DNA of 35,156 bases, taken from a virus. Position numbers and translations under genes: made by a program. The DNA is taken from positions 1 to 35,156 of the IMG/VR virus record IMGVR_UViG_3300045051_000195; one strand, 5' to 3'. Positions 1-35,156 of the stretch are shown one piece after another. Under the pieces are notes generated by a model, which saw nothing but the letters and a program-made list of their open reading frames with translations, did no database searches and was not told the DNA's origin. The first letter of the stretch is position 1, and each line of letters starts with the position of its first letter.

Positions 1-177
1 CGCAGCCCGTCATGTCCATCCTCGGCGCATACGTCCGGGCCGACGATATTGATTACCCCCTTTCGACCATGACGAGGGCGGAATATCTCGCGCTACCGGG
101 TAAAGCCACGACTACCGGCAGGCCCACGCGGTACTTCTGGGAGCCGACGTTCCCCAACGGGACGCTGTACATCAACT
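1..177. repeat. Terminal overlap, left copy (matches 34980-35156)
   Basis: Bases 1-177 match 34980-35156 except at 128 (G here, A there) and 137 (C here, T there). Both changes are third-codon positions and silent (Thr and Phe codons). This is what an assembly of a circular or circularly permuted genome looks like when reads come from a mixed population. Confidence 0.95.
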
Positions 178-473
178 GCATACCGGACAAAAGCTACACG
201 CTCAGGCTCAACGTCCTCGGGGCGATGGTTATCCCCACGTCGCTTACGGAATCGCTACAGCTTCACCCCGGCGACGAGGAGGCCATGATTTACAACCTTG
301 CAGCCCGTCTTCTGCCGAAATACCCCGGAGCGCCGAACCCCGATCAGATATTCGGGATAGCGTCCGACCTTTTGGCGGCGGTTAAACTCCGCAACCTTCG
401 CGTACCCGACGCCGAAATGCCGGACGGCCTTCCCGGAACCGTCCGGCGTGGGGGGAGCATCCTCGATGGGTAA
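1..473 (+). CDS. P22 gp4-like tail adaptor (head completion) protein, 3' part
   Basis: This is the C-terminal part of a gene cut by the window edge. Its 5' part lies at 34730-35156, and joining the two across the circle gives a 240-residue protein in one frame. The N-terminal half has the pattern of P22 gp4-like adaptors, with the phrase ALGTLRRMVDTWNG. In P22, gp4 binds below the portal, closes the packaged head and seats gp10. The gene lies directly upstream of the gp10-like gene, with an 8-base overlap, matching the P22 order. The frame runs from base 3; the first in-frame ATG at 12 is internal, not the start. Family assignment rests on pattern and gene order, with no alignment run. Confidence 0.8.
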   Translation, partial: QPVMSILGAYVRADDIDYPLSTMTRAEYLALPGKATTTGRPTRYFWEPTFPNGTLYINCIPDKSYTLRLNVLGAMVIPTSLTESLQLHPGDEEAMIYNLAARLLPKYPGAPNPDQIFGIASDLLAAVKLRNLRVPDAEMPDGLPGTVRRGGSILDG

Positions 474-1914
474 AAGCCGCCGCCTCCCTATCGACTTTTC
501 TTCGCAGTGCTACGAAGACACTTCTGCGCGGAGTTTTTCGGCGCAGAAACTCGTCAACTGGTACGCGGAAGAGGCGAAGGTGTCGGAGAAAGCGCCGAAA
601 GGGTATCTCCTGCGCCCGGTGGAAGGGCTCACCACCCTCTTAACTCAGGGGACGGACGCATGGCGCGGCTTTACCAGCATGGGGGGCGTGAAATACGGCG
701 TTGTCGGGGCGAGCCTTGTTTCCGTCATCGACGGGGTAGCCACAGTCCTCGGAACGCTCAACACGACGCTTGGCCCGGTGAGCATGGCGGCAAGCTCCGA
801 TACCCTCATCATCGTTGACGGCTTTTTCGGCTACGGCTACAGCGAGGCCGGAGGTTTTCAACAGATAACGGACGAGGATTTCCAGCCCGCGAGGTGGGTG
901 ACGTATCAGGACGGTTATTTCATCTTCGGCGAGAACAACGACGAAGGGGTCTGGTTCATGTCCAACCTCCTCGACGGCTTCAATTACGACGCCCTGGACT
1001 TTGCGAGTGCGGAGGCCGCGCCGGATTCTCTGGTGATGGGGATTTCAAACCATCGGGAATTGTGGCTCTTCGGTTCGCGCTCGGTAGAAGTCTGGTGGAA
1101 TACCGGCAACGCCGATTTCGCTTTCGAGCGCATAAACGGCGCTTTCATCGAGCGCGGTTGCGGAGCGCCAGAGAGCGTCACGCGGCTCGACAATCAGGTT
1201 TATTGGGTTGGCGACAACGCTGTAATCTACCGGGCCGGGAGGGATTACGACCCGCAGCGGATTTCCACTCACGCGATTGAACGGCTCATTTCCGGCATGG
1301 ACGATTTTTCCGACGCCTACGGAATGACCTACACCTACAACGGACACCAGTTTTATCTGCTGACCTTCCCGTCTATCGACAGAACTTTCGTTTTCGACGC
1401 CTCCACAGGGCTTTGGCACGAGCGAGGGGATTGGGACAGCGCGGCGGGCAGATTCAAACGCTACCCCGCCGCCGTGATGTATCAGGACGGCTCGACGATT
1501 TACGCCGGGGATTGGGATACCGGGGCGCTTTACACGGTAGACGGCGCGAGCAACTACTACGGCTCCGCCCTCATCCGGTATATGATGGCCTTCCCGCCTC
1601 TGGCGACGGGGCAGGACGAGACGATCAGCATACTACGGCTCCTCATCGACTTTCAGGCCGGTCAGGGCGTCACGGTAGGACAGGGGATAGACCCGCAGGC
1701 GATGCTCAGATGGTCGAACGACGGCGGCTTTACGTGGTCGAACGAGCATTGGGCGGACATGGGGAGAAAGGGCGAATACGGCCTTTTCACCTCATGGCGA
1801 CGGCTTGGGAGAGTCCAAAAGGGACGGGTTTTTGAATGTTCCGTGAGCGACCCCGTAAGGCCCACGGTAATGGGGGCCTACGTTGATTTATGGGTTGCCG
1901 ATGATTTCCAGTAG
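466..1914 (+). CDS. P22 gp10-like tail accessory (hub) protein
   Basis: A 482-residue protein, close to P22 gp10 (472). In P22, gp10 forms the hexameric hub between gp4 and the tail needle and tailspikes and helps retain packaged DNA. The gp10-like pattern is visible: an N-terminal stretch on own-protein assembly (LVNWYAEE), a middle section with ELWLFGSRSVEVWWNTG, then the hydrophobic phrase QFYLLTFPSIDRTFVFD followed by LWHERG, typical of its beta-propeller-like fold. I chose ATG 466 because GGGGGAG lies about 9 bases upstream; a GTG at 448 is in frame but lacks a better site. It overlaps the gp4-like gene by 8 bases. A sigma70-like promoter for the next genes is embedded in its last codons. 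Confidence 0.85.
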   Translation: MGKSRRLPIDFSSQCYEDTSARSFSAQKLVNWYAEEAKVSEKAPKGYLLRPVEGLTTLLTQGTDAWRGFTSMGGVKYGVVGASLVSVIDGVATVLGTLNTTLGPVSMAASSDTLIIVDGFFGYGYSEAGGFQQITDEDFQPARWVTYQDGYFIFGENNDEGVWFMSNLLDGFNYDALDFASAEAAPDSLVMGISNHRELWLFGSRSVEVWWNTGNADFAFERINGAFIERGCGAPESVTRLDNQVYWVGDNAVIYRAGRDYDPQRISTHAIERLISGMDDFSDAYGMTYTYNGHQFYLLTFPSIDRTFVFDASTGLWHERGDWDSAAGRFKRYPAAVMYQDGSTIYAGDWDTGALYTVDGASNYYGSALIRYMMAFPPLATGQDETISILRLLIDFQAGQGVTVGQGIDPQAMLRWSNDGGFTWSNEHWADMGRKGEYGLFTSWRRLGRVQKGRVFECSVSDPVRPTVMGAYVDLWVADDFQ

Positions 1915-1923
1915 ACGTATAAT
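1895..1923 (+). promoter_or_regulatory. Putative sigma70-type promoter before the ejection genes
   Basis: TTGCCG (1895-1900), a 17-base spacer and a perfect TATAAT (1918-1923) lie across the end of the gp10-like gene and the short gap before 1950. It could boost transcription of the ejection protein genes. Sequence match only. Confidence 0.45.
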
Positions 1924-1949
1924 CCACGAGCAGTGGGAGGTAACATAAA

Positions 1950-2615
1950 ATGCTTGGAGCCGCAGGACTTGCAGGACTAGTCGGGGGCCAGATAATTGGC
2001 GGGGTACTCAATTACAACGCCAACAAGCAGCTTGCCGACGCGCAGGAAGACGCCGCCCGCGCTCAGATGGCGGAGGGGCGGCGGCAGTTCGACCTCACGC
2101 GCTCCGACCTCGCACCGCAGCGCCAGCTTGGAGGAGAGGCCATAAACCGGCTTCTTGCCATTCTCAACGGTGAAATTCCCGAGCTTACCGACATCCCCGG
2201 CTACGAGTTCCAGTTCGAGCAGGGCATGAATGCGCTGAACCGTTCCAACGCGGCCAAGGGCATGACCCGAAGCGGCGCGGCCATGAAGGGCGCGGAACGC
2301 TTCGGGCAGGGACTCGCCTCCGGCACCTACCAAAACTACATCAACCAGCTTCTTTCCGAGGCCGGGTTTGCTCCTACCGCCACTTCGCAGGGTATTCAGG
2401 CTGGCGGCCAGTACCTTGCCAACTACGGGAACGCGCAGCAGGGCATATTCGGCGCAGCCGGGGCGAGAGCTACCGGCCTTTCCGAAGTTGGGGCGGATAT
2501 AGGCAGCATCACAAACACCCTCGGTCAGTACATCGACGACCGTTCAGGCGTTGCACCTCCTCCCACGAGGCCGAACTGGACACCGGCGTACATCGGCCAG
2601 AATGGATTGACGTAA
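1950..2615 (+). CDS. Putative DNA-ejection / internal virion protein (gp7-like)
   Basis: A 221-residue protein with a small-residue-rich hydrophobic N-terminus (about residues 1-22, glycine/alanine-rich), followed by a helical segment rich in Ala, Gln and Arg (about 25-50). The middle carries GYEFQFEQGMNALNRSNAAK and a GMTRSGAAMKG stretch, a pattern I know from podovirus proteins ejected with the DNA. P22 gp7 has a similar place and size. A good ribosome site, GGGAGGT, precedes ATG 1950. The stop overlaps the next start (TAATG). It lies between the gp10-like gene and two larger putative ejection proteins, the same order as P22 gp7-gp20-gp16. The gp7 equivalence is inferred from position and composition. 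Confidence 0.6.
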   Translation: MLGAAGLAGLVGGQIIGGVLNYNANKQLADAQEDAARAQMAEGRRQFDLTRSDLAPQRQLGGEAINRLLAILNGEIPELTDIPGYEFQFEQGMNALNRSNAAKGMTRSGAAMKGAERFGQGLASGTYQNYINQLLSEAGFAPTATSQGIQAGGQYLANYGNAQQGIFGAAGARATGLSEVGADIGSITNTLGQYIDDRSGVAPPPTRPNWTPAYIGQNGLT

Positions 2616-4072
2616 TGCCTATCAACGCGCTTGGAGGCATAGAACGCCCCGACAGAAGCGAGTTTAACTACACCAAGGCTACGCTTGACGCCGACTCGCG
2701 CAGAGCCATACAGCGCCGGGACGCCGCCCGCAACGCCCTTTCTCGCATTCTTTCCGGCTCAGGCGGTGACTTTCTCTCTGCCGATATGTCCGGCGTTACC
2801 GGCGTAGACCCCGAATACGGGATCGCTCTCATGCAGGCGCAGAACACGGCGCGTGAGAAGAGGGATTTGAATGACGCGGAGATAGGGCTGCGGGGGGCCA
2901 ACTCGACGAAAGCCCTACAGGACGCCGCCGCTTCTGCCGACAAGTTGGGCAGGGCCGGGTTCCATGACAAGCTCGTCTCCATCGGGGATTTGCGTTCTGC
3001 CGCACTCATCGACCCTGAACGCCATAAACTCTATCAGGAGAACCAGAAGGCGCAGCGCGAATACACTTTGGCAGGGAGCAAAGCCCTTGTGAATATGTAC
3101 GCAGGGGCGAAGACTCCCGAAGAGTGGGCGGTGGTAACGGAACTAGGGGTTAGCAAAGGGCTTCTTACCGAAGAGGACAGGGGGGTTTACAACTCGCTAT
3201 ACGGACACCCCGAGTTTCTTTCCTCCGAAATGGACAACCTGAAAGTTGAAGAAGAAAAGCTGAAAGCGGAGCGCGAAAGCGATCTCAAGATAAAGGAAGA
3301 GGCCGCGAAGCAGGATACCATGCCCGCGCAAGCGGCCAACGATTGGAACAACTCACCGACCTTGCAGCGCCTCTACCCCAAGGTGGAGGACTACATAAAG
3401 GCGGTATCCGAGTTCGAGTCGTCCAAGGCCCCCAAAAGTAGCACCAACGTCTACCTGCCCAAGCAGCAGGACGAATCGAACAAATACGACCTCGAAGTCC
3501 TGAAAAAAGGGCAGGAGGTCTACGGGAACGCGCAGGAGCAGCTACGCAACGACGAGGATATTATAAATCTCGTCCAGGCGGGAGCCACGACGGGCTTTGG
3601 GGCTGAATGGCGGCAGAGGGCCAACAAGGCTCTCAAATGGGCCGGGATAGAAGAAGCCGACGCGAGGGTAATGACAACCGATCAACTAATGTCGGTATTG
3701 AGCGATGGAGTTCTTGCGTCAGCGGAAAAGCTCACCGGCCCCAAGTCGGACGCCGACATAAAGTTCTTGAAAGAAGTGAGAGGTTCTATCGGCACCGACC
3801 CCCTCGCTCTTGTAAGGATGGCGGAACGCCACAAGCGGATGGTCACGGAAGGCGTAGAGCTTCACAACGCCAACGTGGACAGATACAACAAGTCTCTAAG
3901 CCCCGGCGAGCGCCCCTTGGTTCTTGGCCGCATAGACATCCCCGGCTCCTCCAAAAAGGTCTTTCAGGAGCGCCCCAAAGCCTCTGATTTCAAGCCGGGA
4001 ACGGTTATCATGGACAAAGACAGCGGCATGAAACTTCGGTCAAACGGCACGAAGTGGGAGGTGGAAGACTAA
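2615..4072 (+). CDS. Putative DNA-ejection / internal virion protein (gp20 position)
   Basis: A 485-residue, strongly helical and charged protein with a likely coiled coil at about residues 205-235 (repeated Glu, Lys and Leu). I recognise no catalytic motif. The C-terminal 30 residues form a small module with GTVIMDKDSGMKLRSNGTKW, of a type found at the ends of phage virion proteins. Start and stop are both overlapped (TAATG at each end), so it is translationally coupled to its neighbours. Its place between the gp7-like gene and the long hydrophobic-segment protein suggests the second of three ejection proteins. Function is inferred from context and composition only. Confidence 0.55.
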   Translation: MPINALGGIERPDRSEFNYTKATLDADSRRAIQRRDAARNALSRILSGSGGDFLSADMSGVTGVDPEYGIALMQAQNTAREKRDLNDAEIGLRGANSTKALQDAAASADKLGRAGFHDKLVSIGDLRSAALIDPERHKLYQENQKAQREYTLAGSKALVNMYAGAKTPEEWAVVTELGVSKGLLTEEDRGVYNSLYGHPEFLSSEMDNLKVEEEKLKAERESDLKIKEEAAKQDTMPAQAANDWNNSPTLQRLYPKVEDYIKAVSEFESSKAPKSSTNVYLPKQQDESNKYDLEVLKKGQEVYGNAQEQLRNDEDIINLVQAGATTGFGAEWRQRANKALKWAGIEEADARVMTTDQLMSVLSDGVLASAEKLTGPKSDADIKFLKEVRGSIGTDPLALVRMAERHKRMVTEGVELHNANVDRYNKSLSPGERPLVLGRIDIPGSSKKVFQERPKASDFKPGTVIMDKDSGMKLRSNGTKWEVED

Positions 4073-6237
4073 TGGCTTGGGAAGTAGTAGATGAGCCAGT
4101 TGAAACACCCGCTCGCCCTGCGCCTACGATGGTGTTCAAGTCCGGGGAGACTGCAACGTACCCCGTTCCCTACGAGGTCCCCTACCCTGACGCGCCGGAT
4201 TTAAACACTCTGACGAAGCCGCCGACGTTCATGGAAAGCATGAAACACGGCTCTGCGAAGCTTGGAACCGGCATTACCCAAGGGCTTATGCGGGTGGGCG
4301 AAGCCGTCGGCATCCAGCCCGAAGGCGCGACGAAGGAATGGACTGAGGCGCAGAACAGGATAAACGCCGAGTACGAAGCGAGGCGCGGCCCTGATGCTGG
4401 CTTTGATTACGGCTCTCTTACGGGAGAGATACTGACCACGGCCCCCGCTGGTGCGCTCCTCGGCACGACCCCCCTCGGCCCTCTTTCTCAGGGGCTTGTC
4501 GGCGGCGCGGCTGTAGGCGCGACGGAGTTCAACCCGGATACGAAGGAACCCGTCAAATCCTTTCTCAAAAACACCGCCGTAGGCGCTGGCAGCGGCCTTG
4601 TCGGCACTGGCGTCGGGATAGGGTTGCTGAAAGCTGGCGGCGCAGGTTTTAAAGTCCTCGGCTGGGGCGCGAACAAGATGGCCCCTATCGCCCGCAAGGC
4701 TGCCGTCAAGCTCGGAATGACGCTCGACAAACTTCCCACCGACGAGGAGATGGCGCAGTATTTCAGCAAGGACTTGGTAGGTAAAGAACTTGGCACCTGG
4801 CGCAAGGGCGTAAAGTCCACGATGAAAACGCTCTCCGATGATGTTGCCCCGCTGGTAGAAGGCGCGGGGGTAAAAGAGTTCGACGCCCTTCCCGACTCGG
4901 TAAAGCTCAAGGTCTTTCAGGAGGCCAAGCGGCAGATCAAGGTTGGCGAGGTCAACCCTGCGCAGCTTGCCCGCGTAGCCATTTTCGAGTCTTACGGCAT
5001 AAAGCCGACGCAGAGCGTTTTGAAGCAGAGCGCCACGTTGGCGGAGAACGAAGCAAATCTTGCGGCAATAAACAAGATAGGCGCACCTCTACGCGCTGCG
5101 GAAACGAAGGTGGCGGGAGGTCTTCATTCTCGCGCCTCGCGCCTTGCTGCCGACATGGGCGGCAAGATAGAGCCCGGCGAAGGGGTAGCGGTAGGCCAGA
5201 ACGTAATGGACGCCGTGGAAGGCCGCTGGGCGGTAATGCAGACCGAAATAGGCAAGATTTACGATCAGGTGATGAAGAAGTATGCCGGGAAGCCCGTCCT
5301 TCTTGCCGAGTCTCAGGCGTTCAACGCGGGAATGGCTAAAAGCTCATTCAGCAAACGCTTTGCCCAAGTAGCGGAGTCCGGCGACCTGAATCTGGTCAAG
5401 CGCCTGCGTTCCGACATCCAGAAGGCGGCGAAAAGCGCGGGCGGCTCTGAGCGTTACGACCTGATGCAGCTTGTGGACAAAATCGACGAGGACGTATCTT
5501 ACAGCCTCGGTGACGACGTTTTTTCCGTAGGCAAGGAGGCAGCGGCGGGGCGTTTTTTTGAGCAGCAAGGCGCTAAAATCGCCAAGAACATCGAAGCTGA
5601 CTACGGCCCCGCCGCCATTATACGCAACATCCGTAACGCGAAGGAGCCGGGAGAAATTCGCCACTTGCGGGAAGTCCTCGTTTCCGACAGCACCCTCCTC
5701 AACACCCCCGAAGGCGTTGAAACGCTTCTCAAGGGCAAGCAGGCGTGGAAGGAAATCCAGACCGACGCGGTATCCGAATCCATCCTCGGCGCTTTTCAGG
5801 CGGGCGACGAGGGGATGTTTGTTGACCCGTCCAAGATAAAGCCCCTTCCCCGCGAGATAATCAGAGAGCTTTTCGCCGGAGAACCCGCGAAGCAGGCCCA
5901 GTATTACGACATAATCAACATGATTGAGGCCGTAGCTTCTCCGAAGAAGGGCGTGAAACTCACCGAGGATAGTTCCATTTGGACGAAGCTGCTGCAAAGC
6001 GTCCGGGGCTTTTTCTACCTCAGTTCCGACGTAGGCAGCGCCCGCGTGGCCTCGCCGAATCTCAGTTTCGACATAGGGAAGAAGGCTATGGTGCGCGGCG
6101 CTCTATCCGGCAGCACGGTATCGCCCACGGAGCTTACCCGCGCAGCCGAAAAGGGCGTACAGAACGCCATAATGCCGTACCTTGCTCCCGCAGCCGGGGC
6201 TACAGGAACATCCATCTTCCCGCAAGGAGGCCGTTAA
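4072..6237 (+). CDS. Putative DNA-ejection protein with glycine-rich membrane-active segment
   Basis: A 721-residue protein read from ATG 4072, which overlaps the previous stop (TAATG); GGGAGGTGG lies just upstream. A GTG at 4054 is in frame but less likely. The first 35 residues are proline-rich with an MVFKSGETATYPVP phrase. About residues 95-205 form a long Gly/Ala/Leu/Val-rich stretch of repeated small-residue helices, as in phage ejection proteins that cross the host envelope. The rest is helical and charged, with LARVAIFESYGIKPTQS near residue 300. It is the largest and last of three candidate ejection genes, in the position of P22 gp16. I see no lytic transglycosylase motif. Confidence 0.55.
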   Translation: MAWEVVDEPVETPARPAPTMVFKSGETATYPVPYEVPYPDAPDLNTLTKPPTFMESMKHGSAKLGTGITQGLMRVGEAVGIQPEGATKEWTEAQNRINAEYEARRGPDAGFDYGSLTGEILTTAPAGALLGTTPLGPLSQGLVGGAAVGATEFNPDTKEPVKSFLKNTAVGAGSGLVGTGVGIGLLKAGGAGFKVLGWGANKMAPIARKAAVKLGMTLDKLPTDEEMAQYFSKDLVGKELGTWRKGVKSTMKTLSDDVAPLVEGAGVKEFDALPDSVKLKVFQEAKRQIKVGEVNPAQLARVAIFESYGIKPTQSVLKQSATLAENEANLAAINKIGAPLRAAETKVAGGLHSRASRLAADMGGKIEPGEGVAVGQNVMDAVEGRWAVMQTEIGKIYDQVMKKYAGKPVLLAESQAFNAGMAKSSFSKRFAQVAESGDLNLVKRLRSDIQKAAKSAGGSERYDLMQLVDKIDEDVSYSLGDDVFSVGKEAAAGRFFEQQGAKIAKNIEADYGPAAIIRNIRNAKEPGEIRHLREVLVSDSTLLNTPEGVETLLKGKQAWKEIQTDAVSESILGAFQAGDEGMFVDPSKIKPLPREIIRELFAGEPAKQAQYYDIINMIEAVASPKKGVKLTEDSSIWTKLLQSVRGFFYLSSDVGSARVASPNLSFDIGKKAMVRGALSGSTVSPTELTRAAEKGVQNAIMPYLAPAAGATGTSIFPQGGR

Positions 6238-6238
6238 A

Positions 6239-7705
6239 ATGACGACTCGCTACATAGCCCCGATTACCCAGGCGTTTGACGACGCTGGCGTGTCCCTTGC
6301 CGGAGCGAAACTGTATTTTTACGCTACGGGCACAAGCACGCCGCTCGATACCTACTCGGACTCGGCGCTCTCGATACCCAATACCAACCCGGTAGTCGCC
6401 AACGCAGCGGGCCGATTCGGCCCCATTTTTTTACAGGCGGCAGTTTACAAGGTGGTTTTTACGGATTCCGCCGACGTGATAATCTGGACAGCCGACCCCC
6501 TGGACGGCACAGCCGACACGCTCCGCCTCGATCTCGCATCGACTCTGGCCGGGAAGGGTTCCGCTCTGGTGGGGCTGGAAGGGAAGACCGGCAAGACCGT
6601 CTCCGACTTTTTCAGCACCGATGCAGGAGAGGGCTCGGCGCTGATAGGGCTTGAAGGCAAAGCGGGCAAGACCGTTTCATCCTTCTTCCTTGACACTGCC
6701 GGAAACGGCGCTTCTCTTATCGGGCTGACGGGCAAAACCGGCAAGACCGTGGCATCTCTTGTCACTTTCGGCTCCGGCAACACCACAGACCTCATACCGA
6801 TGGCTACGGGTGTAACCTCCAGCATCCTTTCAGCGTCTGCCTCCGTCACTACCGGGTTGAAAGCCCTCTCCGACGAGATAGAGAGCGACCAATCCTCCAA
6901 CCCTTACCTGAGAAACCGGAGTTTCGAGGTATATTCGGGCGGGGTGCTGGCGTTCTGGACGGCCTCCGCACTATCGGGAGCCACCATTGCGGGCACCACC
7001 GTCCACACCACGAAGATACACGGGCACAATGCCGCTCAGTATGTAGGCTCAGGGGGCGTGAATGCTGGGCTCTTCACCTCCGACCCGGTTCTGGTGCGCC
7101 CCGGCGAGATATGGCTTGCTGGAGCGCACATCCAGCGTCGAACAGGGACTTGCGACACTTTCCGCATCAAAGTCCTTTTCACCTCGCAGACCGGTACGGA
7201 CTTAACGCCCGTTGTGGTATGGGATAAGCTCGCGGGAAGCCCCACGCAGCCCGATTTCCCCACTGGCGGCACTTGGGGCAGCAGGTTCGGCGCGGTGACT
7301 ATCCCCGCCACGGCTGAATACGCGAGGCTCCAGTTCGAGTTTAGCGACTCAGGCGGAACCCCGGACATTCTCATCGACAACTGCAAACTTGAGCCGTACC
7401 GCCCCGCTACCGGGATACCGGATGCGGTCAGTTATTCCACATCTACATCCTTGACCACGCGAACCATAACCCAGCCCACAGACCCCAATTCCCACCCGGT
7501 ATTCGCGTCCGGGATGGAATGCCTTGACCCCGGAGGCGCGGCCACTCTGGTTGCCCTCTACGACTGGATGGACGGGGCTTGGCGTTCGCGTACAGTCGCT
7601 ACAGTAAAATCGGGAGTGTTCCTCGACCCTGCTGGACGGTTCAGGACTGACCATTCCGCTGGCGGAGAAACCGTTGCCGACGCACCCTTGATATTCATGC
7701 CGTAA
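6239..7705 (+). CDS. Tail fibre / tailspike-like adhesin with virion-anchoring N-terminus
   Basis: A 488-residue protein. Residues 1-90 match the N-terminal anchor of many podovirus tail fibres: QAFDDAGVSLAGAKLYFYAT, then DTYSDSALSIPNTNPVV, an aspartate- or asparagine-rich turn, and DVIIWTADPLDG. Residues 105-176 hold three repeats of about 25 residues (core GLEGKTGKTVS), like the neck repeats before a spike shaft. From about residue 236 (NPYLRNRSFEVYSGG) to 415 there is a beta-sandwich with the look of a carbohydrate-binding module. AAGGAGG precedes ATG 6239. It is the first gene of the adhesin array. No hydrolase motif is obvious, so it probably binds rather than cuts. Confidence 0.75.
   Translation: MTTRYIAPITQAFDDAGVSLAGAKLYFYATGTSTPLDTYSDSALSIPNTNPVVANAAGRFGPIFLQAAVYKVVFTDSADVIIWTADPLDGTADTLRLDLASTLAGKGSALVGLEGKTGKTVSDFFSTDAGEGSALIGLEGKAGKTVSSFFLDTAGNGASLIGLTGKTGKTVASLVTFGSGNTTDLIPMATGVTSSILSASASVTTGLKALSDEIESDQSSNPYLRNRSFEVYSGGVLAFWTASALSGATIAGTTVHTTKIHGHNAAQYVGSGGVNAGLFTSDPVLVRPGEIWLAGAHIQRRTGTCDTFRIKVLFTSQTGTDLTPVVVWDKLAGSPTQPDFPTGGTWGSRFGAVTIPATAEYARLQFEFSDSGGTPDILIDNCKLEPYRPATGIPDAVSYSTSTSLTTRTITQPTDPNSHPVFASGMECLDPGGAATLVALYDWMDGAWRSRTVATVKSGVFLDPAGRFRTDHSAGGETVADAPLIFMP
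6551..6766 (+). repeat. Three ~25-residue repeats in the tail fibre neck
   Basis: Residues 105-176 of the fibre repeat the pattern G-x-G-[SA]-[AS]-L-[VI]-G-L-x-G-K-x-G-K-T-V three times, 25-26 residues apart. The DNA copies have diverged, so the repeat is old and kept at protein level. Confidence 0.75.
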
Positions 7706-7716
7706 AGGAGACAACC

Positions 7717-8028
7717 TTGGAAAAGAGCGAGCTTTTTGAAACCAGCGGCCTCATCAACGCGGACGCTATCGTCACCAACAAACCCGCCATTCTCGGCAGC
7801 GTGATCTGCAAAACCCCTGGCGGCGTAACCGGAGAGGTAAACGTTTACCACGGCATCGACGCAACGGGGGCGCTTATCGCGGCTTTCGCATCGTCCGACG
7901 CGGCTCCCGTCAATTTCGGCTCCGCCGTGCCCCTCAAGGTCAACTGCCCCAACGGCATCTTCGTAGACCTCAGCGGCGCGGGCGTGACCTGCACGGTCAT
8001 TTACAAGCCCTCTTCCTTCGGCAGCTAA
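7717..8028 (+). CDS. Small beta-rich virion-associated protein, unknown
   Basis: A 103-residue protein without cysteine clusters, membrane segments or recognised motifs. It has alternating hydrophobic and polar residues expected of a beta sandwich (for example TCTVIYKPSSF at the C-terminus). It starts with TTG at 7717, placed 7 bases after a strong AAAGGAG, so the rare start is well supported; no in-frame ATG fits. It lies within the tail fibre array and may be a fibre-associated or decoration protein. Function is not recognised. Confidence 0.65.
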   Translation: MEKSELFETSGLINADAIVTNKPAILGSVICKTPGGVTGEVNVYHGIDATGALIAAFASSDAAPVNFGSAVPLKVNCPNGIFVDLSGAGVTCTVIYKPSSFGS

Positions 8029-8029
8029 G

Positions 8030-8338
8030 ATGGGAGAGACAGTCGAAATACCCAAATACGTATTGGCCGGGTTCATGCTCCTTCTCGGGTGGGCGCTCAA
8101 TGAGGCGTGGACAGGGCTGAAAGAGCGCCTCAAGGAGGCTAAGGCGGACAAAATATCCAAAGGAGAACTTCCCGACCGAAGGCATGATACTTGCGTCCTG
8201 CATACTTACTTTGAAGACGGGCTTCGAGACCTCAAAGCCGAAGTAAAGAGCGGATTTGACAAGCTCTTTGACCTTCACCGTATCCACGCAGAGGCGCATT
8301 TAAAGGAATTGCAGGACAACGGAAGACGGGAGGGCTAA
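8030..8338 (+). CDS. Single-span membrane protein with C-terminal coiled coil
   Basis: A 102-residue protein with one likely membrane helix at about residues 8-28 (VLAGFMLLLGWALNEAW) and a charged helical C-terminus (about 60-98) likely to form a coiled coil. The layout resembles small phage membrane proteins near lysis or tail genes, such as XhlA-type proteins, but the resemblance is only general. It starts one base after the previous stop and its stop is followed at once by the next ATG. Role unknown; a lysis accessory or infection-time membrane protein is a guess. Confidence 0.6.
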   Translation: MGETVEIPKYVLAGFMLLLGWALNEAWTGLKERLKEAKADKISKGELPDRRHDTCVLHTYFEDGLRDLKAEVKSGFDKLFDLHRIHAEAHLKELQDNGRREG

Positions 8339-8515
8339 ATGAAACCCGACCCTGTAGCGGTTCTGGCGGACATGATAAACGGGATTGACGACGAGTGCCG
8401 CCGCGCTGCTGACGGGCTTGACCCTGAGAACCTTCCGGCGATGGAGTCGTTCGAGCGCATCAAGGCTCGGTTCTGCATCGGCGTGAAGTGCCTGGAGGAA
8501 CACCGGAATGGCTGA
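8339..8515 (+). CDS. Small helical protein, unknown (58 aa)
   Basis: A 58-residue open frame begins directly after the previous stop (TAA then ATG) and ends by overlapping the next start for 8 bases (ATGGCTGA). It is acidic and predicted helical, with three cysteines (20, 46, 51). Tight packing between two genes on the same strand supports it being real. No family recognised. Confidence 0.6.
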   Translation: MKPDPVAVLADMINGIDDECRRAADGLDPENLPAMESFERIKARFCIGVKCLEEHRNG

Positions 8516-9032
8516 GATAAGCGGGCTTGTGCAGAGCGGCAACTACTCGGGGCAGACGGTTTCGCTTACGGGTGATACCACTGTGACGGGCGGCAACTTT
8601 GTCGAGGCGCGCATTACCTCCAATGGGTTTGCCCTCGACCGGCAGGGCGGCAACTGGCGTGGCTGGTGGTTGGACGGGGTGAAGCAGGACTCATGGACTC
8701 GTCCCGCCAATTATATCGCGGACGCCTTGGTTGTCGAACTCCATGCCAAGTTCATGGATACGGCGCAGAAGGACATTATGGCCGCGCTGGAGTGGCTTGT
8801 CACCTACGTCAAGGTGACGAATCCCGGCGCAACTCAAACAACCGCCCGTACCGCGTGGAACACTTACGCCGCCTCCACCAACCCCAAGAACATCATAGCT
8901 TTCGACTACTGCGTTGAGTGGTTCGTCAAGAACTACCTCCCGGCAGGGCAACAGACATGGGCGGGGCTCAAGACTCTTATCAACTCCAAGAGCATAGAGG
9001 CATGGCGCGGGGAAGAGGTGCTGCTTGGCTAA
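8508..9032 (+). CDS. Unknown tail-array protein (174 aa)
   Basis: A 174-residue protein. Its first 60 residues are beta-rich, with repeated Gly/Thr turns and a WRGWWLDG phrase. Residues 70-165 look helical, with YVKVTNPGATQTTART and FDYCVEWFVKNYLPAG. I do not recognise a family. It overlaps its neighbours by 8 bases on each side and lies directly before the probable tailspike, so a tail adaptor, chaperone or assembly role is possible but not shown. Confidence 0.6.
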   Translation: MAEISGLVQSGNYSGQTVSLTGDTTVTGGNFVEARITSNGFALDRQGGNWRGWWLDGVKQDSWTRPANYIADALVVELHAKFMDTAQKDIMAALEWLVTYVKVTNPGATQTTARTAWNTYAASTNPKNIIAFDYCVEWFVKNYLPAGQQTWAGLKTLINSKSIEAWRGEEVLLG

Positions 9033-10356
9033 CCGCTATCACGCCGCAGGTGCGACCGATAGGGTGGCGCTGACCGCTTGGGCGGCGAATACCGCCTATA
9101 CCGTCGGCAACAAGCGCAAGCCTACCAACGCTGCCAACCGTTTCTGGCTGGAATGCACCACAGCGGGGACAAGCCACGCGACGACTGAGCCGACTTGGGC
9201 GTATGTCTACGGCAACACGATTACCGACGGGACGGCAGTGTGGACGTATCGGGGCGGGGGCGACGGGTTCACTTTCGGCGCTGCGGCTCCCGCCGCTGAC
9301 CGGGCCTATTCCATCCTCAACACCTACGCCGCTGGCAATCCCAACGCCATAGCCGCCGGGGATGTTTGCTGCATAGCCAACGAGACTTACAGCCCTACCG
9401 TGGCGCTTGTCTCGCCCATTGCCGGGACTGCCGGAAAGCACGTTGTCCATGTGGCGGTGTCTACCACTACCGGACTTCCATTGCCCACTCCCGGCTCGGC
9501 ATTCTGGGACTTCGCGGGACTTGGGGCTGGAGTCGCCTACACGCACAACGTCGGCATGAACTGGTTCATCGGCCTTGAGATGGCGAACGGGCCGTCTACC
9601 GGCTGGCAGTTTGGCAACAATTCCGACCATAGCCTAGCCATCGGATGCGCCAGTACGGGCCACGCAGGGGCAGGATTCCAGACTACTTCATCCGCAGGCG
9701 GCAGCCTGATAGCCTACTGCAAGTTTACGGATAACGGCGGATTAGGGATTAGTTCGCAGCTTTCCAATACTGCCTTCCCCGTTTTCTACCGCTGCACGGC
9801 GCACGACAACAACGCAGCAGTGGCAATCGGGCAGGTATCCTTGGGAGTTCACCTCGGCGGGCTTTACTACAAGACAAATGCGGGTTCAGCGATGGGCGTC
9901 ATGGCCGAAGGTGGCTCCGGGTCTGACGCATACCTCCTAGACTGCGTACTCGCCTGTCTTGGGGATACGGCAGACGTAAATGCACTCCAAGGAACGCGAG
10001 CCAACTTCGTGCTGAACACCATCATCACGGGGTTTGTAAACTCCATCGGGAGCGGTATTGGCGCTCTTTCTGTCGCTGCGAATACCGAAATAATCGGCGG
10101 GAACGTCTTCTACGACAACACCACCAACATCAGCGGCACTCACGATGTTGACTTCGATGGGGGCGCTCCCGACACCACGAACCCGGCGTTCACCTCCTCA
10201 ACCGACTTTACCCCCACCGCCGACCTTTCGGGTATCGCGCTTTGGGAGAAGATAGAGGCGGAAGCCAACTGGATTGTGCCGGGGGCGATAACGCCAAGTG
10301 GAGGCGGAGGCGGAACGACTGTAATCAAAAGGGGGCCGAGATACCACAATGTATAA
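9025..10356 (+). CDS. Probable right-handed beta-helix tailspike
   Basis: A 443-residue protein starting at TTG 9025 inside the previous stop (TTGGCTAA overlap), with GAGG upstream. Residues 10-75 form a small aromatic carbohydrate-binding-like module (AWAANTAYTVGNKRKP, then TTAGTSHATTEPTW and DGTAVWTYRG), common in phage tail proteins. Residues 90-370 show the short repeating strands and Asn/Gly turns of a pectate-lyase-like parallel beta helix, with IAYCKFTDNGGLG and FYRCTAHDNNAAV as two rungs. The C-terminus has a Gly-rich run and ends RGPRYHNV. Such spikes bind and often cleave surface polysaccharide; I cannot point to catalytic residues. Confidence 0.7.
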   Translation: MANRYHAAGATDRVALTAWAANTAYTVGNKRKPTNAANRFWLECTTAGTSHATTEPTWAYVYGNTITDGTAVWTYRGGGDGFTFGAAAPAADRAYSILNTYAAGNPNAIAAGDVCCIANETYSPTVALVSPIAGTAGKHVVHVAVSTTTGLPLPTPGSAFWDFAGLGAGVAYTHNVGMNWFIGLEMANGPSTGWQFGNNSDHSLAIGCASTGHAGAGFQTTSSAGGSLIAYCKFTDNGGLGISSQLSNTAFPVFYRCTAHDNNAAVAIGQVSLGVHLGGLYYKTNAGSAMGVMAEGGSGSDAYLLDCVLACLGDTADVNALQGTRANFVLNTIITGFVNSIGSGIGALSVAANTEIIGGNVFYDNTTNISGTHDVDFDGGAPDTTNPAFTSSTDFTPTADLSGIALWEKIEAEANWIVPGAITPSGGGGGTTVIKRGPRYHNV

Positions 10357-12259
10357 AAACGTAACGGGCCAGAAGATTGCAGTTTACGCCGTGGATTCAA
10401 CAGGAGCGGCGAAAACGGGTGACGCGGCGAACATAACGGCTTACGTCAACAAGGACGGCGGCGGGGCGGTACAGTCCAATGACGTGAACCCCACCGAAAC
10501 CAGCGCGACGAATATGCCGGGTGAATACCTCTTCGACATGACCCAAGCCGAAACCAACGCCGATTTAGTCACGCTGGTGGCGAAGTCTTCGACTTCCGGG
10601 GTGACGCTCACTCCGGTATCTATTTACACAAGGCCGCAACTGGCGCTGACTTCTGGACTTCCTACCGGCATGGCACTTGAAGCCACTCTTGCCGACATGA
10701 AGGGCGCGGGCTACAGCAACACCACAGACACGCTGGAAAAGATTCGAGACGCGATTGACGCGGTTCCCTCGTCTACTGGCGTCCCCACCTGCTACGAGCC
10801 CACGTCTGCAACGCGAGTCACCGGCACTGACGAAGGCGGCACGGTTGCGGATATTCTTTCGCGGGACGGCGTGTACTTCTCCACGGGCGAGGTCAATTCC
10901 GGTACACTCCTAGAAGTGACTGTTACCCGCTCAACCAGCGACATTACCGAGATACCCAGCCTTGTCGAATTGCACGGCAGGTATGAGGGCGGGGCGGGGC
11001 ACCTGATAACAGCCAGAGCGTGGAACTTCGTGTCTTCGGCATGGGACGCGAAAGGTTCGTTGCTCTCGCGCACCACTGATTTTGAATACACCTTCACCCT
11101 CAACGGCAGCGTGGAATACCACGACGCGGCTACCGGAGAGATGCGGTTTAACTTCCTGCATTCTGCCGGGACGGGTATCCCCACTCACCGCCTGCACATC
11201 GACTATATGTGCTTCCAGAAGGTAGGCACAACGTCAGTGCTGGAATCCAGCGTTGCAGCGATTAAGTCAGTCACCGACAATATAGCTTTCACCTTCTCCT
11301 CCGGCACGTACTACGTCAAGGGCGACACACAGCTTTGGGGCGGGGCTTCCACTGCGATACCCTACCTCAACGCAGCGATAGATTCCCGCGCTCCTGCTGG
11401 AACGGCACTCTCCACGGCACAATGGACAAACACGAAGGCCGGGTATTTGGATGCAGCGATCTCAAGTAGGTCAACCTTCAACCCCGCGACCACAGAGATG
11501 AGCGCAGGGGTTTCTTACAACGCGGCGCTGCTCGAAATGGCGATGCACATCCTCGAAACGCAGAAGGGCTCTCCGCTTATCCCGGCTTTCGTGGAATGGA
11601 CAAGCGTTGTCGGCTCGTACTCCACTGCGTTGTCCGTAGGCGCGAGCATAGAGGTTTGGGCAGCCGACCCGACTGCTTTCTACCCTGGATTCTCTGGAGA
11701 CACCCTTGTCGGCACCCTCACAAGCTCTGGATGGGTAACAGACGCCGCTTGGCCGGTAGGCGGCAAAGACATGAATCTTTACCTCACGCAGACGGGCCAG
11801 ATGCCAGCCGGGGTGTTCACTCTGACCTCTACAGCCCCTTCGCTCGGGCAGACAATGACTCATGCCGTAAAACTGCCGTCTAGGGGCGCAGGGCAGGGGT
11901 CAACCTACATGAGTTGGGACGCATGGGGCCGGGTGATAGAGAACTTCGGCCTTGGCACCTCTAAGTCGTATGGGTTCCTCAGCACAGACCCGGGCGCAAG
12001 GGTAGACGGCTACGCCGATGGCATGGCACCTCCCACGGCCATAGAAAATGCCGATGCGAACTGGACGCGGACACCCCGCTCTCTTACCGACAAAACGGGG
12101 TATTATCTGGCGGACGATCAGACCAACGTGACCATCGGCTCGGTAGAGGACGGCTCAGGCGGCGGTGGGACGGTCACTGCCGATGTGGATAACTCCCCAA
12201 CGCTGCAACTGATAAAAAACACCGTCATAGCGATTAAGCGCAAACTGGAAGGGAGATAG
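10349..12259 (+). CDS. Large multidomain tail protein with BppU-like N-terminus
   Basis: A 636-residue protein overlapping the spike gene by 8 bases (ATGTATAA). Residues 1-90 follow a pattern seen in phage baseplate and tail proteins: YKNVTGQKIAVYAVDSTGAA, then GDAANITAYVNKDGG and a PGEYLFDMTQAETNAD phrase. Residues 145-290 look like a beta sandwich, residues 350-390 hold two Ala/Thr-rich helical repeats (AAIDSRAPAG, AAISSRSTFN), and residues 410-500 form another beta-rich domain. The Gly-rich C-terminus ends in a basic helix. Probably a structural tail or receptor-binding component; no enzyme motif seen. Confidence 0.65.
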   Translation: MYKNVTGQKIAVYAVDSTGAAKTGDAANITAYVNKDGGGAVQSNDVNPTETSATNMPGEYLFDMTQAETNADLVTLVAKSSTSGVTLTPVSIYTRPQLALTSGLPTGMALEATLADMKGAGYSNTTDTLEKIRDAIDAVPSSTGVPTCYEPTSATRVTGTDEGGTVADILSRDGVYFSTGEVNSGTLLEVTVTRSTSDITEIPSLVELHGRYEGGAGHLITARAWNFVSSAWDAKGSLLSRTTDFEYTFTLNGSVEYHDAATGEMRFNFLHSAGTGIPTHRLHIDYMCFQKVGTTSVLESSVAAIKSVTDNIAFTFSSGTYYVKGDTQLWGGASTAIPYLNAAIDSRAPAGTALSTAQWTNTKAGYLDAAISSRSTFNPATTEMSAGVSYNAALLEMAMHILETQKGSPLIPAFVEWTSVVGSYSTALSVGASIEVWAADPTAFYPGFSGDTLVGTLTSSGWVTDAAWPVGGKDMNLYLTQTGQMPAGVFTLTSTAPSLGQTMTHAVKLPSRGAGQGSTYMSWDAWGRVIENFGLGTSKSYGFLSTDPGARVDGYADGMAPPTAIENADANWTRTPRSLTDKTGYYLADDQTNVTIGSVEDGSGGGGTVTADVDNSPTLQLIKNTVIAIKRKLEGR

Positions 12260-12262
12260 TTT

Positions 12263-12889
12263 ATGGGCTGGACGCGGGTAATATACGACGATTTCAACCG
12301 GGCGGACGAGGGGCCGATTGCCTCTCCGTGGACACCCGAAGACGCTTTCATGCAACTGAAAGACACCAAACTCTACAGGTCTTTGGCGGGGAGCGGGGGC
12401 GTTATCCACAATTATGCTGGACTTTTGCCGGGGAAACAGGCCGCAGCCATAAAATGCAGCGAAGTCGGAACGGCCAACTACGTGATAGTGAGGAATGGCG
12501 CATCTTTCGCTGCGTTACAGGGGTACAAGTTCGTGCGTATCGGCACGACAGTTTCTCTTTATGCCGTAACAGGCGGTTCTCAGGCGGAAATCGCCTTCGG
12601 CGCTGGCAATCCGACCGGCACAATGGGCATAATCGTGGACGGCACCAACATAAAGTGCTACGGCGCGGAGATGGGAGGGCCGGAAGACCTCACCGCGATC
12701 CCCCCCGACCAGTGGGCAACAGCCCCGAATATCAGCCTGCTGCTTGAAGCCACAGATGCCACGTATTCAGACGGCAGCCCGAACTGCACAGGCGTAACGG
12801 CTATGGGCTATGGGGCAACCACTTTCGCGGGATGGGCGTTTACATCTGGCACCCCTGACGGCTTAATGAGCAATTTCGGGTTTTTCTAA
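12263..12889 (+). CDS. Lectin-like (jelly-roll) adhesin
   Basis: A 208-residue protein opening with TRVIYDDFNRADEGPIASPW, a phrase typical of concanavalin-A/laminin-G-like jelly-roll domains in phage and bacterial surface proteins. The rest is beta-rich, with GYKFVRIGTTVSLYAV in the middle. The domain fills the whole protein and there is no virion-anchor segment, so it may attach to a neighbouring tail protein. The ribosome site GGAAGGGAG overlaps the previous stop. It is the last gene of the adhesin array before the endolysin. The carbohydrate-binding role is inferred from the fold pattern. Confidence 0.6.
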   Translation: MGWTRVIYDDFNRADEGPIASPWTPEDAFMQLKDTKLYRSLAGSGGVIHNYAGLLPGKQAAAIKCSEVGTANYVIVRNGASFAALQGYKFVRIGTTVSLYAVTGGSQAEIAFGAGNPTGTMGIIVDGTNIKCYGAEMGGPEDLTAIPPDQWATAPNISLLLEATDATYSDGSPNCTGVTAMGYGATTFAGWAFTSGTPDGLMSNFGFF

Positions 12890-12911
12890 AACGGAAAGGT
12901 AGGGATGAGAA

Positions 12912-13358
12912 ATGGGCAAGTTTGGAACGAAAAGCGAATCTTTTTTAGTCGGAGTACACCCCCGTCTTGCGGCGACGGCCCGCGAGGTGGTGGGGTGGTT
13001 CGACCATTCCATTACAGACGGGCTCCGTTCGAACGAATTGCAGGAGCAGTATTTCCGCGAGGGGAAAAGCAAGGCAAGGGCGGGAGAATCGAAGCACAAC
13101 CCCCAGCCTGACGGCTACAGCCATGCGCTCGACCGCCTGCCGTACCCCATCTCCCCCGAAGAGTGGAAGGAATTTCAGGAGAAAGGCGTCCTCTCAAAGC
13201 TCGGCCTTCGGTGCGCCATGCTCGCCGGGGCCTACATCGAAGCCGGGAGGCGTAACGGCCTCGAACTTCGGTGGGGATGCGATTGGGATCAGGACGAAAA
13301 CTTGCTGGGCAAAGGATTTAGCGATGCCCCGCACATAGAGATAGTGAGGTTTATCTAA
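12912..13358 (+). CDS. Endolysin, M15-type zinc peptidase
   Basis: A 148-residue single-domain enzyme expected to cut the peptide part of peptidoglycan (L-Ala-D-Glu or D-Ala peptidase) at lysis. The M15 signature is split over SKH (60-62), HALD (71-74) and DAPHIEI (138-144). Likely zinc ligands are H62, D74 and H141, with D138 as a catalytic acid candidate. Compared with the usual S-x-H-x-x-G-x-A-x-D motif there are about five extra residues between H62 and D74. It has no signal peptide, so it needs a holin to reach the wall, and the next gene encodes one. The stop overlaps that start (TAATG). Confidence 0.85.
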   Translation: MGKFGTKSESFLVGVHPRLAATAREVVGWFDHSITDGLRSNELQEQYFREGKSKARAGESKHNPQPDGYSHALDRLPYPISPEEWKEFQEKGVLSKLGLRCAMLAGAYIEAGRRNGLELRWGCDWDQDENLLGKGFSDAPHIEIVRFI

Positions 13359-13924
13359 TGGCTACCAAAGGAGCAATCGGAAGCAAAACGAATCAGGGAA
13401 TTACCTTCATCGTCGCCGTCGTCACCACCTTCCTCGCTTACGGCCCGGAGATTCAGGCGCTCTTCCCGCCTGACACCTTCTGGTTCAAGCTCGTCCAGGG
13501 GCTACTTGTCGCGGCTGGCGCAGGATGGGCGTTTTACGGCAGGTACACCGCCTCCATGCCGATAAAAGGGCTGACCACGGAGAAGAATCAGGGGGGCAAG
13601 GCAAATCCGGCGCTTCTGGCCGTCTGTGCGGTCATTCTAGCCACGCTGCTTCTTTCCGGCTGTGCCACGGTCTGCAACGAGAAGAACGTCAAGGACGGGC
13701 TCACAGCGGCCAATCAGACCTTTGCGGTTGTCTCCAACGCCACGGCTGACGCAATCGAAACCGGCGCTCTCGACGGAGCCGCCGAAGAGAAGGTCTTGAA
13801 AGTGCTGGCAATCGCCCATGACGCCCTCACTTCCGCCGAAAGGTTTGAAGCCCTCGGCATGGTGGAGGAGGCGTGCTCGAGTATCGGCGCTGCAACCGGA
13901 GCGATCCAGAAGGCGGTGAAGTGA
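13358..13924 (+). CDS. Holin-like membrane protein fused to a lipobox segment
   Basis: A 188-residue protein. Residues 15-29 and 43-60 are two membrane helices separated by a short acidic/proline loop, as in class II holins. After a basic linker (67-83) comes a third hydrophobic run (84-100) ending in the lipobox L99-S-G-C102, as in a lipoprotein signal peptide. The rest (103-188) is a helical Ala/Glu-rich tail like an outer-membrane spanin or small lipoprotein. The order suggests a holin and a spanin-like lipoprotein merged in one frame, or a second start at the internal ATG 13556 (Met67) producing the lipoprotein alone; I see no strong ribosome site there. It follows the endolysin gene. Confidence 0.7.
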   Translation: MATKGAIGSKTNQGITFIVAVVTTFLAYGPEIQALFPPDTFWFKLVQGLLVAAGAGWAFYGRYTASMPIKGLTTEKNQGGKANPALLAVCAVILATLLLSGCATVCNEKNVKDGLTAANQTFAVVSNATADAIETGALDGAAEEKVLKVLAIAHDALTSAERFEALGMVEEACSSIGAATGAIQKAVK

Positions 13925-14106
13925 TGCCCTACGCAATCAAGGCTCTACTGGCGATTGTCCAGATTGCCTCCGACCCCAAGGTAATAGACCTCGCCCATAC
14001 TGCGATAAAGACGGCCTTCGATGAAGGGCACGTAACCGAGGCGGAGTATCAGGCTTCAATCAAGGCGCGGGATGATGCTTGGGAGCGGTTAAATAAAACT
14101 AAATAA
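13924..14106 (+). CDS. Small lysis-cassette protein, unknown (60 aa)
   Basis: A 60-residue protein whose ATG overlaps the stop of the holin-like gene (TGATG), with AAGGCGGTGAAG upstream. The N-terminal half is hydrophobic/helical (KALLAIVQIA) and the C-terminal half charged helical. It is the last + strand gene before the terminator. Possibly a lysis regulator or small spanin-like partner; no motif recognised. Confidence 0.55.
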   Translation: MPYAIKALLAIVQIASDPKVIDLAHTAIKTAFDEGHVTEAEYQASIKARDDAWERLNKTK

Positions 14107-14166
14107 CTCCCCTGCCATGTGTAGGGCGAGCAACAGAGCCGTCTACTGGGCGGCTCCAGCCTATAA

Positions 14167-14195
14167 AAAAGCCCCCTCCGTATGGAAGGGGCTTT
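14167..14195. terminator. Bidirectional Rho-independent terminator
   Basis: AAAAGCCCCCTCC, a GTAT loop, then GGAAGGGGCTTTT form a hairpin with one mismatch and T runs on both strands. It lies between convergent genes ending at 14106 (+) and 14211 (-), so it closes both the lysis operon and the - strand early operon. Confidence 0.85.
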
Positions 14196-14210
14196 TGCTT
14201 TAGCATCTAG

Positions 14211-14477
14211 TTACTCAGCCGGTTCGTAAGTCGCCTTGAAAATGTCGGGTTTGCAGGGGTAGTATTCGCCCTTGACGCCCCGGATGATGAAATCGCCGGT
14301 TATGGCGTAATGGTTGCCTTCCAGAGTAGGGATAACCAGCCCCGTTAACCGCCCGTCGCTGCCGACTGAGAACTCGGGCAGTCCGTTTTCCTCGCAGAAC
14401 TTATGTGCATCGGCAAGAGTCGCGCCCTTCCATTGCCATGCGTCAACTATCACCGGTTTCTTTCTCCACTTCGCCAT
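14211..14477 (-). CDS. Conserved small phage protein (PGDYG-like)
   Basis: An 88-residue protein with a pattern common in tailed phages: KWRKKPVIVDAWQWKG at the N-terminus, then LEGNHYAITGDFIIRGVKGE, and KPDIFKATYEPAE at the C-terminus. The family's biochemical role is unknown to me. It is the last gene of the - strand operon, about 40 bases from the shared terminator. GGAAAG lies a few bases before its ATG. Confidence 0.8.
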   Translation of the reverse strand: MAKWRKKPVIVDAWQWKGATLADAHKFCEENGLPEFSVGSDGRLTGLVIPTLEGNHYAITGDFIIRGVKGEYYPCKPDIFKATYEPAE

Positions 14478-14519
14478 CTTTCCTTCTTTCTCTCACTTAG
14501 GCAGTGAGCGCCGGTTAAG

Positions 14520-14549
14520 TTATCTCAGCCACCACGGCTTGAGTCTCAT
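14520..14549 (-). other. Nine-codon open frame coupled to the upstream gene
   Basis: ATG at 14549 overlaps the upstream stop (ATGA), followed by 8 more codons and TAA; the peptide is basic and tryptophan-rich (RLKPWWLR). It may be chance or a coupling leader. Listed because similar start/stop overlaps recur along this operon. Confidence 0.2.
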
Positions 14550-14806
14550 GGATACCTTTCCTTCTTCTCTGAACGCCTGCCGGAATCGTCATAAGGGTTC
14601 GGCACCTCTTTCAGCACTATCTTGTAAAACTTGGGCGGGCTCACGTTGCGGTCTACCACCTCGTAGCAGTAGCGGGTGGATTCGGCTTGGATAGCGGCGC
14701 GTTCGAGTGCGCGGCCCTTGTCGATGCCGGAGTTACGCCCTGTTAGGTATGAGACAAAGGACAGCATCAGGGATGCCGCCAGAATTAAGGCGTACCACAG
14801 TTTCAT
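14546..14806 (-). CDS. Small membrane-anchored protein, unknown (86 aa)
   Basis: Starting at ATG 14806, which overlaps the upstream stop (TGATG) with GGAGGAG just before, this 86-residue protein has one N-terminal hydrophobic segment (about residues 5-22, LWYALILAASLMLSFVSYL) followed by a charged tail. That is a signal-anchor layout, with the tail probably outside the inner membrane. No family recognised. It could act on the host envelope early in infection; this is inference. Confidence 0.6.
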   Translation of the reverse strand: MKLWYALILAASLMLSFVSYLTGRNSGIDKGRALERAAIQAESTRYCYEVVDRNVSPPKFYKIVLKEVPNPYDDSGRRSEKKERYP

Positions 14807-15390
14807 CACTCCTCCTTTGCGCTCTTAACGGCGCGGGCTACTCTGAACCAAGGGGCTGTTGCCCCTCTCATTTTCGGCCATATATGGGCGTTAAACTCCT
14901 CTTCGCTAACTGTCTTATCGTCGTTCAGGAAGGCGTAGCACGCCGCTCTCGCCTCGGCCTCGGTGGGTTCCGCGCTGACCACCCTCAATCTGGGGATTTC
15001 CCCGTCGTTCCCTGCCTCCACCCCCTCGTTGTAGGCGACGTCACGCTTGCGGTAAGACTCTTGAAGTGCCTCCTCACAAGACTCCAGCAGTTTCTTTTTC
15101 TCGTCGTAGGCCGTCTGGAGTAGCCCGAAGGATATTTGGGAGTCTTTAAGTTCTCCTTTCAGCCTCTCCACCTCGCACTCAGGGCACACAGGCCGGGAGG
15201 TGAAATGCACCTCGCAGTATTTGCCGGTGGGCTGGGCAAGGGCTTCTTCGCATTCGCGGCGTTTCTGTTCGCGCTCTTCCTCATGCCCATCACTACAGCC
15301 GACAAACCGCACCCTGCCTTCGCGGATATCGCGCAACAGTTCGGGGTCTGTTATCTCGTACCCATCGCGGCACTTCTTGAAGTCGCTCAT
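14806..15390 (-). CDS. Unknown charged, coiled-coil-rich protein (194 aa)
   Basis: Read from ATG 15390, preceded by GGGAGG at good spacing; longer in-frame starts lack such a site. The 194-residue protein is rich in Glu, Lys and Arg with likely coiled coil at about residues 35-55 and 75-115. Cysteines at VCPECEVE form a CxxC, with another CSDGHEEE further upstream. The C-terminal part (ARAACYAFLNDDKTVSEE, IWPKMRGATAPWFRVARAV) resembles C-termini of variable phage early proteins. No function can be assigned. Confidence 0.55.
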   Translation of the reverse strand: MSDFKKCRDGYEITDPELLRDIREGRVRFVGCSDGHEEEREQKRRECEEALAQPTGKYCEVHFTSRPVCPECEVERLKGELKDSQISFGLLQTAYDEKKKLLESCEEALQESYRKRDVAYNEGVEAGNDGEIPRLRVVSAEPTEAEARAACYAFLNDDKTVSEEEFNAHIWPKMRGATAPWFRVARAVKSAKEE

Positions 15391-15476
15391 TTTGCCTCCC
15401 TTCTGGCTTCCCATAGAAGCCCGCACAGGCTCGGCCCTTCTTTGTAGTCGGCTGACCACGGGGAAAGGGGGAGCAT
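15387..15476 (-). CDS. Possible 29-residue protein coupled on both sides
   Basis: A 29-codon frame (ATG 15476, TGA 15387) whose start overlaps the upstream micro-frame's stop (TGATG) and whose stop overlaps the next start (ATGA). The peptide has tryptophans and a basic end (LLWEARREAK). It fills an otherwise empty gap in the operon. Supported by packing only. Confidence 0.4.
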   Translation of the reverse strand: MLPLSPWSADYKEGPSLCGLLWEARREAK

Positions 15477-15508
15477 CAGCGCCCCGAGTTAGTTATGGGG
15501 TAAGTCAT
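15476..15508 (-). other. Ten-codon open frame bridging two genes
   Basis: ATG at 15508 overlaps the stop of the gene ending at 15505 (ATGA), and its TGA overlaps the next start (TGATG). Ten codons only. It may keep ribosomes moving through the operon, or be chance. Confidence 0.2.
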
Positions 15509-15810
15509 TTCACCACCTTCACCTTGTAGACTCTGTCGCCGCAGTCGGGAAGACCGAGGTAGCGTAGACAAACGCTGCCCTTGCCATTGAGGTCGCAATC
15601 GCCGCACTGCGCCCCCTCCACCAGAGTGAACCTGAGAGTGGTGGAGTTCGGAGGCGGGACGCGGACGAAGATAACTTCTTCCAGATTGCAGAGATTTTCG
15701 CACCGGAGAAACATACCCTTGAAGGCGCACCCAGAACATGAATCCGTTTCTTTCTCCGCCCTGTACCACTCCCCCTCGTACTCGAAAACCTCACCTATTG
15801 CGCGGTCCAT
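15505..15810 (-). CDS. Conserved small phage protein with cysteine pairs
   Basis: A 101-residue protein of a recognisable phage type: it opens with IGEVFEYEGEWYRAEK and has CSGCAF, a later ENLCNLEE and a CGDCDLNGKG, ending in VYKVKVVK. The cysteine pairs suggest metal binding. I know similar proteins from phage early regions without a known role. It follows the VRR-NUC gene after one base. Confidence 0.65.
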   Translation of the reverse strand: MDRAIGEVFEYEGEWYRAEKETDSCSGCAFKGMFLRCENLCNLEEVIFVRVPPPNSTTLRFTLVEGAQCGDCDLNGKGSVCLRYLGLPDCGDRVYKVKVVK

Positions 15811-15811
15811 G

Positions 15812-16348
15812 CTACCCCTTCCTTTCTGTCATGTAGTCTTCGATAACGGCGGTCGCTTCTCTTGCTGAATAGCATACCTCAACCCTGTGCCCTTCGGCGC
15901 GAAGGTCGTTAATCTCTTGCTGCTGTTCAGGCGTCACCCTCCCCGTGGCGCTTTTCATCTCGATCCAGAGGCCGATGTATCCCCCCCTGGCAACGGGCAG
16001 ATTCAAATCCAGCACTGCGGGCCTAACCCCGGAGGCTTTAAGCCGCATGAACCTCTTGGCGCGATCCAGTTTATCCTCTCCTGCCAAGAACGCTCCGTTT
16101 GGGATAGCGTAAATTAACCTCAGTTGCGGCCACCTTCCCCGGTTCGCTCGACACCACTGAATTACCGCCTTCTGCTCGTCGTCCTCGGCATGGGCGTTCC
16201 TCTTGCGGTCAGGATTCGGCTCCGCCTTCACCTTCGGAGTGCAAGCGTGTTCGGTAGCCGCCTGAATGCGCTGCTTAAACTCTTCGATGCTAAAACGCTT
16301 CTGCGGCTCCTGCGGCTTGTCAGGGCCGAATAACGGGCGGTCTTTCAC
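15812..16348 (-). CDS. VRR-NUC domain nuclease
   Basis: A 178-residue protein with a C-terminal VRR-NUC domain (about 55-170) of the PD-(D/E)xK superfamily, which cuts branched or structured DNA in replication and repair. Visible motifs are AIPNG (81-85), GVRPAVLDLNLP (107-118, candidate metal ligand D114), IEMK (129-132, E130 and K132 as the ExK pair) and the conserved Gln region PEQQQEI (140-146). The start is GTG at 16348, directly after the DnaB stop, with AGGAGA 8 bases upstream. It probably resolves or trims replication intermediates. The N-terminal 50 residues are a basic, proline-containing tail. Confidence 0.85.
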   Translation of the reverse strand: MKDRPLFGPDKPQEPQKRFSIEEFKQRIQAATEHACTPKVKAEPNPDRKRNAHAEDDEQKAVIQWCRANRGRWPQLRLIYAIPNGAFLAGEDKLDRAKRFMRLKASGVRPAVLDLNLPVARGGYIGLWIEMKSATGRVTPEQQQEINDLRAEGHRVEVCYSAREATAVIEDYMTERKG

Positions 16349-17692
16349 TTAAAATCTCCTATCTTCAAGATTAGCCACCCGGCAGTATTTACCTTGGAAA
16401 GAAACGCTCACGTCGCCGGTTCGCCCGTTACGCTGCTTTGCAACCATTATGTCCAAAACCCCCTGTTTCTCCGGGGAAGTGTCCTTTTTCTTGTAATGCT
16501 CCTCCCGGTACAAGAGCCAAATCATGTCGGCGTCCTGCTCTATTTCGCCCGAATCCCGAAGATCGGAGACTATCGGGATAGGAGGCTTTCTCTCCTCGCA
16601 CTTGCGGTTAAATTGCGACAGGACGATTACCGGAACATCCAGTTCTTTTGCCAGACTTTTAAGCCCTCGCGTAGTTGCGCCAACATCTTCCGTTCGAGTT
16701 GAGTTTTTATGACCTGCAACATGGTTCATCAACTGTAAATGGTCAATCCCGAGGTAAGATAACGATTTAGGGCCGTGGGACAGAACGTATTTCTGAGCCT
16801 GTAATTTTATATATTCCAGTGAGACGCCGGGGGTGTCGTCTATAACAAAAGGCGCGTCCGATATTCTGGTAGCTGCTTGGCTTAACGGCCCCCAATCGCT
16901 CTCCTGCATCCTGCCGGTATGAATCTTGGTAAAATCAATGGACGACAACGAGGACGCCATTCTGGCGACGTACTGCGAACGCGTCATCTCGAGCGAGAAC
17001 AACATCCCCGGCTTCCCGCAAACGATTGAAATATGCTGCATGAGCGCCTGCAAAACTGTTGATTTCCCCATTCCTGGACGGCCCGCAATGATTACCAAGT
17101 CGCTAGCCATCGGCCTTGCAAATTCGTCTATTTCGTAGAGCCCGGTCTCAAGGCCGAAAACGCCGCCATCCCTATGCTTCTTTTCCAGTTCCTTAATAAA
17201 CTCCAAGCATATCTGCTTCGAGGTGTAAAGGCCCCCAGTCGAGTTCACATGAAGCAGCCCTTGGTTAAACTTCCCCAAGAGGTCGGAAACGTCGCCTTCG
17301 GTATGGTAGGCCGACTGCTCGAGCTGCCGCGCCGAGTTTATCAGCCGCCTTCGCCCTGCCAGCTTCTTCACCTGATCGGCGTAATGGTTGACGTGGGCCA
17401 GCGAGGGGACTTGGGTCGTCAACTCAACCAGATAGGATGTTCCTCCTATCTTCTCAAGCCCGCCTGTTTCCCGCAGGTAATCAACAACCGTTACGAGGTC
17501 GAGCGGGGTATTCTTGGCAAGCATCTTCCTAAAGGCATCGAACAAGAGGCCGTGGGCGGTACGGTAAAAGTCCGTCGCCTTCAAATCCCACGGCATCGTC
17601 TCGTTCTTTAGAAGCACCCCGCCAAGGACTGCTTGCTCCGCTTCGATAGAATGCGGGGGAACCTGAGAAGAAACGGATCCACCGCTATTCAT
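16349..17692 (-). CDS. dnaB: DnaB-like replicative helicase
   Basis: A 447-residue hexameric DNA helicase that would unwind the phage genome at the fork. Residues 11-115 form the DnaB N-terminal domain (HSIEAEQAVLGGVLL). The RecA-like motor has Walker A GRPGMGKS (204-211), the FSLEMTRSQ segment (232-240), Walker B LGIDHLQLM (314-322), VIVLSQFNRKCE (355-366) and DLRDSGEIEQDAD (377-389), then AKQRNGRTG (418-426). Length is close to bacterial DnaB (about 470). I see no primase domain and no loader gene beside it, so host primase and possibly loader are likely used. It follows the HTH gene in the - strand operon and is followed by the nuclease. Confidence 0.92.
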   Translation of the reverse strand: MNSGGSVSSQVPPHSIEAEQAVLGGVLLKNETMPWDLKATDFYRTAHGLLFDAFRKMLAKNTPLDLVTVVDYLRETGGLEKIGGTSYLVELTTQVPSLAHVNHYADQVKKLAGRRRLINSARQLEQSAYHTEGDVSDLLGKFNQGLLHVNSTGGLYTSKQICLEFIKELEKKHRDGGVFGLETGLYEIDEFARPMASDLVIIAGRPGMGKSTVLQALMQHISIVCGKPGMLFSLEMTRSQYVARMASSLSSIDFTKIHTGRMQESDWGPLSQAATRISDAPFVIDDTPGVSLEYIKLQAQKYVLSHGPKSLSYLGIDHLQLMNHVAGHKNSTRTEDVGATTRGLKSLAKELDVPVIVLSQFNRKCEERKPPIPIVSDLRDSGEIEQDADMIWLLYREEHYKKKDTSPEKQGVLDIMVAKQRNGRTGDVSVSFQGKYCRVANLEDRRF

Positions 17693-17729
17693 AGTCCTGC
17701 CTGTCCATTTTCAAGACTATCGGGCCGTT

Positions 17730-17945
17730 TTATCTTACGATGTCGCGTACCGAGAGGTCGAGGAGGTCGGCAACGGCAGTCGGCACTTTCGGCAGTTGCG
17801 CCCCCTTCTCCCATAGGGCAATCGCGGCAGCCGTCACCTTGTAGCCTCTGCCCGTAAGTTTCTTGGACAAATCTTCGAGCGACAAACCCTTGGCGGTTCT
17901 CGCTGTCCTGATTTTTTCTCCCTGTACCGTAAAGGGGCAATTCAT
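17730..17945 (-). CDS. HTH repressor-like regulator (XRE family)
   Basis: A 71-residue protein read from ATG 17945, with GGAGG ten bases upstream. It is almost entirely one Cro/CI-type helix-turn-helix domain: IRTARTAKGLSLEDLSKKLT, then VTAAAIALWEKGAQLPKV. It lacks the C-terminal cleavable (LexA/peptidase S24) domain of CI-type repressors, so it is more like Cro or a small repressor. It opens the - strand operon ahead of DnaB and sits beside the divergent control region, so it probably acts on the promoters at 17984-18139. Confidence 0.8.
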   Translation of the reverse strand: MNCPFTVQGEKIRTARTAKGLSLEDLSKKLTGRGYKVTAAAIALWEKGAQLPKVPTAVADLLDLSVRDIVR

Positions 17946-17983
17946 TCTGGTCTTCCTCCGAATGGTGGTTTGCGATATTCGAC

Positions 17984-18012
17984 ACAATAAATAGTTGGCT
18001 GGCGAAGGTCAA
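17984..18012 (-). promoter_or_regulatory. Promoter of the - strand early operon
   Basis: On the - strand, TTGACC (18012-18007) is followed by exactly 17 bases and TATTGT (17989-17984), about 40 bases upstream of the HTH gene start. A good sigma70-like match in the right place. Not tested. Confidence 0.6.
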
Positions 18013-18041
18013 TAATAATTTTGCATTCGGCGGGGCGTTTT

Positions 18042-18137
18042 GGCTGATAATGGCGGAATACCAGCGTGGTTACTACGGAATAAATTTTATCGCCGCCCTT
18101 TTAATTCCCCTTGACTCTAAGCCTACGGGCTGATAAT
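18042..18137. promoter_or_regulatory. Repeated GGCTGATAAT motif, operator candidate
   Basis: GGCTGATAAT occurs at 18042-18051 and again at 18128-18137, 86 bases apart, one near each promoter of the divergent region. Between them lies ACCA-GCG-TGGT (18060-18070), a short inverted repeat. These could be binding sites of the HTH protein encoded at 17730-17945. Confidence 0.4.
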
Positions 18138-18139
18138 TT
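18111..18139 (+). promoter_or_regulatory. Possible promoter of the + strand early operon
   Basis: TTGACT at 18111-18116 lies upstream of two possible -10 boxes: GATAAT (18132-18137, good match but 15-base spacer) and TAATTT (18134-18139, 17-base spacer, weaker). The GTG start is about 45 bases further on. The repeated GGCTGATAAT overlaps this -10, as expected of a repressible promoter. Confidence 0.4.
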
Positions 18140-18178
18140 ATTGACAGGCTGAAACGGATATATAAGGAGGAAGGGAAC

Positions 18179-18946
18179 GTGAAGACAAAAGAGAAACCGA
18201 TAACAGGATTTAAAGCATTCAACTCCGACATGACTTGCCAAGGCTTCCAGTACGAAGTCGGCAAAACCTACAAACATGACGGCCCCGTCGAATTGTGCCG
18301 CTCGGGTTTCCATTTTTGCGAAAACCCGCTCGACGTACTGAACTACTACGATCTCACCACGAGCAAGTTTGCCACAGTGACAGCGCGAGGCTTAATATCA
18401 AGGGCCTCTGACGGCGACTCAAAGGTTTGCGCCGCCGAGTTGAGCGTTGACGCCTGCCTTACCTTGCCGGAGTTTGTCGCGTCCTCCGTCCAGTGGATGC
18501 TCGACTTCTGCAAATCAAAAAAGCCCGCCTCCGGGCACTACAGCAATCTCGCCGCCTCCGGGTACTCCAGCAATCTCGCCGCCTCCGGGTACTCCAGCAA
18601 TCTCGCCGCCTCCGGGGGCTCCAGCAAACTCGCCGCCTCCGGGGACTCCAGCAATCTCGCCGCCTCCGGGGACTCCAGCAATCTCGCCGCCTCCGGGGGC
18701 TCCAGCAATCTCGCCGCCTCCGGGCACTACAGCAAGCTCGCCGCCTCCGGGGGCTCCAGCATCGCGGGAGGGGTAGCTCACGGGTGCAGGGCGATGGTGG
18801 GAGAAAACGGCACAATCGTATTGTCTCGCTGGGTGGAGAGCGAAAAGAGATGGCGCGTTTCAGTCGGCTACACAGGAGAGAACATTAAACCGAACATCTG
18901 GTATAAACTGGACGACGAGGGGAATTTTGTGGAGGTCGAGGGATGA
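18179..18946 (+). CDS. DUF7666-type protein with nine 9-residue repeats
   Basis: A 255-residue protein starting at GTG 18179, with a strong AAGGAGG upstream. The N-terminal domain (about 8-110) has the pattern GFKAFNSDMTCQGFQYEVGK and ELCRSGFHFCENPLDVLNYY, which I know as a phage domain of unknown function (DUF7666). Residues 117-197 are nine near-identical units of A-S-G-x-[SY]-S-[NK]-L-A, which could stack as a beta solenoid. The C-terminal 55 residues (GTIVLSRWVESEKRW) look like a small beta domain. It is the first gene of the + strand early operon and its stop overlaps the exonuclease start (ATGA). Role unknown. Confidence 0.75.
   Translation: MKTKEKPITGFKAFNSDMTCQGFQYEVGKTYKHDGPVELCRSGFHFCENPLDVLNYYDLTTSKFATVTARGLISRASDGDSKVCAAELSVDACLTLPEFVASSVQWMLDFCKSKKPASGHYSNLAASGYSSNLAASGYSSNLAASGGSSKLAASGDSSNLAASGDSSNLAASGGSSNLAASGHYSKLAASGGSSIAGGVAHGCRAMVGENGTIVLSRWVESEKRWRVSVGYTGENIKPNIWYKLDDEGNFVEVEG
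18527..18769 (+). repeat. 27-bp tandem coding repeat (nine units)
   Basis: Nine consecutive 27-base units encode the 9-residue repeat. Most differ by only a few bases, with changes mainly at residues 4, 5 and 7 of the unit. Such near identity suggests recent copy-number change by slippage or recombination. Confidence 0.9.
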
Positions 18947-19872
18947 AACCCAACATCATTATCTGCGAGGACGAAGCCGCTTGGCTGGAAGCTCGCAAAC
19001 TCGGCATCGGCGGCTCCGATGCTGGAGCTATCGCCGGAGTCAATCCGTGGAAAGGCCCTGTGCAGGTTTACATGGAGAAGGTCGGGCTTGCCATGCCTAC
19101 CATCGAGAACGAGAAGATGTATTGGGGCAAGAAACTGGAAGCGATTGTCGCTGACGAATTTGCGCTTAAAAACGGCGTGGAACTTATTCACCGACCGAAC
19201 GAAATACTCCAGCACCCTCAATACCTCTTCATGCTCGGAAGCGTTGATCGTTGGATTGCCAATTCCAACGCGATTCTCGAAATAAAAAACAGAAGCGTTT
19301 CTTATGCTGCGATGGTAGGAGACGACATCATTACCGAATATGAACAATGCCAAGTACAGCAGTATCTAGGGGCTTCGGGAGCGGAGATCGCCTTCCTCGC
19401 CGTATTGGTTGGGGGGCAAAAATATATTCAGATTGAAGTTCGCCGCGATGAGGATGTTTTTTATTACCTCGCAAAGATAGAGGAAGAGTTTTGGCGTTGC
19501 GTCCAGGAGCGCCGCCCCCCCATCCACATGGAGAATCGCCTGACCACCGATACCATGAAGTTGCTGTACCCGAAGAGCAGCGGCCTCACCGTTGACCTTT
19601 CCGACGAGGTAGAGGCCGACGACCTGATAGCGCAGTACAAAGCCGCTGACGAGGCGGTAAAGCAGGCCGAAGAGGATAAGGACCGCATCAAGGCGAACCT
19701 CCAAAGGATGCTCGGGGAGGCGGAAATCGGGCTCACGGCGGCGAAACGCCAAATCAGGTGGTCGAATGTTCCCGCCAAGAAACTCGACACTGAGAGGCTA
19801 AAGAAAGAACTTCCCAAGATTTATGACAGGTTTTGCAAAGAAACCAACTCACGCCGTTTCAGCGTGAAGTAG
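18943..19872 (+). CDS. YqaJ-type (lambda-exonuclease-like) recombination nuclease
   Basis: A 309-residue protein of the YqaJ/lambda exonuclease family, which resects double-stranded DNA 5' to 3' to give single strands for an annealing partner. Visible motifs are IGGSDAGAIAGVNPW (22-36), WGKKLE (61-66, E66), SVDRWI with D102, LEIKN (E113, K115), and the Gln-rich EYEQCQVQQYL (132-142). Residues 225-270 form a charged coiled coil. It is followed 18 bases later by a RecT-family gene, the usual two-gene recombination pair. The ATG overlaps the preceding stop. Confidence 0.88.
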   Translation: MKPNIIICEDEAAWLEARKLGIGGSDAGAIAGVNPWKGPVQVYMEKVGLAMPTIENEKMYWGKKLEAIVADEFALKNGVELIHRPNEILQHPQYLFMLGSVDRWIANSNAILEIKNRSVSYAAMVGDDIITEYEQCQVQQYLGASGAEIAFLAVLVGGQKYIQIEVRRDEDVFYYLAKIEEEFWRCVQERRPPIHMENRLTTDTMKLLYPKSSGLTVDLSDEVEADDLIAQYKAADEAVKQAEEDKDRIKANLQRMLGEAEIGLTAAKRQIRWSNVPAKKLDTERLKKELPKIYDRFCKETNSRRFSVK

Positions 19873-19889
19873 AAGAGGAGAAAAAGGTT

Positions 19890-21155
19890 ATGGGTGACAA
19901 CGAAGTAGCATTGAAGAAGGAAAACAGCGTCCCCGCCGTCGCTTTCGGCATGGGAACAGGGCTTGCGCCGTCCGACCTCGCCGGGGCGTGGAGGTGCGCC
20001 CAACTCGTAGCAAATTCCGGCATGGCCCCCAAGGATATGCAGGGGAAGCCCGAGGCCGTTCTGGTAGCCGCCACGATGGGCGCTGAAATCGGTCTCAGCT
20101 TCATGCAGAGCCTCCAGAACATCGCGGTAATCAACGGGCGTCCTTCGGTATGGGGCGACGCTCTCATGGCTCTGGTAGAGCGCACGGGCGAACTGGTGGA
20201 GTACGAGGAAACCTACGAAGGCGACCTCGACAAACTCACCCTCGCCTGCACCATCAAGGCGACGAGGAAAAACAAGACGGGGAATCTTCGCTCCACGATG
20301 GAAACCTTCTCCGTCGCCGACGCCAGAAGGGCCGGTCTGTGGGGCAAGGGCGGGCCGTGGACGCAGTACCCCAAGAGGATGCTCAAGAACCGCGCTCGCG
20401 CCTTCGTCCTCCGTGACCTTTTCGCCGACGTTCTCAAGGGCGTATGGGCGCGTGAAGAAGCCGAAGACCTTCCCATCGTCAACGGACAGGGCGGCTACGA
20501 GATTACGGTCGAAGAAGTAGCGCCCGATCTGCCGCTGGTCGAAAAGCTGAAGGCGCAGGCGGGCAAGACAGCCGAACCGGCTACCCCCGTAGCCGCGCCC
20601 GCGCCGAAGAAGGAAGAGCCCCCAGCGCCGGTAGTCGAAGAACCCCCGGCCCCCAAAGCCACCGCAGAACCCGAACAGCGCCGCCGCCGCACCACCGTCG
20701 AACTTGCGGATGGCTCGAAACACGCCACGGCAGGGATAACCGGCCCCGTACTGGAAGACATTCAGAACCTTGCCAACGAGTACCCCAACATCAAGGAGGC
20801 GGTGAAAGACGCCATAGCGGGCCTGCCGACGAAAGAAAAGGGGCTGACGTGGTTCCGCGAGGATGAAGGCACGGCGCTCCTCAACCTCATCAAGACGATG
20901 GTTCCGGCTCCGTGGGGCGATCCCGCCGAAGAAGAAGAGCCGCCGCCCGCTGACCCGACCGGCGAAGGCTTCGCGCTTTCCTCCCCCGGCGATGCCCCCA
21001 AACCCTTCCCTTTCGAGAGCGGCGAGCAGGTAATCACCCCTGATGGACAGGGCGAAGTCTACGAGATAACGCTGAGGGGTGACGGCTTTCTCGTAAAGGT
21101 CGAACTTCCCTCCGGCCTCGAAGATTACGACGCCAGCCAGTTGAGCAAGGCGTAA
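19890..21155 (+). CDS. recT: RecT-family single-strand annealing protein with extended C-terminus
   Basis: A 421-residue protein; ATG 19890 follows GAGGAG and AAAGG, while an in-frame ATG at 19833 would overlap the exonuclease gene. The RecT core (about 25-195) carries AATMGAEIGLSFMQSLQNIA, the GRPSVWGDALMALV segment and YPKRMLKNRARAFVLRDLF. It anneals single strands made by the exonuclease. RecT itself is about 270 residues; here the tail adds a proline/glutamate-rich linker (about 220-265), a helical part and a small SH3-like end (about 378-415, DGQGEVYEITLRGDGFLVKV). This extension might bind host or phage replication proteins. Confidence 0.9.
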   Translation: MGDNEVALKKENSVPAVAFGMGTGLAPSDLAGAWRCAQLVANSGMAPKDMQGKPEAVLVAATMGAEIGLSFMQSLQNIAVINGRPSVWGDALMALVERTGELVEYEETYEGDLDKLTLACTIKATRKNKTGNLRSTMETFSVADARRAGLWGKGGPWTQYPKRMLKNRARAFVLRDLFADVLKGVWAREEAEDLPIVNGQGGYEITVEEVAPDLPLVEKLKAQAGKTAEPATPVAAPAPKKEEPPAPVVEEPPAPKATAEPEQRRRRTTVELADGSKHATAGITGPVLEDIQNLANEYPNIKEAVKDAIAGLPTKEKGLTWFREDEGTALLNLIKTMVPAPWGDPAEEEEPPPADPTGEGFALSSPGDAPKPFPFESGEQVITPDGQGEVYEITLRGDGFLVKVELPSGLEDYDASQLSKA

Positions 21156-21159
21156 GACG

Positions 21160-21339
21160 ATGAAGCACACCACCCCTGTTAAGCCGCTCCGGCACCGCTG
21201 CGGCACCGTGATGAAGAGGGAGCGCGGGATATACTTCTGCGCTCCCTGCAAACTCAACGTCGGCAATTTAAACGAGGCGATGGTGGAAGACGCCATTGCC
21301 CAAAGGATGATGGACGCTAAGAAGGAAAAGGAGAGATAG
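21160..21339 (+). CDS. Small zinc-ribbon-like protein (59 aa)
   Basis: A 59-residue frame directly after recT and two bases before the clamp-like gene. HRCGTVM and YFCAPCKLN give three cysteines (14, 27, 30) and a histidine (12), a plausible zinc site, followed by a charged helix. No family named. Confidence 0.6.
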   Translation: MKHTTPVKPLRHRCGTVMKRERGIYFCAPCKLNVGNLNEAMVEDAIAQRMMDAKKEKER

Positions 21340-21341
21340 GA

Positions 21342-21932
21342 ATGTACGAATTTATCATGGAAAAGCTCCCCGTCAAACAGGCTTGCGGGTATTGCTCTAA
21401 GGACGAATCCCGCGCCTACCTCACCGGCATCAAAATTGAGCCGGGGAATACCGGTAAAATAATCGCCACAGACGGGCATCGGCTGTTCATGTGCCCGAGC
21501 CCGGTCGTTCAGGCGGAAGGGGATTCCCGCCCCGACAAGGACATCATCCTGCGGATTTACGGCCCCGTCGGTACGTCAAAGAAAACCCCCTACCTGCATA
21601 TCTCCATCGGCGAGGATGGACGCGGGCTGGCGCGGGAGGTCGCAAGCGCGCTGATAGATATTCCCCGGCATGACGGCAAAAAGGTCTACTCCTGCGAAGT
21701 GGTAGACGCCGTTTTCCCCGCTTACGAGCAGGTGCTTCCCTCTTGCGAGCCCGTCGCAACCAACCGGCTCCCCCTCATAAACGCCGACTACCTGAAACAG
21801 GCGCTTACCGACCTCCAGAAGTGGGGCGGCGTGGATATGCGCTGGGAGAGCGAGAACGCGCCGGTAGAACTTAAAAGCGATCACCCCGAAGGCCCGACGG
21901 TAGTCATCATGCCGAAGCGCCGTCGAGATTAA
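21342..21932 (+). CDS. Short beta-clamp-like (DNA polymerase III beta) protein
   Basis: A 196-residue protein with the hallmark ATDGHRL (42-48) preceded by YLTGIKIEPG, and a C-terminal VVIMPKRRRD (187-196) corresponding to the end of bacterial beta clamps (VIMPMR). Bacterial clamps have three domains and about 366 residues; this one has room for one or two. It may be a reduced phage clamp, or a decoy that binds the clamp loader or polymerase. It lies in the recombination/replication operon of a phage with no polymerase gene, so interaction with host Pol III is plausible. Confidence 0.75.
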   Translation: MYEFIMEKLPVKQACGYCSKDESRAYLTGIKIEPGNTGKIIATDGHRLFMCPSPVVQAEGDSRPDKDIILRIYGPVGTSKKTPYLHISIGEDGRGLAREVASALIDIPRHDGKKVYSCEVVDAVFPAYEQVLPSCEPVATNRLPLINADYLKQALTDLQKWGGVDMRWESENAPVELKSDHPEGPTVVIMPKRRRD

Positions 21933-22005
21933 CCCCCGTTTCAAGGCTTCTGAGGCGTTGAGTCCGTCAGCGCCATCCCATAATCACCACGAAGGAGGAA
22001 GGGCA

Positions 22006-22122
22006 ATGGAAGCAACGCTGCGAGAGCAACTGAAAGAGGCTACGGAGCAGATATGCACCGGGTGTCTTGCCGACGATTGCGAAAACTGCGAATTTAGGGA
22101 GGAAGAGAATAAAAATGACTGA
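22006..22122 (+). CDS. Small four-cysteine protein (38 aa)
   Basis: A 38-residue frame preceded by GAAGGAGGAAGG, with CTGCLADDCENCEF (two CxxC pairs) likely to bind zinc, and an acidic C-terminus. Its last 8 bases overlap the next gene's start. Too short to place in a family. Confidence 0.6.
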   Translation: MEATLREQLKEATEQICTGCLADDCENCEFREEENKND

Positions 22123-22684
22123 GCAAGGCACATACGAAACCTACTCCCTCCGGCACACTCGCGGCTTTCCTATTCACGAGGAGGTTATCGGCGGGATGCG
22201 TATCAGCCTGGGAATGTACGTGGGCGAGCCGGTAGCACCTCCTCCCCGCTATGAAAAGCGCGGCGCGAATTGCCTCGCCAGTAAAATCCGGTTCAAGATG
22301 AGCAAGCAGGGGTTGACCTACGAGGGCTTGGCCGAGCGCCTTGCCCTACCCCTCCCCGAGTTCCTTGCTCTTATCTACGCCCCGTTTGAAGCCCTCACGC
22401 CGGAGTTTAAGAAGGCGCTTCGGGAGGCAGCCCCTACTCACTGGGTAACGAAGGACGAACTGGGGCGGATTAAAGACCATATGGCAAAGACCGGGTTGAT
22501 GTTCAAGGACTGCGCCGCCAAGACCGGATATCACCTCGGGACTATCTCGGCCAGGCTTAACGGGCGGAACTGGATCACCGCAGAGCAGTACGCCAACATC
22601 TGTGCAGGGCTGGGTATAGCGCCTAAGCCGTTTGAGGAAGTGACCGTGGCGAAGTTTCTTTTCGATGAAAATCAATCGGCCTGA
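22115..22684 (+). CDS. Protein with two helix-turn-helix-like segments
   Basis: A 189-residue protein from ATG 22115 (overlapping the previous stop; GGGAGG upstream). Residues 55-105 (SKIRFKMSKQGLTYEGLAER onward) and 115-165 (IKDHMAKTGLMFKDCAAKTG, then ISARLNGRNWITAEQY) both look like XRE-type DNA-binding helices. The first 50 residues are unrelated and proline-containing. A tandem HTH layout suggests a regulator that could bind a two-part operator, perhaps switching early to late genes. Assigned from pattern only. Confidence 0.55.
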   Translation: MTEQGTYETYSLRHTRGFPIHEEVIGGMRISLGMYVGEPVAPPPRYEKRGANCLASKIRFKMSKQGLTYEGLAERLALPLPEFLALIYAPFEALTPEFKKALREAAPTHWVTKDELGRIKDHMAKTGLMFKDCAAKTGYHLGTISARLNGRNWITAEQYANICAGLGIAPKPFEEVTVAKFLFDENQSA

Positions 22685-22709
22685 TAATTCAGGCAATGAA
22701 GGAGGAGTG

Positions 22710-23180
22710 ATGAGTATGTATGGGTCAATAAAACAACGACTCGACAAATACGGAATATCTTTACCCGCCGAATGTGAGGCCGAAATAATAGGGGTTATTC
22801 ATGGCTATTTAGGGGTCAAGTGTTCGTTGAGACGGGATTGTGCCGAACTAAAACAAGAGGCAGCGACTAACGCCGCCCTGCGTGAAGAGGTGGAAGGTCT
22901 AAAGGCCCGCCTTGCCGCCTTCGGCAACGGGCCGAGCGAGGAACACCTTAAAGCTGCCTGTGATGAATATATGCCCTACTGCGGGGAGCGTCGCTCTGTG
23001 GCTAGTGCCGTCCTTGGCGCTCCTGTAGAGGGCTACGTGGCGGTGAAGAGGGAGGACTTAAAGAAAGAAATCATTCATTACACGCGGGGGAGGGAACATT
23101 GGTCATGCCGCATTTGCGAAAATGAAGACTCCCACGCTCTTGACTGTTGGATCGGCAACGCGCTAAAGGCAGAAGCATGA
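22710..23180 (+). CDS. Coiled-coil protein with C-terminal zinc-like motif
   Basis: A 156-residue protein; GGAGGAG precedes two close ATGs (22710 and 22716), either of which may be used. A coiled coil covers about residues 43-72, and the C-terminus has SCRICENEDSHALDCWIGNA, a Cys-x2-Cys...His-x3-Cys arrangement common at the ends of phage Ea22-like and related early proteins. The stop overlaps the next start (ATGA). Function unknown. Confidence 0.6.
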   Translation: MSMYGSIKQRLDKYGISLPAECEAEIIGVIHGYLGVKCSLRRDCAELKQEAATNAALREEVEGLKARLAAFGNGPSEEHLKAACDEYMPYCGERRSVASAVLGAPVEGYVAVKREDLKKEIIHYTRGREHWSCRICENEDSHALDCWIGNALKAEA

Positions 23181-23509
23181 AACCCCTGATGTTTGAGCTT
23201 ATAGGCTGGGTCGCACTTCTCTTAAACGTATGGGGGAACCTAGCACTTGTGAAAAAGAGCAACTCAGGCTGGATAATCCGGCTCGTATGCAACGTGGCAT
23301 GGGTGGCGTACTCCATATTTTTCGCAGCGTGGCCTTTGTTGGCGAATCATCTTATTTTCGCAGGGATAAACTATCACGGCTGGTGGAAGTGGAAAGCAGC
23401 GCAATACATCTGCCCCGGATGTGGTAGGGAGTACGACCTAGACAAAAACCAGCACGCCAACTGCGTGTGTGAAAAGCCGCTCCCGGGCAACGCGCTAAAG
23501 GAGGGGTAA
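23177..23509 (+). CDS. Three-span membrane protein with C-terminal zinc ribbon
   Basis: A 110-residue protein. Three membrane helices are expected at about residues 5-25, 33-51 and 53-70, with a GNLALVKKSNSGWIIRLVCN phrase resembling half-transporters of the SemiSWEET/PQ-loop or PnuC kind. Residues 78-98 add CPGCGREYD and CVC, giving four cysteines (79, 82, 96, 98) for one zinc site. The membrane part is a familiar phage and bacterial small protein; its fusion with a ribbon is unusual to me. Substrate and role are unknown. Confidence 0.65.
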   Translation: MKPLMFELIGWVALLLNVWGNLALVKKSNSGWIIRLVCNVAWVAYSIFFAAWPLLANHLIFAGINYHGWWKWKAAQYICPGCGREYDLDKNQHANCVCEKPLPGNALKEG

Positions 23510-23698
23510 ATGAGCACCGAGGGCGAGTTTTGGCGAGACGTTAAGGCACACCGGCAAGAAGAAAGGGAGCGGCTTGGGGTGCCCTGCGAGGGCTGCAAAG
23601 CGAAGTTCCCGAAGGCGAACCCGAAGATACTCTTCCCCGGCCAGAAGTGCTTCTGTGGGCACACAGACCCGCGCAAGAGAGAAAGGAAGGGGGAATAG
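23510..23698 (+). CDS. Small zinc-binding phage protein (62 aa)
   Basis: Begins directly after the previous stop with AAAGGAGGGG upstream. The 62 residues open with STEGEFWRDVKAHRQEERER and carry C26, C29, C47 and C49 in a PCEGCK...GQKCFCG arrangement, ending in a basic tail. Similar small proteins occur in many phages without known function. Confidence 0.7.
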   Translation: MSTEGEFWRDVKAHRQEERERLGVPCEGCKAKFPKANPKILFPGQKCFCGHTDPRKRERKGE

Positions 23699-23700
23699 CC

Positions 23701-24009
23701 ATGCGCGTAACCATATCCGCCGAGCGCCTTTACAAACTTATAGAGCCCATCATGGAGGATGGATTCACCTTCGAGGTGACGCTTGTGGAAAACGAAGACC
23801 CGGTAGGCGTCGGAGCCCACGACCGAATCAAGTACAAAACCTCTTACGAAGTGGAAACTACCACGGCCCAGGACGAGGAGGCGCTAAACGATTCTCGGCT
23901 AATCGCCGCCGCCGTCCACAGCGCCATCCAGAAGGAGCGCAGCCGGATCGTCAAGGAAGAGGCGGACAAGATTATTAAACAGGCTGAAAAGGAAGGAGCG
24001 CCTGTTTAA
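23701..24009 (+). CDS. Unknown acidic protein with C-terminal helix (102 aa)
   Basis: Starts at ATG 23701 two bases after the previous stop, with GGAAGGGGG upstream. The first 60 residues mix strand and helix (YKLIEPIMEDGFTFEVTLVE) and the last 40 form a charged helix or coiled coil. It is the last gene of the + strand early operon, 20 bases from the terminator. No family recognised. Confidence 0.55.
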   Translation: MRVTISAERLYKLIEPIMEDGFTFEVTLVENEDPVGVGAHDRIKYKTSYEVETTTAQDEEALNDSRLIAAAVHSAIQKERSRIVKEEADKIIKQAEKEGAPV

Positions 24010-24029
24010 CGCTGGAAAGTTGAAAAAGC

Positions 24030-24060
24030 AAAGCCCCTGCCGAAAGGTAGGGGCTTTTTT
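24030..24060. terminator. Bidirectional Rho-independent terminator
   Basis: AAAGCCCCTGCC, loop GAAA, GGTAGGGGCTTT with T runs on both sides. It lies between the convergent genes ending at 24009 (+) and 24080 (-). Confidence 0.9.
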
Positions 24061-24079
24061 CTTTCTCCTGTCGTTTAGG

Positions 24080-24346
24080 TTATTCTGATTTCAGCCGGTC
24101 GATTTCCTTAAGCAGCTCGAAGACGATGCCCACGTATGGCGGAATGGCTCTCTCTCCCAGCCGCCAGCGCCGGATATTCTGCGGAGTCACGCCTAAAGCG
24201 GCTGCGGCGTCCTTGGCAAAACGCCAGCGTTTGATTTCCTCGGTGAACTGTTCGGCGGTCATGGCAGAGCTTTTATGTGCTACTTCGCCGGGATACATTT
24301 TCTCCTTAACCGTTATTTTCACTTGTTTAGTCTTTGTAAAAAGCAT
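24080..24346 (-). CDS. HTH regulator at the end of the accessory operon
   Basis: An 88-residue protein whose C-terminal half is a helix-turn-helix: RWRFAKDAAAALGVTPQNIR followed by RWRLGERAIPPYV, then an acidic helix. The first 30 residues are basic and probably flexible. AAAGGAGG precedes the ATG. It is the last gene of the - strand accessory operon, where phages often keep a self-limiting repressor of that operon (as Aca proteins do for anti-CRISPR genes). Which promoter it controls is unknown; the one at 26878-26906 is the obvious candidate. Confidence 0.75.
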   Translation of the reverse strand: MLFTKTKQVKITVKEKMYPGEVAHKSSAMTAEQFTEEIKRWRFAKDAAAALGVTPQNIRRWRLGERAIPPYVGIVFELLKEIDRLKSE

Positions 24347-24375
24347 CTTAAAGCCTCCTTTTTCCTTAAAGCGGC

Positions 24376-24654
24376 TTAGAACCTTTCTCCGGTGAAGTCG
24401 TGAATGTCGATCTTGGTTTCGCCGTGAAACTGTATCCGGTAGGCCGTAAGCCTCGCCAGTTCCACGTCCAGTTTAAAATCGCCGGTATAGAAGTCGGCAA
24501 GGGCTTCTACGCCGCCGTCCGGCAAGTGGCCGTACACGATGGTTATGGCGTAGTCGGGGCTGTCTGCCGGGGCGTCCATGCGCTCCACCTCGCCGGGGGT
24601 TGCGCCTTTAGAGCAACAGGCTATTTCGAGAGCGTCAAATTTCATGGGGGTCAT
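24376..24654 (-). CDS. Unknown small acidic protein (92 aa)
   Basis: Read from ATG 24654, which overlaps the upstream stop (TGATG). It is mixed alpha/beta and acidic, with EIACCSKGATPGEVERM near the N-terminus and TAYRIQFHGETKIDIHDF near the C-terminus. No family recognised; the tight coupling makes it a genuine gene. Confidence 0.6.
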   Translation of the reverse strand: MTPMKFDALEIACCSKGATPGEVERMDAPADSPDYAITIVYGHLPDGGVEALADFYTGDFKLDVELARLTAYRIQFHGETKIDIHDFTGERF

Positions 24655-24986
24655 CACAGCACCTCCGTCAGTACGCGGAAGGATTTAAAGGTGTTGTTCT
24701 CTATCGTCACCTCTACGGGGATGCCTACCAGTTCCGAAACGTCATTTACCTCGGCGTCGCGGAGTATCTGTCCTATCTCCATTACGGCCTCGGCAAGAGT
24801 CTTGGCGCGGTCTTCCACCGTCCATTTGGCGTGTTCGGAGGGGCCATCAAACCATGCGGCGCGAACCCATCCGCCGATTCCCCAACCCTTGCCCACGAAG
24901 GCCATTTCGAAGCCTATCATCGCGTCTTGATACCCGCAGAATCCAACCCGAACGCTGGATATTTTAGCTAACTTTTTCTCTTCCAT
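24654..24986 (-). CDS. Conserved phage protein of unknown function (110 aa)
   Basis: A 110-residue protein of a type I recognise from many tailed phages: VRVGFCGYQDAMIGFEMAFV, GKGWGIGGWVRAAW, an AEAVMEIGQILRDAEVNDV helix and a C-terminus of PVEVTIENNTFKSFRVLTEV. Its job is not known to me. GGAAGGAAAC precedes ATG 24986. Confidence 0.7.
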   Translation of the reverse strand: MEEKKLAKISSVRVGFCGYQDAMIGFEMAFVGKGWGIGGWVRAAWFDGPSEHAKWTVEDRAKTLAEAVMEIGQILRDAEVNDVSELVGIPVEVTIENNTFKSFRVLTEVL

Positions 24987-25026
24987 TTTGTTTCCTTCCT
25001 TTCGTAAGTTTCCTTAAAGGCTAGAA

Positions 25027-25191
25027 TCAGCCGTAAATGATGTACCAGGCGACAGGCGGGCCGAGCAAGAGAAAGCAAATCAGCACGTCAAGCGCAAGCC
25101 GGGTAAAAAACCTTAAGGACGAGCCCGTGGGATCGTCGCAGCCGTCGATAAATTTCCTTAAGCGGTCGATGTAGGCGGTCAGGCGGTTCAT
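25027..25191 (-). CDS. Small membrane protein (54 aa)
   Basis: A 54-residue frame whose ATG overlaps the upstream stop (ATGA). The first half is basic and helical, the second half one membrane helix (LDVLICFLLLGPPVAWYIIY, about residues 34-53). The positive N-terminus suggests it lies inside the cell. Role unknown; it could be an envelope-acting early peptide. Confidence 0.55.
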   Translation of the reverse strand: MNRLTAYIDRLRKFIDGCDDPTGSSLRFFTRLALDVLICFLLLGPPVAWYIIYG

Positions 25192-25385
25192 GCTTCACCC
25201 CTTAACGACCTTTGGACAGCGGTAACGGACTTAAAAACCGGACCGCCTTCCCTACACCCCTTTGGGAAGTACTGATATCCGCTCTTAACCTTGCGGATTG
25301 CCCCAACGATTATGCCGTCGAGCCGCACCTTGAGGGGTTCTACGCTGCAAGGCTCCTCGCCTTCCCTGTACAAGTATTCCAGCAT
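25188..25385 (-). CDS. Conserved small phage protein (65 aa)
   Basis: A 65-residue protein with VRLDGIIVGAIRKVKSGYQY and FPKGCREGGPVFKSV, a pattern familiar from early regions of other phages, function unknown. GGAGG lies 8 bases before its ATG. Confidence 0.7.
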   Translation of the reverse strand: MLEYLYREGEEPCSVEPLKVRLDGIIVGAIRKVKSGYQYFPKGCREGGPVFKSVTAVQRSLRGEA

Positions 25386-25388
25386 TTT

Positions 25389-25466
25389 TCAATCCTCCAA
25401 TCTCAGGTAAAGGTCGATCAGTGTGCCGGATTCAATCGCGGCTTCAAGGTCGGCAAGAGTGGGCAT
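25389..25466 (-). CDS. Possible 25-residue acidic protein
   Basis: ATG 25466 to TGA 25389 reads 25 codons with a helical, acidic peptide (TLADLEAAIESGTLIDLYLR). It fills the gap between neighbouring genes, and the next gene's ribosome site lies in its last codons. Only weak GAAGAA precedes it. Confidence 0.4.
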   Translation of the reverse strand: MPTLADLEAAIESGTLIDLYLRLED

Positions 25467-25468
25467 TT

Positions 25469-25669
25469 TCAGGTTCTTCTGCGTATTTTGTCAGTCCACG
25501 CGCCGTTGATGTAGTAAAGGACTTTGCGTCCGCCTCGTTTACCTACAATCGTCCTCATGGAGATACCGCCATAGGTTTGGTGGATAACCAAGTCGCCGCA
25601 GGCTAGTTCTGTTGCTATGAGCCCTTTCTTTTCTGCGTCATTCTTCGCCTTCGCTTGTGCCGGTGTCAT
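25469..25669 (-). CDS. Unknown small basic protein (66 aa)
   Basis: ATG 25669 is chosen because GAAGGAG lies 6 bases upstream; an ATG two codons earlier is too close, and much longer in-frame starts would overlap the neighbouring gene. The N-terminus is a charged helix and residues 20-55 look beta-rich (DLVIHQTYGGISMRTIVGKR). No family recognised. Confidence 0.55.
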   Translation of the reverse strand: MTPAQAKAKNDAEKKGLIATELACGDLVIHQTYGGISMRTIVGKRGGRKVLYYINGAWTDKIRRRT

Positions 25670-25739
25670 CTCCATCTCCTTCTCTTCAGGTTTAACCGCT
25701 CTCTGAATGCCCCTCTTGCGAAGGGCAAACAGGCAGGGG

Positions 25740-26003
25740 TTAAACGCGGACGGCTTTCTCAAGGCTAGGCAGTTTCCACCAGCAGCAGTGTTTGGTCTTG
25801 CGGGAACTGCCGCAGAAACAGCCCTTATTGCGCATCGAGTTCTTGCGGCGGAAAGGTGACTTCGGCAGAATGAGACGCTGGCGCAGAGAAATCTTTTCTT
25901 TCTTGGGCGGCGTGATGGGGGCGTTAAGGTACACAACCTTTTCTTTCTTGGGCGGGAGAACGAAGGATTTTACTTTGTCGGCGATGCGTTTCAAAATTCC
26001 CAT
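25740..26003 (-). CDS. Basic protein ending in a SEC-C-like zinc motif
   Basis: An 87-residue, strongly basic protein. The C-terminal CFCGSSRKTKHCCW (62-75; cysteines 62, 64, 73, 74) matches the SEC-C zinc motif, which in SecA tails binds SecB and ribosomes. The N-terminal part holds two copies of PPKKEK (17-22, 32-37) in a repeated stretch. AAGGAGG lies before ATG 26003. A phage protein this short with this tail might bind a host nucleoprotein or translocation factor; that is a guess. Confidence 0.65.
   Translation of the reverse strand: MGILKRIADKVKSFVLPPKKEKVVYLNAPITPPKKEKISLRQRLILPKSPFRRKNSMRNKGCFCGSSRKTKHCCWWKLPSLEKAVRV
25893..25955. repeat. Two 18-bp direct repeats within the SEC-C-like gene
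   Basis: CTTTTCTTTCTTGGGCGG occurs at 25893-25910 and 25938-25955 (45 bases apart), encoding the two PPKKEK copies on the - strand. It marks a small internal duplication. Confidence 0.85.
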
Positions 26004-26013
26004 TGTTGCCTCC

Positions 26014-26094
26014 TTACATTGACCGCTTGAGCGCGGCGCGTTTGATCTGTGCGGTGCGAAGAATGGATGCTTTTATTTCAGAGGGAGTACGCAT
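26014..26094 (-). CDS. Small basic peptide (26 aa)
   Basis: A 26-codon frame with a strong AGGAGG 8 bases before ATG 26094, ending just before the next gene's ribosome site. The peptide is basic and helical (SEIKASILRTAQIKRAALKR). The ribosome site and tight packing favour a true gene. Confidence 0.55.
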   Translation of the reverse strand: MRTPSEIKASILRTAQIKRAALKRSM

Positions 26095-26097
26095 GGG

Positions 26098-26478
26098 TTA
26101 TGCCTCCTGAGCGTTGGCGATTGCGTCGGCGAAAACGCTGTCAACAGCGGCCTTCTCGTCGGCGTTCAGGGCAAGGTATGCCTTGCGGGCATAGTTGCCA
26201 GGGCAAAAGCATTCGAGCGCGGCGACCATCTGCGAAAGGATAGCGGCCCGGTTCAACCTCTTATTGGCGACAACCTCCTTGGCTATCACGTAAGAGCCGT
26301 AGCCGTAGTTGCCGTCCAGAAGGAAGCCGACGCGCACGGCAAGGGCTGAGGGGTCACGCAGGAGGCTTGCGAAGTCGGCGAATGCCTCTTTGCGCTCGGC
26401 AAGAGGCGCGGATTCATTGCGGGTAAGTTGCTTATGGTAGAGGGCTCTCTCGTTGGTTTCGTACAGTGTGATATTCAT
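26098..26478 (-). CDS. Unknown helical phage protein (126 aa)
   Basis: A 126-residue mostly helical protein: ETNERALYHKQLTRNESAPL at the start, GNYGYGSYVIAKEVVANKRL in the middle and a C-terminal Ala-rich helix. Its middle resembles phage early proteins of unknown function. GGAAGGATAAC precedes ATG 26478. Its stop lies inside the ribosome site of the next gene. Confidence 0.65.
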   Translation of the reverse strand: MNITLYETNERALYHKQLTRNESAPLAERKEAFADFASLLRDPSALAVRVGFLLDGNYGYGSYVIAKEVVANKRLNRAAILSQMVAALECFCPGNYARKAYLALNADEKAAVDSVFADAIANAQEA

Positions 26479-26530
26479 TGTTATCCTTCCTTCCTTGTTG
26501 TGGTCTCATCAGTACCGGCATGACCGGCAG

Positions 26531-26546
26531 ACCGCCCGGAGGCGGT
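26531..26546. promoter_or_regulatory. Small hairpin between accessory operon genes
   Basis: ACCGCC-CGGA-GGCGGT can fold on either strand, in the 76-base gap between genes at 26555 and 26478. No clear T run follows on the - strand, so it may be an attenuator or mRNA processing/stability element rather than a terminator. Confidence 0.35.
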
Positions 26547-26554
26547 TTCGACCT

Positions 26555-26830
26555 TTAGGCCGTCCTCAACTCGGGATTATTGGGGTACGTTGGGTGGGAC
26601 ACGCAGTGTCTTTCCCTGTTAGAAAGTTCCCCTTTTTGGGTGATAAAAAAGTCAGTATTGTTTAACCAGTCGGAGTCACTGGAAAACAGGAGCGGGTAGC
26701 TATTCCCGTTGGGCATGGGTTTACGCGCCCAGTCGGGTATATGCTCGCCTGTGTGACGATGGACAAAACGCGCCTTTGCTTCTTCCTGTAGTTTGCGGCA
26801 TAGGTGAGAGCCGTTGATTAACATGGTCAT
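26555..26830 (-). CDS. Conserved phage early protein (91 aa)
   Basis: Read from ATG 26830 with AAGGAAGG upstream; a longer in-frame start would run into the promoter. This protein type is common in tailed phages: RFVHRHTGEHIPDWARKPMP, NGNSYPLLFSSDSDWLNNTD and a KGELSNRERHCVSHPTYPN end. Function unknown to me. It is the first gene of the - strand accessory operon. Confidence 0.75.
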   Translation of the reverse strand: MTMLINGSHLCRKLQEEAKARFVHRHTGEHIPDWARKPMPNGNSYPLLFSSDSDWLNNTDFFITQKGELSNRERHCVSHPTYPNNPELRTA

Positions 26831-26877
26831 ATTGTGCCTTCCTTTCCTGTGTGGGGTTTCTCTTACCTCTTGACTAT

Positions 26878-26906
26878 AGACTACCACTCCACTGGAACGG
26901 CGTCAA
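26878..26906 (-). promoter_or_regulatory. Promoter of the - strand accessory operon
   Basis: On the - strand TTGACG (26906-26901), exactly 17 bases, then TAGTCT (26883-26878), about 48 bases before the first gene. A CTTGAC/GTCAAG inverted repeat brackets the promoter, suiting operator control. Confidence 0.6.
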
Positions 26907-27184
26907 GGGAATAGGTAAATTATTTTTACGGATCGATAAAATAAATAAGGCTGGCTCTTATGCGACAAAAGGCCCCAAAAAGTATATAAGGAGGCTTAAT
27001 AAGCTTATTAACGGCTTATTAATTTTATTCGTGTTACGAATAGCTTATGCGTAGCACAAACTGGGTTAATTAACCCACCTGAGACCTCGACTGTAGAATA
27101 TTCTACACATTGTAACGCTTGTATCACAAAGGAACCGTTACAAGCATTACAAGCAGACAAAAATAAGCTCCAAAAAAATAGTTC
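26907..27184. other. Palindrome-rich, AT-rich non-coding region (control region or origin candidate)
   Basis: No convincing gene. Perfect palindromes: 26996-27011 (TTAATAAGCTTATTAA), 27063-27076 (GGGTTAATTAACCC) and 27092-27107 (TGTAGAATATTCTACA); an interrupted one at 27027-27041 (ATTCGT-GTT-ACGAAT). A larger imperfect inverted repeat spans 27109-27153, with TTACAAG twice in its right arm (27138-27144, 27147-27153). The order between divergent operons and the low GC suit protein binding for transcription control or replication initiation; neither is shown. Confidence 0.5.
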
Positions 27185-27215
27185 TTGACAACATACCCCT
27201 TTCCCCCCTTACAAT
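27185..27215 (+). promoter_or_regulatory. Probable promoter of the packaging/late genes
   Basis: A perfect TTGACA (27185-27190) and TACAAT (27210-27215) are separated by 19 bases, longer than ideal. It points toward the terminase genes. A C-rich spacer lies between. Confidence 0.5.
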
Positions 27216-27231
27216 CCCCCCATACCTATAT

Positions 27232-27259
27232 CGGCTCCCGCCCTGAAGGCGGGGAGCCG
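27232..27259 (+). promoter_or_regulatory. Strong hairpin in the late leader
   Basis: CGGCTCCCGCC, loop CTGAA, GGCGGGGAGCCG pair with one bulged base, just downstream of the promoter at 27185-27215. No T run follows, so it is probably an RNA structure for stability, antitermination or processing. A second hairpin, GC-capped with a T/A stem, lies at 27326-27349. Confidence 0.5.
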
Positions 27260-27423
27260 CTAGATAAGTAAGTACTTATATGTAAGAGTTTTACAAAATT
27301 TTAAAACCCGCGAAGAGAGACAAGCCGCTTTTTTTTTGAGAAAAAAGCGTCTATCCACATAAGGTGGTAAGACGTAAGAAACCAACCGTAAGATCACCCC
27401 CAGCCAAGGGAGGCACAAAGCGA

Positions 27424-27513
27424 ATGGTTAAAAGCGGAACCCCAAAACGCGGGGGCAAGTGCTACGGCCTCCAGCCCTCCAAAACCCCCAAGTCAAAAGC
27501 GGGCAGGGAATAA
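27424..27513 (+). CDS. Possible 29-residue basic protein before terminase
   Basis: GGGAGG precedes ATG 27424; the 29-codon frame ends directly at the small terminase start. The peptide is very basic (VKSGTPKRGGKCYGLQPSKT), suggesting nucleic-acid binding. It may alternatively be a leader for translational coupling. Confidence 0.45.
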   Translation: MVKSGTPKRGGKCYGLQPSKTPKSKAGRE

Positions 27514-28011
27514 ATGAGTGCTTCCCGTCCACGACTTGACGAGACTTGGACTCCCGCAGCTGCAAAGGCAGCACTCCAAGCGTATTTCGATGACGCAGAC
27601 ACCAGTGAAAAGCCCAAGTGTAATTCTGGCATAGCCCTCACCCTCGGCTGTTCCCTCCGTATACTACAAAGGTATCTCGTTGAACGCGAAGACTCGCCCC
27701 TCTACCCTGTAATAGAGTGGGCCTTCACTACGGTAGAACTGCAAGACGAAGAGTTGATGAAGACGCCAGGGAATAGAAACTCAGGCGGTCCGATGTTCGC
27801 CCTCAAAAACCGAGGTTGGAAGGATACCCAGACGATCGACCAGAGCGTAAGGGTTACGGACTCCACCGCCGACCTGTTTAAAGCCCTGGAATCGTCGGAT
27901 TTGTTTAGCCTGACTAAAGATTTACCCTCCTCGCCTCCTGTTCCGGCAGCTTCTGCGCCTTCCGTTGAGAGCAAGGCGGATAAGTCTAATGATTCCGGTG
28001 ACTTACATTAA
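27514..28011 (+). CDS. terS: Terminase small subunit
   Basis: A 165-residue DNA-recognition subunit of the packaging motor. The central region has ITLGC-like HTH character (GIALTLGCSLRILQRYL), and GGPMFALKNRGWKDTQTIDQ is the recognisable small-terminase phrase near residues 90-110. The C-terminal 45 residues are Pro/Ser-rich and probably flexible. It begins right after the small basic frame and leads the virion operon, ahead of the large subunit. In headful phages the packaging start (pac) often lies in or near this gene. Confidence 0.8.
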   Translation: MSASRPRLDETWTPAAAKAALQAYFDDADTSEKPKCNSGIALTLGCSLRILQRYLVEREDSPLYPVIEWAFTTVELQDEELMKTPGNRNSGGPMFALKNRGWKDTQTIDQSVRVTDSTADLFKALESSDLFSLTKDLPSSPPVPAASAPSVESKADKSNDSGDLH

Positions 28012-28034
28012 GGTAGCAAGATAACATAATGTTA

Positions 28035-28089
28035 CTTATCGGACGTTAGCCAAAGTAAAAGGGTTTTAGTATCGGTAACGTCTGATAAG
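28035..28089. repeat. 14-bp inverted repeat between the terminase genes
   Basis: CTTATCGGACGTTA (28035-28048) and TAACGTCTGATAAG (28076-28089) are inverted copies with one mismatch, 27 bases apart. A GGGGTACCCC palindrome follows at 28113-28122. Candidate protein site, pac-related site or mRNA stem-loop; nothing else non-coding is seen here until 28210. Confidence 0.6.
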
Positions 28090-28209
28090 TAGGCGGGGTT
28101 ACAGGGGATAGGGGGGTACCCCATGAAGTCGAATTGGTATTATTAATATAAGGCTCACTAAATTCCTCGCCCTAAAACAAAAGTGGCGACAATCTGGAGG
28201 GAGGTAAGC

Positions 28210-28287
28210 GTGGATTATACCTATTGTGACGCGTGTGGCGGGGTCGTGGAGAACGGCAAGTGCATCAAGTGTGGGGCAGGATGCTGA
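28210..28287 (+). CDS. Micro zinc-ribbon protein (25 aa)
   Basis: GTG 28210 after a strong GGAGGGAGG opens 25 codons with YCDACGG and KCIKCGAGC, two CxxC pairs spaced like a tiny zinc ribbon. The ribosome site and the zinc pattern together make it credible. Role unknown. Confidence 0.5.
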   Translation: MDYTYCDACGGVVENGKCIKCGAGC

Positions 28288-28357
28288 GACTGACGGGCCT
28301 CTCGTGAAGGGGCAGGAGCGGTTTTAAAGGCAAAGAGAATAAAAGGGAGGATTGGAG

Positions 28358-28417
28358 ATGGTGACGGTACTCTGTATCCTGGTGGCTATTGCGGCGATCA
28401 AGATAATTTTAAGCTAA
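28358..28417 (+). CDS. 19-residue hydrophobic (single-span) peptide
   Basis: GGGAGG 7 bases before ATG 28358 opens a 19-codon frame that is almost all hydrophobic with one lysine near the end (VTVLCILVAIAAIKIILS), enough for one membrane helix. It lies 20 bases before the next gene. Too short to classify. Confidence 0.4.
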   Translation: MVTVLCILVAIAAIKIILS

Positions 28418-28436
28418 GAGGCAGGAGGGCAGGCGC

Positions 28437-28637
28437 ATGATACTCAAGGCGATAATAGGCGATACCACGCAGCTCGTAGAGGTGCAGGACTTGCAGAAGG
28501 TGAATATAGAGAGGGGGGTGGCGCGGATAAACTACGATTTCGGCGGCAACTCCTACTTTTGCGACCGGCTGCATATCCTGAACGATAAGGGCGATACGAT
28601 AGACACCTATCGGCCCAAGGGGACGACCCCGAGATGA
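28437..28637 (+). CDS. Unknown small beta-rich protein (66 aa)
   Basis: A 66-residue protein with alternating hydrophobic residues (VARINYDFGGNSYFCDRLHI) suggestive of a small beta barrel. CAGGAGG precedes the ATG. Its TGA overlaps the large terminase start (ATGA), so the two are coupled. Role unknown. Confidence 0.6.
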   Translation: MILKAIIGDTTQLVEVQDLQKVNIERGVARINYDFGGNSYFCDRLHILNDKGDTIDTYRPKGTTPR

Positions 28638-30142
28638 GCGCGAAGCTGACGCCGCAGCAGATGGCGGCTCTCTTCTTCACGATGAAGTTTGACCCGGTGT
28701 GGTATTTCCGCAACATCCTCAAGATAACGCCTACGCACCAGCAGGAGGCGGTGTTGGCGGAGATACGGACGTGGGCGCTGTGGAACAGGGGGAAGCCCCC
28801 GCACGAGCGGACGCCGCTGCGGGTGGCTATCAAGTCGGGTCATGGGACGGGTAAGACTACTTTTCTGGCCGGTACGGCGCACTGGTGGATAACGACGCGG
28901 GATAATTCGCTGACGGTGTGTACCGCGCCCAAGAAGGATCAGCTGTCCGACGTTCTATGGCGCGAGTTTAGGAAGTTGAACGGGATGGCCGTGCCCCCCT
29001 GGTGCGATAAGGTGGAAATACTGGGGGATGAGATTCGACATAAGGAGAACCCTGGGGTCTGGAAGATGCTGGCGCGGACGGCGCGGCGGGAGAGCCCGGA
29101 GGCGTTGCAGGGCTTCCACGACCCGCAGATGCTTATCATCTGCGACGAGGCGTCCGGCATACCGGAAGAGATATTCGAGGTCGGAGAGGGGGCGTTGTCC
29201 ACCCCCGGTTCTTTGATACTGATGTGCGCCAACCCGACGAGAGCGGAGGGGACGTTTTACCGGGCGTTCAATCAAGACAGGGAGATGTACCGGACGTATA
29301 CGTTCAACCGGGCCGAGCTTGACCCCACGATTTACCCCTTTCTCGACCCCGGCTACCCGACACGCATGGCGGCGAAGTACGGGATTACCAGCAACGTCTA
29401 CCGGGTGCGTGTGCTGGGCGAGTTTCCCACTTCCGACCCGGACGTGCTGATACCGATTCACATTGTAGAGGCGGCTGTGGGGCGCGATATTCAGCCCATG
29501 CCGGAGGATGAACTGGTTTACGGGATCGACGTGGCGCGGTACGGGGACGATGAATTTGTCCTGTTCAAGCGGCAGGGCAACCGCTTCTTCGGACTCAAGA
29601 CTTGGCGCAACACCGACCCCATGCGCGTCGTGCTGGACATCCACATGGAGGCACAGAGGGACAAGCCCTCGGATATGTTCGTTGACTCCATCGGCGTCGG
29701 CGGGCCGATAGCCGACAGGCTCAGGCAGCTTGGGTGGACGGTGACGGACGTGAACGTGGCGGAAAGAGCCTCCAGCAAAGACGAGTTCGGTTCGCTCAAG
29801 GACGAGCTTTACTGGAACATGAAAGAGCTTTTTGAAGAGGGCAAGGTAAGTATCGACGAAGATTGCGTAATAGACCCTCTTGACCCCAACGATAGAGTTG
29901 TGGTAAACCAGCTTGCAGGGATAAAATACGAGTATAACAAAAAAAATCAGTTCGAGGTATGGAGCAAGGAGCGGTATAAAAGGGAAAACCGTGGCAGCCC
30001 TGACAGGGCGGAGGCGATGCTTATGACATTCGTGCGGAGCATCTACGGCGGCAAGGCCCAAAAAGTCGTCATGCCCCTTGAGGCGCAAGGCGGCGCGGCG
30101 CTTTATACCGGTGGCGGCTCCTCGCATGGATGGATGGCATGA
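28634..30142 (+). CDS. terL: Terminase large subunit
   Basis: A 502-residue packaging ATPase and nuclease. Walker A is SGHGTGKT (68-75), Walker B MLIICDEA (166-173) and the coupling motif CANPT (198-202). The RNase H-like nuclease domain starts at about 295 with YGIDVARYGDDE (first acidic residue D299), continues with the conserved MFVDSIGVGGPIADRL and ends with SPDRAEAMLMTF, where a third acidic ligand sits. It moves DNA into the head through the portal and cuts concatemers. Circular permutation fits headful cutting. Overlaps its upstream gene by 4 bases and the portal gene by 4. Confidence 0.92.
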   Translation: MSAKLTPQQMAALFFTMKFDPVWYFRNILKITPTHQQEAVLAEIRTWALWNRGKPPHERTPLRVAIKSGHGTGKTTFLAGTAHWWITTRDNSLTVCTAPKKDQLSDVLWREFRKLNGMAVPPWCDKVEILGDEIRHKENPGVWKMLARTARRESPEALQGFHDPQMLIICDEASGIPEEIFEVGEGALSTPGSLILMCANPTRAEGTFYRAFNQDREMYRTYTFNRAELDPTIYPFLDPGYPTRMAAKYGITSNVYRVRVLGEFPTSDPDVLIPIHIVEAAVGRDIQPMPEDELVYGIDVARYGDDEFVLFKRQGNRFFGLKTWRNTDPMRVVLDIHMEAQRDKPSDMFVDSIGVGGPIADRLRQLGWTVTDVNVAERASSKDEFGSLKDELYWNMKELFEEGKVSIDEDCVIDPLDPNDRVVVNQLAGIKYEYNKKNQFEVWSKERYKRENRGSPDRAEAMLMTFVRSIYGGKAQKVVMPLEAQGGAALYTGGGSSHGWMA

Positions 30143-32007
30143 AAAAAGACCACGCTGAATGGCGGGCGAATAAGCCCAAGGAAGTCAAAGAAGCCGAGAA
30201 AAAGGCGCTCAAACGCTTTGACCAGTGCGTGTCCGCCGACAGTTTCGACCGTGCCAACGCTCTTGACGATTTTCGGAACTACGCGGGGCAGCAGTGGGAT
30301 TCCCGCGATTTGGAGGAACGCCGCCAGAACAGGCGTCCCGCACTCACCATAAACCGCCTTGTGCAGCCCGTCCAGCAGGTCGTAGCTGAGATAAGGGCGG
30401 GCAAGATAAGCCCTACCGCACTTCCCGTAGACAGCGTGGCCGATCCTGAGAAGGCCAAGGTTGTCGAAGGGCTCCTGAAAGACATCGCCTACCAGTCCAA
30501 AATGGAAGTCTGCTACGAGCAGGCCGGGGAGAACGCCGCCCGGTGTGGTCGCGGCGCTTTTCGCGTCGTCACAGAGTACGAAAGCGCCGATACTTTCAAT
30601 CAGGTAGTGCGCGTCCGCCCCATTGAAGACCCGTTTTGCGTCTACTGGGACCCGGCAGCCAAGGAATACGACAAATCCGACGCCAAATTCTGCTTTGTAA
30701 CGGAGTGGATGGAGAAGGAAGAGTTCAAGGACACCTACGGCGACGACGCCACAGAGTTCGACGGCGCAGCCCTTGGCGACAACTCCGTATGGTCGCTTGA
30801 CGGGCAGTGCCGACACGCAGAGTACTGGGAGAAGCACTGCGAGGAAGAGGAGCTTTGGCTTCTTGAGGACGAAAACGGCGAGACGGTTACGGTAAAAGCA
30901 TCCGAATCCCCGGCAAAAAAAGACCTTGAAGCCAACGGGATACGCATACTCCGCAAACGGACGGTAAAAAAGGTCACTCTCAAGAGGTGGATACTTGGCG
31001 GAGCCGGGTTTTTGTGCCCCGCCGAAGAGTTCCCCGGCGAATACATCCCCATCATCCCCGTTTTCGGCCCGACGCTCCTCCTGGACGGCAAGCGCCAGCA
31101 CTGGTCGGTCATACGCCACGCCAAAGACCCGCAGGCCATGTACAACTTCTGGACTTCGGCCATTACCGAGGCGGCGGCGCTGGCCCCCAAAGCTCCCTAC
31201 ATGGTCACTCCGAAGCAGATTCAAGGTGTCGAGTCGCTTTGGCAGATGGCGAACCGTACCAATCTCCCCTACCTCGTTTACAACCCCGACACCAACGCCC
31301 CCGGCCCGCCTGCCCGCTCAGGCGGCGTAGACGTTCAGCCCGCCATGATCCAGCAGGTCATGCAGGCCGGAGACGACATCAAGGCCGTTACGGGCATCCA
31401 CGACGCATCCCTGGGTATGCCGGGGAACGAGACAAGCGGGTTGGCTATTCAGTCCCGGCAGAGCGAGGGCGACTCCGCCACTTTCGTCTGGATTGACAAC
31501 CTGCATCGGTCAGTCGAACACGCCTACAGGGTCATTGCAGGGCTGATACCGACCATCTACGACACGCCGAGAACGGTCAGGATAGTAGGGGAGAAGGAAG
31601 CCGAGCAGTGGGTAGCTATAAACCAGCCCAACGCCGTCACAGGTAGCGTGGACAACGCCCTGGATGGCAAATACGACGTGCGGCTGGTAGTCGGCCCCGC
31701 CACCAAGACGCAGCGGCAGCAACGGGCGCAGGTTCTTTCGCAGCTTATTCAGGCCGCGCCGCAGTTCGCATCCGCATTCGCCGACCTCTTGGTGGAATCG
31801 CTCGACTTCGACCGTTCCGCCGAGGTGGCGGAGCGCATCCGCAAACTTTCCGAGCCGCAGCCGCCTTCGCCCGAGAAGGTGCTGGAGATGAAAACGAAAG
31901 AAGAGACACTAAAAGGCAAGGAACTCGTCAACTGGCAGCGTCAGGACGAGATAAATCACCACATGGGTGGGCAGGACGAGCCAGAGGGCTTCGTAAACCC
32001 CGCTTAA
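30139..32007 (+). CDS. P22-like portal protein
   Basis: A 622-residue protein forming the twelve-part ring for DNA entry and exit at one head vertex. It shows the P22-type pattern: ALDDFRNYAGQQWDSRDLEE, RPALTINRLVQPVQQVVAEI, YEQAGENAARCGRGAFRVV, the VYWDPAAKEYDKSDAKFCF segment and, further on, GNETSGLAIQSRQSEGDSAT. ATG 30139 overlaps the terminase stop (ATGA); ATG 30130 would add three residues. P22 portal is 725 residues, and this one lacks most of the long C-terminal barrel; the C-terminus is a Glu/Lys-rich helix. Confidence 0.88.
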   Translation: MKKDHAEWRANKPKEVKEAEKKALKRFDQCVSADSFDRANALDDFRNYAGQQWDSRDLEERRQNRRPALTINRLVQPVQQVVAEIRAGKISPTALPVDSVADPEKAKVVEGLLKDIAYQSKMEVCYEQAGENAARCGRGAFRVVTEYESADTFNQVVRVRPIEDPFCVYWDPAAKEYDKSDAKFCFVTEWMEKEEFKDTYGDDATEFDGAALGDNSVWSLDGQCRHAEYWEKHCEEEELWLLEDENGETVTVKASESPAKKDLEANGIRILRKRTVKKVTLKRWILGGAGFLCPAEEFPGEYIPIIPVFGPTLLLDGKRQHWSVIRHAKDPQAMYNFWTSAITEAAALAPKAPYMVTPKQIQGVESLWQMANRTNLPYLVYNPDTNAPGPPARSGGVDVQPAMIQQVMQAGDDIKAVTGIHDASLGMPGNETSGLAIQSRQSEGDSATFVWIDNLHRSVEHAYRVIAGLIPTIYDTPRTVRIVGEKEAEQWVAINQPNAVTGSVDNALDGKYDVRLVVGPATKTQRQQRAQVLSQLIQAAPQFASAFADLLVESLDFDRSAEVAERIRKLSEPQPPSPEKVLEMKTKEETLKGKELVNWQRQDEINHHMGGQDEPEGFVNPA

Positions 32008-32058
32008 CTTCGCTACCGATGGCGTTCATCGGGCTAAAATCCGCCTTGGAGGCGCAAA

Positions 32059-32835
32059 ATGGAAGACGAACTCATTCCCTCTGCCGGGGTAACGGCTGAC
32101 GAGGGCGCTGTAGCACCGGAGAACCCGCCCATCTCCGAAATAGCCGACGATGCTGGCGCGGAAGCCAATAAACCGAATAACGGCATCCAAAAACGCATCG
32201 ACGAGTTGACAAGGCAAAGAGAAGACGCCAAGAGGGAGTCGGAATTTTGGAAGGCGGAAGCCCTGAAAGCCTCCAAACCCCCGGAACCTCCGCCCCCTCC
32301 GGCGAAAGCGCCTGAAAAGCCGACACTGGACAAGTTCTCCTCCTTTGAGGAGTACAACGAGGCCCTGATACAGTACAATCTCGATCAGGCCCTCTCGAAG
32401 ACCACGGCGGCGCAGACGGAAAAGGCGCAGATTGAACAGGCGAGGACGGTGTTCAAGAGCCGCGTAGACGCTTTCCGGGCAACGACCCCGGACTTCGACA
32501 CGGTTTTCAATGACAAGACACCCGTAACGCCCGTGATGGCGGAAGTCATTATGGGCTCCGACCTCGGCGCTGAGATTGCCTATCAACTCGGAAAGAACCC
32601 AACGGAAGCGGCGCGTATTTCCGGCCTCACGCCGCACCAGCAAGCCGCAGCCATAGGCCGGATAGAGGGCAATCTCCGGGCATTGAAAACCCGGACACAC
32701 GTACCCGGCGCTCCTGCCCCGTTGGAACCCGTCAAAGGCGGTTCCACGGCGGACGAAGATAACCTAAGCCCCGAAGAGTGGATACTCAAGCGTAATCGGG
32801 AACAGCGGGCGAAGGAGACGGGTCAGAAAAGGTAA
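32059..32835 (+). CDS. Scaffolding protein
   Basis: A 258-residue acidic, helix-rich protein without folded-enzyme motifs, lying between portal and coat as scaffolds do. It has a coiled coil at about 43-65, a Pro-rich linker (74-90), helices up to 150, and a basic C-terminus (ILKRNREQRAKETGQKR) of the kind that binds coat protein in P22. TTGGAGGCG precedes its ATG. A small CCGATG/CATCGG hairpin lies upstream at 32015-32031. Confidence 0.75.
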   Translation: MEDELIPSAGVTADEGAVAPENPPISEIADDAGAEANKPNNGIQKRIDELTRQREDAKRESEFWKAEALKASKPPEPPPPPAKAPEKPTLDKFSSFEEYNEALIQYNLDQALSKTTAAQTEKAQIEQARTVFKSRVDAFRATTPDFDTVFNDKTPVTPVMAEVIMGSDLGAEIAYQLGKNPTEAARISGLTPHQQAAAIGRIEGNLRALKTRTHVPGAPAPLEPVKGGSTADEDNLSPEEWILKRNREQRAKETGQKR

Positions 32836-32838
32836 AAA

Positions 32839-34056
32839 ATGGCAACCACTCAGCTTACCATCGACAAGATTACTCAGGAGGCGCAGCGCATCCTGCATCA
32901 GGAATTGAACTTCGTCGGCAACTGCAACCGCACTTTCGACGACTCCTTCGGCGTAGCGGGCGGCAAGATAGGTTCGACCCTCCGCATTCGCCTCCCGTCG
33001 CGTTTCGCCGTCACCAAGAGCGCGACCTACACCAACGTGGACAACACCGACTCGTCCGTCGCCCTGGCCGTGGCGAACCAGTACCACGTCCCCTTCGAGT
33101 TCACCTCGGCGGATCGCGCTCTGTCCATCGACGACCTCAGCAACCGCACCCTGCGCCCGGCCATGAAGCAGCTCGCCTCCGTCGTGGAAAGCGATTGCTT
33201 CATCTCGGCCTACAGGGGCATCCCCGGCCTCGTCGGCACCCCCGGCACCGCCATCTCCTCGATGAGAACCCTCAACCTCGCGGGCAAGACCCTGGACGAC
33301 AATCTGGCCCCCTACGAAGGCCGGATGCTCCACATCAACTCCACGCAGCAGGTGGACATCAACGACGCCTCCAAGGGACTCTTCAACGATCAGCAGTCCC
33401 TTTCCGAGCAGTTCAAGTCCGGTATGCTCCGCAAGTACGGCGGCTTCGACGTTTACGCCAACACCATGACCCCCCGCCACACGGCGGGCATCGCCACCGG
33501 CACCCCGCTCGTTGACGGCGCGGCTCAGACCGGCTCCACCCTCCATACCGATGGCTGGACTGCCGGTCAGGTCGGGATACTCAAGCAGGGCGACGTTTTC
33601 ACCATCGCGGGCGTCTATGACGTGCATCCCGAAACCAAGGTCGTGCGCCCCGAACTGAAGAAGTTCCTCGTCACGGCTGACGTAACCTCCGGCGGCGGCG
33701 CTGGCGACTGCGACGTTCTCATCTACCCGCCCATAACCACGACCGGCGCAACTCAGACCGTCTCCGCTGGCCCCGCCGACGACGCGGCCATAACCGTACT
33801 CACCGCGCCCTCGACGCTTCTGGCCTCCGACCAGTCGATAGCGTGGCACAGAGACGCCTTCGCCTTCGTCACGGCCTCTCTGCCCCTGCCCACGAACAAC
33901 GCCGAAGCTCGCCAGATGGTCGTTGACGGCATCAACCTCCGCGTTGCGCTCAACGCTTGGGACCCGGTTGCCGACAACTTCATCAACCGCATAGACATCC
34001 TCTGGGGCTTCAAGGTCATCAGGCCGGAACTCGCTTGCCGCATAGCGAGCGCCTAA
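32839..34056 (+). CDS. Major capsid (coat) protein, P22 gp5-like
   Basis: A 405-residue coat protein (P22 gp5 is 430) with the HK97 fold expected of the family. Visible family phrases include LTIDKITQEAQRILHQELNF, FDDSFGVAGGKIGSTLRIRL, and the later KYGGFDVYANTMTPRHTAG. The gene has noticeably strong codon bias toward C- and G-ending codons (repeated ACC, GCC, CTC), fitting high expression. It follows the scaffold by three bases with AAAGG upstream. Confidence 0.9.
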   Translation: MATTQLTIDKITQEAQRILHQELNFVGNCNRTFDDSFGVAGGKIGSTLRIRLPSRFAVTKSATYTNVDNTDSSVALAVANQYHVPFEFTSADRALSIDDLSNRTLRPAMKQLASVVESDCFISAYRGIPGLVGTPGTAISSMRTLNLAGKTLDDNLAPYEGRMLHINSTQQVDINDASKGLFNDQQSLSEQFKSGMLRKYGGFDVYANTMTPRHTAGIATGTPLVDGAAQTGSTLHTDGWTAGQVGILKQGDVFTIAGVYDVHPETKVVRPELKKFLVTADVTSGGGAGDCDVLIYPPITTTGATQTVSAGPADDAAITVLTAPSTLLASDQSIAWHRDAFAFVTASLPLPTNNAEARQMVVDGINLRVALNAWDPVADNFINRIDILWGFKVIRPELACRIASA

Positions 34057-34057
34057 C

Positions 34058-34366
34058 ATGGGCGCGCAGCTTCACGAAGATCGCGTCGGGGTAATCAGTT
34101 TCACGTACAACCCCGCAGAGATCGCGGCGGCTACCACCGCCGAGCAGACCGTAACCGTAAAGGGGCTCAAGACGACCGACATGGTTCTCGTCAAAAAGCC
34201 CACTCTCACCGCTGGCGTAGGCATCGTAAACGCCAGGGTAAGCGCCGCCGACACTCTTGCCGTAACGTGGGTAAACGCCACAGCGGCCCCGGTTGACCCG
34301 GCATCGGAGACTTATCACGTTTTCGTCTTCCGCGCCGAAAGGATAACCACGGAATTTTACCCGTAA
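34058..34366 (+). CDS. Small beta-sandwich head protein, possible decoration protein
   Basis: A 102-residue protein with SFTYNPAEIAAATTAEQTVT, GLKTTDMVLVKKPTLTAGVG and a YHVFVFRAERI end, a pattern often found directly after coat genes in podoviruses and siphoviruses. It is probably bound to the capsid surface or needed for head maturation; not proven. One base from the coat stop, and a terminator follows it. Confidence 0.65.
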   Translation: MGAQLHEDRVGVISFTYNPAEIAAATTAEQTVTVKGLKTTDMVLVKKPTLTAGVGIVNARVSAADTLAVTWVNATAAPVDPASETYHVFVFRAERITTEFYP

Positions 34367-34375
34367 ACCCAAGAG

Positions 34376-34400
34376 CGGCGGGGTCATAACGGCCCCGCCG
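34376..34400 (+). terminator. Rho-independent terminator after the coat genes
   Basis: CGGCGGGG (34376-34383), a 9-base loop, then CCCCGCCG (34393-34400) and TATCTTTTA form a strong hairpin with a weak T run. It would reduce, but may not stop, reading into the genes beyond. Confidence 0.75.
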
Positions 34401-34426
34401 TATCTTTTACAAGGAAGGATTTTATC

Positions 34427-34726
34427 ATGGCCGTTTGGCGCTATCACAAGGATTGCAGGGCGGGAAAGATTTTCGACGATGAGGACGGAGTGCCCGAAGG
34501 GTGGGTTGACTCCCCGGCGAAACTCCCTCCGGCTCCGGCGAATCCCGTAACGGCAGCCGCATCCGACGCTCCGAACCCCCGCGTAAAGGAACTCGAAGCC
34601 AAAGTGCGTGAACTCGAAGCGCAGATAAAGATTCTGGAAGCGGGCGGGACGCCTGACGCGGCGGGCAAAGCGCCCGAAGCGGCGGTAAAAGTGAAGCGTA
34701 CCCGCAAAAGACGCTCGAAAGGGTAA
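34427..34726 (+). CDS. Small virion-region protein with coiled coil, unknown
   Basis: A 99-residue protein. Its N-terminus (RYHKDCRAGKIFDDEDGVPE, GWVDSPAKLPP) is a short module I know from several phage head-to-tail region genes. A coiled coil (about 50-72) and a very basic tail (KVKRTRKRRSKG) follow. AAGGAAGG precedes the ATG. It lies directly before the gp4-like gene. The tail could touch packaged DNA, but this is inference. Confidence 0.6.
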   Translation: MAVWRYHKDCRAGKIFDDEDGVPEGWVDSPAKLPPAPANPVTAAASDAPNPRVKELEAKVRELEAQIKILEAGGTPDAAGKAPEAAVKVKRTRKRRSKG

Positions 34727-34729
34727 AGA

Positions 34730-35156
34730 ATGTCCTATTTCGTAACGACCACGCCGGGGGCGATAATAAACGCGGCGTTCGACCTCGTAAACGCCTTGGA
34801 AGGTGGTGAAACCGCCACGGCGGAAGAGTCGCAGAGCGCCCTCGGGACGCTCCGGCGCATGGTCGATACGTGGAATGGGACGAAGGTTCTCATCCCCAAT
34901 GCCGCAACCAAGGATTTTGTGATTACGACAGCCGGGAACACCACATGGACGGTAGGGCCGACGGGCGACCTTGTTTCCGCGCAGCCCGTCATGTCCATCC
35001 TCGGCGCATACGTCCGGGCCGACGATATTGATTACCCCCTTTCGACCATGACGAGGGCGGAATATCTCGCGCTACCGGGTAAAGCCACGACTACCGGCAG
35101 GCCCACACGGTACTTTTGGGAGCCGACGTTCCCCAACGGGACGCTGTACATCAACT
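34730..35156 (+). CDS. P22 gp4-like tail adaptor, 5' part (continues at 1-473)
   Basis: The true start, ATG 34730, lies three bases after the previous stop with AAAGGG just ahead. The protein begins SYFVTTTPGAIINAAFDLVN and runs off the window edge; its 3' part is at 1-473 in the same frame (240 residues in total). Function as described there: head closure below the portal. Confidence 0.8.
   Translation, partial: MSYFVTTTPGAIINAAFDLVNALEGGETATAEESQSALGTLRRMVDTWNGTKVLIPNAATKDFVITTAGNTTWTVGPTGDLVSAQPVMSILGAYVRADDIDYPLSTMTRAEYLALPGKATTTGRPTRYFWEPTFPNGTLYIN
34980..35156. repeat. Terminal overlap, right copy (matches 1-177)
   Basis: Matches 1-177 except for A at 35107 and T at 35116, both silent. 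It supports circular or circularly permuted DNA of about 34,979 bp. Confidence 0.95.

Follow-up and report, generated by a model that had tools for sequence, protein, structure and literature searches.

The origin of replication of phage lambda is built from 19-bp inverted-repeat iterons and an AT-rich tract (PMC7466680). The 33-34 intergenic region of mycobacteriophage BPs carries palindromic operators between divergently transcribed operons (PMC4557955), and the pac site of SPP1 comprises repeats upstream of the small terminase gene (PMC4737164). The locus considered here, a cluster of palindromes in an AT-rich intergenic segment upstream of a small terminase gene, shares something with each of these systems. 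It belongs to a virus record (a virus of bacteria), and the DNA of 35,156 nucleotides that was analysed, referred to below as the window, is a whole phage genome, complete and circularised, the first 177 bases of which match the last 177 with two mismatches, giving a length of ~34,979 bp. The palindrome cluster is a real, non-random feature, and since AT-rich DNA packed with repeats occupies the corresponding position in distant relatives, the cluster very probably serves as a genuine control site, be it a replication origin, a gene switch, or both. The reading that we tentatively favour is that of an origin-type protein-binding site inside a divergent promoter region.

Genome layout and the palindrome cluster

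The head genes of the phage are P22-like and comprise a small terminase with a gp3 packaging-protein domain, a large terminase, and a portal protein, the best matches of which come from podoviruses of Vibrio, Shewanella, and Rhodoferax at ~36% identity. A DnaB-type helicase, RecE- and RecT-like recombination proteins, and an endolysin are encoded as well, and neither an integrase nor an O-like initiator was recognised among the phage proteins scanned. The blocks and genes are laid out as follows:

27.5 kb through the circle to 14.1 kb, plus strand: virion and lysis block
18.0-14.2 kb, minus strand: block of HTH and helicase genes
16349-17692, minus strand: DnaB helicase gene
17730-17987 and 24080-24346: HTH proteins (Cro-like)
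22067-22684: a further HTH protein
18.2-24.0 kb, plus strand: recombination block
26.8-24.1 kb, minus strand: small-gene block
26555-26830, minus strand: first gene of the leftward operon, hypothetical protein of 91 aa
27514-28011, plus strand: P22 gp3-like small terminase subunit (by domain match); the virion operon has no recognisable gene before it

The layout around the cluster is divergent, with the leftward genes starting at 26830 (minus strand) and the small terminase at 27514 (plus strand). A homologue of the first leftward gene product, 59.6% identical, is encoded in the early region of the T7-like Pseudomonas phage vB_PsyP_3MF5, where it adjoins an ArdA-like antirestriction gene, and this placement suggests that the leftward operon is expressed early. 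Two tiny possible genes flank the small terminase, namely a basic 29-aa frame at 27424-27513 that ends just before its start and, as read from the sequence, a possible 25-aa CxxC-CxxC peptide at 28211-28287 that follows it. Elsewhere in the genome, 27-base tandem repeats (18525-18761) lie within the gene of a DUF7666 protein (18179-18946), and a 196-aa protein encoded at 21342-21932 weakly resembles the sliding clamp of DNA polymerase III, its best PHROGs family being that of a RusA-like resolvase.

Between the two divergent operons, the following elements are found:

26906-26878, minus strand: putative leftward promoter, TTGACG-17-TAGTCT, placed by eye, with a weak -10
26996-27011: P1, perfect 16-bp palindrome TTAATAAGCTTATTAA
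27014-27022: extra half-site GCTTATTAA beside P1
27026-27042: interrupted palindrome TATTCGT-GTT-ACGAATA (7+3+7)
27062-27077: P2, perfect 16-bp palindrome TGGGTTAATTAACCCA
27092-27107: P3, perfect 16-bp palindrome TGTAGAATATTCTACA
27110-27123 and 27139-27152: arms TTGTAACGCTTGTA and TACAAGCATTACAA of an imperfect inverted repeat, 93% complementary
27138-27145 and 27147-27154: tandem TTACAAGC
27185-27215, plus strand: putative rightward promoter, TTGACA-19-TACAAT, placed by eye, with a perfect -35 and a long spacer
27232-27259, plus strand: strong hairpin CGGCTCCCGCCCTGAAGGCGGGGAGCCG, rich in G+C, close to where the predicted rightward transcript would begin

The whole set of dyads spans ~157 bases, with centres at 27003.5, 27034, 27069.5, 27099.5, and ~27126-27131, that is 27-36 bp apart, and the three perfect palindromes lie within 112 bases (26996-27107). 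An earlier note on this DNA had listed three perfect palindromes of 16, 14, and 16 bp; the count stands, while the middle one (27062-27077) measures 16 bp rather than 14. The interrupted palindrome and the large imperfect inverted repeat with its tandem element were both recovered as described there, the latter at 27110-27154, where it is composed of two TTACAAGC copies and two degenerate inverted copies. The view that no gene accounts for the region also holds, the open frames that cross it being short (67 and 50 aa) and taken as spurious, as does the claim that the region is far more AT-rich than the genome: its G+C content is 0.356 against 0.572, no other 200-bp segment of the genome is as rich in A+T as 26981-27180 (65%), and the AT-richest 300 bp also fall within the region. 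The divergent promoters that the same note placed on either side are plausible by eye, but the promoter scan listed neither of them. It returned only weak matches (5 against 2.2 expected, sd 1.6), among them the -10-like TAGAAT that P3 presents on both strands, flanked left and right by hexamers that resemble a -35. P2 and P3 overlap such weak promoter-like matches, and the palindromes are clear of both flanking by-eye core promoters. The leader ahead of the small terminase folds unusually well (z-score -4.46). A P2-type Ogr site, TGT-N12-ACA, was seen by eye at 27111-27128 and is too short to weigh.

The scan of all 35,156 bases yields four perfect palindromes of at least 14 bp, three of them in the cluster, and only three of at least 16 bp, all in the cluster. 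A first-order Markov simulation that reproduces the local base composition and nearest-neighbour frequencies gave at least three palindromes of at least 14 bp in one of 20,000 trials, and at least three of at least 16 bp in none. Four dyads in 200 bp were encountered at only two other loci across 3.5 Mb of other loci. Each palindrome is the sole match to its own sequence genome-wide, even at up to three mismatches; this includes the interrupted one, for which ~0.6 chance matches would be expected at that tolerance. As far as can be judged from sequence, the palindromes would not be repeated operators of one protein, because each matches only itself at three mismatches.

The same place in distant relatives

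No close relatives were found via the large terminase, capsid, portal, neighbour genes, or DNA. The 81 viral contigs that hold an exact copy of P1 look like chance matches in AT-rich DNA, none of the 81 holding P2 or P3. Distant relatives, with ~35% portal identity to the window, were reached by alignments of the large terminase and portal. These records are fragments or drafts and mutually related, so that counts drawn from them are not independent. Of 27 shorter portal-homologue loci, 18 have their AT-richest 300 bases no further than 2.6 kb ahead of the large terminase, compared with 5 expected, and in 7 of the 10 long contigs with both genes the overall AT maximum lies 1.2-2.1 kb before the large terminase, as against 1.73 kb in the window (it is elsewhere in the other three).

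Dyad arrays, defined as at least three similar 16-bp dyads within 160 bp, occur six times upstream of the large terminase (84 kb) and not once in 401 kb elsewhere, with the reservation that the array in L279 is G+C-rich low complexity, to be discounted, and that several array loci share one clade. The same detector returns nothing in the window, because the dyads there differ from one another. Dyads of the sequence GTTAGTGNNCACTAAC, spaced 23-27 bp apart, were seen in three relatives in one pattern scan, to which a record-wide scan added two more, and L273 also carries a GTTAGTGNNCACTAAC unit. The clade formed by L278, L294, L280, L274, and L277 has iterated dyads, a perfect DnaA box, and the AT maximum at the syntenic place: the box lies 24-97 bp from the GTTAGTGNNCACTAAC array in all five clade records scanned, on its downstream side in L280 and on its upstream side in L278 and L294, and is the only one, or one of two, per record. 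Three TCGACAAAANTGTCGA dyads are present in L227, and six CTAAGACTTAG dyads together with six TGTAGGTCAT repeats in L310 (G015), dyads and repeats all lying in the gap upstream of the small terminase. The dyad sequences (GTTAGTGNNCACTAAC, TCGACAAAANTGTCGA, CTAAGACTTAG) are lineage-specific. In two contigs ten-base repeats are restricted to that gap, TGTGGGTCAT in L278 (5661-5998) and TGTAGGTCAT in G015 (5468-6033), and in G016 a tandem repeat of 10-11 bases is located there along with the majority of the TAGTCA hexamers. A short unit, GGCGCTCGACC, is matched 16 times in the small-terminase upstream gap of G016 (36,203 bases), running across the contig ends.

A leftward promoter with a 12/12 consensus match is found ~430 bp from the array in L278, and a rightward promoter-like match ~120 bp past the last dyad in L294; the arrays are therefore off the predicted core promoters, unlike simple repressor operators. 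That distant relatives keep an AT maximum and, in several lineages, iterated palindromes fits an origin and an operator region alike, and an origin is favoured by the DnaA box that accompanies the array in one clade. In another phage group (L149, L156, L160-L162, L164, L165), a candidate origin is marked by between one and three perfect DnaA boxes, e.g. TTATCCACA, TGTGGATAA, and TGTGGATAA ~40 bp apart; they lie ~300-450 bases ahead of the large terminase match, within the last part of the gene before the large terminase or shortly past it.

A possible origin-type site and its alternatives

In the origin-type reading, the cluster would act in cis as a protein-binding site that separates the leftward operon from the rightward virion operon, and would be the positional counterpart of the AT-rich segment full of repeats that distant relatives have ahead of their small terminase gene. 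We infer protein binding to the dyads, a start of replication at the cluster, and loading of DnaB there, in that the dyads would be occupied by dimeric DNA-binding proteins, be it an initiator or regulator of the phage or possibly factors of the host, the AT-richest tract beside them would open, and the phage DnaB helicase (16349-17692, minus strand) would be loaded at this tract. Occupancy of the dyads would at the same time affect transcription in both directions.

The earlier note had left the choice between an origin and a multi-operator switch, and both stand in part, with the skew, the DnaA boxes, the distance to dnaB, and the lack of true iterons speaking against an origin in this genome. 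Cumulative GC skew, which the note proposed as a check, has its minimum at 18748 and its maximum at 31016, with no extremum at the cluster; the test is confounded by gene direction, which the skew at four-fold sites tracks, and is therefore weak for this genome. In the genome scan no perfect DnaA box was found near the cluster, where single-mismatch forms only are present, e.g. CTATCCACA at 27351-27359. The only two perfect boxes of the genome (12184-12192 and 12402-12410) are 218 bp apart in opposite orientations, within coding sequence where the virion block ends. The cluster and the dnaB gene are separated by 9.3 kb, and no initiator gene adjoins the cluster. The iterons claimed by the note were not borne out, 8-, 9-, and 10-mers with one or two mismatches being no commoner than in composition-matched shuffled sequence (P 0.1-0.5); a candidate iteron, GCTTRTWA, has five of its six copies in the region, but composition-matched sequence is equally repetitive. 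Compared with an iteron-type origin, the window thus has the AT-rich tract beside its repeats and lacks at least three near-identical initiator repeats, which the relatives do have, a DnaA box nearby, which is present in one clade of them, and a GC-skew extremum. Searches for RNA families and tRNA genes returned none. A parS site is also a 16-bp palindrome, and no ParA/ParB-like protein was recognised among the proteins scanned; a Xer/dif-like site, looked at by eye, was unconvincing.

The origin reading is marginally preferred, with the operator reading close behind. According to the latter, which we regard as a serious possibility, the cluster would be a purely transcriptional multi-operator region that balances the leftward against the virion operon without a role in replication, different dimeric regulators (the Cro-like HTH proteins of the phage, or host proteins) taking one palindrome each. 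Its place between divergent operons, the HTH proteins encoded by the phage, and the fact that unlike palindromes suit different dimeric regulators all agree with this, as do the TAGAAT on both strands of P3 with its flanking -35-like hexamers and a rightward promoter that has a perfect -35 but a 19-bp spacer and so may need an activator. Yet the palindromes overlap neither flanking by-eye core promoter (26878-26906, 27185-27215), the arrays of L278 and L294 behaving likewise, no palindrome has a second copy ahead of the HTH genes or elsewhere in the genome, and the promoter-like matches are without clear excess. In the relatives, the arrays set apart from the predicted core promoters, the AT maximum, and the DnaA box jointly resemble an initiation site more closely than they do repressor operators, whereas the lack of a DnaA box and the unlike dyads of the window render the transcriptional reading almost as likely. 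A bidirectional promoter with a symmetric -10 was considered and rejected, as the TAGAAT pair of P3 would set the starts ~13 bp apart, which is not among the common start-to-start distances of 18, 10, or 23 bp (PMC12825309).

The cluster lies directly upstream of the P22 gp3-like small terminase gene (27514-28011), and this adjacency is what would be expected of a pac site, in which the small terminase recognises repeats upstream of its own gene for headful packaging. The repeat sequences vary by lineage, as co-evolution with the terminase might produce, and the relative contig G005 begins 43 bases before its own array. We nevertheless consider packaging an improbable explanation: the pac site of P22 is located inside gene 3 itself, the isolated DNA-binding domain of the SF6 terminase shows no preference for pac repeats, an AT maximum and a DnaA box are not predicted by a pac site, and the circular assembly has no fixed end here, the 177-bp overlap being elsewhere. 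Even less credence is due to chance, i.e. to an AT-rich spacer that holds palindromes without function; palindromes do arise more often in AT-rich DNA, but none of the composition-matched simulations reached three of 16 bp, and AT maxima and dyad arrays recur at the same place in relatives, which together leave this explanation a very small share.

The origin-type reading can be extended into a more general and, taken as a whole, rather unlikely proposal, in which phages with this P22-like portal would combine a replication origin and an early/late switch in a single site, located in the gap before the small terminase. This site would keep its location and its design (AT maximum, dyad array) while the sequences of the dyads are replaced entirely from lineage to lineage, and the window, where no two dyads are alike, would mark the extreme, as if self-complementarity outweighed sequence. 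Should the site be an origin, it would provide a locatable replication start for a large group of uncultivated podovirus-type phages without a recognised initiator, as well as a simple rule for finding others, namely an AT maximum and dyads before the small terminase. Should it be an operator cluster, it would mark the control point of the leftward and virion operons. Either way, the fast turnover of dyad sequences at a fixed place could be traced by comparison.

Comparison with described systems

The pac site of SPP1 shares with the window the presence of repeats upstream of the small terminase and differs in that its repeats are direct, whereas those of the window are palindromic. The divergent operator regions of temperate phages, such as lambda OL/OR and BPs 33-34, resemble the locus in having palindromes between divergent operons. 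In contrast to them, the window has no repressor gene adjoining the cluster, its palindromes are mutually different and do not recur in the genome, and no integrase was recognised among the window proteins scanned.

The lambdoid origin (ori-lambda, with its O-protein iterons) is alike in pairing a few short dyads (4-6) with an adjacent AT-rich tract, in a phage reliant on a DnaB-type helicase (PMC7466680). The iterons of lambda are, however, near-identical, imperfect, and situated inside gene O, while the window has intergenic dyads that are mostly perfect and unlike one another, and no protein resembling the O initiator was recognised. Iteron plasmid origins, finally, consist of a DnaA box, iterons, and an AT-rich tract; unlike the window, which is without a perfect DnaA box and a repeated sequence, the clade of relatives L278/L294/L280/L274/L277 has all three at the syntenic place.
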